In this document: piece after piece, positions 1 through 64,000 of the stretch | Layout of the letters: the number at the start of each line of letters is the position of its first letter | Position numbering within the stretch: position 1 is the first letter of the stretch | IMG/VR virus record: IMGVR_UViG_3300028920_000022 | Span: 124,001 to 188,000 of that record | Source of the DNA: a virus | DNA length: 64,000 bases | Strand: one strand, 5' to 3' | Translations under genes and position numbers: made by a program | Notes under the pieces: model-generated | Seen by the model: only the letters and a program-made list of their open reading frames with translations | What the model was told of the DNA's origin: nothing | Database searches by the model: none

Positions 1-146
1 ACAATTATCGTGTCTCGATAGTTGGAGACGCCGCTGCTGAACGGGAATATTTGCAGGTGCTTGGTCAGGGTTGTTGCGGTTTTATTGATGAAGTGGTAAC
101 ATACAAAAACATTCAGTTTAAAGTTGGTTTTAATTATGGGCACTGA
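1..146 (+). CDS. 3' end of an unknown protein (partial)
   Basis: An open frame runs in from the left edge (first full codon at base 3) and stops at TGA 144-146, giving the last 47 residues, ending in FNYGH. The next gene starts 2 bases later, as elsewhere in this operon. Nothing in the visible part identifies a family. The 5' end lies outside the window. Confidence 0.6.
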   Translation, partial: NYRVSIVGDAAAEREYLQVLGQGCCGFIDEVVTYKNIQFKVGFNYGH

Positions 147-148
147 GA

Positions 149-388
149 ATGGATCGTACTGACAAAATAATGATTTCTTCTATCAGTGTTGTTGTATTAG
201 CTTCAGTTGTTTTTTTGACACGCTCATGCACTAGACATATTAATGCACAGGAAAAATGTAATCGTGACGGTGGGACGCTTTTCTCTAACCTGCAGAATGA
301 TTACATTTGCGTGAAGAATCAAGAAGTGTTATGGAAAGGTGTGGGGTCCGAATATTGGATGCAAGAATATGAATTAGGTGGGAAATAA
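149..388 (+). CDS. small single-pass membrane protein, paralogue of the gene at 2698
   Basis: A 79-residue protein. A hydrophobic segment at about residues 8-24 probably anchors it or serves as an export signal. The rest would be extracytoplasmic, with the pattern KC-x2-DGG ... ICVK-x2-EVLW-x2-VG-x-EYW. The same pattern occurs in the protein at 2698-2952, so the two are diverged duplicates. Two cysteines at equivalent positions could form a disulfide outside the cytoplasm. Function is unknown; superinfection exclusion or envelope modification would fit the topology but is only inference. Confidence 0.75.
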   Translation: MDRTDKIMISSISVVVLASVVFLTRSCTRHINAQEKCNRDGGTLFSNLQNDYICVKNQEVLWKGVGSEYWMQEYELGGK

Positions 389-390
389 GA

Positions 391-1032
391 ATGAAATCTC
401 TTTCAACATATACCACTATTTGTGAAGCTACTGATCGGTTTGAAGCAGCGCATGCCATTAGGGCAAAAGAAACAGCCAACGCTGCGTTTGACTATGCCCG
501 TGGTGAGAAACCAAAACATATTATCAAAAACATAAAAAACGCTGACGACATTGCCAGTCAACTAGAAATGTGGAATGAAGACAACGGATCTTGGCGCGAA
601 TGGTTGGCACATCAGGGTTATGGTTTGCCAACAAAAGAGGAATCGGAAAAGAAAACAGATTCAAAAACAGATTCAAAAACAGATTCAAATGTTATGAGTA
701 AACCGTGGGCGTTTACCGACGAAGAATGTGAACGTGATGACTTCGACGATTATGAGGAACTAGCGTGGGCTGCAGTCAAAACGAATGAATTATATTTTGG
801 TTTTGATAATGAATTTGGTTATCCGTGTGTTGTGGTATGTCCAAAAGAATATTGGGATAGAGAACATCATTGGTATGATCAAACCCCATTTATGGAACTG
901 ATAACCGATAAATGGCCAAAATATTTGAGCGAGTCTATGGAGGCGATTTTTGAAATTGAGAGAACAGTTAGCCAAGAACAATGTAAAAAAGATTTGGAAG
1001 ATTTGGGTTTAATATATAATCCAGAGTTATGA
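391..1032 (+). CDS. hypothetical acidic protein with KTDS repeat linker
   Basis: A 213-residue protein starting 2 bases after the preceding stop and ending in an ATGA overlap with the Nudix gene. It appears to have an N-terminal helical part (about residues 1-80) joined to an acidic aromatic-rich C-terminal part by three perfect KTDS repeats at about residues 88-99. The repeat is a replication-slippage-prone linker. I do not recognise either half. Confidence 0.75.
   Translation: MKSLSTYTTICEATDRFEAAHAIRAKETANAAFDYARGEKPKHIIKNIKNADDIASQLEMWNEDNGSWREWLAHQGYGLPTKEESEKKTDSKTDSKTDSNVMSKPWAFTDEECERDDFDDYEELAWAAVKTNELYFGFDNEFGYPCVVVCPKEYWDREHHWYDQTPFMELITDKWPKYLSESMEAIFEIERTVSQEQCKKDLEDLGLIYNPEL
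652..687 (+). repeat. three 12-bp tandem repeats (KTDS linker)
   Basis: Three in-frame copies of a 12-base unit coding Lys-Thr-Asp-Ser lie inside the 391-1032 gene. The copies are identical at the DNA level, pointing to recent expansion by slippage. Confidence 0.85.
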
Positions 1033-1496
1033 TATGCGCATATAAAAAACGTAGCGTTCTATTTGAATATATCAGGGCAATCAAACATATTAGCTTTGCC
1101 CCTCATAAAGCGGCTGGAATATTAATTATATGCTCAGAAGACAAATCAATTTATCTTATGAAACGTTCGTCCATTGTTCTTATGTCAGGAACCTGGGCAA
1201 TTCCCGGAGGATCGGTTAAAGAGGGTGAAAAACCATTTATTGGTGCATTAAGAGAATGTTTTGAAGAAATGGGATCAGTTCCTATTCCTGTAGACAAAAT
1301 AGGTGAGGTTTCTCTTTTTTATTATACAACCTATGCTTACGACATAACTTTGAATGCAAAAATATATTGGAGACCAATTATTAATTGTGAACATTCTGAT
1401 GCTAGGTGGTTTTCTCTTGACAATTTGCCAAGAAACCTGCATCCTGGAGTGAAGTACGCCATCAATAAGCTAGATCTAAGGAGGCGCCATGTCTGA
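1029..1496 (+). CDS. Nudix hydrolase
   Basis: A 155-residue protein with a complete Nudix box at residues 61-83: GSVKEGE followed by seven residues, then RECFEEMGS, matching G-x5-E-x7-RE-U-x-EE-x-G-U. Nudix enzymes cleave nucleoside diphosphates linked to another moiety (NTPs, ADP-ribose, capped RNA ends, coenzymes). The substrate cannot be read from the sequence. The start overlaps the previous stop (ATGA). The 3' end overlaps the next start by 8 bases and contains its strong AAGGAGG ribosome site. Confidence 0.9.
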   Translation: MICAYKKRSVLFEYIRAIKHISFAPHKAAGILIICSEDKSIYLMKRSSIVLMSGTWAIPGGSVKEGEKPFIGALRECFEEMGSVPIPVDKIGEVSLFYYTTYAYDITLNAKIYWRPIINCEHSDARWFSLDNLPRNLHPGVKYAINKLDLRRRHV

Positions 1497-2094
1497 GTCA
1501 AAAGTTCGTTTGGAAGCAAAGAAACTGTCCTCCAAATTGGCTGGGCGTCCAGATTTGATCGAAGAATTCAAGGCTGGCTTTACCGAAGGAATGGAAGAGG
1601 GAATCAACAAACAAATCGATTCTCTTGTGGCTCAACAGGCGCAACTTACTAAATTCATGGATAGTGTTAAGGGGCTGTCCGATTCTAAAAAAGAAAAGCG
1701 CAAGGAAGCCGCCCGCAAAGCTGCTGCTACCCGCAAAGCCAACAAAAATAAAGCCGACACAAAATCAGAAAAGACTATCAAACGACATCCTGCCAGTGAG
1801 CAGGCGGTAAAGTTGCGGTCTATATTAAAGGAACCAGATACTTTGGTAAAGGTCGTGAAGCGGATTTATGGTGTTGCGCCATCAGAAAAAGAAGCCTCAG
1901 AGAGTATGTGGTTCAAAACTACTGATTTAGTAGTCAAGGTTTGGTCGGAATGTTTTGATTCTAAACTCAGTTCTAAAACTACTGCTCAAAATATTGTTCG
2001 TTTCATAATTCCTACATTGTCCAAGATGGAGAGTGAAGGAAAGGCAAAGAGGAGAGGTTTTGCCAAACATACCCGCTGGTTGTTGATTAAATGA
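1489..2094 (+). CDS. hypothetical Lys/Ala-rich protein with possible C-terminal winged helix
   Basis: A 201-residue protein preceded by a near-consensus ribosome site (AAGGAGG, 1479-1485). The N-terminal 60 residues look helical. Residues about 65-95 are a low-complexity basic stretch (KEKRKEAARKAAATRKANK). The C-terminal 100 residues carry alternating helices and end in RGFAKHTRWLLIK, a pattern like the wing of small DNA-binding domains. The layout resembles the protein at 14223 (basic linker then helix-rich domain). DNA binding is an inference; no family is recognised. Confidence 0.7.
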   Translation: MSESKVRLEAKKLSSKLAGRPDLIEEFKAGFTEGMEEGINKQIDSLVAQQAQLTKFMDSVKGLSDSKKEKRKEAARKAAATRKANKNKADTKSEKTIKRHPASEQAVKLRSILKEPDTLVKVVKRIYGVAPSEKEASESMWFKTTDLVVKVWSECFDSKLSSKTTAQNIVRFIIPTLSKMESEGKAKRRGFAKHTRWLLIK

Positions 2095-2735
2095 GTTTTA
2101 AAGTATATAACGCATATCACTTAAAAGATCCTAATAGTCTTTGGGTAGTATTGCGAAAAATCAACAAGCAGGCACAGGAAAACGTTCGCCAAAAACTAAA
2201 AGATTTTTGGCGAACGTTAATGGTTAATCTTCAGGAAGATTCGGATAAATTCAAACAAGAGCTTAGTAAAAACGATAATAATTACGCACTTACTCGTCTT
2301 TTTATAGTAGACGATCTTATGCGGCAAGAAGTTGTGAAGCAAGCTACCTCAATGCAAAGAAATCATTTCGATGTATCTGTAAGCGTATCTTTATTTGAAT
2401 TGAATGGGCAATATTATTTGCGCGGGTTTTGTGATCGCGGAAGCTGTTTGGGCGGCTCTCTTGATTTCCTCAATGACATGTCCGAGCTTGAAGATTATTA
2501 TTATCAAAACAGCACCGACAAACCTGAAGAAATATCAGACGAGGAATGGAAAAAGCGTGTAGAAATATGGGATTCCATTTATAGCGATCATGGGTTTACA
2601 ACTTGCCAACTGCACATGGACATTTGTGATTGGGAAATATATGCTCTAAAGTTTAGTCCATTTCTAGATTTTTACAAAGAGATATTGGAAAAGAAAGATG
2701 GAGAACAATTATCCAAAGCGCCCACTGTTTCGTGA
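2091..2735 (+). CDS. hypothetical protein
   Basis: A 214-residue soluble protein whose start overlaps the previous stop (ATGA). It is rich in Asp/Glu and aromatic residues, with a helical N-terminal third. No family is recognised. About 90 bases downstream of the start the coding sequence contains a perfect 15-bp inverted repeat (2181-2218, listed separately), unusual inside a gene. The 3' end overlaps the next gene by 38 bases. Confidence 0.7.
   Translation: MSFKVYNAYHLKDPNSLWVVLRKINKQAQENVRQKLKDFWRTLMVNLQEDSDKFKQELSKNDNNYALTRLFIVDDLMRQEVVKQATSMQRNHFDVSVSVSLFELNGQYYLRGFCDRGSCLGGSLDFLNDMSELEDYYYQNSTDKPEEISDEEWKKRVEIWDSIYSDHGFTTCQLHMDICDWEIYALKFSPFLDFYKEILEKKDGEQLSKAPTVS
2181..2218 (+). repeat. 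perfect 15-bp inverted repeat inside a coding sequence
   Basis: The arm AACGTTCGCCAAAAA (2181-2195) and its exact reverse complement (2204-2218) are separated by an 8-base loop (CTAAAAGA). Such a stem is much stronger than expected by chance in coding DNA. It lies near the 5' end of the 2091 gene. It could be an RNA structure, a protein-binding site or a processing site. Confidence 0.85.
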
Positions 2736-2952
2736 TCCTGGATATCCAATATGGATTTGGGCACCTATGGTTTTCGTGGTGTTAGTTTTCTTTGGTTCCT
2801 GCGGTTGGCAAATGCACATTTCCAATAAAATAGAAAACAAATGTCACAAAGATGGCGGGTCTGTTGGAGAACATAACAATTCCTTTATTTGTATTAAAAG
2901 AGACGAAGTGTTGTGGCATGCGACCGGATATGAAGATTGGCTGGATAAGTAA
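2698..2952 (+). CDS. small single-pass membrane protein, paralogue of the gene at 149
   Basis: An 84-residue protein with a hydrophobic segment at about residues 19-37 (WIWAPMVFVVLVFFGS). It is followed by the KC-x2-DGG ... FICIK-x2-EVLW-x3-G-x-EDW pattern shared with the 149-388 protein. It begins inside the end of the preceding gene (38-base overlap), suggesting coupled translation. The duplicated pair flanks four unrelated genes. Function is unknown. Confidence 0.75.
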   Translation: MENNYPKRPLFRDPGYPIWIWAPMVFVVLVFFGSCGWQMHISNKIENKCHKDGGSVGEHNNSFICIKRDEVLWHATGYEDWLDK

Positions 2953-2975
2953 GGTTTCCCACATTTCTAAAGGAT

Positions 2976-3004
2976 TTCACGCATTTACACCATGGTGCTA
3001 TAGT
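2976..3004 (+). promoter_or_regulatory. candidate sigma70-type promoter for the 3018 gene
   Basis: TTCACG (2976-2981), a 17-base spacer, and TATAGT (2999-3004) lie in a 65-base gap. The predicted transcript would start about 7 bases before the ATG at 3018. The -35 match is only moderate. Confidence 0.4.
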
Positions 3005-3017
3005 AAGGTCATAAGTT

Positions 3018-3800
3018 ATGGACATTTCAGAGATCAGAAACACAATAGTTTTTAACGCTGGTCGTATAAAGAAACTCGGTAATTGGCCAGAATTTGTTGA
3101 TGAGGATTCTATCCTGCAACGAATACCCAACGGTAATGATGCGCCAGGTTTTGATGCCGGAGTTGCCTGTGCTTTGGATCTTATTCCACGAGATAGACAA
3201 CGTTTATCTGCGTCTTTGCATGGTGCCTATACTACCAAATTAATCAAGCAAATCAAGAAAGAAATCAAGAAACTTGAGAAGGTGTCAGAATTTGCAGAGA
3301 AACGTTCGTGGGACTTGGAGGTCAGCCCTGCTTGGGATGAGGCTGTTAACACAGAAACCTGCTGGTGGCTGGCTGCATCATCTATTTGTGAAGAAGACGA
3401 TGGCGATGAGGCGAGGTTGATGTGTCAAATTGAAGAATTTAAACGCATGATTGATAATGATTATCACCGTTATATGTCTTCTATGAAATTAGTAGATGAG
3501 TTAAGAAATAGTTATAACATTGTTGATAATGTGGCTGTGGCTACCAAAAACGGTGGAATGCAGGCAGCTTATATTGATGGACACGATATTGCAATTATGT
3601 CTGCTTATGGCATTTGGTTTGTTGGAACACACAAAGAGTCTCTTGGTATACCGAACACGTTTAAGTGGTCCTCTAAAAAAGATAAAAAAGGTCGGGCTAT
3701 GAGTGGACCTGCTGCAAACAGCAAACAGTTCGTTAAGTGTGCTGATTTTGCCGAATTAGCTCAGGTTCTCAAGCTTGCTAAGTCACACCTTGGTGTGTGA
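3018..3800 (+). CDS. hypothetical protein
   Basis: A 260-residue protein. Residues about 60-110 are helical and charged (KQIKKEIKKLEKVSEF). The C-terminal about 90 residues form a separate beta-rich segment (YIDGHDIAIMSAYGIWFVGTH). It follows the first real intergenic gap of the window, so it may begin a transcription unit. An imperfect inverted repeat, TCACACC-TT-GGTGTGTGA, spans its stop codon. No family is recognised. Confidence 0.7.
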   Translation: MDISEIRNTIVFNAGRIKKLGNWPEFVDEDSILQRIPNGNDAPGFDAGVACALDLIPRDRQRLSASLHGAYTTKLIKQIKKEIKKLEKVSEFAEKRSWDLEVSPAWDEAVNTETCWWLAASSICEEDDGDEARLMCQIEEFKRMIDNDYHRYMSSMKLVDELRNSYNIVDNVAVATKNGGMQAAYIDGHDIAIMSAYGIWFVGTHKESLGIPNTFKWSSKKDKKGRAMSGPAANSKQFVKCADFAELAQVLKLAKSHLGV

Positions 3801-4234
3801 TGCAATACATTACGCGCCCGATGCGCATGTTTTCCGAAAGAAAACTGCGCGATGATTTTAGTAAATTAACCGTCAATAGCACCACATCCTTGATGAAACA
3901 CAGGATTCATGTGGCTATTAGATGTAAAACTACTTCACGTGCACACACAGACGTGTGTATAGTTGCTAAAAATAAATTTGGCAAATATATCGGATGGGCA
4001 TGCCTGTGGTTTTATAAACGAAAACCACGTATAATGGTGTTTGTTTCTTCCCCGTACCGAAAAAAAGGCATTGGTTCTAAACTGTTGTCGAGAGCTGTAA
4101 ACTATTTTCACCGCAGAGGTTATAGAAACATATATGCCGAACCATGGAGCGATCAGGCTGAAAAGTTCTTTTGCTCCAGAGGTTTTATTGAAGATCCTAA
4201 ATCAGATTTCTTCAATATTAAGCTGAAGTTATAA
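3800..4234 (+). CDS. GNAT-family N-acetyltransferase
   Basis: A 144-residue protein. The acetyl-CoA binding motif A is seen as VFVSSPYRKKGIGSKLLSRA (R/Q-x2-G-x-G/A pattern). It is followed by the beta-bulge and a C-terminal motif B region (AEKFFCSRGFIED). These are the hallmarks of GNAT acyltransferases. The substrate (small molecule or protein amine) is not predictable. I take the ATG that overlaps the preceding stop at 3800; a GTG 3 bases earlier is an alternative. It is joined to the next gene by a TAATG overlap. Confidence 0.85.
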   Translation: MQYITRPMRMFSERKLRDDFSKLTVNSTTSLMKHRIHVAIRCKTTSRAHTDVCIVAKNKFGKYIGWACLWFYKRKPRIMVFVSSPYRKKGIGSKLLSRAVNYFHRRGYRNIYAEPWSDQAEKFFCSRGFIEDPKSDFFNIKLKL

Positions 4235-5010
4235 TGTATCTTTTAGAAAAACAACAACATTATGAAGATATTTTCGATTACGAAATAACTTCTGGGCTGC
4301 CAATTATTGTTAAATTAAACGGTAGACACTTCTCTAAAATAACTAGAAACATAGTTAAACCTTATTCCCCGGAACTTGGAAACATTCTTCATAATACTAT
4401 GTTCCATTCCATTGTGGAGATAGAGGGGGCAGTTTTTGGGTACCAATTTAATGATGAGGTATTATTTTTATTGAGGAGCGAAGATGCTTACAATAATAGG
4501 ATTCAAAAATTAAACTCTGTGGCATCAGGTTTAACAGCATTGAATTTTATTAAAAACCTATTTGCAGCTGATGATCCTCCAGATTTAATTGGTGAAGCGC
4601 TGTTTGAATGCTTGGTTTTTCCAGTACCATCAGTAGATGAAGCGATAACTTATTTTGAAACAAAACAAAATATCTGTTGGCATATTGCTGTCAACAATGC
4701 AGCCGAAGCTGAATTAACAAAAATACACGGTAAAAAACAGGCAGAAGGTATCCTGTATCGCAAAAATACTTCAGAAAAACTGGAGATACTAAAAGAATGT
4801 GGAATAAGTTTAGATATTTATCCCAAAGAATTTTATGCCGGTGTCTGCGCTTACAAGGTTCCACGCCTAGTTAAAACCAAAACTGGAGATATTAATAGAA
4901 AAAATTGGATACTTGACCTTGATTTTACAGCTGAGAGGACATTTCTTTCTAATATATTTCAGTCAGGATGCGATATTTTTAGGGCAAAACGCGACCTAAT
5001 TGTGCAGTAA
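4234..5010 (+). CDS. Thg1-like 3'-5' nucleotidyltransferase with altered metal ligand
   Basis: A 258-residue homologue of tRNA-His guanylyltransferase. Family landmarks are VKLNGRHFSK near residue 27, FGYQFNDEVLFLL with the metal-site pair D74-E75, and the C-terminal block HGKKQAEG ... SEKLEILKECGI. Thg1 and Thg1-like enzymes add nucleotides in the 3'-5' direction to tRNA 5' ends, using two metals bound by two aspartates. The first aspartate (in R-[IL]-D-G-[RK]) is Asn29 here (codon AAC), while D74 and E75 are kept. Either activity is modified or the role has changed. It could serve tRNA repair together with the two RNA ligases in this window. Confidence 0.85.
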   Translation: MYLLEKQQHYEDIFDYEITSGLPIIVKLNGRHFSKITRNIVKPYSPELGNILHNTMFHSIVEIEGAVFGYQFNDEVLFLLRSEDAYNNRIQKLNSVASGLTALNFIKNLFAADDPPDLIGEALFECLVFPVPSVDEAITYFETKQNICWHIAVNNAAEAELTKIHGKKQAEGILYRKNTSEKLEILKECGISLDIYPKEFYAGVCAYKVPRLVKTKTGDINRKNWILDLDFTAERTFLSNIFQSGCDIFRAKRDLIVQ

Positions 5011-5050
5011 TAATTACGCAATATATTGAATATTGAAAAGGAGATCTAAA

Positions 5051-5194
5051 ATGCCAGGAAGAGATGGAACAGGACCACGTGGAAAAGGACCTAAAACAGG
5101 TAGGGGCAGAGGTACTTGTCCGCCCAGACAAAACCCCAACAAGGGACAAGGTAGAGGGCGCGGAAAAGGTAGAGGACGCGGAAAAGGAAGATAA
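5051..5194 (+). CDS. Gly/Arg-rich mini-protein, DUF5320-like
   Basis: A 47-residue protein (ATG 5051, TAA 5192) with an AAGGAGAT ribosome site (5038-5045). It opens MPGRDGTGPRGKGPKTGRGR, the signature start of DUF5320 proteins (usually MPG-x-DGTGP-x-G-x-GP-x-TGRG-x-G). It then continues as RG/GK repeats with a single cysteine. The positive RG-rich chain suggests nucleic-acid binding; no function is established for the family. It is followed directly by the hairpin at 5205-5237. Confidence 0.8.
   Translation: MPGRDGTGPRGKGPKTGRGRGTCPPRQNPNKGQGRGRGKGRGRGKGR
5150..5185 (+). repeat. two 18-bp tandem repeats in the RG-rich gene
   Basis: Two adjacent 18-base units (5150-5167 and 5168-5185) differ at one base and encode the RGRGKG repeats at the C-terminus of the 5051 protein. 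Confidence 0.8.
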
Positions 5195-5204
5195 TTAAGT
5201 AATA

Positions 5205-5237
5205 TTTTTCCATTGAATTATGAATTCAATGGAAAAA
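5205..5237 (+). promoter_or_regulatory. perfect 15-bp hairpin carrying a start codon in its loop
   Basis: TTTTTCCATTGAATT (5205-5219) and its exact reverse complement (5223-5237) flank a 3-base loop, ATG. That loop is the first possible start codon of the next gene. The second candidate ATG (5229) lies in the stem. No T-run follows the stem, so it is not a standard terminator on this strand. Folding would hide both starts, suggesting translational control. Confidence 0.75.
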
Positions 5238-5576
5238 ATACTGAAGCTGGCAGAATCTTTTGAGGCTGAGTTAACCAAAACCGCAAAAGGTAAAAAAGAA
5301 AAGAAAGATAAAGACCCCAAAGCAAAGACTAGAAATCGTGGAGACTGTGTATTTCCTGCAGGATCGTCCAAGGTAAAAGATGACAAAGATCATTTTCCTA
5401 TCAATAGCGAAGCTCAGGCACGCAATGCACTAGCTCGTGCCAATCAGTATAGTGCTTCGCCGCCTTGGTATTCTGGATCATTGCAGAGTCTTGTTAGTGC
5501 CGTTTCGCGCGCTGTCCACAAAAAGTACAAGGGCATTGAAGTCAGCAAGAAATCCAAGAAGCCCGGCAAAGGCTAA
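5220..5576 (+). CDS. DUF6582-like phage protein with N-terminal LA-x2-FE helix
   Basis: A 118-residue protein. After a helical N-terminus (MEKILKLAESFEAELTK) and a lysine-rich linker comes a domain with FPAGSSKVKDDKDHFPI and EAQARNALARANQYSASPPW. This resembles the small DUF6582-type domain found in phage head-assembly or scaffold-like proteins. The start is either ATG 5220 (hairpin loop) or ATG 5229. The second begins exactly with the N-terminal helix shared with proteins at 16425, 49366 (minus), 60902 and 63334. A virion or prohead role is inferred from this, not shown. Confidence 0.7.
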   Translation: MNSMEKILKLAESFEAELTKTAKGKKEKKDKDPKAKTRNRGDCVFPAGSSKVKDDKDHFPINSEAQARNALARANQYSASPPWYSGSLQSLVSAVSRAVHKKYKGIEVSKKSKKPGKG

Positions 5577-5587
5577 AATAAAAACTG

Positions 5588-5616
5588 TTGACACCCGAAG
5601 GCTTCCATGGTAGCGT
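5588..5616 (+). promoter_or_regulatory. sigma70-like promoter placed at the start codon
   Basis: TTGACA (5588-5593), a 17-base spacer, and TAGCGT (5611-5616). The -10 is a weak match (the final T and TA start fit). The predicted start site at about 5623 coincides with the GTG start of the HNH gene, predicting a leaderless message. Confidence 0.5.
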
Positions 5617-5622
5617 GCGGTG

Positions 5623-5916
5623 GTGTGCTGTCCACTCTGCAAAAGAAAAGATTGCAATTTTAGCGATCATCATCTAGTTCCTCGCTCACGTGGAGGAACA
5701 CGCCAGGACACCGTTCCTATTTGTTTAGATTGCCACAACGGTGTACATGCGTTCTTTACCAACAAAGAATTAGAAAACGAATTCAACTCTGTCGAGGCGT
5801 TACTGGCTGACGAACGTTTTGCCAAACATCTAAGATGGCTGGCAAAACAAAACCCAACAAGACGTCATCGCTCCAAAAGAGTTCGAGACAAAAAGAAAAG
5901 AAACAGAAGTGGGTGA
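5623..5916 (+). CDS. HNH endonuclease
   Basis: A protein of about 97 residues with a complete HNH core: CPLCKRKDC, then DHHLVPRSRGG (first His pair), and CLDCHNGVHAFF (second Cys pair and His). HNH proteins nick or cut DNA. The free-standing small form is typical of phage homing or packaging-associated nucleases. A stop lies just upstream, so only GTG 5620 or GTG 5623 can start it; 5623 fits the promoter spacing. The C-terminus is very basic (RRHRSKRVRDKKKRNRSG), consistent with DNA contact. Confidence 0.8.
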   Translation: MCCPLCKRKDCNFSDHHLVPRSRGGTRQDTVPICLDCHNGVHAFFTNKELENEFNSVEALLADERFAKHLRWLAKQNPTRRHRSKRVRDKKKRNRSG

Positions 5917-6215
5917 GCTTTATTGGCGAAGAATTAGAAGAATATTATAATTCCCAGTACGATAAGTATTACAATTTTGACTACGACTTTAACTACGACT
6001 TATATAAAATAAATTTTGCACACAGCTGGCAACTATGTGAAAAAGAATCTAGAGAATCTTATGACCCGGTATTTGTTTGTAAGGTTTGCGGAATTTACGC
6101 TATTGGTAAACCTACAGATCGTTATTCTCCACATGTTTACGCTTATTATACGACGAATTACGACGAGTCGACAATGTCTTGTGCTGAGATTTGTGTAAAG
6201 GATATAATCGAATGA
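5913..6215 (+). CDS. CxxCG mini-protein with C-terminal IKDIIE-type tail
   Basis: A protein of about 100 residues, taking GTG 5913 (GTGA overlap with the HNH stop). A longer ATG form from 5835 is possible but would overlap the HNH gene by 82 bases. It contains AHSW, then CKVCGIYA, then SCAEICVKDIIE at the end. The order H-x-aromatic, CxxCG, C-x-E, tail defines a paralogous family in this window. One CxxC pair plus the His and later Cys could bind a metal. The stop overlaps the next ATG, and AAAGGA in the tail codons is that gene's ribosome site. Confidence 0.75.
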   Translation: MSFIGEELEEYYNSQYDKYYNFDYDFNYDLYKINFAHSWQLCEKESRESYDPVFVCKVCGIYAIGKPTDRYSPHVYAYYTTNYDESTMSCAEICVKDIIE

Positions 6216-6424
6216 ACGTTTTATACGGTAGTCCACAAAATATGTCACGCATTACTTTAGACGAAATTCCTACAGATCCAATTATCGAACGAATCAAACG
6301 ACTTGCTTTATTGCGCCGAGAAGAACTACAAACTATATTACAATGTGCACCTGACCCTGAAAAATATAATCAAGAGCTATCTGTAATTAATAATATTCTT
6401 TCTGGTATAGAAGGGCTAGATTAG
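6212..6424 (+). CDS. hypothetical small helical protein
   Basis: A 70-residue protein starting at the ATG overlapping the previous stop (6212), with ribosome site AAAGGA at 6197-6202. Residues 20-50 read as a charged helix (IIERIKRLALLRREELQTIL), and the C-terminus is a second helix. No family is recognised. Confidence 0.65.
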   Translation: MNVLYGSPQNMSRITLDEIPTDPIIERIKRLALLRREELQTILQCAPDPEKYNQELSVINNILSGIEGLD

Positions 6425-6443
6425 CTCAGAAAACTCTTGCAAC

Positions 6444-6683
6444 GTGTCACGAAATGATGTAGAAGAGTTGCCGGAAGGTGTTCTTCCCCACGAATTTCCT
6501 AATGAGAATATAATTTCATACGATAATGTCTGTATCTGGTGTGGCGTTTCGAGCGCAACCATGGTGGACAAATTAAATAGAATTCCAGAGTTGCACGGTT
6601 TAACTAGACGCAGACGTGATATTGACATATACTACCCTTGTCTAAACGAAATTGAGAGAACCATCCACGAAATAATCAAGTAG
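6444..6683 (+). CDS. hypothetical small protein with C-terminal IIK tail
   Basis: A 79-residue protein starting at GTG 6444 (no in-frame ATG near). It contains one CIWCG motif (CxxCG) and TRRRRDIDIYYPC, and ends in IHEIIK. Helix-turn-helix-like spacing (ISYDNVCIWCGVSSATMVDKLN) suggests a DNA-binding module, but this is weak. It closes the run before the MoxR gene, 12 bases upstream of that ATG. Confidence 0.6.
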   Translation: MSRNDVEELPEGVLPHEFPNENIISYDNVCIWCGVSSATMVDKLNRIPELHGLTRRRRDIDIYYPCLNEIERTIHEIIK

Positions 6684-6695
6684 AGGAAAAACAAT

Positions 6696-8036
6696 ATGCT
6701 CACAGATGTTCCCGTTATCGATCAGAAATCTCTTGGACGTATCTTTCGCGTAGGTATTCGTGAAGGTAAAAATATTATGATTTTGGGTCCGTCTGGTGGC
6801 GGCAAAACATTTATTGCTGTGGATATCGCTCATTCAGAAGGATGTCGCCTAGTTTATATTAACTTGGCGGTATTGGAACGTACCGATTTCCAGGGGTTTC
6901 CTGTTATCTCTCAGGATAAAACACTGGTATCATACGCTACTCCTGACTTTTTGCCATTCGCCGACACCAACGAACGTGACGAAAAGAACGCTTTGGAAAA
7001 CCTCTCTACCATTCTCAATGACGCAAAAGATAAAAACATCATGGGAGAGATTGATAAGCGCTTGAATGCCGTGGAATATCGTCGTCAGGCTCGTATTATT
7101 GCGAATGCCATGCCGTACCTTTCGGAAGGCTCCCAAAAATCGCTGAAACCATACCTTAATAAGGTTCTAGCAAACCTCCCAGAAGGAAAACCAATTGTAT
7201 TCCTTTTCGATGAGGTCGATAAAGCCGCTAGCGAAACAATGCAAACTCTTCTGGAGTTCCTGCAGTTCAGAAGTATTAACGGACGCAAACTGGATATTAA
7301 GGCTTGTTTGCTGACTGGTAACTTGCCTGATGAACATGCTGCTTCTCAGCAGATTTCGCACGCCATTACGAAACGATGTAAGTCTTACAAGCTACAGTTG
7401 GACTTCAATCAGTGGCGTGAATGGGCTTATGGTCATGCCGTGCATGATTTGGTTGTTGGTTTCTTAACCGCTAACCCGGACTTTTTGCACAAGACCCCTC
7501 CAGACGGTGATCCTACTGCTTATGCTCTGCCGTCTCCTCGAACCTGGACTGACGTTAGTGATTCGTTGTGGGCTTTGGAAAAAGATAATCAATTCCAAAA
7601 GCTGAATGGCGAGGAGTTGGCTGGGTTGCAAAAACTTCTAATTGCTGGAAGCGTAGGAGACACTGCGGCAATTAAATTCGTTAACTGGTTCAAATACTAT
7701 CGTAAGATGGACCCGGTTGTGGAAGCTCTTTTGGAAAAGGGAAAGATGCCTGACCAAAAGAAACTGGACGCCCAGGAACTGTTTATCTGTGCTCTGTCGG
7801 CATGTTCCCGTGTATATAGAGAACTGAAGCCAAAGAACGAAGACAAAATTAAAAAGTATGCCAAGAATGTTTACAAGTGGATTGGTTCCCTTTCTGTAGA
7901 TATTCAAATGGGAGCTTCTCGTATGGCGTTCGGCGGAGACTTCGATAACATCCAAAAGTACCGTCTGTCGGAAATTGACGAGTTTTCCAACGTCTTCAAG
8001 CACATCAAGAAGACGATGCAAACTAATGATATCTGA
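6696..8036 (+). CDS. MoxR-type AAA+ ATPase (copy 1)
   Basis: A 446-residue ATPase. The Walker A is GPSGGGKT (residues 31-38) and the Walker B is VFLFDEVDKA (about 168-177). This is followed by a sensor-1-like LLTGNLPDE and an arginine-rich region, as in MoxR/RavA-class AAA+ proteins. MoxR ATPases act as chaperones with VWA-domain partners, usually encoded next door. The next gene, 5 bases downstream, is exactly such a partner. The protein at 22780 is its paralogue. GAGGAAAAACAAT precedes the ATG as ribosome site. Confidence 0.9.
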   Translation: MLTDVPVIDQKSLGRIFRVGIREGKNIMILGPSGGGKTFIAVDIAHSEGCRLVYINLAVLERTDFQGFPVISQDKTLVSYATPDFLPFADTNERDEKNALENLSTILNDAKDKNIMGEIDKRLNAVEYRRQARIIANAMPYLSEGSQKSLKPYLNKVLANLPEGKPIVFLFDEVDKAASETMQTLLEFLQFRSINGRKLDIKACLLTGNLPDEHAASQQISHAITKRCKSYKLQLDFNQWREWAYGHAVHDLVVGFLTANPDFLHKTPPDGDPTAYALPSPRTWTDVSDSLWALEKDNQFQKLNGEELAGLQKLLIAGSVGDTAAIKFVNWFKYYRKMDPVVEALLEKGKMPDQKKLDAQELFICALSACSRVYRELKPKNEDKIKKYAKNVYKWIGSLSVDIQMGASRMAFGGDFDNIQKYRLSEIDEFSNVFKHIKKTMQTNDI

Positions 8037-8041
8037 GTGCC

Positions 8042-9547
8042 ATGGAAGTAATTAATAAAACAATCCTTGACCCAAAACAGTTGGGTGGGGATAAGTTCAA
8101 CGAATATAATCAAAAAATCTCGGTATCCAAAGTAGCTCTTGCAAAGAGCCCAGAAAAGGGAGGGATGCCGTTTATATTCGCCTTCACTAGCGTGAAAAAC
8201 CACACGTTAGATGAAGTGAAAATGCCGTACCTAAACAAAGACGGAGACGTAGAGTTCTCTTGTACGGCAGCAACTGATGGCAAAGAATATAAATGGAGCC
8301 CTCAGATTCTGGATATCCTGGGACCACGTGAGGTTGCAATCATCACAGCTCACGAAACCTATCATATTGTGTTACAACATTGTAATGCGCACCGTGCGTT
8401 TGGTAAACACAAAATGGCATGGGCGTTGGCGATTGACTATGTTGTCAATGGTATGATTGAACACGATTTGATTCAAAGTAATCAAATCTCTCAGTACGAT
8501 TGCGATAAAGCCAGAACAAACGGGAACCATCCTATTTGGAAGAATGGGATCGGTGGAACTAAAGGTCCGGTTTATTTCGATGAATTAATGAAGGATATCG
8601 AAAAAACCCTCAAACAACTAGCTGAAGATAAGAAAAAAGGTAAGAAATCTGTCGTTCCTACTGGAAATATTGCCGAAAAACAACCCAAACCGCAGGTTAT
8701 TCGTCCATATGCTGATTATAAGTTGTATGGTCGGTCGGCTGAGGATATTTATGATGAAATTATGAAAAAGATGGAGGAGGAAGCTAAGAAAAATGGTATG
8801 AAGCTTTCTGACCTTCTTAGTCCTGGGGATTTTCACCTGCCTGGTGGTTACGTAATTGGTGGCGGATCCATGATGGACGAACATAAAGAAAACGACATCA
8901 GCCGAACCAAACTTTTGGAAGAGGTTATGGATGCCGTTTCTGCTGCTCGTGCACTGTCTGCTGGTAATATGCCATCAGCTATTGAAGATCAGTTAAAAGC
9001 ATTACAAGAGCCAAAACTTAAGTGGCAGGATATCGTTCGCCATGCTCTGCAAACCACCCGCCAGGAAAAAGGTACGCTTAATGATTGGACGCGCATGCGG
9101 CGTCGGTTGGTTTCTTATGAAATCTTTGTGCCCAAAAAGAAGGATCAACGAGTTCGTTGGCTTTGTATGTTGGACACTTCTGGTTCTATGAGCGATGATG
9201 ATATCGTGTACGGAGTCTCACAGTTAAAAGTTTTGGACGGTAGATCTAAAGGTATTGTGGTTCCCTGTGATGCTCAGTGTTATTGGGACCATGCGGTGGA
9301 AATCCATGGCATGAGTGACCTGCCTAAGGTAAAGCCAGTAGGTAGAGGTGGCACCGTGTTTACTGATTTCTTTGAGAACTACGAAAAGAAGATCGCGGAA
9401 GAGATCGACCTAATTATTGTGATTACCGATGGATATTTGTACGATTTGGACATGAAAAAACCTGCAGTGGATTGTGTGTGGGTTATTACCAACGATAATG
9501 AGTTCAAAGCTCCGTTTGGTAGAACTGCACCCTTGCGTTCATATTGA
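8042..9547 (+). CDS. DUF2201-type metallopeptidase/VWA protein (copy 1)
   Basis: A 501-residue protein with two domains. The N-terminal putative metallopeptidase domain has the HETYH (HExxH) motif at residues 104-108 with a conserved downstream helix. The C-terminal VWA domain has a full MIDAS: DTSGSM at about 378, GRGGT, then ITDGYLYD. This is the DUF2201_N plus VWA-like architecture. It is the expected partner of the MoxR ATPase immediately upstream; together they probably remodel a protein or metal complex. The stop overlaps a TTG that begins a homing-endonuclease remnant. Confidence 0.9.
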   Translation: MEVINKTILDPKQLGGDKFNEYNQKISVSKVALAKSPEKGGMPFIFAFTSVKNHTLDEVKMPYLNKDGDVEFSCTAATDGKEYKWSPQILDILGPREVAIITAHETYHIVLQHCNAHRAFGKHKMAWALAIDYVVNGMIEHDLIQSNQISQYDCDKARTNGNHPIWKNGIGGTKGPVYFDELMKDIEKTLKQLAEDKKKGKKSVVPTGNIAEKQPKPQVIRPYADYKLYGRSAEDIYDEIMKKMEEEAKKNGMKLSDLLSPGDFHLPGGYVIGGGSMMDEHKENDISRTKLLEEVMDAVSAARALSAGNMPSAIEDQLKALQEPKLKWQDIVRHALQTTRQEKGTLNDWTRMRRRLVSYEIFVPKKKDQRVRWLCMLDTSGSMSDDDIVYGVSQLKVLDGRSKGIVVPCDAQCYWDHAVEIHGMSDLPKVKPVGRGGTVFTDFFENYEKKIAEEIDLIIVITDGYLYDLDMKKPAVDCVWVITNDNEFKAPFGRTAPLRSY

Positions 9548-9750
9548 ACAAAAAACAACACGAAGTCCTAATAGGGGGACTTTTAGGAGACGCTTCCCTG
9601 GAATTGTCAGGGAAAATGCGTAATCCTCGTGTTCGTATTGAACGTTCTTACAAAGATATCAAATATTTACAGTGGCAGTATAATGTATTTAAAAGCATGT
9701 GCGGATCCGATGTACATGTTTACTGTAGGGCGCTGTCATGCTGTGTGTAA
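9544..9750 (+). pseudogene. N-terminal remnant of a LAGLIDADG-type homing endonuclease
   Basis: A 68-codon frame opens with KKQHEVLIGGLLGDASLEL and continues NPRVRIERSYKDIKYLQWQY. This is the first LAGLIDADG helix and following strand of that homing-endonuclease class, normally 150-300 residues long. The frame then runs into DNA belonging to the CxxCG gene at 9710 and stops. The element therefore looks deleted for most of its length and fused to the 5' side of a tail-family gene. Its TTG start overlaps the VWA stop. Confidence 0.7.
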
Positions 9751-9886
9751 AACGTGTGGTATACACGTTATTCAATTTCAAGAAGGTTGGCGAATATCAG
9801 CCTATAATAACTCACATAAAAGCTTGGTATTTAAGTGTCCTGATACTATATCTTGCAACGACTTTATTATCCGACAAATAATATGA
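9710..9886 (+). CDS. CxxCG mini-protein with IIRQII tail, possibly 5'-truncated
   Basis: About 58 residues from ATG 9710. It shows CKTCGIHVI, then ISCNDFIIRQII at the end. Compared with its neighbour at 9883 (C-x2-CGM, then ISCNDFIIKQII) it has lost the N-terminal GTH-x-F segment. Its 5' part overlaps the homing-endonuclease remnant in another frame, so the endonuclease deletion probably removed that segment. It may be a decaying copy. The stop overlaps the next ATG. Confidence 0.6.
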   Translation: MYMFTVGRCHAVCKTCGIHVIQFQEGWRISAYNNSHKSLVFKCPDTISCNDFIIRQII

Positions 9887-10104
9887 AAACAAATAATATG
9901 AAAATAGGAACGCACGAGTTCACGCTTACTGGTTCTAACTATACCAAATGTAATTTATGTGGTATGGTGATTTTAGGTTTAAGTCATGGTTGGGTAATCT
10001 CATGCAGAAATAAGATCAGGGGTGATAGAAAATCTAAACCTATAAGCGGCTTCAAACCAGACTACATCTCCTGTAACGATTTTATAATCAAACAAATAAT
10101 CTAA
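9883..10104 (+). CDS. CxxCG mini-protein with IIKQII tail
   Basis: A protein of 73 residues from ATG 9883 (68 if ATG 9898 is used, which starts MKIGTHEF as in the 48168 paralogue). Landmarks are GTHEF, CNLCGMVI, then SCNDFIIKQII. It is directly tandem with the copy at 9710. A 15-bp duplication (9871-9902 region) at the junction repeats AAATAATATGAAAA and provides the two alternative start codons. Confidence 0.7.
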   Translation: MKTNNMKIGTHEFTLTGSNYTKCNLCGMVILGLSHGWVISCRNKIRGDRKSKPISGFKPDYISCNDFIIKQII

Positions 10105-10105
10105 C

Positions 10106-10567
10106 ATGGAAATCGAACGCAAATTTCGTCTTACAAAACTTCCAGATATAAATCTAGGTGAGGGTGTATATATTTGTCAAGGCTATGTTTTTAATAATAA
10201 TGGCGAAATGAGAATTAGAAAATCGAACGACGTTTGTTCTCTATGTGTCAAAAACGATGGTGATCTTTGTAGAAATGAATGGGAAACCAGTATTCCGTTG
10301 TGGGTTTACGGACTAATTAGTAAACATATATCCAATTATTTAATTCAGAAAACGAGATATATTGTAGATGTTGGCGGAACAAAATTAGAAATTGATCAAT
10401 ACCATTCTCTTCTTAGTGGTCTTATTATATTAGAATGCGAATTTTCTTCTATGGAAGAAGCAGAACAGTTTGAACTTCCACATTGGGCGGAAGACGCAAT
10501 AGAAGTTACTACGAATAGCAGTTTTAAAAACAAAAACCTTTCTAAAATTGAAGTAATTCCTATCTGA
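10106..10567 (+). CDS. CYTH-domain protein (triphosphate tunnel metalloenzyme-like)
   Basis: A 153-residue protein with the signature N-terminus MEIERKFRL (EIERKF). It then has paired basic/acidic strands typical of the CYTH barrel: EMRIRKS, LCVKND, EWETSI, KTRYIVDVGGTKLEID, LILECEFSSMEEA and FKNKNLS. CYTH enzymes act on triphosphates (thiamine-PPP, inorganic PPP) or make cAMP. In a single-domain phage protein a triphosphatase role is the simplest guess. It starts 1 base after the preceding stop. Confidence 0.85.
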   Translation: MEIERKFRLTKLPDINLGEGVYICQGYVFNNNGEMRIRKSNDVCSLCVKNDGDLCRNEWETSIPLWVYGLISKHISNYLIQKTRYIVDVGGTKLEIDQYHSLLSGLIILECEFSSMEEAEQFELPHWAEDAIEVTTNSSFKNKNLSKIEVIPI

Positions 10568-10588
10568 TATGTCGATGCACATCTAAAA

Positions 10589-10613
10589 CGTGTTCTTTTT
10601 TGGATAGAACACG
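10589..10613 (+). repeat. 7-bp inverted repeat between genes
   Basis: CGTGTTC (10589-10595) and GAACACG (10607-10613) flank an 11-base loop beginning TTTTTT. No T-run follows the stem, so terminator function is doubtful; an operator or RNA hairpin just before the 10624 gene is possible. Confidence 0.5.
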
Positions 10614-10623
10614 GGTGATAATT

Positions 10624-10851
10624 ATGATGGCATTGACCATATTTTTCAAAAATGGAAAGCAAATGAACGGTCTTCTTTGGTCATGGCGTCCAAAAGAGGG
10701 CTGGTTTCAAGCACTAAATGAAAAAACTGGAAACGTCAAGCGCTACCAGTTAAAAGATATCAAAGGCGGTCAACTTTGGCAAACCAGAGACCGTCGAGAT
10801 AATTATGAATCTTTGGTGGATAAGGCTATGGCAGAGGGCTGGGAACCGTAA
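10624..10851 (+). CDS. hypothetical small protein
   Basis: A 75-residue protein from ATG 10624 (a TTG 24 bases upstream lies in the inverted repeat and is less likely). It reads as a small beta domain (TIFFKNGKQMNGLLWSWRPK, then GWFQALNEKTG) followed by a helix. It is convergent with the minus-strand gene ending 1 base away. Unrecognised. Confidence 0.6.
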   Translation: MMALTIFFKNGKQMNGLLWSWRPKEGWFQALNEKTGNVKRYQLKDIKGGQLWQTRDRRDNYESLVDKAMAEGWEP

Positions 10852-10852
10852 T

Positions 10853-11257
10853 TCACCAGTTTGATTTCTGCATTTGGGCTTCATCCCACTGAGTCAATTC
10901 ATTTTTCTCAGTCAAAATCCAATGTAATTCAGGGCGAATTGGTGCAGGTAATGGTTTACCATTTCGTTCGCTAATAATTATTCCTTCTACATTTCCATCG
11001 GTACGAATCTTAACCCTGTCACCGATACAATATTTTTCTTTTGGTTTAAAATCTTTTGCCAAAATGGAACCAGCAACTGCCGCTACTACCGCAGCCTCTT
11101 TGCTAATTTCAAATTTCATTAGTTTTTCCGCAATAGTTTCTACGTTATCACCCTGGATATATAAAACAGATGCTTCACGGATAGCACGCATTGCGTCCAT
11201 GTGATTTTTGATTGGTCCGCTATTAAGTGGACCATTTTTTATTTGTACGGTACCCAT
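10853..11257 (-). CDS. hypothetical protein, SH3-like C-terminal part
   Basis: A 134-residue protein on the minus strand. It has an AGGATT ribosome site and a candidate promoter upstream. The N-terminal half is helical (AMRAIREASVLYI ... AAVVAAVAGSILA). The second half reads as a small barrel (KYCIGDRVKIRTDGNVEGIII), the pattern of SH3/KOW-like modules. It is one of few minus-strand genes here and is convergent with the 10624 gene, so it forms its own unit. Function is unknown. Confidence 0.7.
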   Translation of the reverse strand: MGTVQIKNGPLNSGPIKNHMDAMRAIREASVLYIQGDNVETIAEKLMKFEISKEAAVVAAVAGSILAKDFKPKEKYCIGDRVKIRTDGNVEGIIISERNGKPLPAPIRPELHWILTEKNELTQWDEAQMQKSNW

Positions 11258-11284
11258 TGGAAATCCTGTTATGTTTGATTCCAG

Positions 11285-11312
11285 CTTATACCACGAAACG
11301 GTTTCTTAACAA
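11285..11312 (-). promoter_or_regulatory. candidate minus-strand promoter for the 11257 gene
   Basis: On the minus strand, TTGTTA (11312-11307), a 16-base spacer and TATAAG (11290-11285), with TGG directly before the -10 (extended -10). Predicted transcription starts about 20 bases before the ATG at 11257. Confidence 0.45.
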
Positions 11313-11332
11313 AATGATATATTATTAAGAGA

Positions 11333-11623
11333 ATGCGAAACAAAAAACCGGAAACCTGGAAAGATATTGTCAAAAAATTGCACACCAATGCGCCTGTTGC
11401 AAAAGGACACAACTGGACTATAACTGGTGGCGGGGGAGGATCGGAAGCTCGCTCATGGAGCCCGTTGTTTGACAAGGAAGCCACGCCAAAACATATTAAA
11501 TACAAATGTTTAAAGTGTGGAGCGACTGCAACCAAAGAGGTGGGCGGAGAGTTTCTGCTGGACAAGCCCGAATATCAAGATTTGACTTGCACTGAGGTTG
11601 CTATACATGATATCATCACCTGA
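11333..11623 (+). CDS. CxxCG mini-protein with IHDIIT tail
   Basis: A 96-residue member of the window's CxxCG/tail family. It has KGHNWTITGGGGG (H-x-aromatic followed by a glycine run), CLKCGAT, then LTCTEVAIHDIIT at the end. The tail codons differ from the commonest DNA version (GATATCATCACC), yet the residues are conserved. It directly abuts the next start. Confidence 0.7.
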   Translation: MRNKKPETWKDIVKKLHTNAPVAKGHNWTITGGGGGSEARSWSPLFDKEATPKHIKYKCLKCGATATKEVGGEFLLDKPEYQDLTCTEVAIHDIIT

Positions 11624-11923
11624 ATGAGTAAGAATATACGTTTTATTGTTGAGGATGTTGGACCAGCTCCAAAAGAAAAAGTATACGTAACCTTTACACG
11701 ATCCAAAAATGGCAGTAGAATAGTTACGGTTAATTGTCCGGCAGATGGAATACAACTTTCTGAAGCAAGAAAAATTGCAGAAGTTTCCGCAGAAAAATTA
11801 GCAAGAACACTTTGTTCTAGTTTGTGGTGGCGAGTTGATACCTTAGATCATGGAAAACGTCTAGCCGCCGCTCTAGAACACGTCATCAAACAGTTGAGAA
11901 ACTATAATGATCGTTCCTCCTGA
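11624..11923 (+). CDS. hypothetical small protein
   Basis: A 99-residue protein starting on the base after the previous stop. A beta-rich first half (KVYVTFTRSKNGSRIVTVN) is followed by two helices (LSEARKIAEVSAEKLARTL and KRLAAALEHVIKQLR). It overlaps the next gene by 17 bases. No family is recognised. Confidence 0.65.
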   Translation: MSKNIRFIVEDVGPAPKEKVYVTFTRSKNGSRIVTVNCPADGIQLSEARKIAEVSAEKLARTLCSSLWWRVDTLDHGKRLAAALEHVIKQLRNYNDRSS

Positions 11924-12230
11924 TGAAGTAATTCTAATGCATCGACAGCTAATGGAATTGCAAGATCAAATCTTTAAGCTTAAATCGGAAATGCAAAACA
12001 AATGCGATCATGATCTTGTGAGTGAATGTAAAGATAACCCTATAATACAGCGTATTTGTGAAATATGTGGATTGTACGAGTGGCAGCATAACCAAGCACA
12101 TTTCAAAAAATTAACCAGCAGTAGGGTTAAATTAGTTTCAGACAGCGCAATGGTACAGCTTCGAATCACACTTCCTCACCACAAATTTTTAACTTCAAAC
12201 GAGCTGCCAGTAAAAGAAATAATTGAGTAA
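11907..12230 (+). CDS. CxxCG protein with coiled-coil N-terminus and VKEIIE tail
   Basis: A 107-residue protein. The N-terminal helix is VILMHRQLMELQDQIFKLKS. It is followed by CDHDLVSEC, CEICGLYEW, then NELPVKEIIE. The tail here is not overlapped by another gene: the stop is TAA and the next start is 64 bases away. The codons (GAAATAATTGAG) lack TATAAT, so the tail is conserved as protein even without downstream coupling. Confidence 0.7.
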   Translation: MIVPPDEVILMHRQLMELQDQIFKLKSEMQNKCDHDLVSECKDNPIIQRICEICGLYEWQHNQAHFKKLTSSRVKLVSDSAMVQLRITLPHHKFLTSNELPVKEIIE

Positions 12231-12234
12231 CCTA

Positions 12235-12263
12235 TTGCGTTTAGCCTACAGGTTTGATAGACT
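12235..12263 (+). promoter_or_regulatory. sigma70-like promoter
   Basis: TTGCGT (12235-12240), a 17-base spacer, and TAGACT (12258-12263). It is followed by a leader of about 24 bases with a GAGGAAG ribosome site before ATG 12294. It sits in the only gap after the 11333-12230 operon. Confidence 0.55.
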
Positions 12264-12293
12264 GGGTTCAATCATTTGATTGCGAGGAAGAAT

Positions 12294-12719
12294 ATGGCAA
12301 ACAACGTTCGATTCGGATATTTTGAAGTGCAAACCAATCAAGGCAAGGGTTACATTTGTGTGGCGATGAGTCGTCCACAAAAAGGAAATGTAATTCACGA
12401 GGCGGCGTTTGCTTTTTGTTCACCAAGAGAAAAGCTATTTTCTAAGCCTTTGGCTAGAAAGATTGCTGAGTCCCGTCTGCGAAAGGGTAAGGGGATTGTG
12501 TTTGACCACTCCGGTGGTATCAAGGCAGCTTTTGTGAAGGCGCTAGGTAAGGCGTATCCGCTTCCTGGGTGGGTCAGAAAGAATCTGTCTAACTGGCATA
12601 TTCGTTTCGGTTTGCGGGGTGGGGACGAACGTCCTGAAATTGTTTGGAAGAATAATGAGGTTCTTTTAAGAACTGAGGGTTTGTTGGTAAGAGAATCACT
12701 GTCAACTACTTCCTCTTAA
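12294..12719 (+). CDS. hypothetical basic protein
   Basis: A 141-residue protein from ATG 12294, chosen because GAGGAAG lies 6 bases upstream; an upstream TTG at 12276 overlaps the leader. It contains SKPLARKIAESRLRKGKG and IRFGLRGGDERPEIVW. It has its own promoter, suggesting separate regulation from neighbours. Unrecognised. Confidence 0.7.
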   Translation: MANNVRFGYFEVQTNQGKGYICVAMSRPQKGNVIHEAAFAFCSPREKLFSKPLARKIAESRLRKGKGIVFDHSGGIKAAFVKALGKAYPLPGWVRKNLSNWHIRFGLRGGDERPEIVWKNNEVLLRTEGLLVRESLSTTSS

Positions 12720-12750
12720 AAGCGGGAGCCTCAGAGGTCAGGGTAAAATA

Positions 12751-13110
12751 ATGGAAAATGAATCTGTTAACAAAGCTTTGGATGTCGCCAGCAATAGTGT
12801 GCAAGATCTTACTTCGGCTATTAAACAAATTGCACCTGATGCGTGGAATATTGCCGTGCAACAACAGATAAACGAATCTATTATTCAAACAGTAATTGGT
12901 GCTACAATTATATTGTTATCTATCATTGGTGGTAAATATTTCCGCAACTTACTAAAGAAAAATGATGCTAGATCTGATGATATTATAGGCGTCACAGCTT
13001 GCGTTTGTGTGGTGGCTGTTGTAGGTATTGTTATTATGGTTTTTGGCATTCTTGGTTTATTGAACCCAGAATACTATGCAATGCGAGATTTTATCAAAGT
13101 AATAAATTAA
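12751..13110 (+). CDS. two-TM membrane protein (holin-like topology)
   Basis: A 119-residue protein with an amphipathic N-terminal 45 residues. It has two membrane segments at about residues 49-66 (TVIGATIILLSIIGGKYF) and 77-104 (rich in V/I/A/C/G), joined by a short charged loop (KKNDARSDD). Small two-TM phage proteins are often holins or lysis regulators, but no endolysin gene is adjacent, so that label is only a possibility. The ribosome site is CAGGGTAA. Confidence 0.7.
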   Translation: MENESVNKALDVASNSVQDLTSAIKQIAPDAWNIAVQQQINESIIQTVIGATIILLSIIGGKYFRNLLKKNDARSDDIIGVTACVCVVAVVGIVIMVFGILGLLNPEYYAMRDFIKVIN

Positions 13111-13116
13111 TGCCAA

Positions 13117-13422
13117 ATGCAACATACAGGCTTTAAAATACAGTCTAAAATTAAATATATGCAGATAGAAGATTTTGTGGAAAACCTTTTATCTGGTGAC
13201 TTGTTAGCAAAGTATAAATCTCATAATTGGAAAAAGAGGGGACGAAATCACGTTATGTGTAAGAGGTGTGGTAGCTATTTTCATTTTTATGATCCACACA
13301 ACAAAAAACAGGACATTACGTATCATTGTCGGTTCTACACATTTGTGGGCAACTGGCGCGAGTGTGGGTTTGATACCATCTTATCTTGTGTAGACATGCA
13401 AATAAAAGATATAATCGAATGA
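13117..13422 (+). CDS. CxxCG mini-protein with IKDIIE tail
   Basis: A 101-residue member of the CxxCG/tail family: KSHNWKKRG, CKRCGSYFHFY, a second Cys pair later (HCRF, ECGF), then LSCVDMQIKDIIE. The last codons are GATATAATCGAATGA and overlap the next ATG. TTGTGT lies 18 bases before TATAAT here. The N-terminus has an extra helix (MQIEDFVENLLSGDLL). Confidence 0.7.
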   Translation: MQHTGFKIQSKIKYMQIEDFVENLLSGDLLAKYKSHNWKKRGRNHVMCKRCGSYFHFYDPHNKKQDITYHCRFYTFVGNWRECGFDTILSCVDMQIKDIIE

Positions 13423-13853
13423 ATAGTTACAGATATTTTATTATTCACGATACGTGGGGAGATCTTCTTTTTCTGAAGACCCCAAAGCGCTTAGATAAAA
13501 CTATAGTAAAAAAACTGTTATTGGCTGATTACGATACGGTTTTGTTCGCAATTTCTAACAATACAGAAATTAATGTTGAGGCAACTAAAATTAAGGTTAC
13601 AATCCAAGACTATATTACACCAAGTTTCTTTTTAAATTGTAACAAAGAAGATTGGGAAGAAGACGATAATAAGTTTAATTTGTTGGATTCGAATAAGGTT
13701 TTATTATGTTCAGAAAAGTTTATGCGTCAAATGTTTTATTTGTGGAAACAAAGCGCAAACCCTTCAAGTATAGATAACAAAATTCTAAAATGGCTACGTC
13801 GCAACTACAAAGAAGCCATTAAGCTGGCGTGCATCAAGGACGTGGTAACTTGA
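13419..13853 (+). CDS. hypothetical protein with IKDVVT tail
   Basis: A 144-residue protein from ATG 13419 (ATGA overlap). No CxxC is present, but it ends LACIKDVVT. This shows the tail also occurs on proteins outside the CxxCG family. Tail codons GACGTGGTAACT share little DNA with the usual version. The body is unrecognised; residues 60-75 read VTIQDYITPSFFLNCN. Confidence 0.7.
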   Translation: MNSYRYFIIHDTWGDLLFLKTPKRLDKTIVKKLLLADYDTVLFAISNNTEINVEATKIKVTIQDYITPSFFLNCNKEDWEEDDNKFNLLDSNKVLLCSEKFMRQMFYLWKQSANPSSIDNKILKWLRRNYKEAIKLACIKDVVT

Positions 13854-13863
13854 GAAAAAGTTG

Positions 13864-13891
13864 TTGACATATCTCAGCCTCATGTTATACT
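13864..13891 (+). promoter_or_regulatory. sigma70 promoter at a start codon (leaderless)
   Basis: TTGACA (13864-13869), a 16-base spacer, and TATACT (13886-13891). The ATG of the next gene is at 13899, 8 bases after the -10 box, where transcription should begin. No ribosome site fits between. Confidence 0.75.
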
Positions 13892-13898
13892 CTCATCT

Positions 13899-14210
13899 AT
13901 GTGGACACAAACCGTATCTTTGATTGACCTTCCAGAAGTTGCAGAACTTGTGGAAAGATATGGTGTTTTCGATGGTCCCATGCCCCGCTTTGTACTGGTT
14001 GGCACTCTGGAATTAAAACCCGGTAAACACCTCACAGGTGTTCTGTGCTTTGTGGATAACGAGTTCCATGCCCACCTCTTGGCAAAGAAAATGGCTAAAC
14101 ATGGCTCAGTACAGATTGAACATACCGAAGCTCACCCTGATGGAGTTACATATTCCGTTGGTGCTGTAGAAAGTTTTGATAGAATGTTTGGACGCATTCT
14201 TCAAAAATAG
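13899..14210 (+). CDS. hypothetical protein from a predicted leaderless message
   Basis: A 103-residue protein. It includes FVLVGTLELKPGKHLTGV and FDRMFGRILQK, suggesting a small alpha/beta domain. Base composition is less AT-rich than its neighbours. The promoter placement means the transcript should begin at or just before the ATG. It probably heads the 13.9-14.9 kb unit with the winged-helix gene. Confidence 0.7.
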   Translation: MWTQTVSLIDLPEVAELVERYGVFDGPMPRFVLVGTLELKPGKHLTGVLCFVDNEFHAHLLAKKMAKHGSVQIEHTEAHPDGVTYSVGAVESFDRMFGRILQK

Positions 14211-14222
14211 GAGAAAGAAAAC

Positions 14223-14633
14223 ATGAGCAATAAGCTGAACGATAAACAAATAGCTGTCATTCGTGATTTGTACGAAAACAGTGAGGAGTTTCGTAATGTT
14301 GTGGCGCAACATGTCAACCGGCGCGTAGAAGAGGCACAGAAGCTGTCCAAGCTTTTTGGAGACGCTCCGGAGCCCATCAAGCAGCGTAAACCTCGCGGGA
14401 AAAATAAGAAGGGTCAATCTAATCATCCTTCCGCCATTCTGGAGGCTCTCGGTAGCAAGAGCATGACCCGTAAGGAAATTGCCACAGCTCTCGATAAGAA
14501 TGGGCATTCCATCGATGAGAAGACGCTCAACACCACCTTGTACAACATGAAGAAAAGTTTTGCACAGGGTAAGACCGGCTTGAAAGCCGAGGGTGAACGT
14601 GGTAGTATGAAGTATACTGCCTTCAAGAGCTAG
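14223..14633 (+). CDS. winged-helix-like DNA-binding protein
   Basis: A 136-residue protein with AGGAGAAAG ribosome site. After an N-terminal helical part and a basic linker (KQRKPRGKNKKGQ) it has HPSAILEALGSKSMTRKEIA, then helices and a strand pair ending EGERGSMKYTAFKS. This matches winged helix-turn-helix spacing (helix, turn, recognition helix LNTTLYNMKK, wing). It is likely a transcription regulator or nucleoid protein. Codon use is GC-richer than its surroundings, typical of a well-expressed gene. Confidence 0.7.
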   Translation: MSNKLNDKQIAVIRDLYENSEEFRNVVAQHVNRRVEEAQKLSKLFGDAPEPIKQRKPRGKNKKGQSNHPSAILEALGSKSMTRKEIATALDKNGHSIDEKTLNTTLYNMKKSFAQGKTGLKAEGERGSMKYTAFKS

Positions 14634-14634
14634 A

Positions 14635-14871
14635 ATGCCACGACACTTCGAGAATATATGGGTGGAAGCCGAGAAACTCTCCGACGGGGATCTCGGCGCC
14701 ACCATCTCGAAAATTAAACAAGAGTTAGATAATATAGACAGCCCAGAAGATGCCGAATCTTTTGGGCTTGTCTTGTTTTTGTTGGCTAATATTTCTAGAC
14801 AACTAAATATCAATGTAGCCGCTGCTTTGCAACAAGCTATAAATAATTACAAGGTGGACAATTTAGAATGA
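14635..14871 (+). CDS. hypothetical small helical protein
   Basis: A 78-residue, probably all-helical, acidic protein (TISKIKQELDNIDSPEDAES). It contains a GCCGAGA/TCTCGGC inverted repeat (14668-14697) near its 5' end. The stop overlaps the next ATG. No family is recognised. Confidence 0.65.
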   Translation: MPRHFENIWVEAEKLSDGDLGATISKIKQELDNIDSPEDAESFGLVLFLLANISRQLNINVAAALQQAINNYKVDNLE

Positions 14872-15623
14872 GTTACAAAGAACGTTATCATTATTGCAAA
14901 GAGCACGGTATTTGCCCACAATGTTCTCAGAAACATGATAGTGGTACGGTTTTGTGCCAAAATTGTTATCAAAAACAATACGGATTACACAAAGAACGTT
15001 ATCATAGGAGAGCCGCCGCAGGGTTGTGCGTCGACTGTGGCAAAAAAGCCATTGATGGCACGCGACATTGCCAGGAACATAAAGAAAGAAGTAGCGCACG
15101 AATAAGAAAATATCGCACCCAAAAGAAAGAAAAGGGTATTTGTCAGTCATGTGCTGGTCCTGCTGTGAATGGTGGGATATTTTGCGAAAAACACCGAGTA
15201 AAAAATAATAAATGGCGCACTTCTCGTAATAGAATAAGAAAACAGCAGGGAACTTGCATCTATTGTGGTGGGCAAAACGACACTACTACTCAGGTTTGTA
15301 CCGTTTGTTATTATAAATATAAGACCCTGAAAAAAGAACCAAGAGTCCCAAATCGGTTGGTAAAGTTTTTTGGAACTACACAGTGTTCTATCGCAGAATT
15401 TGAAGAGAAATGTAGTTGGTTACGAAATATTATAAATAAAAGTTGTGTTGCTAATATTTTAGACGAAAGACATAAAGATATATTGCAAGCTAGATTTGTA
15501 GACGAAAAGTTTGCTACACTACAAGAAGTTGCAACCAAACATGGCGTGTCAAGAGAACGAATTCGACAGCAGGAAGAAAAAATAATATTACTACTTCAGA
15601 ATATTATTGACATCCGGAATTAA
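14868..15623 (+). CDS. zinc-ribbon array protein with sigma70 region-4-like helix-turn-helix
   Basis: A 251-residue protein. The N-terminal about 145 residues hold four zinc-knuckle repeats: CPQC/CQNC, GLCVDCG/CQEH, GICQSC/CEKH and GTCIYCG/CTVC, joined by basic helices. The C-terminal part reads LDERHKDILQARF, then TLQEVATKHGVSRERIRQQE (about residues 217-236). This matches sigma factor region 4.2, the -35-binding helix-turn-helix (GVSRERVRQ). No regions 2 or 3 are visible, so it is not a full sigma factor. It may be a phage transcription factor that presents a region-4 domain to RNA polymerase or to -35 DNA. ATGA-coupled to the preceding gene. Confidence 0.8.
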   Translation: MSYKERYHYCKEHGICPQCSQKHDSGTVLCQNCYQKQYGLHKERYHRRAAAGLCVDCGKKAIDGTRHCQEHKERSSARIRKYRTQKKEKGICQSCAGPAVNGGIFCEKHRVKNNKWRTSRNRIRKQQGTCIYCGGQNDTTTQVCTVCYYKYKTLKKEPRVPNRLVKFFGTTQCSIAEFEEKCSWLRNIINKSCVANILDERHKDILQARFVDEKFATLQEVATKHGVSRERIRQQEEKIILLLQNIIDIRN

Positions 15624-15636
15624 TCTGTGTTACATT
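15607..15636 (+). promoter_or_regulatory. sigma70-like promoter at a start codon (leaderless)
   Basis: TTGACA (15607-15612), an 18-base spacer, and TACATT (15631-15636). ATG 15644 is 8 bases after the -10, so the transcript is predicted to start at the start codon. The -35 overlaps the end of the upstream gene. Confidence 0.6.
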
Positions 15637-15643
15637 ATTCAAC

Positions 15644-16402
15644 ATGAAAATACTACATATCTTTGCTGGTCTTATTGGTTTACTGGCTGTCCCGACGGTG
15701 GCTGCCGTACTGAAACCTTTTGTCCCAACCAATGAGGAGTTAGGGGACAAGCTTTCAGATAAGGTGGTGGAAGTTGTTCGTTCGGACACTGCTAGAACAG
15801 CTAAAGTGAAGGGGCACATGTTTCCCTTTACTTCAGAACTGTTGAAAAACCCTATTGTTCTTAAAGATAATTGTAGCAATATCACTATCAAAGAGTGGTG
15901 GGGCACTGAAATTACACCACAGTCTGTAAATATTATTAACCAAACGTGCAATAAAGCTTATAGACACTTCTTTCCTTTTGTAAGAATGCGTGGTTATAAA
16001 CCAGATCCAAACGTTAAATTCGAAATAAACGTCTCAATGTTGCCATGGTCTCCGCTTACTAATGGTAGAGATTATCGTGCGCTTAATGATATGACTTGGA
16101 GATTTGAAGATCGTACCCGTTTTTGCGATGAGGATGGACGCATCTGTGAAGCTTGGGAAACACCGTTTCCATTGCTGGGATGTGCTTCTAGAATCGAAAA
16201 GTGGATTTTCATTATGAATGATGTTACTTTGAATGATCCGGAAATCCCGCCGTTTGCTAGTGTGTTTTCACATGAACTGTTTCATATGTACTCATTTTAC
16301 TATGAGGTGTTTGACCAGTATCCAGGTAATGAAAACCAAAAAATTGCCATGGATGAAAAAATGGCACGCCAATTTACCGCTAGTTTAGGTTATACTCGCT
16401 AA
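15644..16402 (+). CDS. exported HExxH metallopeptidase-like protein
   Basis: A 252-residue protein. Residues 1-21 form a signal peptide or anchor (MKILHIFAGLIGLLAVPTVAA). Near the C-terminus SHELFHMYSFYYEVF supplies HExxH (H210-H214), followed about 25 residues later by MDEKMARQF, a candidate glutamate third ligand (gluzincin pattern). Several cysteines suggest an oxidising compartment. It could act on the host envelope or periplasmic proteins. It is preceded by a leaderless-type promoter. The family is not recognised beyond the motif. Confidence 0.7.
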   Translation: MKILHIFAGLIGLLAVPTVAAVLKPFVPTNEELGDKLSDKVVEVVRSDTARTAKVKGHMFPFTSELLKNPIVLKDNCSNITIKEWWGTEITPQSVNIINQTCNKAYRHFFPFVRMRGYKPDPNVKFEINVSMLPWSPLTNGRDYRALNDMTWRFEDRTRFCDEDGRICEAWETPFPLLGCASRIEKWIFIMNDVTLNDPEIPPFASVFSHELFHMYSFYYEVFDQYPGNENQKIAMDEKMARQFTASLGYTR

Positions 16403-16424
16403 TGGCATAATTAGCCATCCAAGT

Positions 16425-16814
16425 ATGGATTATGCTAAAATAGAATTATTAGCTAAGAAATACGCTAAACTAGCGTTGGGTGTAGAAGAACCGACAGCAG
16501 TAGAGCTTCCACATAGGCAGCACCCCCTAGAACGCCCCCCAGAACGTACTATGCTATCCGTTACCCCAGAAGACTCTCAGCGTATACGAGAACAGGAAAT
16601 GCCAGACTTCGAATATATTCCTGGCTATGATAATTTTTCAGACGCAATAGATCACTTAAGAACAGCTACCGGCTACATCGAAGCTATTAAACCAAGTTCT
16701 TATGTAACATATTCGGCACGAGCGCTTATCTCTGATGCCGCACTTCGTATATTAAATGGCATGAAAGAAGTATATAAAGCTACACCTTCAGATAGATTGA
16801 AGGCTAGCCCATAG
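16425..16814 (+). CDS. hypothetical protein with N-terminal LAKKYAK helix
   Basis: A 129-residue protein opening MDYAKIELLAKKYAKLALG, one of the window's shared N-terminal helices. It is followed by a proline-rich linker (HRQHPLERPPERT) and a helical C-terminal domain. This is the layout of scaffold or packaged proteins with a targeting helix. A hairpin GCTAAT/ATTAGC (16398-16415) lies between the previous stop and this ATG. It is convergent with the Dps gene and overlaps it by 11 bases. Confidence 0.65.
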   Translation: MDYAKIELLAKKYAKLALGVEEPTAVELPHRQHPLERPPERTMLSVTPEDSQRIREQEMPDFEYIPGYDNFSDAIDHLRTATGYIEAIKPSSYVTYSARALISDAALRILNGMKEVYKATPSDRLKASP

Positions 16815-17283
16815 CTTGTTTCAATAAATAAACGGACGTTTCAGCTTCATTACATTGAGCCATGATTAAATCGTCCAACCCTAAAGTTATATCGTTGCTT
16901 TCTTTCAAAGCCTCGTAAGTTTCTTTCGCAACCGATAAAAAAGCTTCTTCGATTGCTAGAGAGTTGGTTAAATGATCTTCCGAAGAATATTTGCCCACTA
17001 ACTTCTTTAATGTAGCCATCTGGTCGTTTGGATTAATGGCATCGTTTCCAAAGACTCCAATGGTTTTTTCTACGGCGGCATCTAGTCTGTCCCCAGCAGC
17101 CTCATAAATTCTTTGAAACAAAAGGTGATTCCCATAAAATTGCGGAGATTTACACAACCAGTGGCTAAACTGATGAATCGCATACACAGCTTGAATATAA
17201 GCAATATAATTATTCATTAATTTGCCAGCGCTTTTTCTGCTAGCTTCTTTTTTGATTTCTGAATACTGGTCTAATGTCGTCAT
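16804..17283 (-). CDS. Dps-like ferritin (DNA-protecting, ferroxidase)
   Basis: A 159-residue four-helix protein. Its H41, H53, D68 and E72 show the same spacing (12, 15, 4) as the ferroxidase ligands H51, H63, D78 and E82 of E. coli Dps, and it has the usual HW at the first site. Dps dodecamers oxidise and store iron and protect DNA from peroxide. A phage copy could protect phage DNA or damp the host oxidative response. It lies on the minus strand as a separate unit. Its start codon is the end of a perfect 9-bp hairpin (17281-17304) whose loop is the GAGGAT ribosome site. Confidence 0.85.
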   Translation of the reverse strand: MTTLDQYSEIKKEASRKSAGKLMNNYIAYIQAVYAIHQFSHWLCKSPQFYGNHLLFQRIYEAAGDRLDAAVEKTIGVFGNDAINPNDQMATLKKLVGKYSSEDHLTNSLAIEEAFLSVAKETYEALKESNDITLGLDDLIMAQCNEAETSVYLLKQAMG

Positions 17284-17304
17284 GGAGTAATCCTCTACTC
17301 CATG
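17281..17304 (-). promoter_or_regulatory. start-codon hairpin of the Dps-like gene
   Basis: In the minus-strand transcript, CATGGAGTA pairs perfectly with TACTCCATG around the loop GAGGAT. The last ATG is the start codon and the loop is the ribosome site. The start would be masked when folded, suggesting translational, thermal or ligand control. Confidence 0.75.
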
Positions 17305-17319
17305 CGAAATAATTACTAC

Positions 17320-17481
17320 CTATCGATAGCCAAGATTCGTAGTATTTTGGTTGTTTGGTTGCTCAATTTGAAACTTTGAATTGGGAGATATTAAAATTGT
17401 TGGAGAGACATATTCTTCATCCAAATCGCTAAGCGGTATTAGAACACGGTCATCTTGCTTTTTGATATCCAATTTTTTCAT
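17320..17481 (-). CDS. hypothetical 53-residue protein
   Basis: The start is set at 17481 because GGAGGT lies 5 bases upstream; the open frame extends further but without a ribosome site. The protein is MKKLDIKKQDDRVLIPLSD followed by a polar tail rich in Asn/Gln. It lies just upstream of the Dps gene on the same strand and may be co-transcribed. Function is unknown. Confidence 0.6.
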   Translation of the reverse strand: MKKLDIKKQDDRVLIPLSDLDEEYVSPTILISPNSKFQIEQPNNQNTTNLGYR

Positions 17482-17605
17482 ACCTACCTCCATAACATTT
17501 ATGCCGCAAATTACCATCGCAGACGTGACTTTATTCCTGTAGCAACTGCTACTACACGACATTACTTGACACTAGCCACCGGATCCTGTATACAGGAAAA
17601 CAAAA
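17482..17605. promoter_or_regulatory. divergent regulatory region with two palindromes and a sigma70 promoter
   Basis: On the + strand, TTGACA (17566-17571), 17 bases, then TATACA (17589-17594) forms a good promoter for the 17606 gene. The -10 lies wholly inside a perfect 12-bp palindrome CCTGTATACAGG (17585-17596). A second palindrome GTAGCA-AC-TGCTAC is at 17539-17552. The minus-strand genes must also be transcribed from here, but their promoter is not clear. The palindromes look like operators for a dimeric repressor. Confidence 0.65.
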
Positions 17606-18388
17606 ATGAGACCTAAACAAAAAGATCAAAGAAGAAAAACCTCAAGACAGTTTGTTAATGTGCCGGAGGGGGTTTCCATTGTTGTTATGGGAGACGTCCA
17701 CGAACATGAGGAACAGTTCTACGCCACTCTGAAAGAGGTTCGTCCTCGTGAAGATATGTGGCTTGTATCATTGGGAGATATTTACGATAAGGGTTTTGGA
17801 ATTAAATCCGCTGAACGTATTACTGATGAGTTAATTAAACTCCAAAATAAAAACGTTTGTTATGCGGTTCGTGGTAATCATGAACTTAAACTCATTCGTA
17901 AAGCAAGAAAAACCCCCAAACTTACTCCTCAATTAAAATGGTGGTCAAACCAACCACTTGTACTTACATTTAATTTCAAAACCAGAAATACGATAACCGT
18001 ATTACACGCGGGTGTAACTCCCAACATGACCGAAGGAGATTTGGGGCATGGTGTAGAAGTTGTTTATGTTCGAGATGTGGACGAAGATGGACAAATGATT
18101 CCTTTGGTGTGGAAAGATATTAATGGAGTTCAAACTCTAGTTAAATCTAAAGAGGGTGGAAACAATTGGCATGATGTTTACGATGGAAGGTTCGGTTATA
18201 TTGTGGCTGGACATGCTGCCCAACGAGATGGAGAAGCTAAATTCTTTAATTATTCATGTAATATTGATTCTGATATTTATCAAAGCGGTAAATTAACTTC
18301 CGTTGTTTTCAATGACGAGGGTAAGTTGGTTAAAAAAATTATTATGGAGGGGATTGCGCGCAAACCCGAATTAAATATTGCTTATTGA
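17606..18388 (+). CDS. calcineurin-like metallophosphoesterase (copy 1)
   Basis: A 260-residue protein with the phosphoesterase blocks in order: VMGDVHEHEEQF (D30, H32), SLGDIYDKG, RGNHELKL, LHAGVTP and AGHAAQ. This is the PPP-type/diadenosine tetraphosphatase branch. Possible substrates are phosphoproteins, Ap4A or RNA ends (as in PNKP-type repair). It has its own promoter with a palindromic -10. Its paralogue is at 52094. Confidence 0.9.
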   Translation: MRPKQKDQRRKTSRQFVNVPEGVSIVVMGDVHEHEEQFYATLKEVRPREDMWLVSLGDIYDKGFGIKSAERITDELIKLQNKNVCYAVRGNHELKLIRKARKTPKLTPQLKWWSNQPLVLTFNFKTRNTITVLHAGVTPNMTEGDLGHGVEVVYVRDVDEDGQMIPLVWKDINGVQTLVKSKEGGNNWHDVYDGRFGYIVAGHAAQRDGEAKFFNYSCNIDSDIYQSGKLTSVVFNDEGKLVKKIIMEGIARKPELNIAY

Positions 18389-18711
18389 TGCTTTTTGTTA
18401 TTGAATATTCAGCGAAGAAACCGTATTTCTTTTTCAAACAGGTAACTAACCTACAAAAAACTGTAGGAAGAGCTGCATTAATTGCAAAAGATCCTACAGA
18501 CTGCGAAGCTCGAATTGTAAAATTATTGCAACAAGAAGACGAATCTTTTATTCAAAATACCGGGTTACAGATTGTACATGTGTCCAGCGGAAAAGAATAT
18601 GCTGCAGGTTTTGAACACTTTATGCTGAGTTTCTTATCTTCTTTTGATGAAATTATTAAAAAAATGCGAAAAACTTACAACGAAGAAGTAATCAAAGATA
18701 TAATTACCTGA
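18385..18711 (+). CDS. hypothetical protein with IKDIIT tail
   Basis: A 108-residue protein starting at the ATG overlapping the phosphatase stop. No CxxC motif. It ends EEVIKDIIT (codons GATATAATTACC, TGA), followed by GGAAAT and the next ATG 6 bases on. Another tail carrier outside the CxxCG family. The body is an unrecognised alpha/beta protein. Confidence 0.7.
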   Translation: MMLFVIEYSAKKPYFFFKQVTNLQKTVGRAALIAKDPTDCEARIVKLLQQEDESFIQNTGLQIVHVSSGKEYAAGFEHFMLSFLSSFDEIIKKMRKTYNEEVIKDIIT

Positions 18712-18717
18712 GGAAAT

Positions 18718-19134
18718 ATGCTTTTAAACCAAGCACAATATAAAGAACATGTTAAAATTTTAAATAAAATTGCTGAAGAAATAACAGATTTAATTACTAA
18801 AACTAAAAAAGAATGGGACTCAAAAGATTCCGAGGAGAAGGATAGTCTCCAGCGCGGGATTCATATGGGAAAATTGGGAGCACTGAACACCTGTTTACAG
18901 CTCTTTAGGAATAAGGCTGACGGGGCTTATAAAATTGAGATGGACGCAGCCGACCTCCAGGTCCTAAATCAAATTAAACAAATAGAGAACCAGTGTCTCG
19001 TTTTGTCAGACATCGCTCAGAAAACCACCGACACCTCTGCCCAAAACCTTATTTTAGATCAGGTTTCTTTATTCGAAGCCGTGATAAAGGAATTGAAATT
19101 AATTCTTCGACAAGTTGGTACAAAGAATGCTTAA
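18718..19134 (+). CDS. hypothetical all-helical protein
   Basis: A 138-residue protein of long charged helices (HVKILNKIAEEITDLITKTK; LNQIKQIENQCLVLSDIAQ; LFEAVIKELKLILRQV). It resembles a helical bundle or coiled coil. It is the last gene before the palindrome-rich spacer at 19135. No family is recognised. Confidence 0.7.
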   Translation: MLLNQAQYKEHVKILNKIAEEITDLITKTKKEWDSKDSEEKDSLQRGIHMGKLGALNTCLQLFRNKADGAYKIEMDAADLQVLNQIKQIENQCLVLSDIAQKTTDTSAQNLILDQVSLFEAVIKELKLILRQVGTKNA

Positions 19135-19327
19135 CGTTTTCGTCGAGTTTCGGTTATGAAATTAATAATCGCGCGGGCGCGCGGAAATACTTACGGAAGG
19201 ACTTCCGCGGAAGACAATACGTACTTACGTAATATAGATCTTATACTTAAGTATATTAAGTAGTATACGTATAGACACAACAGTTTACTGTTGTTAGCAG
19301 TTTTTGGATACAGCAAATTTGTTCAGT
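19135..19327. other. palindrome-rich intergenic region
   Basis: About 190 bases without a convincing gene, dense in symmetric sequence: CGCGCGGGCGCGCG; GGAAG-GA-CTTCC followed by GCGGAAG; TACGTACTTACGTA; TATACTTAAGTATA (perfect 14-mer); TATACGTATA; and ACAACAG-TTTA-CTGTTGT. TTTACT, 17 bases, then GATACA (19307-19312) could be a promoter for the HU-like gene. Such clusters are seen at replication origins and multi-operator control regions; which applies is unknown. Confidence 0.65.
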
Positions 19328-19642
19328 ATGTCCGACCCAGAATTGCTCCCAGATATTGACGAATACCTCGAAAGTATTCACGAAAATGCCCCAGTCGATG
19401 CTACAGGATTAACCGAATTAATATATAAAGTTCGTGCTTCTACTGGTTTAAGTAAAGATATTTGTACCATTTTGATTTCTTTATTCTTTCAAGAGATTCG
19501 AAATCAGTTATTAAGAGGTAATAGCGTTTATTTGAAAAGGTTCGGAAAGTTCCAGATGAATAAAGATCCTACAAAAGTTTTCCCAAAATTCAAAACTTCA
19601 AAATGGTTGAGGCATAAATTAAATGGTAGAGATCCAGGATAA
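19328..19642 (+). CDS. HU/IHF-like DNA-binding protein (copy 1)
   Basis: About 104 residues from ATG 19328. Key matches to the HU/IHF fold are TGLSKDICTILISLFFQEI, then RGNSVYLKRFGKFQMNKDP (the beta-arm entry, usually V-x-L-x-GFG-x-F) and FKTSKWLRHKLNG at the end. HU proteins bend DNA and organise nucleoids. An acidic N-terminal extension (PELLPDIDEYLES) is unusual. It begins next to the palindrome-rich region, a plausible binding site. A second HU-like gene is at 34862. Confidence 0.8.
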   Translation: MSDPELLPDIDEYLESIHENAPVDATGLTELIYKVRASTGLSKDICTILISLFFQEIRNQLLRGNSVYLKRFGKFQMNKDPTKVFPKFKTSKWLRHKLNGRDPG

Positions 19643-19892
19643 GGATATTACTAACGCAACTTCTGCTGTTTTAATTAATTGCGTGGTAACGTTTAAAATG
19701 CTGAAGATCAACAAACCTTTAGCAATTAAATGTATGCAAGAGTTGGTAAAACGTAGAGAAGCTGGAGAAGAATTAGATTATGAGAACATAATCGATCAGA
19801 AATTAAAAGAATGGCAGGCAAAGGTTGTTAAACCAAGATCCTTGAAAACCCCTCAAGATTTTGCTAAGTTGTTCGCAAAAGACAATGACTGA
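19623..19892 (+). CDS. hypothetical small protein
   Basis: An 89-residue protein overlapping the HU gene by 20 bases and the RNA ligase by 8. It is helical, with KPLAIKCMQELVKRREAGEE, and ends FAKLFAKDND. The tight packing suggests coupled translation with the ligase. No family is recognised. Confidence 0.65.
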   Translation: MVEIQDKDITNATSAVLINCVVTFKMLKINKPLAIKCMQELVKRREAGEELDYENIIDQKLKEWQAKVVKPRSLKTPQDFAKLFAKDND

Positions 19893-21093
19893 ATTATTAG
19901 TACAAAAATATCTGCGATCTGGTAAAACCCTTGATGATCTTTTTCAAGAGCATGGGGTGAAGTCTTATATTTCGAATGGGAAAATAGGATTAAATTATAG
20001 TCAGCTGGAAGCTAAAGGATCTGATCCGTTGGCATGCGAATGTCGCGGATTGATCCTGGAAGAGGGAAGCTTTAATATAATTGCTTGCCCTATGTTCCGA
20101 TTTTTTAATATGGAACAGAAAGAAGTGGCTGCAAAGATCGACTGGAACACTGCCGGCTATTACGAAAAATTGGACGGAAGTTGTGTAAACGTTTATAATT
20201 ACAAAGGAAAATGGCAATGTGCTACTCGGGGGCGTCCAGAAGCTGACGGAAATATTGATGGAGGAGAGTTAAAGTTCTCTGATTTGGTGGATGCCACGAT
20301 CCGATTTATGAGGTTAGGTAAGAATCTCCATGAAGCAATGGAACGGCTGACGTCTTCAAATAGTATCGTAGGACTTTCTGAGAGAACGCTCAGCTTCGAG
20401 TTGACCTCTCCAGTGAACCGTATAGTCTGTAGGTACGAAACTTATTATATGACGCTCCTAGCAATTAAAAATAACAAGACCCTAAAAGAAGAGTCCCCAG
20501 AGCTGTGGGCTGAACGCCTTGGTGGGGCTTTTAAAACTCCGAAAAAATATTCTTTTAATAATATAAATCATTTGATTCAGGTAATAAAAGAATGGAGTCC
20601 TGAAGAACATGAAGGAATTGTTGTAAAAGACGCTAATTATAACCGAATAAAAGTAAAAAGCCCTCAATATTTAGCTTACAATCATTTGAGAGATTCGTTA
20701 TCTACGTCTTTGCGGGGATGTGTTGAGGTTCTTTTGTTGGGTAAGGATGACGATGTGATCCCAATGATGCCTGAGATCATTGCTAGGAGAATAACTTTAT
20801 TAAAACCGTTGGTAGCGGAAGTTTTCAGGCGTACTGAAAAAGATTATGCAGAATTGAAGGGAATAAATGATATGAAGACATATGCTTTGGCGGTCAAAGA
20901 TCGGCTTTGGCCGGCGGCCTTATTTGCATTAAAGCGAAACAAAACCCCAGATTTAAGAACGTTTTCTTTAGGGAGGATGGTTGGTTCAAAAATTCCTTCC
21001 AATGCGACTGCAAACATGTTAGAGTTGTGCCGCCAGGTGGATCCTGCTACCGTTGATGGTTTGAAATCTTTGGTGATAGAGCCTGAAGAATGA
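19885..21093 (+). CDS. RNA ligase (T4 Rnl1-like)
   Basis: A 402-residue protein from ATG 19885 (8-base overlap). Nucleotidyltransferase motifs are YYEKLDGS (adenylated lysine K95 in KxDG), LSFELTSPVNRIV (motif IIIa-like), HEGIVVKD (motif IV) and RIKVKSPQYL (motif V). After the catalytic core is a helical C-terminal domain of about 140 residues, as in Rnl1-type ligases. It joins RNA ends with ATP, classically repairing tRNA cut by host anticodon nucleases. A second, shorter ligase lies at 32143. Confidence 0.9.
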   Translation: MTELLVQKYLRSGKTLDDLFQEHGVKSYISNGKIGLNYSQLEAKGSDPLACECRGLILEEGSFNIIACPMFRFFNMEQKEVAAKIDWNTAGYYEKLDGSCVNVYNYKGKWQCATRGRPEADGNIDGGELKFSDLVDATIRFMRLGKNLHEAMERLTSSNSIVGLSERTLSFELTSPVNRIVCRYETYYMTLLAIKNNKTLKEESPELWAERLGGAFKTPKKYSFNNINHLIQVIKEWSPEEHEGIVVKDANYNRIKVKSPQYLAYNHLRDSLSTSLRGCVEVLLLGKDDDVIPMMPEIIARRITLLKPLVAEVFRRTEKDYAELKGINDMKTYALAVKDRLWPAALFALKRNKTPDLRTFSLGRMVGSKIPSNATANMLELCRQVDPATVDGLKSLVIEPEE

Positions 21094-21509
21094 CAGTACA
21101 AATTTCTCCTAGATTTCTTGAAGAGAACAATTATAAAATAAAAATACGAACACATATTATTGATAATTTCAAAAAAGATGGGGTATTTCATAATAATTTT
21201 GGGGTTAAAAAGAAGGCTGATCCACACTGGGTACACATTCCTCCATTTCAAATTGATCGTGCGGGAAATGCTTTACCTTACGGAAAAACAGGTGATCATT
21301 CCATCCTAGTTTCCGAGGTTTTTGATATTGTTGAGCTAGATTTAAGATCAGTGGCTGAGTCGTCGTACAATCTAAATAATAGAAACGAAGTTACGGTTAA
21401 TTTAGTAATAGAAAGTCCGGACGGAATTCATGTCACACAGGTGGGGATGGCATCTCCGGCAGATGATACGCCATTATTCAACAATTCTAACACATTTTTC
21501 CGCACCTAA
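21090..21509 (+). CDS. hypothetical protein
   Basis: A 139-residue beta-rich protein, ATGA-coupled to the RNA ligase. It includes DPHWVHIPPFQIDRAGNALP and EVTVNLVIESPDGIHV. Its position suggests a link with RNA repair, but the sequence gives no functional motif. Confidence 0.65.
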   Translation: MTVQISPRFLEENNYKIKIRTHIIDNFKKDGVFHNNFGVKKKADPHWVHIPPFQIDRAGNALPYGKTGDHSILVSEVFDIVELDLRSVAESSYNLNNRNEVTVNLVIESPDGIHVTQVGMASPADDTPLFNNSNTFFRT

Positions 21510-21515
21510 AAACAC

Positions 21516-21800
21516 ATGTGTGATTCAGATCACATCATTTTCACAGACTTTTTAAACCAATTGGGACCCTGCAACGTACTTGCTGTACGGTCCCACCAAT
21601 GGTTTTTTAAGCACCATAGTTACAACTGGGTTAAAGACACTCAGTTGTATTCGTTTGAATGTATAGAATGTGACGCTAAAATAACATTAAATAGTTTGTC
21701 GGATATTGAGTACACGAACATTCAGCGCTTTACTGACAACGGATCTCAGTTTTTGGGATGTAAAGAGTTTCCTGTAGCGGATATTATATTAAATGACTGA
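21516..21800 (+). CDS. CxxC mini-protein with VADII tail
   Basis: A 94-residue variant of the CxxCG/tail family: RSHQWFFKHH, CIECDAKI (C-x2-C without the Gly), then LGCKEFPVADIILND. The tail has three extra residues (LND) because its stop lies further into the next gene (8-base overlap). This is a natural example of tail extension. Confidence 0.65.
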   Translation: MCDSDHIIFTDFLNQLGPCNVLAVRSHQWFFKHHSYNWVKDTQLYSFECIECDAKITLNSLSDIEYTNIQRFTDNGSQFLGCKEFPVADIILND

Positions 21801-22203
21801 AGAAGATCTTAAATGTGACTGTAAAACAGAGATTGAATTAACTCTGCATATAGATGAGGACGACGATATTTTTGTAGAATATTGGGATCCAGATTATTTG
21901 GCTAATCTGTTTCCAAAAACTTTAAAGAAATTGCGAGATGATTTTGGGGAAAGTAGTATTTCTGCTACAAAAATAATAGAAAGTGACAGCACAAAACTTC
22001 GCTTATTCTTTAAAAAAGGAGTTCATTTAGTTTTAGAACTTTATCCACATTGGATATCGGTACAAGTAGAGCATGGTAAAACTAAAATACCTTATAATTA
22101 TTTGAGAACTTTTGAGGTAGATGATTTTATTTGTAATTATATTAGCAAATGTGATGAGTATTTGACGCCGGAAGAAATTGCGATAAGGGATGTGATTGTG
22201 TGA
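21793..22203 (+). CDS. hypothetical acidic protein with IRDVIV tail
   Basis: A 136-residue protein beginning with an acidic strand pair (CDCKTEIELTLHIDEDDDIF) and ending EEIAIRDVIV. The tail codons are GATGTGATTGTG, with the stop overlapping the GTG start of the next gene. No CxxCG. Function is unknown. Confidence 0.7.
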   Translation: MTEEDLKCDCKTEIELTLHIDEDDDIFVEYWDPDYLANLFPKTLKKLRDDFGESSISATKIIESDSTKLRLFFKKGVHLVLELYPHWISVQVEHGKTKIPYNYLRTFEVDDFICNYISKCDEYLTPEEIAIRDVIV

Positions 22204-22481
22204 GAAAGATCGTCATAAATTCTGTTCAGGAAATGGACGAATGGCTTTCTAATCATCCTGACGCAAAGATGGTTAAAAGAACTGTTAATGATGGAAGTCC
22301 TTACGCTCATGTTCGTTTTATTTCTAAAACAGAAGATGTGAGTTGCCAACTTGGTATGGTGTTATGTACACAAAGTTATTATGCTAGAAAATTAACACAA
22401 GCTTTAGAAGAAGCATCGGAACATGGGGTAGATATTAATAAAATATTGAACGAGTTTTGTATAAAGGACATAATAGAATGA
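22200..22481 (+). CDS. hypothetical protein with DEWL-x-NHPDA motif and IKDIIE tail
   Basis: A 93-residue protein, GTG start overlapping the previous stop (GTGTGA). Residues 9-20 read EMDEWLSNHPDA, shared with the next gene (ELDEWLQNHPDA), so the two are tandem paralogues. It ends NEFCIKDIIE. TTGAAC, 17 bases, then CATAAT overlaps its end, a possible promoter reading into the next gene. Confidence 0.7.
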   Translation: MRKIVINSVQEMDEWLSNHPDAKMVKRTVNDGSPYAHVRFISKTEDVSCQLGMVLCTQSYYARKLTQALEEASEHGVDINKILNEFCIKDIIE

Positions 22482-22783
22482 TGAAAACAAGAAAAGTAAC
22501 TGCTCAAGAGTTAGATGAGTGGTTGCAAAATCATCCAGACGCCTATGTGTCAGATAGCGGGGATTTTGGTTTTTATTCTGATTGGGCGAATGAGTTGGTT
22601 TTGTGCGAGATTAACGAATTTTGTAAATCAAGTTTGGCTTCTAAAATTAGAGAAAAGTTCAAAGAAATAGCAGAAACTCAAGCATGTTAAGAATTACAAA
22701 ACGCGCTTAAAAGAGCAATGAAACTAAACTTAGATGTTTTTAAGATTGTAGATGAAGTAACGATAGAGGAAGTTATTAAATGA
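22478..22783 (+). pseudogene. tandem paralogue of the 22200 gene interrupted by an in-frame TAA
   Basis: From ATG 22478 the frame reads ELDEWLQNHPDA and runs to TAA 22688-22690 after 70 codons. Continuing in the same frame gives ELQNALKRAMKLNLDVFKIV, then EVTIEEVIK and a TGA at 22781. This aligns with the C-terminal KLTQALEEA ... INKILNEFCIKDIIE of the neighbour. A single nonsense codon therefore splits an otherwise intact gene. Either it is a recent pseudogene, the 21-codon end is translated separately from ATG 22718, or the stop is read through. Confidence 0.7.
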
Positions 22784-24084
22784 CCACAATTGCACAAGCA
22801 AAAGAACGTATCTTAACCAAATTGGATTGGGATAATACAGACCTAAGTTATCCGGTTATTTTGTGGGGTCCGCCGGGATTGGGGAAAAGTTTTTTGGTAG
22901 TTTCTCTTGTGTGCGAACGCATGATCGAAGATCTTAAAAAAGAATACTACGAAAAGGCTAAAGACATTACCGACAAAGAAGGCGAAGAATATCAAAAATT
23001 AACAGCAGAATTAGAAAGAAAACTCAAACTGCTTAATTTTGATGATATTACACACGAATTATTGGAGTTTATTGCGCCTCATTGTTTGGTTCTACGGTTA
23101 GCAGAACGTCCCATCGAACAGCTACAGGGTGTAGTTGTGCCATCAATGTCCGACAAGGATAATTTTGCCAGGTTTGTTATGCCAGAAAACCTAGTAAAAC
23201 TTAAGGAAAGCAAATGGGGAATAGTGTTTTTAGATGAGCTAGATAAGGCTAGCGATTCTAAATTCGGTGCAGCTACCCACATTCTAGAGAATAAAGTGGT
23301 TGGAGATCTTCAGCTTGGCAAAGGCTGGTATGTAATAGCAGCAGCAAACCGGGAAGAGGATTCTCATTTATCCAACCCAATTCCTCCGGAGCTTCGCAAC
23401 CGTTGCGCCAATATTGAAGTCGAAGGAGATTTGAATACTTGGATTAAATGGGCAGTTAAACATAATGTTCGCAAGGATATTATTCTATTTCATAAATTTA
23501 AGAATGGAGAATGGTTATGTAACTATGATCTTGAACAAACATATGCATTTCCTACCCCGAGATCTTGGGTGATGGCGAGCAGAACCATAGATCGGTTGCA
23601 GAAAAAACTTAATCCAAAACCTGACGACATTAAAGCCATGGAGAATTTCGATAATTTGGTTAGATATGAACTGATGGATTTCGTTGGCAAACAAGCTCAG
23701 GCTGAATTCTTCCAATACCGAGAAGCATATTTGAAATTTAATGTACAAGAGATTTTGGATGGAAGAAAAAGGATTGCTACCAAGGATAATTGCCCAAACG
23801 AAACCGTTCTAATAAGCGATCAATGTATTGCCGCATTTGCTATGGCAGATCAGGTCACTCCAGATATGTTGGGTAAAAAGGGAGACGAATCTCAAGCGTT
23901 TAAATTTCAAGCAGATTCGTTACGGATGAGGAATTTAACTCAGTTTATTGGTGATTTGTTACCAGAAATTCGTACCATATATCTACAACAGATTCATACT
24001 ACTAGGATAATGAATATTATAGCAGATTCTGGTTTGGCGGATGATATCATGGAAGATATAATCGAATACATAGCGGCGGCATGA
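22780..24084 (+). CDS. MoxR-type AAA+ ATPase (copy 2)
   Basis: A 434-residue ATPase. The Walker A is GPPGLGKS (residues 30-37) and the Walker B is IVFLDELDKAS (about 148-158). It has sensor-1 IAAANREED and the MoxR-like PTPRSW segment also seen in copy 1 (PSPRTW). A 40-residue charged insertion (KKEYYEKAKDITDKEGEEY) follows Walker A. It ends EDIIEYIAAA: the tail-like DIIE is present but extended by six residues. Its VWA partner, adjacent in copy 1, lies 4.2 kb downstream here (28285). Confidence 0.9.
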   Translation: MTTIAQAKERILTKLDWDNTDLSYPVILWGPPGLGKSFLVVSLVCERMIEDLKKEYYEKAKDITDKEGEEYQKLTAELERKLKLLNFDDITHELLEFIAPHCLVLRLAERPIEQLQGVVVPSMSDKDNFARFVMPENLVKLKESKWGIVFLDELDKASDSKFGAATHILENKVVGDLQLGKGWYVIAAANREEDSHLSNPIPPELRNRCANIEVEGDLNTWIKWAVKHNVRKDIILFHKFKNGEWLCNYDLEQTYAFPTPRSWVMASRTIDRLQKKLNPKPDDIKAMENFDNLVRYELMDFVGKQAQAEFFQYREAYLKFNVQEILDGRKRIATKDNCPNETVLISDQCIAAFAMADQVTPDMLGKKGDESQAFKFQADSLRMRNLTQFIGDLLPEIRTIYLQQIHTTRIMNIIADSGLADDIMEDIIEYIAAA

Positions 24085-24527
24085 TGGCTCAAATATTAAT
24101 CCCTTGCAAAGAATGCGACGGTACAGGTTTAGGGATTTATCCTAACGAATGTACTAATTGTAACGGTACAGGAGTAGCTCAACAAGTTTATGACACAACC
24201 ATAAAAGAATGGTTTGATGCATTCAAAAAAGAAGTGGATGATGTTAGATTTGAAATTAAGGAACTAAAAAAGGAAAACAAACAATTAAATGAGTTGATAT
24301 TATGCCTTTTGTTAAAGGATATGGATGAGGATTCGGTTTTTAAGATAAAAAGAAGGATAGACCAAAGTTTAGATTATGAAAGTCGATACAGACCCTACCC
24401 TTCCGATCATGATCCTGGATTGTTGTTGGGGTATAAATTAGAAATAAGCAATGGCAAAATATTAATTCGTTTTGTTGATAGTAATTTAACACTTGAAGAA
24501 GAGATTGCTAAGGAAATAATAGAATGA
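24081..24527 (+). CDS. DnaJ-type cysteine motif/coiled-coil protein with EIIE tail
   Basis: A 148-residue protein. Residues 8-33 hold two CxxCxGxG motifs (CKECDGTG and CTNCNGTG), half of the DnaJ zinc domain. A coiled coil follows (EVDDVRFEIKELKKENKQL), and it ends EEIAKEIIE. No J-domain is present. Adjacent to the MoxR ATPase (ATGA overlap), it may be an adaptor for it; this is inference. Confidence 0.7.
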   Translation: MMAQILIPCKECDGTGLGIYPNECTNCNGTGVAQQVYDTTIKEWFDAFKKEVDDVRFEIKELKKENKQLNELILCLLLKDMDEDSVFKIKRRIDQSLDYESRYRPYPSDHDPGLLLGYKLEISNGKILIRFVDSNLTLEEEIAKEIIE

Positions 24528-24823
24528 CAACATTACTTCCGGACGGTTCTGCTTTTTGTTGTGGTAGTTTTCCGCTTCCGAAAGGACATTGGTTGTATAA
24601 AAAAGGACATAACAAACCACCTATGCGGTTTCGTTTGGGAACGGATCATCCTGAACATAAAGCATGGGAACAGTCGGTAAAAGAAGCTGCTAGATTTACA
24701 ATTAGAGCGGCTACAATGAACGGAACGGACAACGATTTTGATCCGGATGCCATGGTTCAGATGTTTATTATAGGAATGATTGGGTATTATACTCCGGACG
24801 GGAGAAGCTCAGAGGATATATGA
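24524..24823 (+). CDS. hypothetical phage protein
   Basis: A 99-residue protein starting at the ATG overlapping the previous tail. It contains GSFPLPKGHWLYKKGHNKP and HKAWEQSVKEAARFTIRAAT, a combination I associate with conserved phage proteins of unknown function. The helical C-terminus is acidic. ATGA-coupled to the next gene. Confidence 0.65.
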   Translation: MTTLLPDGSAFCCGSFPLPKGHWLYKKGHNKPPMRFRLGTDHPEHKAWEQSVKEAARFTIRAATMNGTDNDFDPDAMVQMFIIGMIGYYTPDGRSSEDI

Positions 24824-25002
24824 CAAAGGTAGAATCAGAAGAAATGGTTGCCAAAGCTTTAATGACCGAGGAAGGCAAACAAGCTTTACGACCAATTATC
24901 GAAGAAGCTGGAGCAATTTTTGCCGATATGTATCCTGAAGGTTCTTTTGGATACCATTTAGGACGAGCTGTGGCGGGGTTGCCGCCTAAGGGTTTAAAAT
25001 GA
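24820..25002 (+). CDS. hypothetical small protein
   Basis: A 60-residue protein of two helices (MVAKALMTEEGKQALRPIIE) ending GYHLGRAVAGLPPKGLK. ATGA-coupled on both sides. Unrecognised. Confidence 0.6.
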   Translation: MTKVESEEMVAKALMTEEGKQALRPIIEEAGAIFADMYPEGSFGYHLGRAVAGLPPKGLK

Positions 25003-25346
25003 AAAATAAAAGCGGTGCAGAATTAATTGCAGACGAAAGAAAACGACAGGTTGAGACAGAAGGTTGGACAGCTGAACACGACGATAATCATTCTTATGGA
25101 GAATTAGCTATTGCGGCGGTTTGTTATACAGCTGCAGGCGCGGGTATTGAAGTTTTTCAACATTGTGAGACACACAAACCGCAACATACGTTTATTGACC
25201 CTTGGCCATGGGAAAAAGAGTGGGATAAACGTTTGGAATATGGTAGGTTGCCATCTTCTACTGACGAAAAACGTGATTTGTTGATCAAAGCTGGGGCATT
25301 AATTGCTGCTGAAATTGATAGACTGAATAGGATTCAAAATGTATAG
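24999..25346 (+). CDS. conserved phage protein (EGWT-x-EHDD family)
   Basis: A 115-residue protein with the recurring phage signature IADERKRQ-x4-EGWTAEHDDNH, a middle DPWPWEKEWDKR and a C-terminal DLLIKAGALIAAEIDRLNR. The helical His/Glu/Asp pattern resembles small MazG-like pyrophosphohydrolases but lacks the classic EExxE...ExxD motif. No function is assigned. Confidence 0.7.
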   Translation: MKNKSGAELIADERKRQVETEGWTAEHDDNHSYGELAIAAVCYTAAGAGIEVFQHCETHKPQHTFIDPWPWEKEWDKRLEYGRLPSSTDEKRDLLIKAGALIAAEIDRLNRIQNV

Positions 25347-25581
25347 ACACTATCGATACACTACATCATATCCTTTAGGAACAGATCGTGGCAGGGCGCC
25401 CACGTTAGCTCGGTTTGAGCGAGATACTTCCGAATTATCTGACGATTATACTTTTGATTGGCAACGCCCTAAACGTTTTGGTAATGGTTGGTGGCTAGCA
25501 GTAAACAATTCTACCGCAGAGGAAGATTATTATTTTGATTTTGAAGCTGATTGTTGGCTGCCTACTAAGGATGATCGATGA
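25339..25581 (+). CDS. hypothetical small protein
   Basis: An 80-residue aromatic-rich protein (YRHYRYTTSYPLGTDRGRAP; NGWWLAVNNS; DYYFDFEADCWLP). It overlaps both neighbours by a few bases. No family is recognised. Confidence 0.65.
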   Translation: MYRHYRYTTSYPLGTDRGRAPTLARFERDTSELSDDYTFDWQRPKRFGNGWWLAVNNSTAEEDYYFDFEADCWLPTKDDR

Positions 25582-25922
25582 AAAAGCGTTTGCGAAAAAA
25601 GAAGAGAGTAGGAGAGTTTCGCGAGGATGGTTTTCGTATTCTGGCGGAAGTAAATGTTACAAATAATTCTCCAGAGAACCTACAATTCGTGGATGATTTT
25701 ATTGAATTTATGGTGAACAGAAACCTTGGTATTGGCGGAGGTATTGGTGACAAAGTGGATGTTTTCTGTGCATATTTAGGGCGCGGAACATGTACCGAAG
25801 AAGATCGTCAAACTGTTATTGAGTGGCTTAAAAACCAACCTTTAGTATCGCGATTTAAGATTGGACCTCTTATAGATGGTTGGTACTTTACAGATGAAGA
25901 ATATGAATTGGTATTAGATTAA
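25578..25922 (+). CDS. YggL-like (DUF469) ribosome-associated protein
   Basis: A 114-residue protein matching YggL along its length: basic start MKKRLRKKKRVGEFREDGF, VDDFIEFMVNRNLGIGGG, RGTCTEEDRQTVIEWLKNQP, and a short acidic end. In proteobacteria YggL binds the 50S ribosomal subunit and is linked to ribosome biogenesis. A phage copy, with the bS21-like gene at 56474, suggests direct interference with host ribosomes. ATGA-coupled to the preceding gene. Confidence 0.8.
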   Translation: MKKRLRKKKRVGEFREDGFRILAEVNVTNNSPENLQFVDDFIEFMVNRNLGIGGGIGDKVDVFCAYLGRGTCTEEDRQTVIEWLKNQPLVSRFKIGPLIDGWYFTDEEYELVLD

Positions 25923-25948
25923 CATGGTGAAATTATTGCATATATTGT

Positions 25949-26110
25949 ATGAGCGAATGGGAAGTAACTCGTCATTATATTTCCGATGTTATGTTACCAA
26001 TGCCGAAGGTGGTAATGTGGACACGAAATATTAATTTTATGATAAGCTGGTTAGAATCGTATGTCGAGGCAGTAGATTTAGGTGTAGTTAATCCAGACTT
26101 TAGACCATAA
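25949..26110 (+). CDS. hypothetical 53-residue protein
   Basis: ATG 25949 to TAA 26108. The product is aromatic and hydrophobic (MSEWEVTRHYISDVMLPMPK, then NFMISWLESYVEAV). It has no clear ribosome site. A shorter overlapping frame from ATG 25924 exists, but its product looks less protein-like. It fills the gap between the YggL and radical-SAM-like genes. Confidence 0.5.
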   Translation: MSEWEVTRHYISDVMLPMPKVVMWTRNINFMISWLESYVEAVDLGVVNPDFRP

Positions 26111-26121
26111 AGGAAATACAA

Positions 26122-26838
26122 ATGGGTTATATTGAGAATCCTAAAACTGTTGGTAGTGGAATTTTGTGTGCAATCCCGCAAACTGGTGTTTGTCCCGTGG
26201 GTTGTCCCGATTGTTTCTTCCAATCGGGAAGATCATATCTCGAACCGTTGGATGAAAACTTACCCAACCTTCCTCCATTAAACAGAACCGCTGGGAAAAT
26301 TGTTAGATTGAACGATGGTAATGATTCTAATATACAAAGGGAGGAAGTGGAAAGGGTTGCCGAGCTGTACGGGGCAGCGTTTTTTAATACCTCCATACCA
26401 AAACGGTTAGCAGAGTTTAAAAAACCCGTAGTTCTTACAGTTAATCCTGGTAATATGACTGATGTTCGGGCACATTTAGTTGATCCTTGTCCCCAAAACC
26501 TAATGTTTGTTCGTGTAAGAGTAAATACTTGGAATTTAAGTTTGGTAGATAAAGTTGTGGCACATTATTCGGAGAGAAAGGTGCCAACGGTTTTGACGTT
26601 TATGGCTCATTACGAAGGATTTATCCCAGCAGATCATAGGGATAATTATTCTTTTAGGAAGCGTACTTTAAATTCTTATTGGGTAATAACTCCTGAAGCT
26701 TGGGATAATATTGTTGCACGTTACAAGGACAATTCGTTGGTTTATACTTGTGGTAAAGACTCAAACACCCATGCTTGTAAGCACTGTGGCAATTGTTTGA
26801 GAGAATATTTTTCTACAATTTCTCGTTGTGACTCATAG
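26122..26838 (+). CDS. radical-SAM-like iron-sulfur protein
   Basis: A 238-residue protein with C24-x3-C28-x2-C31 (GVCPVGCPDCFF), the radical SAM cluster spacing, and a beta/alpha body (VVLTVNPGNM; LMFVRVRVN; VPTVLTFMAHY). The C-terminus has another cysteine set (YTCGKDSNTHACKHCGNCLR) that could hold an auxiliary cluster. The usual GGE motif is not evident, so the class is uncertain. The ribosome site AAGGAAA precedes ATG 26122. Confidence 0.65.
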   Translation: MGYIENPKTVGSGILCAIPQTGVCPVGCPDCFFQSGRSYLEPLDENLPNLPPLNRTAGKIVRLNDGNDSNIQREEVERVAELYGAAFFNTSIPKRLAEFKKPVVLTVNPGNMTDVRAHLVDPCPQNLMFVRVRVNTWNLSLVDKVVAHYSERKVPTVLTFMAHYEGFIPADHRDNYSFRKRTLNSYWVITPEAWDNIVARYKDNSLVYTCGKDSNTHACKHCGNCLREYFSTISRCDS

Positions 26839-27031
26839 AACACCAAATTTCAAACTAGACGGGTTGGGAGAACATATTTTTGCGTCAGATGGCGAAATTG
26901 TTTTTCGTTTGCGCTGCATTAAATGTGGAAAAATAGTCTACAAAGTGCGCAACAGCGAAGGCAAGATTGAATTATGGAGCTATGATTCGCTAACTTGTGT
27001 GGAAGGTCAGATAAAGGATATAATAGAATGA
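26828..27031 (+). CDS. CxxCG mini-protein with IKDIIE tail
   Basis: A 67-residue minimal member of the family, GTG start inside the previous gene's end. Landmarks are GEHIFASDG, CIKCGKIVY, then LTCVEGQIKDIIE. TTGTGT, 18 bases, TATAAT lies within its last 36 bases, and AAAGGA serves the next gene. Confidence 0.7.
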   Translation: MTHRTPNFKLDGLGEHIFASDGEIVFRLRCIKCGKIVYKVRNSEGKIELWSYDSLTCVEGQIKDIIE

Positions 27032-27570
27032 CTTGCATTGTTGGTTTGGTTCATGGAAGTAGGGTCTATATTGGAGGAGACAGTTGTGGGGCGGCAGTGG
27101 AAAGGTATGATGTGGTTAGTAGAAAAGATCCAAAAGTATTCAAAGTAGGAAAGTTTTTATTTGGGTACACCTCTTCGTTTAGGATGGGGCAATTAATTCG
27201 TTTTTCGTTTAAACCGCCTAAGAACGATTGCAAAAATGATTATGAGTATTTGTGTACTAAATTCGTGGACGAGATAAGATCGGTTTATAAAAACGGAGGA
27301 TATCTAACCGTAGATAATTCTGTTGAAACTGGCGGAATATTTTTGTTAGGATATAACGGACAACTATATACGGTAGAGGATGATTTTGATGTAGGAATGG
27401 CTAATTTGGAGTATTATTCTATAGGCGCCGGAGCCAATTATGCTTTAGGGGCAATGTATCAGTCTGGATTAACTAAAAAGAGACCACAAGAAAGAATTAA
27501 AAACGCATTAGATGCTGCAGCTACGTTTAATGGTGCCGTTATGCCGCCATACAAGATACTTTGGGTCTGA
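27028..27570 (+). CDS. proteasome/HslV-like Ntn hydrolase
   Basis: A 180-residue protein from ATG 27028 (ATGA overlap). MTCIVGLVHGSRVYIGGDS gives Thr2 as the N-terminal nucleophile after Met removal, and Asp at nucleophile-position 17. PKVFKVGKFLFGYTSSFRMG holds the lysine equivalent to proteasomal K33. Later blocks GIFLLGYNGQLYTVEDDF and YYSIGAGANYALGAMY are typical of beta-subunit folds. It may be a peptidase or amidohydrolase. A partner ATPase could be one of the AAA+ proteins here. Confidence 0.8.
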   Translation: MTCIVGLVHGSRVYIGGDSCGAAVERYDVVSRKDPKVFKVGKFLFGYTSSFRMGQLIRFSFKPPKNDCKNDYEYLCTKFVDEIRSVYKNGGYLTVDNSVETGGIFLLGYNGQLYTVEDDFDVGMANLEYYSIGAGANYALGAMYQSGLTKKRPQERIKNALDAAATFNGAVMPPYKILWV

Positions 27571-27571
27571 C

Positions 27572-27931
27572 ATGGCTAAAAAAGGTGGAACAATTGATAC
27601 AAGGTGGGGACATCTTAGTGGTGGTAAGTTGTGGAAAGGACCTGACGAAGGACAAATATTCGGAATAGATGCAGAATTAGGTTTCAACTCCTACTATATG
27701 GGACCAACTTGGCGAGTAACCCGCTTTCCGTTTTTTGCCGGCATAACTGAACGATGTAGTGATTTTCTTTGGGAGTTATCTTTTGAATACAACAGAAAAA
27801 CACCCATAGACAAAGGATGTTGTTCTGAATGGAAAGACTGTAATACAGAATTAATACGTTCTGCTGGCAAGTTGCTCATAAATTTGGAATGGTTTTTGAC
27901 ACAATACAAAATATTGGACGTAATAGAATGA
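27572..27931 (+). CDS. hypothetical protein with ILDVIE tail
   Basis: A 119-residue protein from ATG 27572, one base after the previous stop. It contains WRVTRFPFFAGITERCSDFL and an acidic C-terminus ending QYKILDVIE. TTGACA lies 17 bases before CGTAAT in its last codons, another promoter-like overlap. The body is unrecognised. Confidence 0.65.
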   Translation: MAKKGGTIDTRWGHLSGGKLWKGPDEGQIFGIDAELGFNSYYMGPTWRVTRFPFFAGITERCSDFLWELSFEYNRKTPIDKGCCSEWKDCNTELIRSAGKLLINLEWFLTQYKILDVIE

Positions 27932-28284
27932 GAAAACTCAAGCTCATAATGAGTGATACTAACTTCACTAACGCCGTGGTCCATGATGAAAACGGTGAGG
28001 AGATTGGTTATATATCAGAAATAGCTATACGCCCCAAAAGAAGCATGATGTTTATTCGGGTAGAAGATAATATTTCCAGCACAGATATGGCTACTTTAAG
28101 AGACGTGATAAAGGAATCCTTACACGATGGCTCACCAGATCCTTTTGTTATTTGTACCAACCATTTGAATGTTGGGAAGATAACTTTAGACGATTATCAA
28201 GTGGATAATGCTAAGATTATAGCAAAACATGATGGGGAATGGCTAAGCGAAGAAGATGTAACCATCAAAGATATAATCGAATAG
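27928..28284 (+). CDS. hypothetical protein with IKDIIE tail
   Basis: A 118-residue protein from ATG 27928 (ATGA overlap). It is beta-rich (KLIMSDTNFTNAVVHDENGE; GYISEIAIRPKRS) and ends EEDVTIKDIIE. The stop is TAG, directly abutting the VWA gene, so here the tail is kept without an ATGA overlap. Confidence 0.7.
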   Translation: MRKLKLIMSDTNFTNAVVHDENGEEIGYISEIAIRPKRSMMFIRVEDNISSTDMATLRDVIKESLHDGSPDPFVICTNHLNVGKITLDDYQVDNAKIIAKHDGEWLSEEDVTIKDIIE

Positions 28285-29622
28285 ATGGATACCAAAGAAG
28301 AACAAAAGATTATCGAGGAAACACGTAGGGTTTTTGCGTCGCTGGCTCTTATTGCACCATTTGCTTATCCAATGTTGGCTATGCCAATAAGATTGGACCC
28401 ACGATTACCAGCGCCTGCGGCAACCAATGGTGTAACTGTTATTATTAACCCTAAAGAATGGGAGAAGAAAACATTCAAGCAAAAAATGTTTATTGCGATC
28501 CATGAATGGATGCATATTGCTTTGCTTCATTGTAAAAAGTTGGGTAAAAAAAGAAGGGTGATGCACAATTATTGCTGTGATTTTAACATTAATTCTATGA
28601 TTCGGATTGACATGAAAGATCAATTCGAGATGCCATGTTGTCTTTTCGATCCAACATACCACAACAAATCTTCCGAAGAAATATACAAGGATTTAAATAA
28701 CGAAGTAAAGCGACGTCAAGAAGAAGGAATGACGCCATTTTGTCATTGTTGTAACAGAGAGTTTGTTAAGGGTGATTATGCGGATGGGCGCTGGAAAGAT
28801 CCTGATGTGGTTAAATGTCCTGTGTGCAAACGTCCTACGGCTGATGGAAAAGAAATACCGGAACCTGAATATGTAGACAGAGAGAACGCAATTAACCAAT
28901 TAATGGTAGAAGAGTTTGGGGCGCCTTGGGGAAACGATTTGCAGGATCTTCCAGTAGATGCGGATGAACAAAAAATAATTGATCAGGTTATGAAAGCTGC
29001 GGCAAGATGTCGTTCGCAAGGTAAAATGCCAGGCTCAATGCCGTCTTTTTATGAAGAGTATATAGAAACAATTAAAAAATCTAATGTTCCATGGTATCGT
29101 ATTTTATATAGGTACGCTAAAGAGTCGTTAAAAGGAAATACAGATCGAAATCCATTTAAACCGGACCCTAAGTATTTACCATTTGATATATTTATTCCTA
29201 CAGAAAGAGGAAGAAGAGTTAGCAAATTAGTATTAATTGTTGACACTTCTGGTTCGATGGAGACAGAAGAATTTAAATATGCAGCCGGACATATAGAAAA
29301 GTTCTGCACATTAGTAGATAATTTAACTGTCATAACTGCTGATACTATTGTACAGGAGGTGCTTCGGGTGCGGAACGTGAGGCGAGAATTAAAGAAACAT
29401 GCCTTGAAGTTTAAGGGCAGAGGTGGTACAAGGATGGATGAAGCATTTGAAGCAGCCAACAAACTGCGTCCGAGTCTGATTATTCTTTATTCTGATATGT
29501 ACATTGGTGATTTTCCCCCAAAACCGCGTGCTCCTGTTATATTTTTAGCTACCAAGGATGCAAATATTACAAAGGTACCATATGGAATTCTTCTTAACAT
29601 GGAATCGCAAGGACAATATTAA
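28285..29622 (+). CDS. DUF2201-type metallopeptidase/VWA protein (copy 2)
   Basis: A 445-residue paralogue of the 8042 protein. HEWMH (HExxH) is at residues 73-77. A zinc ribbon (CHCCNREF ... CPVCKRPT) at about 153-193 is absent from copy 1. The VWA domain has DTSGSM at about 320, KGRGGT and LYSDMYIGD. It is presumed to work with the MoxR ATPase at 22780, from which it is separated by ten small genes. Confidence 0.9.
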   Translation: MDTKEEQKIIEETRRVFASLALIAPFAYPMLAMPIRLDPRLPAPAATNGVTVIINPKEWEKKTFKQKMFIAIHEWMHIALLHCKKLGKKRRVMHNYCCDFNINSMIRIDMKDQFEMPCCLFDPTYHNKSSEEIYKDLNNEVKRRQEEGMTPFCHCCNREFVKGDYADGRWKDPDVVKCPVCKRPTADGKEIPEPEYVDRENAINQLMVEEFGAPWGNDLQDLPVDADEQKIIDQVMKAAARCRSQGKMPGSMPSFYEEYIETIKKSNVPWYRILYRYAKESLKGNTDRNPFKPDPKYLPFDIFIPTERGRRVSKLVLIVDTSGSMETEEFKYAAGHIEKFCTLVDNLTVITADTIVQEVLRVRNVRRELKKHALKFKGRGGTRMDEAFEAANKLRPSLIILYSDMYIGDFPPKPRAPVIFLATKDANITKVPYGILLNMESQGQY

Positions 29623-30125
29623 TGGCAGATGACATACTTACGCGAGAATTAGTTAGAAATACTTTGGGAAAAATGGGGTTAGTTCCTCCTCCTAATTTGG
29701 GGAAGCTTGGAATTACCACCAAGGAGTTCTTATTAAAGGATTCTCTAAAGATAGAGTATTTAAATGACACTAATGAGCAACAGACTTCAAGTTTTCCGCT
29801 TTGGTGTGGCGAAATCTACATGGGAACTTCGCGCATGGTGGCGCTAGCTACGGATTTGTTTACCAGAGACGACGAATACCACGAATTTTGTGCTACATTT
29901 TGTGTGGACAAACTAGCCATTCATGGTGTAAAACACATATTTGCAGATCAAGAGGATGCCTATTTCCTTAAAGCGAATGAAAATGAATGGACACAGATGA
30001 GCTTATACAATAAGCTATTGATTACGGCTGGTATGGAAAGGCTTGCTGACTATGGGGTTTCTTGGCGTCCGTGCAAAGACTACGATCAATTGTACCCAAA
30101 ACTTGTAGAGTTGGTTGAAATGTAA
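29622..30125 (+). CDS. hypothetical protein
   Basis: A 167-residue protein, TAATG-coupled to the VWA gene. It has an N-terminal helix (ILTRELVRNTLGKMGLVPPP) and an alpha/beta body with four cysteines. Its position suggests an accessory to the MoxR/VWA system. No family is recognised. Confidence 0.65.
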   Translation: MADDILTRELVRNTLGKMGLVPPPNLGKLGITTKEFLLKDSLKIEYLNDTNEQQTSSFPLWCGEIYMGTSRMVALATDLFTRDDEYHEFCATFCVDKLAIHGVKHIFADQEDAYFLKANENEWTQMSLYNKLLITAGMERLADYGVSWRPCKDYDQLYPKLVELVEM

Positions 30126-30134
30126 GGCAAAAAA

Positions 30135-30335
30135 ATGAAGATCTACATTGTTTCTAAGTATCCCATCCCCGAACTAGAAAACCAGGATGCAGATCTTTTA
30201 GTGGATGACATAATTGATCTGTTTCAAGATCACAACACATGTGCTGTAAATGATAGCACAATAGCCTTAAATAAGGTTCGGGATGGTGAGGTTAAATATA
30301 CTTACTGTCTGAGTATTGAAAGGATATTTGGGTGA
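30135..30335 (+). CDS. hypothetical small protein
   Basis: A 66-residue acidic alpha/beta protein (MKIYIVSKYPIPELENQDAD). The stop overlaps the next ATG. Unrecognised. Confidence 0.6.
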   Translation: MKIYIVSKYPIPELENQDADLLVDDIIDLFQDHNTCAVNDSTIALNKVRDGEVKYTYCLSIERIFG

Positions 30336-30631
30336 TGGTTCACTTTCTTGTTATAAATTATTTTTATGACACCAGCGATGATGAATATTGTTTGTGTAAT
30401 TCAAAGGAACAAGCAATTAGGGTGGCATCAAATATAGTTTTAAACACTATGATGGATGGAGCCGGAATTACTAAAAAAGAATTGTTGAAAATTAAGAAGC
30501 CTGAGGCTAGATTAGAGGCTTGGGCAGATTATAGTAATTGTTATAGTATGGAATGGTCTTTTGGTAGCATTGGTGGCATCAAAATTGTAAAAATCAAAAC
30601 ACCCACTAAACAACAACTTGTGGAGAAATAA
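30335..30631 (+). CDS. hypothetical small protein
   Basis: A 98-residue protein from ATG 30335. It begins MVHFLVINYFYDTSDDEYCL, suggesting a ferredoxin-like strand-helix start, and contains SKEQAIRVASNIVLNTMMDG. No family is recognised. Confidence 0.6.
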   Translation: MVHFLVINYFYDTSDDEYCLCNSKEQAIRVASNIVLNTMMDGAGITKKELLKIKKPEARLEAWADYSNCYSMEWSFGSIGGIKIVKIKTPTKQQLVEK

Positions 30632-30632
30632 C

Positions 30633-30974
30633 ATGGGAATGAATGCGGTTGCATATTTGTGGTATGGTGTTATTGATAAAAGATCTCGGCTTTTGAAGCT
30701 TGCAGATGATACGTTTGGTGAAGAGATTTATTCAAAATTAGAAACATTAGCTGAGAGATTTGGTTTTGATGAGATTTGTCTCCAGCGCGAAGGATATGAT
30801 CCTACTGAAGATCATGGAGTAGCGGCGTGGAGTTTTCATTGTTTTGATTGGGAAGATACCAAACCTTTCAAGATGCCACCACAAGCTACTTTGGATAGAC
30901 AATGGCGAAAGATTGCCCAAAAACTGGGTATCAAAAAGAAGCCTCAATGGTATTTGTGGACAGAATATTCCTAA
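30633..30974 (+). CDS. hypothetical protein
   Basis: A 113-residue protein from ATG 30633 (GGAGAAA ribosome site). It has MGMNAVAYLWYGV at the start and EDHGVAAWSFHCFDWEDTKP in the middle, then a basic helix. It resembles small phage proteins of unknown role. Confidence 0.65.
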   Translation: MGMNAVAYLWYGVIDKRSRLLKLADDTFGEEIYSKLETLAERFGFDEICLQREGYDPTEDHGVAAWSFHCFDWEDTKPFKMPPQATLDRQWRKIAQKLGIKKKPQWYLWTEYS

Positions 30975-30987
30975 GTGGAGAACAACA

Positions 30988-31488
30988 ATGACCGATAATT
31001 TTGTTGAAGAATATATGTCTGAATGTATTGATCGGGGTATTTGTACCCCTAAGGATATTTGCAATCGTGCAATGCAAAGAATTGATGACATTGATGAGGA
31101 GTTGTTGCGGCATCAGGCGTTGAGGAAAGAAAAATCTAATTTAGAGATGGTATTGCGCACATTTAATCATGAGGCGTTTAAGAAGCCTCGCAAGAGCAAA
31201 GAGCCCATGATTAATTCTGAGGTTGCAGAAGCCGATTTGGACCCATCCTATATTAATCTTTTGTCTAGTATTTGCGGTTTTATTGATCAATCGGAACATT
31301 CTGTAATGCCCCGGGAAATTATAGATAGAATGTTGAAAAATAATGCAATAGAACATGGTACTGTTGACGATAAACAACGTTGTATCTACATGTCTATCAA
31401 ATGGTTGTTGGATCGTGGCATCATAAGGCGTGATGATGCTAACAGATCTCTTTCTCAAGGAAAGAATTGGAGAGATAGACCGCAATAA
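30988..31488 (+). CDS. hypothetical protein, possible winged-helix C-terminus
   Basis: A 166-residue protein from ATG 30988 (TGGAGAA ribosome site). A helical N-terminal half is followed by SVMPREIIDRMLKNNAIEHG and IKWLLDRGIIRRDD, spacing that fits a winged-helix domain. It could be a DNA-binding regulator; the assignment is weak. Confidence 0.6.
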   Translation: MTDNFVEEYMSECIDRGICTPKDICNRAMQRIDDIDEELLRHQALRKEKSNLEMVLRTFNHEAFKKPRKSKEPMINSEVAEADLDPSYINLLSSICGFIDQSEHSVMPREIIDRMLKNNAIEHGTVDDKQRCIYMSIKWLLDRGIIRRDDANRSLSQGKNWRDRPQ

Positions 31489-31502
31489 AATAATATAACT
31501 AT

Positions 31503-31817
31503 GTGAGCGAGTTATATTTATTATTCATACCACCGATTCTTTTAATTGTGTTATCGATAATTGTGTATTTTTTTACCAAACCCACACAATTGCAGATAAA
31601 ACACAATCTTATTGGAACATACGGGGAGGTAATTTATCCTGTTGACAGGCGGGACGGAGCCATTGTAGTATGGGAAGGCGATGAGGAAGTAATTATATTT
31701 TGTAGATCTTATGGATCAAAAATAGCGGAAGGTGCCACAGTCATTATTACTGAGTATGATTTTAGAGAAAGAACTTTTCGTATTGAACCAAGTCCCAGGA
31801 AAATATATAGACACTGA
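31503..31817 (+). CDS. membrane protein with NfeD-like domain
   Basis: A 104-residue protein, GTG start. One membrane segment at residues 4-25 (LYLLFIPPILLIVLSIIVYF) precedes a small beta barrel: LIGTYGEVIYPVDRRDGAIV, VIIFCRSYGSKIAEGATVII. This resembles the OB-like domain of NfeD proteins, which partner with membrane proteases and flotillins. TGATG-coupled to another membrane protein. Confidence 0.6.
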   Translation: MSELYLLFIPPILLIVLSIIVYFFTKPTQLQIKHNLIGTYGEVIYPVDRRDGAIVVWEGDEEVIIFCRSYGSKIAEGATVIITEYDFRERTFRIEPSPRKIYRH

Positions 31818-32146
31818 TGTTTTTAGGCATGGAAGCAGAACCAAAAGAAGAAAAAACAGCTTGGTTGTTAACTTTTCTTTCTTGGGTTGTTTATATTTTT
31901 ATTGGTGTGGTGTCGTCCTATTATAGGTGGGTGATTTTGTTTATTCCTATTATTATGTTGTTAAGTTTTATAGTAGCGGTAGTTGCTGACAAAATGTATG
32001 GTGGTTTTAATCCAAGTTATACGTTGTGGAGCAAAATTAAAACAATTTTTCTCATAAGTCTTTTAGTGCCACTATCTATACCGTGGATTATTAAGTGTTT
32101 GAGAAGAGATTATTTGGAAGAAATAATTCAAGATATAATTGAATGA
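31817..32146 (+). CDS. multi-pass membrane protein with IQDIIE tail
   Basis: A 109-residue protein with about three hydrophobic segments (residues 14-30, 34-54, 72-90). It ends DYLEEIIQDIIE. The tail on a membrane protein would face one side of the membrane, probably the cytoplasm. ATGA-coupled to the RNA ligase. Confidence 0.65.
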   Translation: MFLGMEAEPKEEKTAWLLTFLSWVVYIFIGVVSSYYRWVILFIPIIMLLSFIVAVVADKMYGGFNPSYTLWSKIKTIFLISLLVPLSIPWIIKCLRRDYLEEIIQDIIE

Positions 32147-32751
32147 AAACCTATCCCACAATACCGTCAGAGGTCCAGTCTGGATTTCATATAATCGCTT
32201 TCAATAAGCTGGACGGATCTAATATACGTGCAGAATGGTCCAAAAAGAAAGGTTTCTATAAATTCGGAACTAGGAAAAGGCTACTTGGAGAAGACGAGAA
32301 GCCATTGGGCGAAGCAATTAGCCTTGCTAGAAACAAATATGAGAAAGATTTGTCAGATATATTTCGTAAGTTACGATGTCAAAACGCTATTTGCTTTCTA
32401 GAGTTTTGGGGAAAGCGTTCAGCTTTCGGTAGACATGTGGTCGAGCCGCATGATATTACTTTATTTGATGTGTGCTTATATAAACAGGGAATAATGTTTC
32501 CTAAAGAGTATTTGAAGAACTTTGGACATTTAGATATTGCTCAGGTTTTATATCAGGGACCGTGCAATTCTGAGTTCGTTAATAGTGTACGTGAGGGTAC
32601 ATTAGAAAACATGGGACCTGAAGGCGTGGTCTGCAAAGCGCCGGGCACACATAAAAAACCATTGATGTTTAAAATCAAAAGAAACACTTGGTATGAACGA
32701 CTGCGTGAGTATTGCCAAGGTGATGAAAAACTTTTTAATGAATTGGTTTAA
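32143..32751 (+). CDS. RNA ligase (short, Rnl2-like core)
   Basis: A 202-residue protein holding only the nucleotidyltransferase core. Motif I is FNKLDGSN (K22), motif III is CFLEFWGK, motif IV is GPEGVVCK and motif V is MFKIKRNTW. It lacks the C-terminal domain of the 19885 ligase, so substrate choice may differ. ATP-dependent RNA end sealing is the expected reaction. Confidence 0.85.
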   Translation: MKTYPTIPSEVQSGFHIIAFNKLDGSNIRAEWSKKKGFYKFGTRKRLLGEDEKPLGEAISLARNKYEKDLSDIFRKLRCQNAICFLEFWGKRSAFGRHVVEPHDITLFDVCLYKQGIMFPKEYLKNFGHLDIAQVLYQGPCNSEFVNSVREGTLENMGPEGVVCKAPGTHKKPLMFKIKRNTWYERLREYCQGDEKLFNELV

Positions 32752-32755
32752 TGGA

Positions 32756-33820
32756 ATGGATTGGCGAGAAAATAAAAGAAAATCTATTCTTCCACACTTT
32801 AAAGGCGAAGGAAAGTTTCTAAAATCTGTTCAAGAAGGCAGATACAAATTAGATATTTATCGCTACGGAACTAAACAAGGATGTTGGGAATATACTCAGG
32901 GTAGAGTATATAGAGATGGTAATTTTGTTACAAATGTTAATCGCAACTATAGTAGTTTTCCATTTTCTTGGATTGTTGGACACGCTAACGGTCATGATTA
33001 TTTAGTTGCCGGAGAGGACTATCAGGGACAAACTATAATCGAATTAGATACAGGAAAGCGATCCGACACTTTACCAGAAGATGCCGAAAAAGGTTGGGGG
33101 TTTTGCTGGGCAATACACAAATACTTCCCTAAACAACAAATTCTAGTAGTTGATGGATGCCTTTGGGCTTGCCCATATGAGTTTAGATTCTACGATTTTT
33201 CTGATCCGTTGAATTTTAAAGAAATTAAATATGAGGATGATTGTATATTGTCGGATGGTAAATTTCCAACGTTTGAATCCGATGGGATAATTCGTTGTTA
33301 TCAATTAGACATACAGCTGAATGATGGTGAGGATTGCGAAGACGACGAAGAGATTGAAAAAGCCATTGTTGCTCACAAAGATTTCAAACGTATTGGAAAC
33401 AAATTAGAATTTCAGAATGAATGGGTTTCTGAGGAAGAACAGGTTAGGCGCAAAAGAAGCCAAGAAGCCTGGGATCGTCGCGAGAGGGAAATAAAAGAAT
33501 TTAAGGAAAAAGATTCTCTTTATTTGTCTTACTTGGAGAATCTAAAAGATGGTACTCTAAGCCCCGAAAATTCAGAAGGTTGTGGAGTAACTTATAATGG
33601 TTGGTGTCCTAATTTCGACGTTGAAGAACGTCGGTGGTGTCGTCGAATAATTAAAAATACAAAAGGATATACTGTTGATTTAGATTGGGGAATTAAAACT
33701 GGACCAGTTAAATTAACTATATTCAAAAACGGGAACCATTTAGAAGATAAGTTTTGGATGGAACATTCTGTACAAAGTATAAACGATGCGTTTGAATATG
33801 CCAAGGAACTAATCAAATGA
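32756..33820 (+). CDS. hypothetical protein
   Basis: About 354 residues from ATG 32756; ATG 32738 inside the ligase end is an alternative. The first 200 residues are beta-rich with regular Trp/Tyr/Gly turns, hinting at a propeller-like repeat. A charged helical linker (EEEQVRRKRSQEAWDRRERE) and a small C-terminal domain follow. No family is recognised. Confidence 0.65.
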   Translation: MDWRENKRKSILPHFKGEGKFLKSVQEGRYKLDIYRYGTKQGCWEYTQGRVYRDGNFVTNVNRNYSSFPFSWIVGHANGHDYLVAGEDYQGQTIIELDTGKRSDTLPEDAEKGWGFCWAIHKYFPKQQILVVDGCLWACPYEFRFYDFSDPLNFKEIKYEDDCILSDGKFPTFESDGIIRCYQLDIQLNDGEDCEDDEEIEKAIVAHKDFKRIGNKLEFQNEWVSEEEQVRRKRSQEAWDRREREIKEFKEKDSLYLSYLENLKDGTLSPENSEGCGVTYNGWCPNFDVEERRWCRRIIKNTKGYTVDLDWGIKTGPVKLTIFKNGNHLEDKFWMEHSVQSINDAFEYAKELIK

Positions 33821-34458
33821 ATAATCCTTTCGAAAAAGTTATTGATGCTGAAACTGAAGAAACTTTTTCTGATCATTTAGTGATTGATGAGTTTAGAGGG
33901 AAGAATGAATTTCTTTCTAATTTTTTCATGCGTCCATTTCAAACCGATATAGAGTTTATAGATGAAAATGGCGAGCACCAATGGATTACAGAAACATTTC
34001 AATCTGTTGAGCACGCATTTCAAGCGTCAAAAGTATTTGATCGTGATGTTCAAAAGGTAATTCGTGATGCCGCAACGCCCCGAAAGACTAAAAAATTGGG
34101 TAGAAAAGCTAGATTGCGTCCGGATTGGGAAGAAGTTAAAGTTGATATTATGGAGAGAATAGTTTCCGATAAGTTTGCGCAACATAAAGATCTTCAATTG
34201 CGTTTGTTATTTACTGGAAACGCCGAGTTAATTGAAGGAAATACCTGGAATGATGATTTCTGGGGCGTTATTAATGGAAAAGGTGGCAAAAATCATTTGG
34301 GTAAGATTTTAATGCGGGTGCGAGATCTTCTGACCGAATCTTTAGGAGATTTTGAAACTGTTTTCAAAGGGTTTTTAAGCGATAATCATTTGGGTTTTTT
34401 GATTGGACATTTTAACTGGGAACAAAATAATGAGCAAGAAACGTCAAGCGGTTGTTAG
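33817..34458 (+). CDS. NADAR (YbiA-like) domain protein
   Basis: A 213-residue protein. Matches to YbiA/NADAR are EFLSNFF, SVEHAFQASKVF, TPRKTKKLGRKARLRPDWE, DIMERIVSDKFAQH, LLFTGNAELIEGN, DDFWGVINGKGGKNHLGKIL. NADAR enzymes cleave N-glycosidic bonds in ADP-ribose-like or riboflavin-pathway compounds. Some remove ADP-ribose from guanine in DNA as antitoxins to DarT1. A phage copy may counter such a host defence. It has an N-terminal extension of 25 residues, and a C-terminal extension overlaps the next gene. Confidence 0.85.
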   Translation: MNNPFEKVIDAETEETFSDHLVIDEFRGKNEFLSNFFMRPFQTDIEFIDENGEHQWITETFQSVEHAFQASKVFDRDVQKVIRDAATPRKTKKLGRKARLRPDWEEVKVDIMERIVSDKFAQHKDLQLRLLFTGNAELIEGNTWNDDFWGVINGKGGKNHLGKILMRVRDLLTESLGDFETVFKGFLSDNHLGFLIGHFNWEQNNEQETSSGC

Positions 34459-34669
34459 AACGGTTGTGGTAGAAAAGAATCCTAATTCCTACAGCAAAGC
34501 GTTGGAGGAAGTTAAGAAGGTTTCTGGATTCACAGCAGCTCTTCCTTTGAGAGCTGCTTCTGCAGGAGCTGCGGTGGAATACGAGTTTCTGGTTTCTGAC
34601 GAAATGTCTGATTGTGAAACGGAACTCATGACCATGCGTTTGGAAGCGGAAGGTTTTGGGAGGCGTTGA
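34430..34669 (+). CDS. hypothetical small protein
   Basis: A 79-residue protein from ATG 34430 (29-base overlap with NADAR). It has a basic start (MSKKRQAVVRTVVVEKNPN), an alanine-rich middle (TAALPLRAASAGAAVEYEFL) and an acidic end. Unrecognised. Confidence 0.6.
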   Translation: MSKKRQAVVRTVVVEKNPNSYSKALEEVKKVSGFTAALPLRAASAGAAVEYEFLVSDEMSDCETELMTMRLEAEGFGRR

Positions 34670-34875
34670 TGAAAAAGATTGGCAAGATTCTAAACAAATT
34701 GGACAGTAAAAAAGCAAGAATCATTAAAGATAGAATCTCCAAACTTGCTGATAAGTGGGATAAAGAAGCCGATCGTCTTGCTGATGAGGCTGAAATGCCC
34801 TCAGCTGCTACAATAAATAAGTGTGCAGATTGTCTTCGTAGATTTGCCGGAATAGAACCGGATGAGAATAGATAA
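34669..34875 (+). CDS. hypothetical small helical protein
   Basis: A 68-residue protein from ATG 34669. One long charged helix (KARIIKDRISKLADKWDKEA) is followed by NKCADCLRRFAG with a CxxC pair. It overlaps the HU-like gene by 14 bases. Unrecognised. Confidence 0.6.
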   Translation: MKKIGKILNKLDSKKARIIKDRISKLADKWDKEADRLADEAEMPSAATINKCADCLRRFAGIEPDENR

Positions 34876-35176
34876 AAAAACCATAGTCGATAATATTTAT
34901 AAACACCTTGGGAAAACTTTATCAAAAAATCAAATCTATGATGTGGTTACAGTAATTTGTGACTATTTGTCAGAAGAATTAATAGAAAACCGTAGCGTTT
35001 CAATAAAAAACTTCGGCACCTTATCTCCCTATATGTTTCATGGGCATGAGGGGATAGATGTGTCGAGTGGAAATATGAGGTACGTGGAGGAGTTTCGGAG
35101 TGTGAAGTTTCGTCCACACCATGTTTTATGGCGCTTGGTGAAGAGGAAGAGGAAAAAGATTCTCAGAAAGCGGTAG
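34862..35176 (+). CDS. HU/IHF-like DNA-binding protein (copy 2)
   Basis: A 104-residue protein. KTIVDNIYKHLGKTLSKNQI, VICDYLSEELIENRSVSIKN, FGTLSPYMFHG and KFRPHHVLWRLVKRKRKK follow the HU/IHF order: helices, then the beta saddle, then arm and C-terminal helix. It is more basic than copy 1 at 19328. It is likely a nucleoid-type DNA bender. Confidence 0.75.
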   Translation: MRIDKKTIVDNIYKHLGKTLSKNQIYDVVTVICDYLSEELIENRSVSIKNFGTLSPYMFHGHEGIDVSSGNMRYVEEFRSVKFRPHHVLWRLVKRKRKKILRKR

Positions 35177-35223
35177 AATTCTGTAGGTTTGCTGGCTGTG
35201 CGAAAGAAAAGTGAACGAAGGCG

Positions 35224-35252
35224 TTGACAAAAGCAAAACGATCGGCTAGATT
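35224..35252 (+). promoter_or_regulatory. sigma70 promoter
   Basis: TTGACA (35224-35229), a 17-base spacer, and TAGATT (35247-35252), 50 bases upstream of ATG 35303 with an AGGAGAAA ribosome site. This is one of the strongest promoters in the window. Confidence 0.75.
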
Positions 35253-35302
35253 CGAGCACGCTAATCGAAAGCACCCCAGAAATTCTAACAGGAGAAACAA
35301 AT

Positions 35303-35803
35303 ATGGCGAAACAAGAAACTCAGAAGAAGAAGCCAGGTCGTAAGCCTGGAACGAAGTCACCTCGCAATATCTATTGCCTGTGTGTTGGCGTGGTTGAGGC
35401 GGAGCTGCAGGTCGAGGAGATTCAGGTCGAGGGAGATAAGAACTCCACCGATAAGGATCTGTTGGCACAGGCTTCCGATAAGTTCGAGGCACTTCATGGC
35501 GAGGCACCAGAGGAAATGAAGGGTCCGTATTTCCAGCGCAAGGGTCAGCAGACCTATCAGCGCAAGCGTGATTCGATCAAGATTGATACGGACGACCTCG
35601 TTTTCAAGCCCGACAAGGCTGTTGCTGAGTACAATGGCTGGGAGGTTGCGGTTCGGTATATCGAGAACTTCGATAGCGCAGCCTACATTATCTTCAAGCG
35701 TCAGCTGGATGATAGTGACAAGAAGCGTGCCAAGCCCGTGCCGAAGACGGTGCCCCTTGATGCGCTGCAGAATGTGCGACCGCAGGAAAGCGCTAGCGCA
35801 TAA
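35303..35803 (+). CDS. hypothetical, likely highly expressed protein
   Basis: A 166-residue protein with its own strong promoter, strong ribosome site and terminator: a monocistronic unit. Codons are visibly GC-richer than in neighbours (GAG, AAG, CAG, GAC preferred). The N-terminus KKKPGRKPGTKSPRN is AT-hook-like (GRKP). The rest is alpha/beta with EVAVRYIENFDSAAYIIF. It may be an abundant nucleoid or virion protein. No family is recognised. Confidence 0.75.
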   Translation: MAKQETQKKKPGRKPGTKSPRNIYCLCVGVVEAELQVEEIQVEGDKNSTDKDLLAQASDKFEALHGEAPEEMKGPYFQRKGQQTYQRKRDSIKIDTDDLVFKPDKAVAEYNGWEVAVRYIENFDSAAYIIFKRQLDDSDKKRAKPVPKTVPLDALQNVRPQESASA

Positions 35804-35825
35804 GAAAAACAAACCGAAACCCATG

Positions 35826-35865
35826 AAAGCCTGGCTTCTAAAAGAAGCTGGGCTTTCGTGTTTTT
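35826..35865 (+). terminator. Rho-independent terminator
   Basis: The stem AAAGCCTGGCTTC (35826-35838) pairs with GAAGCTGGGCTTT (35844-35856) with two non-Watson-Crick positions around loop TAAAA. It is followed by CGTG and a five-T run. It closes the 35303 unit. Confidence 0.75.
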
Positions 35866-35928
35866 GTGGGATAATTTTGAAATCGAGCCGGCTGAGAAAA
35901 ACAACTATCAATATTTTCACAGCATGGC

Positions 35929-36282
35929 ATGATTATGCGAAAAAAGTTGAACGAATTCAAAAAAATATTCCTTGCTAGGCGTGCTCAATTATTGGAACAA
36001 CTGAATAGAGATACTTTCTTGGACACCGAAGGTGATGATGTTGATTTAATCCAAGGAAAGATATTACATTCAGTAACGGAGAAGCTTTCAGCCAGAGAAC
36101 TTGCGGCTCTTCGTAGAATAGATTTGGCTCTGGAAAAAATCGAGTCAGGGGAATTCGGAACTTGTGAAGAATGTGGTGAGGAAATCCCAGAGAAACGTTT
36201 GATGGCTCATCCGGAAGCTAGCACCTGTATTTCTTGTGCTGAACATCTGGAAAAAATTGAAAAGCAATATGCAAGTGGTTGA
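35929..36282 (+). CDS. DksA/TraR-family zinc-finger protein
   Basis: A 117-residue protein. A coiled-coil N-terminal half (KKLNEFKKIFLARRAQLLEQ) leads to IESGEFGTCEECGEEIPEKR and CISC, a C-x2-C-x17-C-x2-C finger exactly as in DksA. DksA/TraR proteins enter the RNA polymerase secondary channel and alter promoter choice. A phage version probably helps redirect host transcription. It starts at ATG 35929 (or 35935) after the terminator. Confidence 0.85.
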   Translation: MIMRKKLNEFKKIFLARRAQLLEQLNRDTFLDTEGDDVDLIQGKILHSVTEKLSARELAALRRIDLALEKIESGEFGTCEECGEEIPEKRLMAHPEASTCISCAEHLEKIEKQYASG

Positions 36283-36352
36283 TATTACAAAAGAAAATCA
36301 CATTCTTTTAAGTCAAACACAGCATAAATAACCATAGAACAGCAAGGTAACT

Positions 36353-37009
36353 ATGAAAAAAATGAGCTTTGTCCATCCCATGATTTATGAAAAGACACGG
36401 GATGGGGAAATGTTATATGATGTTTATTCGCGCCTAATAAAGGAACGCATAGTTTTTCTAGCAGATGAGGTGGATGTGGAGGTAGCAACAACGGTAGCTG
36501 CTACCTTTTTGTTTCTGGACAGCCAGAGCAAAACGAAACCAATCTCCCTGTATATTAATTCCCCTGGCGGTTCTGTACATGATGGGCTGTTTACCATTTA
36601 CGATGCCATAAATTATATAGAGTGTCCTGTTAAAACTGTGTGCTTAGGTGAGGCTGCTTCCGCGGCTGCAACAATATTGGCTGCCGGTTCACCCGGAATG
36701 AGGTTTGCTACTCCTAATAGTTTAATCATGATTCACCAGTTGCAGATTTCAGATTTGTCTGGTAAAGGAACAGATGTAGCAAAGGAAGCAGAACGGATTA
36801 AAGAATGGAACGAGAGATTGTTTCAAACATTAGCCCGCCATACTGGGCATACTACTGAGGAAATTGCTCAAGTATGTAGAGATGATACGTATTTTAACGC
36901 AAAACAAGCTAAGGAATTCGGTTTGATTGATGAAATTGTTGAACCGAAGAAAAAGATTCCCGATTTAATTACCCAAACCCCAAAAGCAAGACGGAAAAAG
37001 GGTTCGTGA
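36353..37009 (+). CDS. clpP: ClpP-family serine protease
   Basis: A 218-residue protein with catalytic S103 (GEAASAAA), H128 (IMIHQ) and D177 (CRDDTYF). The spacing of 25 and 49 equals that of E. coli ClpP S97/H122/D171. YINSPGGSVHDGL supplies the oxyanion loop. It has the full peptidase length but no ClpX/ClpA gene nearby. It would need a host unfoldase or one of the phage AAA+ proteins. Phage ClpPs are often prohead proteases; a degradation role is the alternative. Confidence 0.9.
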   Translation: MKKMSFVHPMIYEKTRDGEMLYDVYSRLIKERIVFLADEVDVEVATTVAATFLFLDSQSKTKPISLYINSPGGSVHDGLFTIYDAINYIECPVKTVCLGEAASAAATILAAGSPGMRFATPNSLIMIHQLQISDLSGKGTDVAKEAERIKEWNERLFQTLARHTGHTTEEIAQVCRDDTYFNAKQAKEFGLIDEIVEPKKKIPDLITQTPKARRKKGS

Positions 37010-37018
37010 TGAGCCTGA

Positions 37019-37459
37019 ATGTATGACGTATTAGTTAGTTTACGATCCAGATTAAAGTTTTATATATCTAGACTTAGATGTGATGCTTGTTATGCACCAT
37101 ATTCTAAACATTGCTCAATATATTTGTGCGAGTCAGGCTCCACATTTGAACAAAATAAGAGCAAATTTTCCATTGATTCTAAACCATCTGGTCAACCAAT
37201 TTCTTTTGGAGCCAGGTTCCCCATTACCTGGAACTCAGCAACAAGTCGACACTTATATACTAACGCTTTGCAAGCAGCCCGGTTAGTTGCAAACCCAGAG
37301 AAGGAAAGAGTAACTAGAAACGTTTTGTCCTTGGAGGTTTGTTGTAGTAGGTGTAATAATTTTAAAGAATTGGAAATAGATTTAGATGATTTTTTGCCAA
37401 AACAATATGGGAAAGCGTCTGTTACTCGGGATTTGAGTTATCCTGATGAAGAAGAATAG
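37019..37459 (+). CDS. hypothetical zinc-binding protein
   Basis: A 146-residue protein with CDACYAPYSKHC near residue 20 and VCCSRCNNFKELEIDLDDF near the end, two cysteine pairs likely to bind zinc. It overlaps the next gene by 14 bases, and that gene is also cysteine-rich. Unrecognised. Confidence 0.65.
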   Translation: MYDVLVSLRSRLKFYISRLRCDACYAPYSKHCSIYLCESGSTFEQNKSKFSIDSKPSGQPISFGARFPITWNSATSRHLYTNALQAARLVANPEKERVTRNVLSLEVCCSRCNNFKELEIDLDDFLPKQYGKASVTRDLSYPDEEE

Positions 37460-37835
37460 GCTACTTCGAGATTTGGATATTCCTAAGAATCGTGTGCGTT
37501 GCGATTTGTGTGGAAAAGAATACTCTAAAGAGATTATTTGTGGGTATTCTATGGGTAACGTTAGGGATTATAGGTTTCGTTATAGCTTCGATTCTACGCA
37601 CCTGCCGTTAATTTACACATGGACCAGCAGACATTGGCTGGTTCGTGATCCCAAATCAGTTAAACATATTTTTAGAAGACGCCGAATGTGTACAGATCTT
37701 ACAACCGTTGATGGGTTCTATCCATACCACAAAATAGCTGTAGAATTAAAGTGTGAGTGTGGTGGTTATAGGACGTATTTTATCAAATTAAAGCACATTT
37801 CTTCATCAACAATACGACGCAGAAGGGCACTCTAA
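37446..37835 (+). CDS. hypothetical zinc-binding protein
   Basis: A 129-residue basic protein. CDLCGKEY at residues 19-26 and CECGGY near 105 frame a possible zinc ribbon. The C-terminus is strongly basic (STIRRRRAL). It has the same neighbour order and style as the preceding gene, perhaps a diverged pair. Unrecognised. Confidence 0.65.
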   Translation: MKKNRLLRDLDIPKNRVRCDLCGKEYSKEIICGYSMGNVRDYRFRYSFDSTHLPLIYTWTSRHWLVRDPKSVKHIFRRRRMCTDLTTVDGFYPYHKIAVELKCECGGYRTYFIKLKHISSSTIRRRRAL

Positions 37836-37853
37836 TATTCTTGCATACCAATT

Positions 37854-39341
37854 ATGGAAATTATTGCAAGGAAACGTTCCGAGGATCCAGCCCAGGAAAA
37901 GCTAAGGGAGCGCAAATCCCAATGGAACGCAGAGGTTAAAACCTTAATTGCACAACTTATTGCTTTTAAACGTGGATTAAATGGCAGAGGGGATCCTAGG
38001 GCAGGATTACCCCCGAGTAATATTAAAAACCCCTTTCCTAGTGAAATAGGTCAATACCTGGAAGAGATGGCAACGCGATATCAGAAAGTAATTACTGAAG
38101 CTAAACAAATTATATCTGAACAGTCTGATTATAGTCAAAAACGTCGCAAAGGAAAGAAAGAGATGCCTTTTCCGGTTGCGGCAAGCGTTGAGAATGAAAT
38201 AGAAAAACAGGCGTCTTGGTGGGGAAGTAGAGCCTGGACATGGTTCACTCAGTATCCTATACTGGGTGGAAAAGATGCAGACAGGGATCGGATAGCCTTG
38301 TTACATACTGCTACGGCTTTGATTGATTATATTGATGAAACCGAGGAAGATTTATCTAAAGGCGGTGATGACGCAATACCTTCTGCTGTATATAAATTAT
38401 TAGCAATGCATCGTGTATTTGATATGCGGTTTATTAAGATATTTAACCGCATGATGGTTCGTCATACTCAGGTAGCTGAAGAAAAAGCCCCTACTGAAGC
38501 ACCAGTTTCGCCTGAAGCAGAACCGGAAAGCTATTTTTCTCCACCAGTACCGGATGAACCTAAGGAAGCACTGAGGATATTGGAAGATTTGTTGCTGATT
38601 GATATACATCACGTTAAGAAACTGTTAGATATTGTGAAGCAGTTGAAAAAAGTGTCGCCGGAAGAATACAAGGGTTTGTATCGAGACTATGAATTGATCG
38701 TGAAACTAGGAGGAGAAACTAGAGCACGATTGCGAGTAGCTCAAAGAAGCCCGGATGATACAGAAGAGCTGGCTTCGGCAATGTCTCTTTATAAAGATGT
38801 ATTAATTCGGTACAATAAAGTGTTAAATATATTTAAACGGGCATTGGGAGTTAATGGAAATAGATTCAGAACTTTGTTGGAGCAAGCAGAAGAAACTTAT
38901 AAGAGGGAAATTTCTGCTATGTACGGTCCTGAAATAGAAAAATTAGCCCAGAAATCTCTTAAACGGTGGTGGCGCAGAACTCGGTTGGGTCTTTTCCCGC
39001 GCGAAGAAGACAGAATGAAACGAGATGTTTTGTTGAAGACCCAGGAATTAACTCGTTTATTGAATCATATGCAGGATTTGTTAGAAGAAAAGTATACAAC
39101 AGCTGCCCAAGTGTGGCAACATGTTGCTGATTCGTCCGAATTATTAGCTGAAGTATTTGGGATGATATTAAATCTTTCTGAATACCATAATGCAATGGAA
39201 GCTGATAAGAAATTAAAGAAGACCAAACAACCATCCACAAAAATTGATCGAGATAACCGCATTAAATTAACAAAGTGCCAGAAATATTATAAAGATTTGA
39301 GTAATTTCTTGCAACGAACCATGGGTTCCGCTGAGCAATAA
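37854..39341 (+). CDS. large hypothetical helical protein (possible structural)
   Basis: A 495-residue mostly helical protein. The N-terminal domain ends in SWWGSRAWTWFTQYPILGG. A proline/glutamate hinge (EEKAPTEAPVSPEAEPE) is at about residues 216-240. The C-terminal domain contains EIEKLAQKSLKRWWRRTRLG. The Trp-rich helices and hinge suggest a multi-domain virion or membrane-interacting protein. No family is recognised. TAATG overlap with the DUF192 gene. Confidence 0.65.
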   Translation: MEIIARKRSEDPAQEKLRERKSQWNAEVKTLIAQLIAFKRGLNGRGDPRAGLPPSNIKNPFPSEIGQYLEEMATRYQKVITEAKQIISEQSDYSQKRRKGKKEMPFPVAASVENEIEKQASWWGSRAWTWFTQYPILGGKDADRDRIALLHTATALIDYIDETEEDLSKGGDDAIPSAVYKLLAMHRVFDMRFIKIFNRMMVRHTQVAEEKAPTEAPVSPEAEPESYFSPPVPDEPKEALRILEDLLLIDIHHVKKLLDIVKQLKKVSPEEYKGLYRDYELIVKLGGETRARLRVAQRSPDDTEELASAMSLYKDVLIRYNKVLNIFKRALGVNGNRFRTLLEQAEETYKREISAMYGPEIEKLAQKSLKRWWRRTRLGLFPREEDRMKRDVLLKTQELTRLLNHMQDLLEEKYTTAAQVWQHVADSSELLAEVFGMILNLSEYHNAMEADKKLKKTKQPSTKIDRDNRIKLTKCQKYYKDLSNFLQRTMGSAEQ

Positions 39342-39733
39342 TGGACAAAGTAGTTTTTGGAAAACATGAATTACCTACTTTAGTAGCCATTACTGAAGAC
39401 GAACAAGTACAAGGATTAATGTATAAGAGTTGGCCGCCACCCATAATGAGTTTTCCCTTTAAACAATCTAAAGTTCGTAAGTTCTGGATGAGAAACACTA
39501 TTTCTCCGTTAGATATTATATTTTGCCGCGGCAACAAAGTTATTTCTATAATATCTGGAGAACCGTTATCATTAAAACAGGTAGGTCCAGATGAACCCTG
39601 CGATTTAGTTGTTGAATTACCAAAGGGTACAGCTGAGAATATAGGTATTACTGCAGGTAGCATTGTTAAATTGCAGCTATCAACAAACACATTAGCTAAG
39701 AAATATGCAAGTTTTTTGAGCCAAATGAAATAA
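39341..39733 (+). CDS. DUF192-family protein
   Basis: A 130-residue protein with the family core: QVQGLMYKSWPPP, then KFWMRNTISPLDIIFCRGNKV, and VVELPKGTAENIGITAGSIV. DUF192 proteins are small beta proteins of unknown function found in bacteria, archaea and some phages. The C-terminus LAKKYASFLSQMK resembles the LAK-type helix seen at the N-terminus of other proteins here, but at the opposite end. Confidence 0.8.
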   Translation: MDKVVFGKHELPTLVAITEDEQVQGLMYKSWPPPIMSFPFKQSKVRKFWMRNTISPLDIIFCRGNKVISIISGEPLSLKQVGPDEPCDLVVELPKGTAENIGITAGSIVKLQLSTNTLAKKYASFLSQMK

Positions 39734-39742
39734 TTATCTTGC

Positions 39743-39771
39743 TTGACAAGTGCCCGAACTTACGATAGATT
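39743..39771 (+). promoter_or_regulatory. sigma70 promoter at a start codon (leaderless)
   Basis: TTGACA (39743-39748), a 17-base spacer, and TAGATT (39766-39771). ATG 39779 is 8 bases after the -10, so the transcript is predicted to begin at the start codon. Confidence 0.75.
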
Positions 39772-39778
39772 GCTGTAC

Positions 39779-40156
39779 ATGACTACTCTAGCGAAGTGTT
39801 TTGGTGCGCTTGTTGCATCAGGCAACGGGTTTCAGTGCGACAATTTGCGGGTTCTACTCAGACAGAATCTGTTACTTACTGACAGGTTTACTGGGCAATC
39901 TCGTGTATGGTTACATAAGTTTGGTAGGAAACAATTTCCTAATTCACATAGACTTCTTCGTACAGAAATTGCAGAAGAAATAGATATTTTATACGAAGAT
40001 GTACCTACAGTTTTATTACAAAAGCGTATGGATCATGGGGCGGTTTTTACTCACGATCCAGTTTGGCAAAAAGAAATTGAATCTTGGCATTTCTCAGATA
40101 TTTTAGAAGATGCGATGAGAAAAGGAAAATGGAACGGAACAGTTGGATCTTCTTGA
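39779..40156 (+). CDS. hypothetical protein from a predicted leaderless message
   Basis: A 125-residue protein from ATG 39779; upstream in-frame codons lie within the promoter. It contains LLTDRFTGQSRVWLHKFGRK and an acidic C-terminal part. The -35 box of the following gene covers its stop codon. Unrecognised. Confidence 0.7.
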   Translation: MTTLAKCFGALVASGNGFQCDNLRVLLRQNLLLTDRFTGQSRVWLHKFGRKQFPNSHRLLRTEIAEEIDILYEDVPTVLLQKRMDHGAVFTHDPVWQKEIESWHFSDILEDAMRKGKWNGTVGSS

Positions 40157-40181
40157 CAAAAAGCTATCGTTCGGTTATTGT
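40153..40181 (+). promoter_or_regulatory. sigma70 promoter at a start codon (leaderless)
   Basis: TTGACA (40153-40158), a 17-base spacer, and TATTGT (40176-40181). ATG 40188 is 7 bases after the -10. The -35 overlaps the TGA of the upstream gene. Confidence 0.65.
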
Positions 40182-40187
40182 TGCAGC

Positions 40188-41207
40188 ATGAATGAAGATA
40201 TCAACAAACTGAACGAAGTTCTGGTGGGTTATAAGATCAACGCTAGTTGTGTTGCCGTTAATCGGCACCGCAATTTAGCCATGTATGATATTAAACTTAA
40301 TCCGGGATGTAGGATTCGTAAGCTTGAGCTGTATGCTCGTGAGATTGCGCTGGCACTGAAAAGTAAAAACCCTACTGTAAGGGAAGTTCCTACGGAAGGA
40401 ATTGTTAGATTTACGGTTGCCGAACGTGACCCAGAGGTGTTACCATTTGAATCGCTGGCTGAAGGACCTCGACCTGCTGGTGTTTTGCCTTTGCTTCTAG
40501 GGGAGACCGAAACAGGCGAGAAGCTGTGGATTAAAATGGAAAAAAATCCACATCTACTTGTGGCAGGTGAAACCGGTTCGGGTAAAACTACCGTACTTCA
40601 CACGATTATTGCAAACGTTATTGGTCGTGAGGATGTGTGGCTCTATTTAATTGATCCGAAGAATGGGTTGGAGTTTGGAATCTACGAAAACAAAGCCTAC
40701 AAAATTGCATACGATTACGATGCGGCTTTGGATATGTTGGACGATATTCGTTTTAACATGGATATGCGTGGTAAATTCCTAAATGAAATTGGTAAGCGGA
40801 GTATTGAAGACGATCCTTCGATACTTCCTCCGGTTCTTGTAGTGATTGACGAGATTGCTGCTTTGATGTTGTGGGATTCTGATAAAAAGAACCCACAAAA
40901 AGGAAGTTTTGAAAGAAAACTGGTAGATATTGCCCAGCGATCCCGTTCGTCTGGCATTTACATTGTTTTGGCGACGCAGCGCCCATCTACGGACGTGGTA
41001 ACTGGGCTAATAAAAGCTAATTTTCCTGCTCGGATTGCATGCAGAGTCAGTTCTTCTGTGGATTCTAAGGTCATTTTGGATCAGACTGGAGCCGAAAACC
41101 TTACACCCAGAAGCCATGCTATAATTAGCAGTCCTGAATTATTTGCAACATTTAAAGTTGCTTATACTACAGCAGAAGACAACGTCAAGAGAACTCTATC
41201 TGTATAA
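40188..41207 (+). CDS. FtsK/SpoIIIE-like DNA translocase ATPase
   Basis: A 339-residue protein from ATG 40188. The Walker A is AGETGSGKTT (about residues 126-135) and the Walker B is VLVVIDEIAAL (about 216-226). They are followed by the FtsK signature ATQRPSTDVVTGLIKANFPA and RVSSSVDSKVILDQTGAE. There is no N-terminal membrane domain and no gamma-type winged helix at the end, so it is a soluble motor core. Possible roles are moving phage DNA or resolving concatemers. Confidence 0.9.
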   Translation: MNEDINKLNEVLVGYKINASCVAVNRHRNLAMYDIKLNPGCRIRKLELYAREIALALKSKNPTVREVPTEGIVRFTVAERDPEVLPFESLAEGPRPAGVLPLLLGETETGEKLWIKMEKNPHLLVAGETGSGKTTVLHTIIANVIGREDVWLYLIDPKNGLEFGIYENKAYKIAYDYDAALDMLDDIRFNMDMRGKFLNEIGKRSIEDDPSILPPVLVVIDEIAALMLWDSDKKNPQKGSFERKLVDIAQRSRSSGIYIVLATQRPSTDVVTGLIKANFPARIACRVSSSVDSKVILDQTGAENLTPRSHAIISSPELFATFKVAYTTAEDNVKRTLSV

Positions 41208-41249
41208 TTAGCAGTTTCGTTGTCGAGAGGGTCACGGTTTTCTAACCCA

Positions 41250-41281
41250 AGCTTAGGCGAAAATACATTTGAACCTAAGCT
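41250..41281 (+). promoter_or_regulatory. perfect 8-bp hairpin before a ribosome site
   Basis: AGCTTAGG (41250-41257) and CCTAAGCT (41274-41281) enclose a 16-base loop. The CAGGGAGC ribosome site of the 41294 gene begins immediately afterwards. It may control translation or bind a regulator. Confidence 0.55.
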
Positions 41282-41293
41282 CAGGGAGCTTGA

Positions 41294-42811
41294 ATGCAAG
41301 AAACGTCCACGATAGTTGAACAAATAAATGAAATTGCGCAAATTTTACAAGAGGAAGATTTAGATGAGTGGGTAGTACCACAACTGTTAGAGTTTTATTC
41401 TAGTAGAATAAACAGCTTAGCAATAAAAGCCTACGGACCTTCTGCTATTAATAGTGAAGGTCCCTCTCTTGCTCAGCTAGCCTTTAAAGAGCGTGCAAAA
41501 TCTGAGTTGCGTTCTGCTGTTTATACTTTTATTTTCAAATCTGAGCATTGGCGCAATGGTAGAGATATTAATACATATCTTTTAACTTGTTTAAATCGTT
41601 TGGCTGATAGAATTCGGTGGGATACTGATAGTATTAGAAAAACAAACACTCCCGTATGTCCAGCCGCCAAATATCTTCAAAGAAAAGAATTTTTAGTTCA
41701 AGAAGGAAGGTTGTTGCGGTCACAATTTTGTGTGGAAGAGTTGGAAAGAGCTACAGATGAAATAAAAAATCTGCGTAACAAAGAGGAGAAGACAGAACTA
41801 GATCATCAAATGTTATTAAAACTTGAGCTGCGTTCGCGTTTGTTTCGGGCATTTTCTTTACATTCTCGCAAAGGATATCGTTGTCCTGATTGTTTTAGAT
41901 TTATTCCTGAATCATGGAATGGTCCTAATGGTATTTCTTGTCCGTATGATGATTGTATGTTTGGTGGTGACATAAACAGCCTTGAGAGAATGGCACACCC
42001 CGTTGGGCTTACTCAGAGAACTGATCTTAGCCTGCAAACACCAATGTCCGATTCAGAAAGAGACAGCAAACAGATACAGGATACGTTTGTGGCAGAAGTA
42101 ATCGATGCGGATACGCGAATGGAAGTAAATGAAAACTTCAATGAAGAGTTTCGAGTATTAACTGACGTTATTGATGAGCAGGTAAATTCTATTAAACGAA
42201 CAAACTCTGCCGGAACATTGGTACAGAAGCTTCGTATGTACGAAGCATACAAAAATATGTTAAATAAATATCCAGAAGATATGGTGTCGTATTTGGTGCA
42301 CCGCAAGCAGAGTGCAGATTTTCCTATACAGTCTAGGATTTTTCAGGAATATGTTGGTTTAATGCAGGATACGTTGCCTTTTGAAATAAAGCGCGGGGAA
42401 GATACCTATGACGTATTATCTCTAACGGATCCTAATATTTCTTTATTCTTGGGCGTTTCTGAGTTTAATGCTACTGTTCGAAGCGATTTGACTATACCTA
42501 ACTGTACCACAGAAAGCTACATTGGAGGAAGAAAATTTAAAGATTATGGACCATGTTTTATTGGGATGATTATTGATGTTATTGATCGTAATGCTGGAGA
42601 ATCAATCAAGGACAAGATTAAAGAATATAGTTTTGTGCAGATCAAAATGCATGAAACTGTTGTGCCTGGAACACCAGTAAAAGTTACACATTATCGTATC
42701 CCGTCTCATTATGAGATGGGGAATCTCGTGTATCTTCAACGTGTGAGAAAAAAGATAGTAGACAAGGTTTACTATTTGATGCATGGCGAAAAGCGCGTGC
42801 CGGGAAATTAA
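41294..42811 (+). CDS. large hypothetical protein with zinc motif
   Basis: A 505-residue protein. The N-terminal 200 residues are helical, with ELRSAVYTFIFKSEHWRNGR and NTYLLTCLNRLADRIRW. A zinc ribbon (CPDCFRFIP ... CPYDDC) is at about residues 200-225. The C-terminal half is alpha/beta with aromatic/basic clusters. The helical region plus zinc finger would suit a nucleic-acid-binding or transcription-related protein. I see no convincing sigma or polymerase motif and leave the function open. Confidence 0.65.
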   Translation: MQETSTIVEQINEIAQILQEEDLDEWVVPQLLEFYSSRINSLAIKAYGPSAINSEGPSLAQLAFKERAKSELRSAVYTFIFKSEHWRNGRDINTYLLTCLNRLADRIRWDTDSIRKTNTPVCPAAKYLQRKEFLVQEGRLLRSQFCVEELERATDEIKNLRNKEEKTELDHQMLLKLELRSRLFRAFSLHSRKGYRCPDCFRFIPESWNGPNGISCPYDDCMFGGDINSLERMAHPVGLTQRTDLSLQTPMSDSERDSKQIQDTFVAEVIDADTRMEVNENFNEEFRVLTDVIDEQVNSIKRTNSAGTLVQKLRMYEAYKNMLNKYPEDMVSYLVHRKQSADFPIQSRIFQEYVGLMQDTLPFEIKRGEDTYDVLSLTDPNISLFLGVSEFNATVRSDLTIPNCTTESYIGGRKFKDYGPCFIGMIIDVIDRNAGESIKDKIKEYSFVQIKMHETVVPGTPVKVTHYRIPSHYEMGNLVYLQRVRKKIVDKVYYLMHGEKRVPGN

Positions 42812-42885
42812 TGTATATTCAACCAATGTCCCTACCAAATGGGTTAATATTTTCTCTTAATTTTCCGTATGCGCCACGAAGAGTC

Positions 42886-42915
42886 TTGATTTGCGCATAG
42901 CTTTTGTGGTATGAT
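42886..42915 (+). promoter_or_regulatory. sigma70-like promoter at a start codon (leaderless)
   Basis: TTGATT (42886-42891), an 18-base spacer, and TATGAT (42910-42915), with TGG before the -10 (extended -10). ATG 42922 is 7 bases after the -10 box. It lies in a 110-base gap with no other gene. Confidence 0.65.
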
Positions 42916-42921
42916 TGCGTC

Positions 42922-44391
42922 ATGAAAATTAGAAACATACGTTTAGGTTTTGCTACCAACAGTTCTAGTAGCCATAGCATTGTTGTAATTAATGGTGGGG
43001 TTAGCACTTCTAATAGCAATGAACAAGATTTTGGTTGGGATAATTTTACTCTCGGCTCGTATAAATCAAAACTAGAATATCTAGGGCAAATATTAAAAGA
43101 ATCATTTTGTCGTTGGAATTCTTTAGGAAGTAAAGAAGCGGCGCTTCTAGCTAGTAGCTGGTTAGGTATTGATGTAGATCCGAATGGATATATTGATCAT
43201 CAAAGTATGTGGGTGATACCACGTGATTATAAAATTGACTCTTATTGGGGCGCGGGACATATGCCAAGCCGTGAGTTGGTTGAGGCGATGAAATGTGAAT
43301 TACACCGAAAAGATATAGTTATTTTAGGTGGTAATGATAATAGCGACGGACACCCGTTAGCGGATAACGATCTTGCTCCTGCTTTTGCAGGGTTTGATAG
43401 AGATTATTATCGTGGAGAGTGTATAGTAAGGCATGATGAAACGTATGATTATTGGACCATGTTTGATCACACTTCAGGAAATAAAGTAAGATTCAACTTT
43501 ACTGAGAATAGTATTACCAGAGCTGAAGCTCCTGAATTAGTGGATATAAAAATTACTGATAAATGTACCAGGAATTGTAAGTTTTGTTATCAGGATTCTA
43601 AAGTGGATGGTAAACATGCGGACATGTCAGTTATTAGAGAAATTATTAAAACCCTGCATGAAGTGAAGGTATTTGAAGTGGCTCTTGGTGGTGGAGAACC
43701 CACAGAACACCCAGAGTTTATAGCTATATTAAAGAGTTTTAATTCGGTGGGAATTGTTCCTAATTTTTCTACGCGCAATGTAAAATGGGTAAAAGACAAC
43801 ATAGAGGAATTACGTGATGCTGGTGTAGGCGGAATAGGTATTAGTGTTGATAATGTTGAAGATGTAAAACGTGTTCTTTTCCACCTACAGGATGTGAATA
43901 AATTAAATTCACAAGGAGAACATAAACCTTCTATTGTGTTGCATCACGTAGTAGGGGTTGCTCCTGAAAAAGAGTTTGTAGAAATATTAGAATTGGCTCA
44001 AAAGGTTGGATATAGACCATGGGGAGCTAGCGGATGGGCAAATAATCCCTTGCTCCTTTTGGGTTATAAAACTACCGGACGAGGTGGGCAATTTGTTCCG
44101 CATCAGTTTGATGTAATAAAGTTGCTCAAAAATCTTAAGAAAGAACAAGGGTACAACATTGGTGTAGATACGGCGTTTATTGATCAACATAAAGATGAAT
44201 TGTCTAAGCTTACCGATCCGATTTATTGGACAGCAGGCGAAGGTAACTTTTCATTTTATATGGACGCTGTGAACCATAAAATGGGCAACTCTTCATACGA
44301 TCCCTGCCTAATTTCTCTTGCTTTGGGAGATGAATTTAAGGAAATCTATGCGCTAACTCCTGAAGAGAGAATCATTAAAGAGATTGTATGA
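42922..44391 (+). CDS. radical SAM enzyme with IIKEIV tail
   Basis: A 489-residue protein. The N-terminal domain starts LGFATNSSSSHSIVV, a serine-rich motif I associate with phage radical SAM proteins. The radical SAM core has C215-x3-C219-x2-C222 (CTRNCKFCYQ) and ALGGGEPTEHPEF (GGE motif). Such enzymes make a 5'-deoxyadenosyl radical from SAM; the substrate is unknown. It ends EERIIKEIV, the longest protein with the tail. ATGA-coupled to RNase HII. Confidence 0.85.
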   Translation: MKIRNIRLGFATNSSSSHSIVVINGGVSTSNSNEQDFGWDNFTLGSYKSKLEYLGQILKESFCRWNSLGSKEAALLASSWLGIDVDPNGYIDHQSMWVIPRDYKIDSYWGAGHMPSRELVEAMKCELHRKDIVILGGNDNSDGHPLADNDLAPAFAGFDRDYYRGECIVRHDETYDYWTMFDHTSGNKVRFNFTENSITRAEAPELVDIKITDKCTRNCKFCYQDSKVDGKHADMSVIREIIKTLHEVKVFEVALGGGEPTEHPEFIAILKSFNSVGIVPNFSTRNVKWVKDNIEELRDAGVGGIGISVDNVEDVKRVLFHLQDVNKLNSQGEHKPSIVLHHVVGVAPEKEFVEILELAQKVGYRPWGASGWANNPLLLLGYKTTGRGGQFVPHQFDVIKLLKNLKKEQGYNIGVDTAFIDQHKDELSKLTDPIYWTAGEGNFSFYMDAVNHKMGNSSYDPCLISLALGDEFKEIYALTPEERIIKEIV

Positions 44392-45011
44392 TTGGGGACA
44401 TAGATAAACAATATTGGGCTAAAGGCAAATCTGTTGTTGGTTTCGATGAAGCCGGCAGGGGACCAATAGCAGGAGATATGTTTCTATCTTTGGTGGAATT
44501 ATATCCTTTAGAAGAGTTTCCGTTTGAATTAAAAGATTCGAAAGGATATAAAGATAATAAAAGATTAGAAATAGAACAGAAAATTATAGAAGCAAACGTA
44601 GTAAAAAATTATACTCTTTCTTCTGTAACTGTGGAAGAAATAAATACCGGGATGAATTTGAATCGTTTATTGCACCATGCTGTTTGTAATAAAATTATGC
44701 AGTTGATTGCCGGTGGACTTCAGATGCAGAACATGATATTGTTAGTGGACGGAAATCAACCCATTAAAGGATTACAAGATTCTCTGCAACATGTTCAACC
44801 AAAGCTAGATACATTGAGTTGGTCATGTGCTGTTGCTTCAATATTTGCGAAGAATGCTCAGGTGCGATCGATGCATGAATTGGACAAGAAGTATCCGGAA
44901 TATGGGTTTACATCTCACAAGGGATATGCTAAAGAGAAGCACTACGAAGCTATAAAAACATATGGGACATGCGAAGCTCATAGGGTAGGGTGGATTCATG
45001 CGAAGACTTGA
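44388..45011 (+). CDS. rnhB: ribonuclease HII
   Basis: A 207-residue protein. VVGFDEAGRGPIAGD (D20, E21), LLVDGN (Asp near 120) and SCAVASIFAKNAQVR with a following acidic residue form the RNase HII active site. The end YGFTSHKGYAKEKHYEAI is also typical. It cuts the RNA strand at RNA-DNA junctions, including misincorporated ribonucleotides and primers. Complete. Confidence 0.9.
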   Translation: MIGDIDKQYWAKGKSVVGFDEAGRGPIAGDMFLSLVELYPLEEFPFELKDSKGYKDNKRLEIEQKIIEANVVKNYTLSSVTVEEINTGMNLNRLLHHAVCNKIMQLIAGGLQMQNMILLVDGNQPIKGLQDSLQHVQPKLDTLSWSCAVASIFAKNAQVRSMHELDKKYPEYGFTSHKGYAKEKHYEAIKTYGTCEAHRVGWIHAKT

Positions 45012-45864
45012 TAAACTTGAGCAGGAACTGGATGATGCCATTGAGTCCAGGGAAATATTGTATGAACAGTTAGTTGAAGCCAGGCTTAAGCTACATTGTC
45101 TACAGAAACAGGCGAAGCTATGTGTTATATCGTGTGATGGCACGTCAGACGATGATAATGAGCCGGCTACGCTTGTCGCGCGTACCGTTGACCGCTTGAC
45201 TGCTGAGGTAGAGCGGATGCGTCCGGTGGTCGAAATAGTAGGACAAATGGTCGATCATCCGGAGCCCGATGAATGGGTAGCTCCACACCGTGGTCTTGCC
45301 ACCGCGTATGCGGCTTTCCGCGCCGCTGCCCCGAAGACCAAGCAACCGGAGCCGTGCGTGGACGACGATCAGCGCTGGTCTTTCGTTGTCGAATGCACGG
45401 GCGAGGACGGCGGGCAACTTGTGTCCAGCACATGCACCGGCAAGGTTCCCGAATCGTTTCTGGCACTGCGCGAGGTGGCACTATCGCTCGGCGAGGCGGA
45501 GTATTGTCCGTGTACAAAGCACGTGGACGCGGACACCGGCAAGCGCACCACGGACGATCCGAAGCAACCGGAGGCGGACGGGGAGGAGAAGTGCCCCACG
45601 GGGACTGCAGAACTTTCTTGGGTATGCATTCCTGGCACGGACGATTGGTTTTGTATTTTGGGAGACAAAGTTATAGCACAAGCAAGCCCTCCGCATGTAC
45701 AGACCTGTGGAGCCTGTGGACATAAACCCAAGAGCGAATGGGTATTAGTTTTGTACGAACAAGATGGGACTGTTGCGGAAAGCATGAAAGAAACTCCAGA
45801 TTTAGAATATGTGAAATATGCGGTTGGATTGTTTGCCGAAGAGGAATATGGAATCAGAAATTGA
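44998..45864 (+). CDS. hypothetical protein with GC-rich inserted middle
   Basis: A 288-residue protein. Residues 1-50 are a coiled coil (LDKLEQELDDAIESREILYE) in AT-rich DNA. Residues about 55-200 are encoded by strongly GC-rich DNA with different codon use. The last 90 residues return to AT-rich DNA (CGACGHKP zinc pair, EWVLVLYEQDG). The reading frame is continuous across both junctions. It looks like an in-frame insertion or chimeric gene. No function is recognised. Confidence 0.65.
   Translation: MRRLDKLEQELDDAIESREILYEQLVEARLKLHCLQKQAKLCVISCDGTSDDDNEPATLVARTVDRLTAEVERMRPVVEIVGQMVDHPEPDEWVAPHRGLATAYAAFRAAAPKTKQPEPCVDDDQRWSFVVECTGEDGGQLVSSTCTGKVPESFLALREVALSLGEAEYCPCTKHVDADTGKRTTDDPKQPEADGEEKCPTGTAELSWVCIPGTDDWFCILGDKVIAQASPPHVQTCGACGHKPKSEWVLVLYEQDGTVAESMKETPDLEYVKYAVGLFAEEEYGIRN
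45160..45602. other. GC-rich island inside a gene
   Basis: About 440 bases of G/C-dominated sequence with sharp edges in an AT-rich genome, entirely inside the 44998-45864 frame. The composition matches no neighbour and suggests recent acquisition from a GC-rich source. It also creates several long spurious open frames on both strands. Confidence 0.8.
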
Positions 45865-46156
45865 AGTCTATTCGCTCGTCATGGAGGATCTTCATCCCCA
45901 CCCTATTCATGGTGGAGGATCATATTGTAGATTGTTCAGTACAAAAGAGAAAGCCATTAAGTGTGCGTGCGAATGGATTAAAGAATATATCGAAAACATG
46001 GACGAAGACATGATCGAGGTGTATTACGAATCAGGCGATTTGGATGAAGTGTTGGCACTTATTGCAAAAGAGAATTATACGTTAGCATACGATAAATATT
46101 CTGGATTTGCTGATTACGATGCTTGTCCTCAAGTACATAAAGAGCGAGTGATTTAA
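45848..46156 (+). CDS. hypothetical acidic protein
   Basis: A 102-residue protein from ATG 45848 (GAGGAAT just upstream, 17-base overlap). It contains HPHPIHGGGSYCRLFSTKEK and EWIKEYIENMDEDMIEVYYE. Very acidic C-terminal half. Unrecognised. Confidence 0.65.
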   Translation: MESEIEVYSLVMEDLHPHPIHGGGSYCRLFSTKEKAIKCACEWIKEYIENMDEDMIEVYYESGDLDEVLALIAKENYTLAYDKYSGFADYDACPQVHKERVI

Positions 46157-46170
46157 CTAGGAGAATAAAA

Positions 46171-46461
46171 ATGAAAACAGGTTGTTATATTTTATATGTT
46201 CCAGCAATGATTCTTTCAACTCTATTGTATGCTTATGTGTTTAGTAGTTTGTGGGGGTGGTATATGGTGGGATTTTGTGATCTTCAGCCGATGAGCATTA
46301 AAGTAGCAGTCGGTATATCTATTTTAGTTGATATACTTATTACTAGTCATGTTGCTTATGTAACTATGTTCGCGGAAAAAAAGCTAGACTTTAGCTATCA
46401 AGTAAGACACGCTGTTTCCAGAATGTTTGCAATTCCGTTAATATTTTTGTTTGTCGGATGA
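46171..46461 (+). CDS. three-TM membrane protein
   Basis: A 96-residue protein with hydrophobic segments at about residues 6-28, 41-66 and 82-95, and an AGGAGAAT ribosome site. It is followed by another small membrane protein (46493). Possibly an envelope-modifying or lysis-related pair; no motif decides. Confidence 0.7.
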   Translation: MKTGCYILYVPAMILSTLLYAYVFSSLWGWYMVGFCDLQPMSIKVAVGISILVDILITSHVAYVTMFAEKKLDFSYQVRHAVSRMFAIPLIFLFVG

Positions 46462-46492
46462 TTGATGTTATTTTTCGTATAAGGAAAAACCA

Positions 46493-46645
46493 ATGATCGA
46501 TACACTAATAATTGTAAGTACGTCGGTTGTATTGAGCCTATTTTTACTTTGGTTTGGTAAAGTGACTGGCTTTGACGGATGGATGCGACGTATAATTAGG
46601 CGGGCAGCTACGGACGCCTATCTAGGAAAAAAAGATGGAAAATAA
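46493..46645 (+). CDS. 50-residue single-TM protein
   Basis: ATG 46493 to TAA 46643, with AAGGAAAAA as ribosome site. A hydrophobic N-terminal segment (LIIVSTSVVLSLFLLWFG) is followed by a basic tail (WMRRIIRRAATDAYLGKKDG). Overlaps the next gene by 11 bases. Confidence 0.65.
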   Translation: MIDTLIIVSTSVVLSLFLLWFGKVTGFDGWMRRIIRRAATDAYLGKKDGK

Positions 46646-46823
46646 GAAACCTATTCGTGCAGCTCCGTGCCCGAAGTGCCGTAGTACCAACCTCGGATAT
46701 TGTTTCTGTTTCGGTTGGTTTAGTGTTATCTGCAACGCATGCGGATACAAAGGTCCGGAAACGCAGAACGATGTAACATACATTCAGGCGTGGAACGAGG
46801 TTCCTTATGAAGACACCGCGTGA
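46635..46823 (+). CDS. Lar-like zinc protein
   Basis: A 62-residue protein with CPKCRSTNLGY, then CNACGYKGPE and the C-terminal signature AWNEVP. This is the layout of the Lar restriction-alleviation family (CPxC ... CxxCG ... A-x2-WN). Lar modulates type I restriction; many phage homologues are untested. It overlaps the DUF551 gene by 17 bases. Confidence 0.75.
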   Translation: MENKKPIRAAPCPKCRSTNLGYCFCFGWFSVICNACGYKGPETQNDVTYIQAWNEVPYEDTA

Positions 46824-47196
46824 CATTCCTGTTTTAGAAAGAGAATTGCTAAACGAAGTATATGTGGACGTAGATCATCACATTGATGCTGGTGCTTATA
46901 TTTATTTTGGTTTTACCGCAGCCGCAGATTCCTGTTTGGAGAATTGGAAAAAAGAAATTATTGAATACGAAAATGGATGGAATTTTGTTCCCGGAGACGT
47001 GATGCCTTCGGAAAATGATATTGTTATAATTGCTTATTGTTGTACAGGTGGTAGCAAAGATTGTCATGTGGCTTTTGGGTATTTTGATTACGATCAAAAG
47101 AAATGGCGTTTAGAATGTGGTGCGGATCTCGAAGCGTCAGGTCGTGTCGTTTATGCTTGGCGTCATAAAATGCAGCCACCGGAGATGTTGAAATGA
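46807..47196 (+). CDS. DUF551-family protein
   Basis: A 129-residue protein. The C-terminal part GWNFVPGDVMPSENDIVIIA ... WRHKMQPPEM follows the DUF551 pattern (W-x-PV/VP ... LP/MP ... V-x-HWMPLPEPP). The N-terminal 55 residues are extra. Lar and DUF551 genes are frequent neighbours in phages. Function is unknown. Confidence 0.75.
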   Translation: MKTPRDIPVLERELLNEVYVDVDHHIDAGAYIYFGFTAAADSCLENWKKEIIEYENGWNFVPGDVMPSENDIVIIAYCCTGGSKDCHVAFGYFDYDQKKWRLECGADLEASGRVVYAWRHKMQPPEMLK

Positions 47197-47996
47197 GAAT
47201 CTTTTTAGTTCGGCACGGAGAATCCCAAGCAAATGTAGATAAATCTTTGCATAAGATTATTCCAGATCACGAAATTGCTCTAACCACAGAAGGAATGGAA
47301 CAGGCTCAGATTGCTGGACAAAAATTAAAAGAATACCTTAAAGATAATCCTACAGCAAGTATGGATCTGGGTTCATCCTTACTAGACAGCATTATTAATA
47401 TAGCGGCTAAACAAAAAGGTATTGGAGAAAAACAAGTAGCTAACGTCAAAGACTTGATAAGCAAACAAATATCTTCCGGCAAGAAAACTAAAGCCCGGTT
47501 ATGGCATTCGCCATATCGTAGAACCAGGGAAACGGCACGTATAATTTCTGGCGTGGCTCAGGAATATATTCTAGATGTTCGGGAACATATTTTACTTTGT
47601 GAACAACAGTTTGGTTTGTTTGATGGGCTAACAAAAGAAGAATCCAACGAAAAGTTTCCAGATGAATTTCAAACTTTCCAGCATGCTAAGAAATATAATG
47701 GAAAGTTTTGGGCTAGGTTTCCTATGGGAGAGTCTCCGTTTGATGCTGCGTGCAGAATTCACCAGGCATTTGGTACTTTTAAACGTGATGAGGAAAATAA
47801 GAACATCAATGATATAATTGTGGTTTGCCATGGGGCGGTATCCAAACTTTTTACAATGATGTGGCTTCATAAGGAACCGGAATGGTTTCAAAAGGAGCCT
47901 ACGTGTGGTAATTGTGGTATTCGTTTAATAGAAAACCACGAAGATAAAGGTTACATTTTTGGCGGGTGGTTAAATGGCAAAGAGTGGCACTCATAG
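47193..47996 (+). CDS. histidine phosphatase (phosphoglycerate-mutase-like)
   Basis: A 267-residue protein. LVRHGES at residues 6-12 (catalytic H8), HSPYRRTRETARI (second Arg) and IVVCHGAVSKLF (second catalytic His) define the family. An insertion of about 60 residues after the first motif (DLGSSLLDSIINIAAKQKGI) is unusual. The substrate may be a phosphoprotein, sugar phosphate or nucleotide. ATGA-coupled at the start. Confidence 0.85.
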   Translation: MRIFLVRHGESQANVDKSLHKIIPDHEIALTTEGMEQAQIAGQKLKEYLKDNPTASMDLGSSLLDSIINIAAKQKGIGEKQVANVKDLISKQISSGKKTKARLWHSPYRRTRETARIISGVAQEYILDVREHILLCEQQFGLFDGLTKEESNEKFPDEFQTFQHAKKYNGKFWARFPMGESPFDAACRIHQAFGTFKRDEENKNINDIIVVCHGAVSKLFTMMWLHKEPEWFQKEPTCGNCGIRLIENHEDKGYIFGGWLNGKEWHS

Positions 47997-48171
47997 CTTT
48001 GTTCCGACTGTTGGCGAAGAAAAATGTTTAAGTTATTTTCGTTGTGTTAACTGTGGGATGTTGGCATTTTTAGCGTATCCCAATTATTATATTATAGCCG
48101 AGCTGTATAATTGGGAAAGTTGTAAAGATTTTTCCTGTAATGAGTGGATTATTCGCGAAATAGTAAAATGA
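47974..48171 (+). CDS. CxxCG mini-protein with IIREIVK tail (tandem 1 of 3)
   Basis: A 65-residue protein whose ATG lies 23 bases inside the phosphatase end. SGTHSF, CVNCGMLAF, then FSCNEWIIREIVK. The tail codons GAAATAGTAAAA lack TATAAT, so the tail here is conserved only as protein. Confidence 0.7.
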   Translation: MAKSGTHSFVPTVGEEKCLSYFRCVNCGMLAFLAYPNYYIIAELYNWESCKDFSCNEWIIREIVK

Positions 48172-48389
48172 TTAAGATAGGAACTCATATTTTTGTTAGA
48201 TCAGAAACTCCGTCCGGCGGATGTAAACCATTCATTTATTTTAAGTGTAATAAATGCGGAATGTTTGTATTCGATTTTGTATTCGATTCTGCACTTGAAT
48301 CACGGTATATTATTTCTGGAGCATGTAGTGAAAAGATGCCTGAAAAATTCACATGTGATGAATGGATTGTTCGTTCTATAATTAAATGA
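48168..48389 (+). CDS. CxxCG mini-protein with IVRSIIK tail (tandem 2 of 3)
   Basis: A 73-residue protein from ATG 48168 (ATGA overlap). IGTHIFVRSE, CNKCGMFVF, then FTCDEWIVRSIIK. Closest in layout to the 9883 and 48386 copies. Confidence 0.7.
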   Translation: MIKIGTHIFVRSETPSGGCKPFIYFKCNKCGMFVFDFVFDSALESRYIISGACSEKMPEKFTCDEWIVRSIIK

Positions 48390-48604
48390 GCCATAAATTT
48401 AGTTATAATTTGAAAAAAGAAATGCGTATTTCTGTAGGCACACATAAATTACGATGGTGTTTGCATGACGATTTAGATTATTTTGTTTGTGAGAAATGTG
48501 GAATTTTAACTTTTAAATCGCGTAGAAAATGGATAACTTACGATTGGCTACCAATAACAACATTTACTTGCGACGAGTGGATAATCAAATCGGTGATAGA
48601 GTGA
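48386..48604 (+). CDS. CxxCG mini-protein with IIKSVIE tail (tandem 3 of 3)
   Basis: A 72-residue protein (ATGA overlap). An extra N-terminal MSHKFSYNLKKEMRI precedes VGTHKLRW, CEKCGILTF, then FTCDEWIIKSVIE. The stop is followed 4 bases later by the next ATG. Confidence 0.7.
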   Translation: MSHKFSYNLKKEMRISVGTHKLRWCLHDDLDYFVCEKCGILTFKSRRKWITYDWLPITTFTCDEWIIKSVIE

Positions 48605-48608
48605 TATT

Positions 48609-48914
48609 ATGTCTATAATATACAAACCAGGAAACGTATCACCAGATCGATATGCATATTTGGTTGGCTGTATAGAAACTAACTCTCCATATCGCATGAT
48701 TAGAGTAGATATCTATGGGTCTAATGCTTTGAATTCGACCCACATGAGTTCTGAATGTTATGTGGATATTTTACAAGCCACTGGCAAAACTTACGAAGAA
48801 GCTTGCAATAATTTAATTTCTATTATAACCGCCACCCCAATGTTTCGTTGGATAGTGGATTTGTTACCAGAACGTCTTCAACGCGAAATAACTATTAAGG
48901 ATATAATAACCTAG
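48609..48914 (+). CDS. hypothetical protein with IKDIIT tail
   Basis: A 101-residue protein without CxxC, unrelated to the preceding trio in its body (SSECYVDILQATGKTYEEAC). It ends REITIKDIIT. It is the last gene of its strand run and is convergent with the minus-strand gene, so here the tail cannot serve a downstream start. Confidence 0.7.
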   Translation: MSIIYKPGNVSPDRYAYLVGCIETNSPYRMIRVDIYGSNALNSTHMSSECYVDILQATGKTYEEACNNLISIITATPMFRWIVDLLPERLQREITIKDIIT

Positions 48915-49366
48915 TACCCAGATCCTGGTGGCGTCCAGTAGGGGTTTCTAATTTTCTTGGGCTTGGCAGGTCCAGGCTTTTTGTTTTTCCCGCTGCCCCC
49001 ACAGAGCTGGCATATTTTATTTGTATCTTTCCAACCAAGGAATCTGCCCGTTCCTTTACAGGCAAGGCATAATCCTTTTTCTTCCAATTCTTCCTGTAGT
49101 TTTTTAGCTTTAATTCCCCGCTCTTTCATTTCTGCTTTTTCTTCAGGGGTCCATTCAATATCCTCTTCTTCACCAATCGTCCCCTCTCCTTCACAGGTGG
49201 GGCAGACGGTTTCTACAGTGTAGTGTCCCCTGGCATCAGAATATTTGTCCTCAGATTCATAACCTAAACCGCCACAATCTGGACAATCTTCAATTGCAGC
49301 GAGTTTTCGGGCGAAGTATTTTGCAAGCTTGGTTATATGCATACTTGAATGTTGATTTATTGACAT
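48911..49366 (-). CDS. DnaJ-type zinc-domain protein without J-domain
   Basis: A 151-residue protein (ATG 49366, or 49342 giving MHITKLAKYFARKL). Four CxxCxGxG motifs are present: CPDCGGLG, CPTCEGEG, CLACKGTG, CQLCGGSG, i.e. the complete DnaJ zinc domain split by a charged helix. Glycine/proline/lysine-rich end. The N-terminal LAKYFARKLA helix matches the shared motif found on possible virion proteins. It may be a small chaperone for protein folding in the particle or cell. Confidence 0.75.
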   Translation of the reverse strand: MSINQHSSMHITKLAKYFARKLAAIEDCPDCGGLGYESEDKYSDARGHYTVETVCPTCEGEGTIGEEEDIEWTPEEKAEMKERGIKAKKLQEELEEKGLCLACKGTGRFLGWKDTNKICQLCGGSGKNKKPGPAKPKKIRNPYWTPPGSGY

Positions 49367-49388
49367 GGTACGGTTTCTCTGTTAAAAA
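49360..49388 (+). promoter_or_regulatory. candidate sigma70-like promoter
   Basis: TTGACA (49360-49365), 17 bases, then TAAAAA (49383-49388), in the divergent gap before ATG 49398. The -10 match is weak. Confidence 0.4.
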
Positions 49389-49397
49389 TGAGCCATC

Positions 49398-50576
49398 ATG
49401 AACTTCGATTTGAAAAAACATACGATATTTTTGACACTAGCAGGTTCTAGGGCTTACGGTTTTGCCTCTCCAGATAGTGATTGGGATTATCGTGGGGTAG
49501 CCATTCCTCCACTGGATACCTATATTGGGATCAAAGACCGGTTTGAACAATCTACCGATCAGAAAACTAGACATTTGTGGAAGAATTATCCGGGTGTTGT
49601 TGAGCCAGAAGCAGATATGCAGGTATATGAATTAACTAAATTCGTGCGTTTAGCTACTCAATGCAATCCTTCTATTATTGAAATATTGTTTACCGACCCC
49701 TCTACTCATTTAATTAAGCATCCGGTGATGGATCGATTGCTGGATAATAACAGAATGTTTCTCTCAAAGCAAGCCAAAGATCGGTTCTGTGGGTATGCGT
49801 TTTCCCAACTAAAAAGAATTCAACGTCATAAAAAATGGCTAGACAATCCTCCCACCAAGTGCCCGGAAAGAAAAGATTTCGGTTTGCCAGAGAAGAAAAT
49901 TATTCCTTTAGATCAAATTGGTGCAGCTGACGCTTTAATTCAAAGAGATTTGGATACCTTTATGGTGGAACAAACCGATCTACCTGAGCATACTAAAATA
50001 GCATTCAAGAACGAATTGCACAAGATTCTGAGAGCTACTTGGTTGGCTATCAACGGTTCTGTACCTTACCCTGTAGATGAATTTGATGACGATGCTCAGT
50101 GGAATAGTACGGAGGAAGCTTTACGGGACATGGTTTCTCGGTACGAGGGTTTCAGCGAAAACTTTTTAGAAATTCTTGGAAAAGAAAAGAAATATCGCAG
50201 AGCTAAACAAGAATGGGATCAATATCAACATTGGGTAAAGAATCGCAATCCCGACCGTGCTAAATTGGAAAGAAAATTCCAGTATGATTGTAAACACGCC
50301 ACACATTTATACAGGCTCATAAAGATGGCGAGAGAAATATTAGAAACCGGCGAAGTGAAGGTATTACGCCCTGATGCCGAAGAATTAAAAGCAATTCGCA
50401 ATGGTGCTTTAACTTATGAACAGGTAGTAGAATTTGCAGAAAAAGAGGACGCTGCTCTTGTCGAGGTTGCCAGGAAATCCAACTTACCTAAACACCCCGA
50501 TGTAAATAAAATACATCAAATCACTTACGAAATGATTTTGGAATTTAATGGGTACTTCGAAAAACACACAATCTAA
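49398..50576 (+). CDS. predicted nucleotidyltransferase (YcgL/COG3541-like)
   Basis: A 392-residue protein. LAGSRAYGFASPDSDWDYRG (G16-S17, then D28 and D30) is the polymerase-beta superfamily active site, GS-x-AYG-x5-SD-x-D. It continues with DMQVYELTKFVRLATQCNPS, typical of this large predicted-nucleotidyltransferase family found in phages. The target (tRNA, protein or nucleotide) is unknown; an RNA-repair role would fit the ligases and Thg1-like protein. Confidence 0.8.
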   Translation: MNFDLKKHTIFLTLAGSRAYGFASPDSDWDYRGVAIPPLDTYIGIKDRFEQSTDQKTRHLWKNYPGVVEPEADMQVYELTKFVRLATQCNPSIIEILFTDPSTHLIKHPVMDRLLDNNRMFLSKQAKDRFCGYAFSQLKRIQRHKKWLDNPPTKCPERKDFGLPEKKIIPLDQIGAADALIQRDLDTFMVEQTDLPEHTKIAFKNELHKILRATWLAINGSVPYPVDEFDDDAQWNSTEEALRDMVSRYEGFSENFLEILGKEKKYRRAKQEWDQYQHWVKNRNPDRAKLERKFQYDCKHATHLYRLIKMAREILETGEVKVLRPDAEELKAIRNGALTYEQVVEFAEKEDAALVEVARKSNLPKHPDVNKIHQITYEMILEFNGYFEKHTI

Positions 50577-51903
50577 TGCTCAGTCAGCAATACAACAATT
50601 AACTAAACAGCTACAAACAGCAACTGACCGAGCGCAAATTACCACAATTAAACAAGCTCTACAAGTATTATCTAAATACGCCGGTCCTCCGCAACCGTCT
50701 CCACCACAACAGCCAATTAATACTGCCGCTTTACAAAAGGCTGTAAACGGAAAGGCGAACAATCTTCCTGCTCCGCCTAAGCCGTTTCACACACCTCCCG
50801 GTAAGACTCGCAAACTTGGGCAAATAAAACAAGCCCAAAGTGCCGGCACAAGTTATAAAGATTTTTTAAAGCGAGCATTATCTGGGGTTTCCCAAGATGA
50901 GGTTGTGGATACTAAGATTTTGAGGGAACAGCTGGGGCTTCCTCAAGAAGAACCGGAGCAAACAAAAAATCTATATTTAATGGAAGATTTAACCGAGGCA
51001 GAAAAGTTTACTTTATTTCGTGGTATAAATGAAAGACTCGGTGTTTATTTTGATAGTTTTAAACCAGCAGTACGTGCGCAAGACCATACAAAATACAACT
51101 CTGTTTGTTACCATACTACAACCGCTTATTCTTATAAACCAGAACTTAATTTTGAAATAAAACCAGAAAATGTTACAGAAGAAAAAGTTATTAAAGCTTG
51201 TTTATTAATTGCAGAAAAAGAACGATTATTTAATACTGATAATAAAGAAACCGCTACAGATCTTATGGGCAAAGAAGATCAGAACAGCGAAGACGATGTT
51301 GGATTAATTAAAAAGGTTGGTTCCAAAGTACTTAAGGAATTGTATCATAATTCCGGAGACATAGATAAGGTAGAAATCATGGAAGCTCTTGATCATTATA
51401 AAGAACAGGGAAAAGTTGTATCCGTATTAGAGGATTCGCAAAAAGCATACGCAGATATACATACACTTACAGACAAGTACTCTATCAGAATTGGAGACGG
51501 AGAACGGTTTGTAGCATCCGACAAGGTAAAAATAACCTTTAGAGATCCTTCCGACAACCCCTCTTGGGCTATGTGGTTCTTAGATGCCGTACCATTATCT
51601 AAGGTGCCCGACAGAAGTGCCATGTTTTTCTTACCTAAAGATCAATGGGACAAGTATTATCCAGAACCGTTGGAGAGTTTTCCTATCATTTGTCACGCCT
51701 CTTTATGGCAGTTACCTGATAACCAGACCGGAGTGTTATTGCACACAGCCTGGCATAATTTAGCAGTAGCTTATAGGTGGCAAATAGATAAACCGTTGGA
51801 TGTGGCAAGAATAATGTTCAAGGCAGTATCCCATCCAGCACATATTGCCCGCAATTTTGGATTTGCCCCGCAAATTCGGGAACCCGGAGAGGCTTGGTTT
51901 TGA
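50548..51903 (+). CDS. large hypothetical protein (possible virion protein)
   Basis: A 451-residue protein overlapping the previous gene by 29 bases. The N-terminal 110 residues are low complexity, rich in Gln, Pro and Ala (PPQPSPPQQP). A helical middle is followed by a beta-rich C-terminal domain with DNPSWAMWFLDAVPLSKVP. The disordered N-terminus and size suggest a structural or packaged protein. No family is recognised. Confidence 0.65.
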   Translation: MGTSKNTQSNAQSAIQQLTKQLQTATDRAQITTIKQALQVLSKYAGPPQPSPPQQPINTAALQKAVNGKANNLPAPPKPFHTPPGKTRKLGQIKQAQSAGTSYKDFLKRALSGVSQDEVVDTKILREQLGLPQEEPEQTKNLYLMEDLTEAEKFTLFRGINERLGVYFDSFKPAVRAQDHTKYNSVCYHTTTAYSYKPELNFEIKPENVTEEKVIKACLLIAEKERLFNTDNKETATDLMGKEDQNSEDDVGLIKKVGSKVLKELYHNSGDIDKVEIMEALDHYKEQGKVVSVLEDSQKAYADIHTLTDKYSIRIGDGERFVASDKVKITFRDPSDNPSWAMWFLDAVPLSKVPDRSAMFFLPKDQWDKYYPEPLESFPIICHASLWQLPDNQTGVLLHTAWHNLAVAYRWQIDKPLDVARIMFKAVSHPAHIARNFGFAPQIREPGEAWF

Positions 51904-52094
51904 TGTCTGAAAAAATATCAAAATGTCCAAATTGTAATTCTATTTCTGTTTCTACATTAATTGTTTATAACCCAGACACACTAAACATGAATTGCGATTG
52001 TCTTTTTAAATGTAATGATTGTAAAAATGAGTGGAATGGGCAAAGAACATCTGAAGCATATAGAATTAAGCGGGATAGGGGTGAGATTATTTAA
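51903..52094 (+). CDS. zinc-ribbon mini-protein
   Basis: A 63-residue protein from ATG 51903 (TGATG overlap). CPNCNSISV and CNDCKNEWNG form a two-pair zinc ribbon separated by 24 residues. It lacks the H-x-aromatic and tail features of the CxxCG family. Function is unknown. Confidence 0.65.
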   Translation: MSEKISKCPNCNSISVSTLIVYNPDTLNMNCDCLFKCNDCKNEWNGQRTSEAYRIKRDRGEII

Positions 52095-52927
52095 TGTCCA
52101 AGTGGAGACCTGCACGTGCATGTACATACGTAATTCCAGATATTCATGGACATTATGATTGTTTAAAGTCTATTTGTAAACGCATTTTACCATTGCGTGA
52201 TCAAGATAAAATTATCTTTTTAGGGGACTATATTGATCGTGGTCCGGACTCGGCTAAAGTTTTGGATTATATTATTTCTTTACATGATAAATATGAAGAA
52301 AGAATTATTCCTTTAATTGGAAACCATGAATGGTTATTATTAGCAGGTTTAGGTTTGGTTTCACATAATTGGGAAAAACATTTAGACTCTCCCTTTTCTA
52401 TTTGGATGAGAGAAGGTGGAGTAAAAACTATAGAATCCTATGCTAAAGATACCAGTTTGGATTTAACTGATATAATTACATTAAAACCAGACCGAATTAA
52501 AGATATAATTACAGAATCTCATATCGAGTTTATGCTTAATAATTTATATTTGTTTTACGAAGACAGTAAGTATATTTTTGTTCACGGAGGGTGTGATCCT
52601 ACGCAGACATTAGATTCATCATGGATGGAAACGTTTATTTGGGATCGTTCGTTATACCAATTGGCTAAAAACTTTGCAGCATCTGGTCGAGAGCTACCAT
52701 GGGACAAAACAGTTGTTTGTGGACATTCTGCAAATGGTCCCTGGATTAATGAAAAACTTATGATGTTAGATTGTTCCAATTCGAAAAAGCTATTGGTGGT
52801 AGAATTAAATTCTATGGAAGCTTTTGCTGCTGGTAGGGGTAATGTTCGTTTGGAACGAATAAAATTGGTTAATGGCGACAACAAGATTAAAAACAAGGTT
52901 AAACCTATGTTTAGGCGGGTAAAATAA
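52094..52927 (+). CDS. calcineurin-like Ser/Thr phosphatase (copy 2)
   Basis: A 277-residue protein. PDIHGHYD (D16, H18), FLGDYIDRGPDS, LIGNHEWLLL, FVHGGCDP and CGHSANG follow the lambda-phosphatase/PPP order. Likely a protein phosphatase or dinucleoside tetraphosphatase. TAATG-coupled to the preceding gene, and 2 bases before the topoisomerase gene. Confidence 0.9.
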   Translation: MSKWRPARACTYVIPDIHGHYDCLKSICKRILPLRDQDKIIFLGDYIDRGPDSAKVLDYIISLHDKYEERIIPLIGNHEWLLLAGLGLVSHNWEKHLDSPFSIWMREGGVKTIESYAKDTSLDLTDIITLKPDRIKDIITESHIEFMLNNLYLFYEDSKYIFVHGGCDPTQTLDSSWMETFIWDRSLYQLAKNFAASGRELPWDKTVVCGHSANGPWINEKLMMLDCSNSKKLLVVELNSMEAFAAGRGNVRLERIKLVNGDNKIKNKVKPMFRRVK

Positions 52928-52929
52928 TT

Positions 52930-55116
52930 ATGGCAAAAGATACACTTGTTATTGTTGAATCCCCTAACAAAATAAAAAAGATTTCCAGTTATCTAGGTAA
53001 GGGCTTTATTGTTCGTGCCAGTGTTGGACATATTATAGATTTAGCTATAGGAAATAAACAATTTCCTTTAGGGGTTGATTTAGAAAATGATTATAAACCC
53101 AAGTATCGTATTTTAGCAGATAAAAAAGATGTAGTTAAATCTTTAATTGATGCCGCAACTGGTGCTGACAAAATCTATCTAGCTACCGACCCTGATCGTG
53201 AAGGCGAAGCTATTGCTTGGCACTTAAAAGATTGTTTGGAATCTACCGGCAAACCGATCAAACGTGTTACTTTTAATGCCGTTACCAAATCCGCCGTTAA
53301 TACAGCAATTAAAAACCCAGGGGATTTGAACGAAGATTTGTTTGATGCCCAGCAGGCACGAAGAGTTTTAGATAGAATTGTTGGATTCATGGCGAGCGAA
53401 CAGCTTCGTCATTTTTTTGGACCCCACCTTTCCGCAGGTAGAGTTCAGTCCGTTGCTGTCCGTTTAATTGTGGATCGTGAGCGTGAAATAGAAAATTTTG
53501 TCCCAGAAGAGTATTGGAATATTGCCGCCAACCTAGCTAAACCCGCGAATTTACAGGAGAAATTCGTAGCCAAATATACTAAAAAGGTTACGGACGAAAA
53601 AACAGCAAAAAAGATTAAAACAGATCTTGACAAAGACAATTATGTGATTAAGGACGTGATTTCCAAAGAGAAGAGTAGAAACCCACTTCCGCCATTAACC
53701 ACACCAAGTCTACAGAAGGCGGTAGGAAACAGGTATGGTTTTTCGGTTTCTAAAACAATGCGAGCCGCCCAGTCACTGTATGAATCAGGATTTGTAACGT
53801 ATATTCGCACAGATTCTCAACGAATTGAACCGGAAGCAATTAAGTCTGTAAGAGATTATTTAACAAAAAATAATTACAAAGTTCCTACTAAACCTAATAT
53901 TTATGGTAGCAAAGGGTCAGCACAAGATGCTCATGAATGTATTAGACCTACCGATATATTACAGGAACCACATAAAGTATTTTTAAGCGATGATCATCAG
54001 AAGGTATATAGGGTTATTTGGGAACGATTTGTAGCTTCTCAAATGGAGCCCGCGGTTTATGATACAGTTAGTGTTACCGTGGAATCTTCTAGCGGGCATT
54101 TGTTAAAAGCTAATGGTAGAACCTTAAAATACGAAGGCTGGCTAGCAATTGCTACAGATCACAAGAAACAGGGCAAAGATGATATTCAATTACCAGTCCT
54201 GGCACAAAAAGACAAGGTTGTTCTTGTACCACCGAAGGTGAAAGCAGAGCAGAAGTTTACCCAGCCACCCCCACGGTTTACTGAGGTTGGTTTGGTAGAT
54301 GAATTGGAAAAGAAAGGCATTGGTAGACCTTCTACTTATGCTGCAATTATTGAAAAGATTCGTGGTAGAAACTATGTTGAGGTTTTAAAAAAGTCTTATC
54401 ATGCCACAGATTTAGGCAAGAAGGTGGTGGATTCTTTAGCGAAACATTTCCAATTTATGGATTATCAGTATACAGCTCACATGGAAACCAGACTGGATAA
54501 GGTAGCCGATGGTGAGCTGGGCTATGTGGAAATGTTGGACGAATTTTTTATACCATTCCAGAAAGAATGTCACAAAGCCGAGCTACAGGAATCTCCAGAT
54601 TACGGAATTCCATGCCCAGAATGTAGCGAGAGAACTATTTTAAGGCATGGAAGGTTTGGTTTTTATTTAGCTTGTATTAATCGTCCTGATTGTAAAGGGA
54701 CTATTAGTGTTAATATTGAAGACGGAAAACCTGTAATTAAAGAGTTTTATGAAAAGAAAGTAGTGCCGGGAGTAAAGTGTCCCAATTGTAATGCAGGGAT
54801 GTGCCGTCGAGATGGGAAGTTTGGACCATTCTATTCTTGTGAAAAGTATCCAAAGTGCAAAGGATCTGCAAAAATACCTTTCGGTAAGAAATGTTCCGAC
54901 TGTGGTGAGGAATTATTTTTAACTGTTTTTTATCGCAATGGAACGGGGCAGAAAAAACTCGCTTGCATGGGTTATCCAAATTGTAAACACATAGAAGATG
55001 TTCCCGAAGATGCTGCCAATGATTGGATAGATCCGGTTAAGATTCAGCCGCCCAAACGCAAAAGAACAGCTAAAAAAGTATTAAGTGCTTCTAGAAAGAA
55101 GAAAAAATCAAAATGA
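52930..55116 (+). CDS. topA: DNA topoisomerase I (type IA)
   Basis: A 728-residue protein. The Toprim domain is LVIVESPNKIKKI with TDPDREGEAIAW. The active-site tyrosine is Y291 in VTYIRTDSQRI. RPSTYA is also present. Three C-terminal zinc ribbons follow (CPECSERT, CPNCNAGM, CSDCGEEL) and a lysine-rich end. It relaxes negatively supercoiled DNA. Length and domains match cellular TopA; type IA enzymes are uncommon in phages. ATGA-coupled to the AAA+ gene. Confidence 0.95.
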   Translation: MAKDTLVIVESPNKIKKISSYLGKGFIVRASVGHIIDLAIGNKQFPLGVDLENDYKPKYRILADKKDVVKSLIDAATGADKIYLATDPDREGEAIAWHLKDCLESTGKPIKRVTFNAVTKSAVNTAIKNPGDLNEDLFDAQQARRVLDRIVGFMASEQLRHFFGPHLSAGRVQSVAVRLIVDREREIENFVPEEYWNIAANLAKPANLQEKFVAKYTKKVTDEKTAKKIKTDLDKDNYVIKDVISKEKSRNPLPPLTTPSLQKAVGNRYGFSVSKTMRAAQSLYESGFVTYIRTDSQRIEPEAIKSVRDYLTKNNYKVPTKPNIYGSKGSAQDAHECIRPTDILQEPHKVFLSDDHQKVYRVIWERFVASQMEPAVYDTVSVTVESSSGHLLKANGRTLKYEGWLAIATDHKKQGKDDIQLPVLAQKDKVVLVPPKVKAEQKFTQPPPRFTEVGLVDELEKKGIGRPSTYAAIIEKIRGRNYVEVLKKSYHATDLGKKVVDSLAKHFQFMDYQYTAHMETRLDKVADGELGYVEMLDEFFIPFQKECHKAELQESPDYGIPCPECSERTILRHGRFGFYLACINRPDCKGTISVNIEDGKPVIKEFYEKKVVPGVKCPNCNAGMCRRDGKFGPFYSCEKYPKCKGSAKIPFGKKCSDCGEELFLTVFYRNGTGQKKLACMGYPNCKHIEDVPEDAANDWIDPVKIQPPKRKRTAKKVLSASRKKKKSK

Positions 55117-56474
55117 CTACTTTAAAATCAGATTTTTATACTGATCTAACCGAAGAACAAGTAGAAGAGCAGGAACATCTTAACGGGGATAGACTTAAGA
55201 TATTTCAACCAAAATATCCCTGGACACGTACAGCCAAAACTAAAGACGGCGATTTAGATCGTCCCCGCGAGGATCTAATCGATTTAATGCACTGGGTTAA
55301 AAATGTATTTGCGAAGGATTTGAGGGTTAAAGATTCGGAACAATTAGGTTGCTATATACATAATAAGATTGTTATAGATGGCAGTTTTATTGAGTTTTGC
55401 GAGCAGCACAACGTACACATAAGCTGTTTATATAGAGATTCTGTGGCGTCTTGGAAATCTGACCATAATTTTGAACATTTTATGGCACAGGGTGTTTTTA
55501 AGATTAAGCATGGTCCTCTTACCTTTTTACATGCCGCTTTGTTCCACAAGGGCAACCAAAATGAGGACGAGGTATCATTTTTTGTGGTGGTACATCAAAG
55601 GCATTTTCAGCGATATTTAGAATTTAGAAACAAGTTTGACAAGTGGTTGGTAGAGCGAGACCGGGACCATCTGGAAATACATGTAATTGGTGGGGACGGA
55701 TATCCTTATTCTCGTGATATGCGGTGGGAAGATTTGTTTTTACCCGAAGCTTTAAAGAAAGACATTCGTGGTTCTGTAGAAGGCTTTCTTTCTGCTAAAA
55801 AGTTTTATGAGGAGGCTAAGGTTCCGTGGAAACGTGGAATGTTACTGTACGGCGAAGCGGGCTGTGGAAAAACTACCAGCATTCGTACCATCATTTCTAA
55901 TTACGATTTCAAGCCAGTAACTGTTCATACTTCTACTCAAACTACTGATGACACTATTACCGAAGCATTTGAGTACGCTCAGGAACAAGAGCCGGGTCTG
56001 TTATATATTGAAGATTTGGATACGTTGTTGGGCACGAGCGTAAGCCTGTCTCATTTTTTGAATTTGATGGATGGAGTCCAAACCAATAATGGCATTTTGG
56101 TAATTGCAACCGCAAACGATTTAAGCAAACTGAAAGAGTCTATTACAGATCGTCCATCTAGGTTTGATAGGAAATGGGAAATACCATTGCCGGACGAAAC
56201 TATGTCCGCCAAGTATTTAAAGCGCTGGTTTGGTAGTAGCATTCGCCGCAAAGAATATGCTGAAATCGCTCAAGATAGTGTTAAAAACAATTTTTCTTAT
56301 GCTTATTTAAAGGAATTGTATTTAACTGCGGTTTTTAATGCCCTACATTCTAATCGATCTAAACCCACATTAAATGATATAAAGAAAGCCAAGGAGCAAC
56401 TTCTAGCAGATAAACAAAGGGCAAAAGAAGGTTTTACTCCCGCTCATTACGATCATATTGGAATTGGAGAATAA
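55113..56474 (+). CDS. AAA+ ATPase (BCS1/FtsH-type module)
   Basis: A 453-residue protein. A unique N-terminal about 230 residues precede the AAA module: LLYGEAGCGKTT (about 244-255), LLYIEDLDTL (about 296-305), sensor-1 VIATANDLS, and arginine fingers in DRPSRFDRKWEIPLP. This order is that of classic AAA remodelers such as BCS1. It may thread or disassemble protein complexes; as a partner for the phage ClpP it is speculative. It is followed directly by the bS21-like gene. Confidence 0.85.
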   Translation: MTTLKSDFYTDLTEEQVEEQEHLNGDRLKIFQPKYPWTRTAKTKDGDLDRPREDLIDLMHWVKNVFAKDLRVKDSEQLGCYIHNKIVIDGSFIEFCEQHNVHISCLYRDSVASWKSDHNFEHFMAQGVFKIKHGPLTFLHAALFHKGNQNEDEVSFFVVVHQRHFQRYLEFRNKFDKWLVERDRDHLEIHVIGGDGYPYSRDMRWEDLFLPEALKKDIRGSVEGFLSAKKFYEEAKVPWKRGMLLYGEAGCGKTTSIRTIISNYDFKPVTVHTSTQTTDDTITEAFEYAQEQEPGLLYIEDLDTLLGTSVSLSHFLNLMDGVQTNNGILVIATANDLSKLKESITDRPSRFDRKWEIPLPDETMSAKYLKRWFGSSIRRKEYAEIAQDSVKNNFSYAYLKELYLTAVFNALHSNRSKPTLNDIKKAKEQLLADKQRAKEGFTPAHYDHIGIGE

Positions 56475-56827
56475 TGTATAAAAGAAATAAAAAATATAAT
56501 ACATTGGGTAATCAGGCGCAACTTTCTCCGCTGCAGGTGGTAGTTCGTGGAAATACCAAGGAGGATTTTGAGCTTGCTTTTCGCGTATTTAAAAAGACGG
56601 TTCAAAGCGAAAAGATTATATCGTTATATAAAGAAAAGCGAGCGTATGAAAAACCATCAGACAAGAAACGCAGGAAACGTAAGGAAGCCCGCGAACGCAG
56701 GTTGGCATTAGCTGCGAAGCAGCGTTTGATAGCTTCTGGCGAGTGGGAAAAGCGCATGCGTAAGAAGCAAGAAAAGAGACAGCAGAGACAGCAGATGCGT
56801 CAGAAGAGCAAAGAGGAAAACTTATGA
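56474..56827 (+). CDS. ribosomal protein bS21-like
   Basis: A 117-residue very basic protein. Residues about 20-75 align with bS21 throughout: LQVVVRGNTKEDFELAFRVF, KKTVQSEKIISLYKEKRAYE, KPSDKKRRKRKEA (bS21 has V-x-VR ... F-x-A-LR-FKR ... YEKP-x3-RKR). A 40-residue basic extension follows. bS21 sits at the mRNA exit/anti-Shine-Dalgarno site of the 30S subunit and influences initiation. Phage copies are thought to bias translation toward phage messages. TAATG overlap with the AAA+ gene. Confidence 0.8.
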   Translation: MYKRNKKYNTLGNQAQLSPLQVVVRGNTKEDFELAFRVFKKTVQSEKIISLYKEKRAYEKPSDKKRRKRKEARERRLALAAKQRLIASGEWEKRMRKKQEKRQQRQQMRQKSKEENL

Positions 56828-57402
56828 ACAATGATACTCCTGTTTTTAGAAACCCTTATCGCGGTAGGAAGGTTGCCAAAACTGAAGCATATCAACCAGA
56901 ATATGATCGTTTAAAAGTAGAGCCTGTTAGATATCCTATTGATCAAACTGAAGCAGCTGCCTTTACTGAGAAGAACCAGGTGGTTCCTAAAAAGATGGTT
57001 CAACAGCGACCACCAACAGTTCCTAAACAAGCAAAAATACACAGTGGGGATAATGAGGACAACCTGTGGACCAAGGCATTAGAAGATCCGCAGCAGAAAA
57101 TAATGGCGGACGAAGTTCCTTTGCCGCCTCCGGTTGTTAAAGAAACGGGTAGAAATGTTGGTCCAGGAGAAGATAATATAGTTGATGACGTAGGGCTGGA
57201 TGATAACTTTGGTCTGGAATCATTAAAGCCTGGCGAATACATATTGTTGTATAATGATAGTGTTATTTGTGTTGGTGCTTTAGATTTCGTTAAAGAAACC
57301 TTAGCCGACATATTAACCGATTCACAAAATGATGTGGACATTGATGATTTTGTTGTTCTTAAAAGATTAAAGGTTAATGTAGGAATTTTTATCGATGAGT
57401 AG
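56824..57402 (+). CDS. hypothetical proline-rich acidic protein
   Basis: A 192-residue protein. The first about 110 residues are low complexity (Pro, Lys, Gln). The last 70 form a folded acidic domain (LKPGEYILLYNDSVICVGAL). The style resembles tail or baseplate accessory proteins, but no family is recognised. Overlaps the next gene by 8 bases. Confidence 0.65.
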   Translation: MNNDTPVFRNPYRGRKVAKTEAYQPEYDRLKVEPVRYPIDQTEAAAFTEKNQVVPKKMVQQRPPTVPKQAKIHSGDNEDNLWTKALEDPQQKIMADEVPLPPPVVKETGRNVGPGEDNIVDDVGLDDNFGLESLKPGEYILLYNDSVICVGALDFVKETLADILTDSQNDVDIDDFVVLKRLKVNVGIFIDE

Positions 57403-58051
57403 AAAAGCATCCGAAGTATTACTTTCTTTAGAGCAAGAAATTAAGAAAACAAATCAATATCTTACAAATATTGATATGCTTTTAAAGAATTTATCTAATC
57501 GTTTGGGGGCGTTGGAGCGAGCTGTGTCTCAGCCCCTTACGGAAGAAGAGCAGCAATATTTTGCTCAGCCACAGAAAGCTCCTCAGAAAGTGCCGCAGAA
57601 GGCACCAATGCCAGGATTAAAGTCTTCTGTGATTAAAGCCACTGATGGAACCCTGGGAAACGTTCAGGAAGAAGAAGAAGTAGATTTTCCGGAGTATAAT
57701 CCGGACGATTTGGAACTGGAGAATAAACCAATAGGACGAAGGCGAGACGCCAGATATCCTTCCGGACCGTCACAGGAGAAGAAGATCCCTGTACAGCAGC
57801 AGGTTCTTTATGAAAATAATAATAAAAATGTATGCCAGGCAAAAGTAGAAGTCTTTAATTCTAATAATGAGTTGGTTGGTGCGTCGAAAACGAATAATTC
57901 TGGCAAATGGACGCAGCAGTTAATTCCTGGACGATATACAATTAGCTTATCTAAAAAGGGAACTCCAGTACATCCGGCAGTAGAATGTTCGTATTCTGTC
58001 GATGTGCTGGCGGGCAAAAAGATTGTACCATTACCCCCTGTAAAGGTGTAA
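57395..58051 (+). CDS. coiled-coil protein with C-terminal Ig-like/carboxypeptidase-regulatory domain
   Basis: A 218-residue protein. The N-terminal coiled coil (residues 8-45: LLSLEQEIKKTNQYLTNIDM) and a proline/glutamine linker (QKAPQKVPQKAPMPG) lead to a beta sandwich: CQAKVEVFNSNNELVGASKT, PGRYTISLSKKG. This fold decorates virion surfaces and tail tips. A structural role is inferred. Confidence 0.65.
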   Translation: MSRKASEVLLSLEQEIKKTNQYLTNIDMLLKNLSNRLGALERAVSQPLTEEEQQYFAQPQKAPQKVPQKAPMPGLKSSVIKATDGTLGNVQEEEEVDFPEYNPDDLELENKPIGRRRDARYPSGPSQEKKIPVQQQVLYENNNKNVCQAKVEVFNSNNELVGASKTNNSGKWTQQLIPGRYTISLSKKGTPVHPAVECSYSVDVLAGKKIVPLPPVKV

Positions 58052-58054
58052 AAA

Positions 58055-58450
58055 ATGAAGGTATATCTAGCATCGTATTTGCAACCAGAGAACCATGGTC
58101 CCGGTAGAAAAATTGCCATCGCTTCTACGAAACCAGACAATATTGATGTTTCTGGAGCCTGGAGCTTTGCTATTCCTGACGAAGAATTATTGCAAGATTA
58201 TCGCAGAAAACAATTAGATGATCAAACGGCTGCTGCGGCATTGTTTAATGATGGTTATAAACGTCAGTTAGATAATGTTTTTGGTAGCATTAAAATTGAT
58301 GCAGAGAGAGATAGTAAAGAGCCAGTAGAACTTTTGCCTTTTGAGAATGGTGATACGTTGTTGTCGTGGGAACGCGAAGGTTTTACAAATTATAGGGGAA
58401 TTTTAGCCGGCTATTTAAAGAGTATTGGCGTAGATGTAGTACTGCGATGA
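58055..58450 (+). CDS. hypothetical phage protein
   Basis: A 131-residue protein beginning MKVYLASYLQPENHGPGRKI and continuing SGAWSFAIPDEELLQDY. The start resembles small nucleotide-salvage-like proteins that read MKVYLAS, but the rest gives no motif. ATGA-coupled to the next gene. Confidence 0.65.
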   Translation: MKVYLASYLQPENHGPGRKIAIASTKPDNIDVSGAWSFAIPDEELLQDYRRKQLDDQTAAAALFNDGYKRQLDNVFGSIKIDAERDSKEPVELLPFENGDTLLSWEREGFTNYRGILAGYLKSIGVDVVLR

Positions 58451-58902
58451 CTGCTGACGAGCCTAAGAAAAAGAAGCGAAAGAATCCTTGGCACAAACGC
58501 CGGGTTAATCAACGATATAACTCTCTGTGTGATAAAATAGAGAACCATCCTTTGTTTCTTGGTAAAGTTAAATCTATGGATGATTTATTAGGAGATTTAA
58601 ACAAAAACACCGATACCATGATACGAATACGCGCTGATTATGAAAAGATTATGACCCGTAAAACCAGGGGAGATTTGATGCAAGACCTTCCTATAGATAA
58701 TTTGGAAGATTTATATCAGATGGAACATGATGGCTATGTAAGCAAGCCACGGTTTAGTGATTTGGTAAAAGCCAACCAGTTGCGAAAACAAGGACAGGAA
58801 ATAGCGGAAAACAAAGAGACGCTTATTACCAACATCAAGGTTGCACAAATAGATTTAATTCTCGCCGAGATTGACATCATTTTAAAAGAGAGCAAAAGTT
58901 AA
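58447..58902 (+). CDS. hypothetical helical basic protein
   Basis: A 151-residue protein. The N-terminus KKKKRKNPWHKRRVNQRYNS is strongly basic, and the rest consists of long helices (NKETLITNIKVAQIDLILAE). TAATG overlap with the methyltransferase gene. Unrecognised. Confidence 0.65.
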   Translation: MTADEPKKKKRKNPWHKRRVNQRYNSLCDKIENHPLFLGKVKSMDDLLGDLNKNTDTMIRIRADYEKIMTRKTRGDLMQDLPIDNLEDLYQMEHDGYVSKPRFSDLVKANQLRKQGQEIAENKETLITNIKVAQIDLILAEIDIILKESKS

Positions 58903-59570
58903 TGAAATTTGGGCTTATAGTTTCCGATCCCCCATGGGAAATGCGGGATAAACTCAAGATGAGCAAAGTTAAGCGTGGTGCCGCAGCGCAATATGATGTG
59001 TTAAACCCTAAAGATATAATTAATCTGGATGTAAAATCTATTGCTGAAGATGAAGCAGTTTTAGCATTATGGGTGCCGTCGGCAATGTTAGAGGATGGTT
59101 TGCTGGCAATGAAAAATTGGGGGTTTTCTTATAAACAAACCTGGATTTGGGTTAAAACTAAAATATATCCATTTAGTTCTTTTATTAAAGCAATTAAACA
59201 AGGAATGTCAGTTGATGATTTTAAAGAGGCTATTAAAGGTTTTGATCTTAATAGCATATTAAACTTCAATATGGGAAGTCTTTTTAGACAGACTCACGAG
59301 GTATGTTTGATTGGAGTGAGGGGGAGAGTGGGCAAGTTTAGAAAGAACAAAGCACAACGTTCGGTTTTTATTGGTCCTGCGTTACCAAAACACTCTGAAA
59401 AACCCGAAGAACTGCAGGACCGGTTGGATAAAATGTTCCCGGATATGGGAAATCGTTTGGAGATGTTTGCTCGTCGAGAACGACCTGGGTACGTTTGTGT
59501 TGGGTACGAGTGCCCGTCGACTCCCCAAGAAGATATTAGAGATTCTATTGATAGACTAAAAAATATCTAA
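58902..59570 (+). CDS. MT-A70-family adenine methyltransferase
   Basis: A 222-residue protein. DPPW at residues 9-12, VLALWVPSAMLEDGLLAMKN, FSYKQTWIWVKTK, HEVCLIGVRG and the end ALPKHSEKPEELQDRL are the MT-A70 landmarks. Bacterial and phage members methylate N6 of adenine in DNA (or RNA), often to evade restriction. A second adenine methylase (Dam type) lies at 61850. Confidence 0.9.
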   Translation: MKFGLIVSDPPWEMRDKLKMSKVKRGAAAQYDVLNPKDIINLDVKSIAEDEAVLALWVPSAMLEDGLLAMKNWGFSYKQTWIWVKTKIYPFSSFIKAIKQGMSVDDFKEAIKGFDLNSILNFNMGSLFRQTHEVCLIGVRGRVGKFRKNKAQRSVFIGPALPKHSEKPEELQDRLDKMFPDMGNRLEMFARRERPGYVCVGYECPSTPQEDIRDSIDRLKNI

Positions 59571-59578
59571 TTGAGTAA

Positions 59579-59608
59579 TTGCGGCTGTCCTCATCCGCCC
59601 AGTATAAC
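59579..59608 (+). promoter_or_regulatory. sigma70-like promoter
   Basis: TTGCGG (59579-59584), an 18-base spacer, and TATAAC (59603-59608). CCGGAG (59613-59618) and ATG 59627 follow. Located in a 56-base gap after the MT-A70 gene. Confidence 0.55.
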
Positions 59609-59626
59609 TTAACCGGAGTTACTTTT

Positions 59627-60388
59627 ATGAATGGAATGATTATTTTTGACGATAAAGAATTTGTAATTGATGTTAAACAATATGAAAAGCGTGTTTGGGA
59701 TTTTGCTGACCAAATATGTAGTGACGAAAACTACATGAATTATATGCAACACCAACGCAGAGCAGACCGTTGGAAAGTAAAACAAAACATTATTGATAGC
59801 AAATTACCTGAGTGTGCTGTAAACGAATTTTTAATTGACATTGGGGGACCGGACTTACCTGATAATCCTGATTTTAGAGTTTATGATAAGAAAGGAAAGA
59901 GCTGGGCTCCGGACCTTAGATATACTTTTGATGGTCCATGGACTTTAAGCTGTGGGTCGGAAAGTATTGAATTGGACACGAACCAGTTAGATGTGGCGGT
60001 GAAAAGTTGTACCCGAGAAACTGCAAACAAATATGGGGCATCTTTTGTTTTTAATATAGGAACAGATTCTAAACCTAATACTATTGAAAATGCTATTTCT
60101 GGCGCTAAACACGATGGGTGTGATGAATTATTTATTAGCGGAAAAGACCAGGATGTAGTAGCTTTTGTTTTGTTTGATAGGGCTAAAATGGAATGTGAGT
60201 TGCGGGGCTTTGCAAGCTGGACATCATTAAAAAATGATTATAAAAATGCTTTTGGACAGATGAGATTGCCAAAATTCCGTACAATTAAAACCGCAGTTTA
60301 TGATTCTTATTTACAAAGTATGCGTGATAAATCAGAAAAGTATAGCAAACTGAATGTCTTTTTCACTAGTTGTGGAGTTGAACTATGA
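59627..60388 (+). CDS. hypothetical protein, possible nuclease-like fold
   Basis: A 253-residue protein from ATG 59627 (CCGGAG ribosome site). GKSWAPDLRYTFDGP, then NQLDVAVKSCTRETANKYGA has the order PD ... x-V-K found in PD-(D/E)xK nucleases. However, the residue two before the lysine is Ala rather than Asp/Glu, so the match is incomplete. Next to the MT-A70 methylase it could be a restriction-like partner. Function stays open. Confidence 0.65.
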   Translation: MNGMIIFDDKEFVIDVKQYEKRVWDFADQICSDENYMNYMQHQRRADRWKVKQNIIDSKLPECAVNEFLIDIGGPDLPDNPDFRVYDKKGKSWAPDLRYTFDGPWTLSCGSESIELDTNQLDVAVKSCTRETANKYGASFVFNIGTDSKPNTIENAISGAKHDGCDELFISGKDQDVVAFVLFDRAKMECELRGFASWTSLKNDYKNAFGQMRLPKFRTIKTAVYDSYLQSMRDKSEKYSKLNVFFTSCGVEL

Positions 60389-60786
60389 TGTACATAATCA
60401 ATCTAATCATTGGAGATTGGGCTCACGAAGGGCATGGTAAGTCTTCGATTGTTACTATTCGTAGCACATTGTCTAAGTCTGAAATTGACAACGCTTACCT
60501 AGAAGGATCAAAGAAATTGGGGTTTTCTTTTATAGAAGAGGTGGGAGTAGAGTTTGGTGGTTGTCTTCTTACCCAAGAACGTTTGGATGCTTTAGACGAA
60601 GCAGGCGTGGATACCTCATGTGTAACAAATTATGGAACTGAAGGATATTACATTGACGATGAGGATTCATTCGTCGAACTGTATCTTTCTATCGTTAATT
60701 TGGGTGACGATACTTTCGAGTGGGAACGAGTGGGACATGAGGAAAACCATATTCGTATAGGTGGATATGGGATTTTTGGAGACTGA
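60385..60786 (+). CDS. hypothetical acidic protein
   Basis: A 133-residue protein (ATGATG start overlapping the previous stop). An alpha/beta start (MYIINLIIGDWAHEGHGKSS) is followed by an acidic beta-rich end (DDTFEWERVGHEENHIRIGG). No family is recognised. Confidence 0.65.
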   Translation: MMYIINLIIGDWAHEGHGKSSIVTIRSTLSKSEIDNAYLEGSKKLGFSFIEEVGVEFGGCLLTQERLDALDEAGVDTSCVTNYGTEGYYIDDEDSFVELYLSIVNLGDDTFEWERVGHEENHIRIGGYGIFGD

Positions 60787-60788
60787 GT

Positions 60789-60884
60789 ATGACTGATAAG
60801 AACGCAAATATCGTTATCCTGTTGGGTATTGGTTTTATAGCCGGGTTTATGGCAAGCGAATTGGTTAATTATTTCCTATATTAA
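60789..60884 (+). CDS. 31-residue single-TM peptide
   Basis: ATG 60789 to TAA 60882. The product is almost one membrane helix (NIVILLGIGFIAGFMASELV). It starts 2 bases after the previous stop, as other genes here do. Short size lowers certainty. Confidence 0.5.
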   Translation: MTDKNANIVILLGIGFIAGFMASELVNYFLY

Positions 60885-60901
60885 TTATCCCACATACAAA
60901 T

Positions 60902-61864
60902 ATGTGGAAAAATTTGCTCAAAGATGCTGATTTATTTGAGAAATTTGCTAAAGCTCAGCCGATCTACATGTATCACGGAACGGCTGAGGATGTTTTGCCG
61001 AGCATTTTGAGCCAGGGACTGATTACTAATCCTAAACAGAGGGCTTGGGCAGAAGATCCTGATGCAAGTTTTTGGATGCCGTCACGCCAATCTTTACATA
61101 GTATATATTTAACCAGCAATTTATTAACGGCATTAGGTTCTGGAGGTCGCCGCCGGAACGAAAAACTAGCTAGAATTCTTCTTATAGTATCAGTACAGCC
61201 GCAATCGTTGGACGCTGATGAGGATTCGTTTATCGGCTTACGGGCAGCAACTCCGACCCACTGGTCGGAGTTTTTGGTTGCGATGGCGTATATTGAGGAA
61301 ATGTCTGGGAAATCAGACGGTACCGTGAACGACGCTGCCATGAAAAAAGATTACGTTGATACTAATCTTGAACGAATAAAGGACAAACTCAAACAGCCAT
61401 TACATCCCGCATTAGCAACGAGACTCAAGGTTCTTTTGGAAAAGTGTTATCTTCCAGCTTTGGCTCGTAAAGCAGCATATGTAGATGCTGGAAGTTGGGA
61501 ACGTGCACAATATCACTTGGAAGTTCAAAATGTAGAACAGCCCAACAAAAACAAAGCAGAACAAGAATTCAAACGTTGTCAGGACCAAGTCACTAGAACA
61601 TTACATATTTTGGCGCGTCCTGATGAGGTTAATGATTTGTTTGACTTTACTGCCAGATCAAATACACCAATTGGATTTTCTGGATCAAACAAGATCGTTG
61701 CTATCTTCAAAGAAGTTCCTAGACCAGATAGCGATTTTAGAAAATGGCTACAGCTTGTCTACCCCGATTCTGTTGATCAGATTCCAGAGGAAGCTCTCAA
61801 TAAACTTATGCAGGACTGGAATCAAACCGTAGGTCCTGGGTTACAAATATTACCGCGTAATTAA
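60902..61864 (+). CDS. putative ADP-ribosyltransferase-like protein with N-terminal targeting-type helix
   Basis: A 320-residue protein. Residues 1-18 (MWKNLLKDADLFEKFAKA) match the shared N-terminal helix. Next comes IYMYHGTAEDVLPSILSQGL and SIYLTSNLLTALGSGG, the H-G-T ... I-L-x2-GL ... YLT order of the ART/KptA fold. This fold binds NAD and transfers ADP-ribose or removes 2'-phosphate. The rest is helical. A packaged ADP-ribosyltransferase like T4 Alt is an attractive reading, but the acidic catalytic residue is not pinned down. Confidence 0.6.
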   Translation: MWKNLLKDADLFEKFAKAQPIYMYHGTAEDVLPSILSQGLITNPKQRAWAEDPDASFWMPSRQSLHSIYLTSNLLTALGSGGRRRNEKLARILLIVSVQPQSLDADEDSFIGLRAATPTHWSEFLVAMAYIEEMSGKSDGTVNDAAMKKDYVDTNLERIKDKLKQPLHPALATRLKVLLEKCYLPALARKAAYVDAGSWERAQYHLEVQNVEQPNKNKAEQEFKRCQDQVTRTLHILARPDEVNDLFDFTARSNTPIGFSGSNKIVAIFKEVPRPDSDFRKWLQLVYPDSVDQIPEEALNKLMQDWNQTVGPGLQILPRN

Positions 61865-62668
61865 TAATTCTTTTTTATTTCTTACAGTATTAATTGTATA
61901 TTTAAGCTCTATTTCTTTTATTGTTGCCCAGCTATATAATTTTCGTATTTCAGGGCAATCATCATAAGATAAAACCCAAGGATGTTTGGTTTGGCGTAAC
62001 GATTTCGCCAAGCGCTCGTGATCTTGTGTGGTGAACCCATGCTGGTACATTTCATTACCTTTAATAAAATAAGGAGGATCTAAATACATAAAAGCTTGAC
62101 AATCATTATTTTTAATTAGCTCTTCAAAGTCCAAACTCCAACACTTGTACCCACGCACGTGTGTGTTTGATAATAGTGGGTAAATGTTATCTATATTTTT
62201 AAACAGCGTTTTAGGGGACCAGCGACAATCTATTTTGTATTGTGACTTTTGGTTTACACCACCTAAGGGTCCACCAGATTTCGTGCCCAAACCAGAATAA
62301 GATATTTGATGTATGGCGAGTTTTTTGAATCCTACATCGGTAATATCGAAAATATTAGGAATAGACGTTAATTCCTTTTTAAATTCCCAAAAATGAGATG
62401 TGTTGGGAACAAATGAACTGATTTTTTCTTTTAAACCTTCTGAGTCTATTAGGATAGCCGTCCAGAGGGCAGCCATTCCCTTATCGATATCATTTATCCA
62501 CAGTTTTTTGATGTTAATATTTGATAATAGTTTAAAACCAATCGAGCCCCCTCCAAAGAAAGGTTCTCTATATTCTGCGTTGGTATTTTTTTCAAATATA
62601 GAGGTGAGTGCTGCGAGTATTGGTTTACTAATTTTGGCTTTTCCGCCTGGATATCGCAATAACATCAT
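61850..62668 (-). CDS. dam: Dam-type DNA adenine methyltransferase (D12 class)
   Basis: A 272-residue protein. LLRYPGGKAKI near the N-terminus, EPFFGGGSIGF (SAM site) and YLDPPY at 195-200 are the D12-class blocks. Dam-type enzymes methylate N6 of adenine, commonly in GATC. It lies on the minus strand and overlaps the 60902 gene's end by 15 bases (convergent). It probably protects phage DNA or alters regulation. Confidence 0.9.
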   Translation of the reverse strand: MMLLRYPGGKAKISKPILAALTSIFEKNTNAEYREPFFGGGSIGFKLLSNINIKKLWINDIDKGMAALWTAILIDSEGLKEKISSFVPNTSHFWEFKKELTSIPNIFDITDVGFKKLAIHQISYSGLGTKSGGPLGGVNQKSQYKIDCRWSPKTLFKNIDNIYPLLSNTHVRGYKCWSLDFEELIKNNDCQAFMYLDPPYFIKGNEMYQHGFTTQDHERLAKSLRQTKHPWVLSYDDCPEIRKLYSWATIKEIELKYTINTVRNKKELLITR

Positions 62669-62734
62669 CGGGATGTATGGGAAAAACCAGCAGTCTCGAC
62701 GCTATTCAGGCTGGTAATAGAGAAACATAAGAGT

Positions 62735-63319
62735 ATGGTCAAGTTTAAAGTATCCGAATCGGCAAATTGTCAGGTGTGTAGCGAGGAATTCCATGATTTC
62801 CAGCTAAAAACCACCAAAGTAGGTTCTAAAGTACTGGACATTTGTCCAGGATGTCTTGAATCCTTTTCTAATTATGTAGATGCGGCTAAAATTTTAAACA
62901 AGATTGCTCAACCAGCAGATGTTCAACTGGAGTCTCCTAATGTGGTTGTAGAGCCTATGCAACCGGTCATTCAGCGTGCTACAGAAGTTTTGAAGAGAAT
63001 GGATCCTAATTATTTTATTGGTGTTAGGAAAATCAAGGCGGGCGTTTCTCCTTATTTTGGGCATGTAGAATCTGGTCCAGACAAAGACCCAGCTGTTATT
63101 AATATTAATCTAGGTATGGTTTCCCAGAAGGCACGAGAATATAATGCTAATCCCGTTATAGCTTCTGCTATTGTTATTGCTCACGAAAAGGGACATGTGG
63201 GTAGTTATGAACAGCAACAGGGGTTTGTAGGTGGAGAATCTCCTGCCGAACAAGAAGAGCAAAGAGTGGCTGCTTGGATTGAAAAGAACAAAGATCGTTT
63301 GCAAGATTTGATGCAATAA
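62735..63319 (+). CDS. HExxH metallopeptidase-like protein with zinc ribbon
   Basis: A 194-residue protein. An N-terminal ribbon (CQVCSEEF ... CPGCLESF) is followed by DAAKILNKIAQPAD. A peptidase-like region has IAHEKGHVGSY (H150-H154) with AEQEE downstream offering a glutamate ligand. A small neutral zinc protease is possible. It is divergent from the Dam gene across a 66-base spacer. Confidence 0.7.
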   Translation: MVKFKVSESANCQVCSEEFHDFQLKTTKVGSKVLDICPGCLESFSNYVDAAKILNKIAQPADVQLESPNVVVEPMQPVIQRATEVLKRMDPNYFIGVRKIKAGVSPYFGHVESGPDKDPAVININLGMVSQKAREYNANPVIASAIVIAHEKGHVGSYEQQQGFVGGESPAEQEEQRVAAWIEKNKDRLQDLMQ

Positions 63320-63333
63320 TCGATAGGTAATTT

Positions 63334-63663
63334 ATGGATATTATAAAACTAGCAAAACATTTTGAAAATAAAATTTCTAAAACATCTGGAGCTTTCGGTT
63401 CCGGAATAGACCGCTCCGATATTGAAAATATTCAAAATTCTCTTAATCAAGCAATAGATTCTATAGACCAAGGCGAGAGAGTTGCTAAACATCTTCAACA
63501 AAACGCAAAAGAGCCTATGAGAAGATTATTATCCAAAATTGAAGCTCGTTTTAGAGCCGCTAAAAAGGATTTATCTGAAAGCCAGTGGAGTACGTATAAT
63601 GAAAGTTATGATTCTGTTGGTGTTATGATAAAACAATTGATGAAGTCTATGGGAAATTGGTAA
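63334..63663 (+). CDS. helical protein with N-terminal LAKHFE motif
   Basis: A 109-residue protein beginning MDIIKLAKHFENKISKTSGA, the clearest copy of the shared N-terminal helix. It continues as a coiled-coil bundle (NSLNQAIDSIDQGERVAKHL). It resembles small scaffold or internal head proteins in form only. Function is unknown. Confidence 0.7.
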   Translation: MDIIKLAKHFENKISKTSGAFGSGIDRSDIENIQNSLNQAIDSIDQGERVAKHLQQNAKEPMRRLLSKIEARFRAAKKDLSESQWSTYNESYDSVGVMIKQLMKSMGNW

Positions 63664-63672
63664 GTGTGAGTT

Positions 63673-64000
63673 GTGGTCTATGACGATGATGATCGTACCG
63701 ATGATCCAATGTTTAAACGTTGGGCAAAGGCAGTTAAAGTAAGAGACAATTTTACTTGCCAGGTTTGTGGGAAGCGTGGTGTTTATTTGGAAAGTCATCA
63801 TTTGAATGCTTGGCAATCTTTTCCTGACGAAAGGTTTGACCTATCAAACGGTGTGACTTGTTGTGTGTCCTGCCACAAACATTTTCACGAGAGTTTTTCG
63901 TATGGTGATGCTACCAAGTGGCAATTCGAACAATTTAAAAAGATAGCGAATAAATTTCGTTGGATGTTGTCGAGGGAAGAAGGTGTGGACGACAACCATT
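63673..64000 (+). CDS. HNH endonuclease (partial, runs off the window)
   Basis: The frame opens at GTG 63673 (a stop lies just upstream) and is still open at the right edge. RWAKAVKVRDNFTCQVCGKR, LESHHLNAW, DLSNGVTCCVSCHKHFHE form a full HNH core with CxxC zinc pairs. Such nucleases are common as free-standing homing enzymes in phages. A second HNH gene is at 5623. Confidence 0.8.
   Translation, partial: MVYDDDDRTDDPMFKRWAKAVKVRDNFTCQVCGKRGVYLESHHLNAWQSFPDERFDLSNGVTCCVSCHKHFHESFSYGDATKWQFEQFKKIANKFRWMLSREEGVDDNH

Follow-up and report, generated by a model that had tools for sequence, protein, structure and literature searches.

What could a very large bacterial virus do with a stand-alone proteasome-like hydrolase, and do the ATPase and VWA proteins encoded on either side of it take part? 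The question is raised by an Ntn hydrolase gene at 27028–27570 (+) of the window, that is, of the whole 64,000-nucleotide stretch of DNA that was analysed, which belongs to a virus record of 458,729 bp. The frame is intact and comprises 180 codons. Proteasome-like proteins are widespread in phages, and the literature found assigns them no function.

The identity of the product as a proteasome-like Ntn hydrolase is solid; its substrate and function we infer. The initial annotation had described a stand-alone protein of this kind with 180 residues, and PHROGs, profile, AlphaFold2 and Foldseek results bear this out. In PHROGs the protein falls into phrog_1040, "peptidase HslV family" (E 1.1e-19), so that the family is already named there, and such phage proteins have already been described as AAH and PPH. 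A tblastn search with the protein matched 205 phage records, including T5-like Salmonella phages, Asteriusvirus jumbo phages and Vibrio phages; the protein of Moorella phage MTATph1 is 43% identical to that of the window. Pfam and NCBIfam scans of the single window sequence gave no proteasome family match, and none of its HslV family matches rose above a curated cut-off. A profile of 52 relatives matched BPH (4e-8) and HslV (1e-5) in the PDB, and PF00227 was reached by 17 of these relatives at E 0.1 or better. The nearest bacterial relatives, found among the best 80 genome loci, occur in Azospirillum, Rhizobium, Frankia, Dactylosporangium and Paenibacillus. In the FastTree tree, the branches near the window protein are all long and poorly supported.

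The ATG of the gene overlaps the stop codon (ATGA) of an upstream gene, 26828–27031 (+), which encodes 67 aa according to the ORF list. A longer frame starting with TTG at 26995 is unlikely, because stop codons lie 0–5 codons before Met-Thr in many relatives and the initiator-Thr pair is kept throughout. Conservation of the peptide MTCIVGLV in the first set of loci was biased by the search pattern, and the N-terminus was therefore rechecked on other relatives, namely 8 published phages and 80 bacterial loci. The exact search peptide is absent from 52 of these 88 sequences, and Thr directly follows the start codon (ATG, GTG or TTG) in all 88. The protein therefore has no propeptide, and removal of Met would be enough to expose the nucleophile. 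Thr is a small residue, and bacterial Met-aminopeptidase accepts it at position 2; by this established rule, removal of Met1 from the Ntn hydrolase is expected.

A comparison of the predicted structure with HslV and proteasome beta subunits had been proposed initially, and it gave an Ntn fold. The AlphaFold2 model (pLDDT 96.2, pTM 0.91) contains the beta-sheet core and the helix pairs H1–H4, with helices at residues 51–60, 71–89, 136–147 and 153–167. The best solved match in Foldseek is BPH (TM 0.80), followed by HslV (TM about 0.68), proteasome subunits and Anbu.

The Thr, Asp and Lys active-site positions pointed out at the outset are invariant in 53/53 sequence clusters. These are Thr2 (codon 27031–27033, +), the presumed nucleophile, which would become Thr1 of the mature protein; Asp18 (27079–27081, +), corresponding to proteasome Asp17; and Lys36 (27133–27135, +), corresponding to proteasome Lys33 and aligned to the BPH Lys (Lys37 in Td-BPH). 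Cluster conservation and the BPH alignment also mark the motif Ser49-Ser50-Phe-Arg-Met-Gly-Gln-Leu56 (27172–27195, +) as a hallmark of the family; its Ser50 and Arg52 are invariant there, and Asp119 is likewise kept. The downstream beta-subunit blocks, which had been reported as present, are kept only in part, two second-shell positions being different from those of BPH: Ser49 stands at the position of the oxyanion Gly (proteasome Gly47, BPH Gly50), and the position of BPH Ser139 is probably occupied by Ala134. BPH residue numbers follow PMC5777263, and the equivalences come from the profile alignment. Among 52 family members, Gly is found at the former position in 5 and Cys at the latter in 39. 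An oxyanion hole uses backbone NH, and its function may therefore remain despite Ser49. The loop after H2 has 17 residues and is mildly acidic, with a mean net acidity of about 1, so the cavity may differ from that of BPH, in which the pore loop is long and strongly acidic.

Among the known systems, HslV shares the fold, the triad and the length with the window protein. HslV forms a dodecameric ring activated by HslU; no hslU was found in the window record, and both the profile match and the fold match to HslV are weaker than those to BPH. In the account of Fuchs, Alva and Lupas (2021, PMC8665760), AAH and PPH are proteasome homologs that occur in phages and have no propeptide; no AAA+ partner was detected there for the new homologs, these two included. 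The same paper reports AAH from phages, Alphaproteobacteria, Actinobacteria and Firmicutes prophages and gives PPH a length of about 140 residues, with helix H2 missing. Judged from its sequence and from published descriptions of AAH, the window protein is likely a group I proteasome-like Ntn hydrolase of the AAH subfamily, since length, helix H2 and host range fit. AAH proteins are likewise compact; the window protein differs in having Ser at the oxyanion Gly position. With PPH it shares the phage origin and the missing propeptide, but it is longer and has H2 at residues 71–89.

The solved structures of BPH (PDB 5ovs, 5ovt, 5ovu) provide the closest fold, with the same Thr-Asp-Lys triad and likewise no known unfoldase. 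The two proteins differ in sequence (about 20% identity), in the phage origin of the window protein, in its apparently shorter and less acidic pore loop and in the replacement of Gly50 and Ser139 of BPH by Ser49 and probably Ala134. BPH assembles into tetradecamers whose Thr1 binds epoxomicin, and the paper describing it mentions that a cofactor may be lacking or that the range of substrates may be narrow (PMC5777263).

On these grounds the protein is probably an AAH-type, BPH-like threonine peptidase that acts independently of ATP and has an accessory role. Formyl-Met would be removed by deformylase and Met-aminopeptidase of the host or the phage, exposing Thr1. Homology to BPH makes self-assembly plausible, and the subunits could form a BPH-like double ring with the active sites inside. 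Such a ring could cut polypeptides that are small or unfolded and would need no ATP-driven unfoldase. The enzyme might thus serve in host takeover or protein turnover as the product of a mobile phage gene, and it would be neither a partner of the adjacent MoxR/VWA proteins nor the main head-maturation protease. Ring formation, activity and substrates of the window protein we infer. The replacements at Ser49 and probably Ala134 count against a BPH-like peptidase, and the literature found reports neither a ring nor an activity for AAH or PPH, which was also weighed against this explanation. Gene neighbourhoods that differ between phage groups count in favour of a mobile accessory gene.

The phage could supply the N-terminal maturation itself. 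Domain searches of the record matched a peptide deformylase at E 1e-23 and, at E 3e-33, an M24-family peptidase of the Met-aminopeptidase type; they are encoded at G000:193439-193840 and G000:356786-357499 (L170, L171). The link is circumstantial, because the M24 peptidase is present in only 3 of 49 Ntn-bearing records, all of them jumbo phages; a coupling of the M24 peptidase to Ntn genes was rejected. The C-terminus of the deformylase resembles a SEC-C zinc motif, and an adjoining ORF resembles translation factor IF-3 by eye.

The window holds two MoxR/VWA pairs, a compact one at 6729–9532 and one at 22780–29622 whose parts are separated by about 11 genes, the Ntn gene among them. The placement of the Ntn gene between the parts of the second pair had been recognised correctly. 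These parts are a MoxR-type AAA+ ATPase (22780–24084, +; phrog_1297) and a VWA and metallopeptidase-like protein (28285–29622, +; DUF2201, phrog_1314), both assigned by Pfam and PHROGs. It had further been suggested that a phage AAA+ protein passes substrates to the hydrolase. In its fullest form this would be an ATP-dependent protease in which the MoxR ATPase feeds the Ntn ring and the VWA protein acts as an adaptor. The position of the Ntn gene between two genes of the same strand speaks for such a system, as does Moorella phage MTATph1, where an ATPase/VWA pair lies about 2.4 kb from the Ntn gene.

Comparison with other phages speaks against it. The ORFs flanking about 80 other viral Ntn loci (up to 10 kb a side, E 0.001) included no MoxR homolog and one VWA homolog. 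Whole-record searches of eight published Ntn phages showed that both families are absent from four; Escherichia phage ph0011 has the pair 55 kb from its Ntn gene, Aeromonas phage 2L372X has it at a distance of about 23 kb and on the opposite strand, and an Ochrobactrum phage gave only a weak MoxR/VWA match. Searches with MoxR and VWA matched 596 and 343 phage records, the listed matches being mostly from jumbo and N4-like phages; the Ntn matches listed include none from an N4-like phage. Neither AAA_5 nor AAA_2 was matched in most of the viral records that carry an Ntn gene, several of them 30–91 kb long; this is weak evidence, because many of these records are fragments. Gene neighbourhood and co-occurrence thus led to rejection of either gene as a conserved partner. 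Since the pair is rarely near Ntn genes and is absent from half of the published phages, and since the AAA domains are mostly missing, its position around the Ntn gene is best read as coincidental. Feeding by MoxR is accordingly judged very unlikely, and the suggestion of a phage AAA+ feeder is not supported. The neighbourhood data speak against an unfoldase that the phage would dedicate to this enzyme and make ATP-independent activity the first to be considered.

The absence of HslU noted initially extends to the entire 458.7 kb record, in which no AAA_2 domain of the ClpX/HslU type was matched at E 0.001. The record does contain a second stand-alone protease core, a ClpP-family protease gene at 36353–37009 (E 2.5e-60), 9 kb from the Ntn gene; no ClpX-type AAA_2 ATPase that could pair with it was detected in the record.

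A host unfoldase might take the place of a phage one. The Ntn protein could borrow host HslU or co-assemble with host HslV, redirecting or poisoning host proteolysis, and both the nearness of its fold to HslV and the lack of a phage unfoldase in the record would suit this. Such use of host components is nevertheless unlikely, given that related genes are also found on the chromosomes of Azospirillum, Frankia and Dactylosporangium and that the sequence is nearer to BPH, for which no unfoldase is known.

Another explanation regards the protein as a specific processing or ligation enzyme, either connectase-like or a protease of head or tail maturation, and not as a general peptidase. Connectase provides the precedent that an Ntn fold can serve as a ligase (PMC8665760). 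Terminase, portal or capsid genes occur no more than about 7 kb from the Ntn gene in 17 clusters, mostly of small phages, and in several of these the two are direct neighbours. However, standard prohead proteases coexist with the Ntn gene, of the S78 type in L020 and of the ClpP family in L023 and L028, because of which a role as the sole prohead protease was rejected. In large phages, the regions examined show the gene at a distance from head genes, and the AlphaFold2 model lacks a two-helix insertion of the connectase type. A processing or ligation role is therefore given a small chance, and the ATP-independent accessory peptidase is preferred. One T5-like phage and one Vibrio phage have the Ntn gene beside genes of thymidylate synthase and related nucleotide metabolism. 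Tandem Ntn paralogs occur at L056 9427–10558 and L072 4650–5815, and the annotation of Aeromonas phage 2L372X shows them as well (gp211 and gp001); some phages may therefore build mixed, hetero-oligomeric rings.

The Ntn gene also sits, as stated initially, among genes for proteins with a common C-terminal tail, and a tail scan places such genes directly on both sides of it: the upstream protein ends in IKDIIE, and the downstream one (27572–27931, +; 119 aa) in ILDVIE. Of the phage's 842 ORFs, counted over the record with 100001–104000 set aside, about 73 end in the consensus (S/T)C-x-E-x-x-I-(R/K)-(D/E)-I-I-(E/K/T). Tail-bearing ORFs are mostly 58–175 aa long; in the window they include 5835–6215, 13117–13422, 22200–22481, 26828–27031, 27889–28284 and 31817–32146, and their largest cluster is over 100 kb from the Ntn gene. 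An origin of the tail as a by-product of ribosome-binding sites was suspected at first and dropped, because the peptide is conserved through synonymous codon changes and dozens of proteins share it.

Outside the window, 67 of the phage's 722 ORFs terminate in a similar pattern, whereas 1 of 2487 ORFs does so around the Ntn genes of other viruses. The tail is thus real and genome-wide in this phage and does not travel with the Ntn family, so the idea that the hydrolase recognises tails is not supported as a general function. That the Ntn ring, the MoxR/VWA proteins and roughly 70 tailed proteins would form a phage-made, degron-directed degradation system peculiar to this lineage is considered extremely improbable.

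Other genes of the window were noted in passing. A 238-aa protein encoded at 26122–26838 carries the motif CPVGCPDC (CX3CX2C), which looks radical-SAM-like by eye, and has no Pfam match. ORFs at 19861–21093 and 32143–32751 contain KLDG motifs and resemble RNA ligases by eye.
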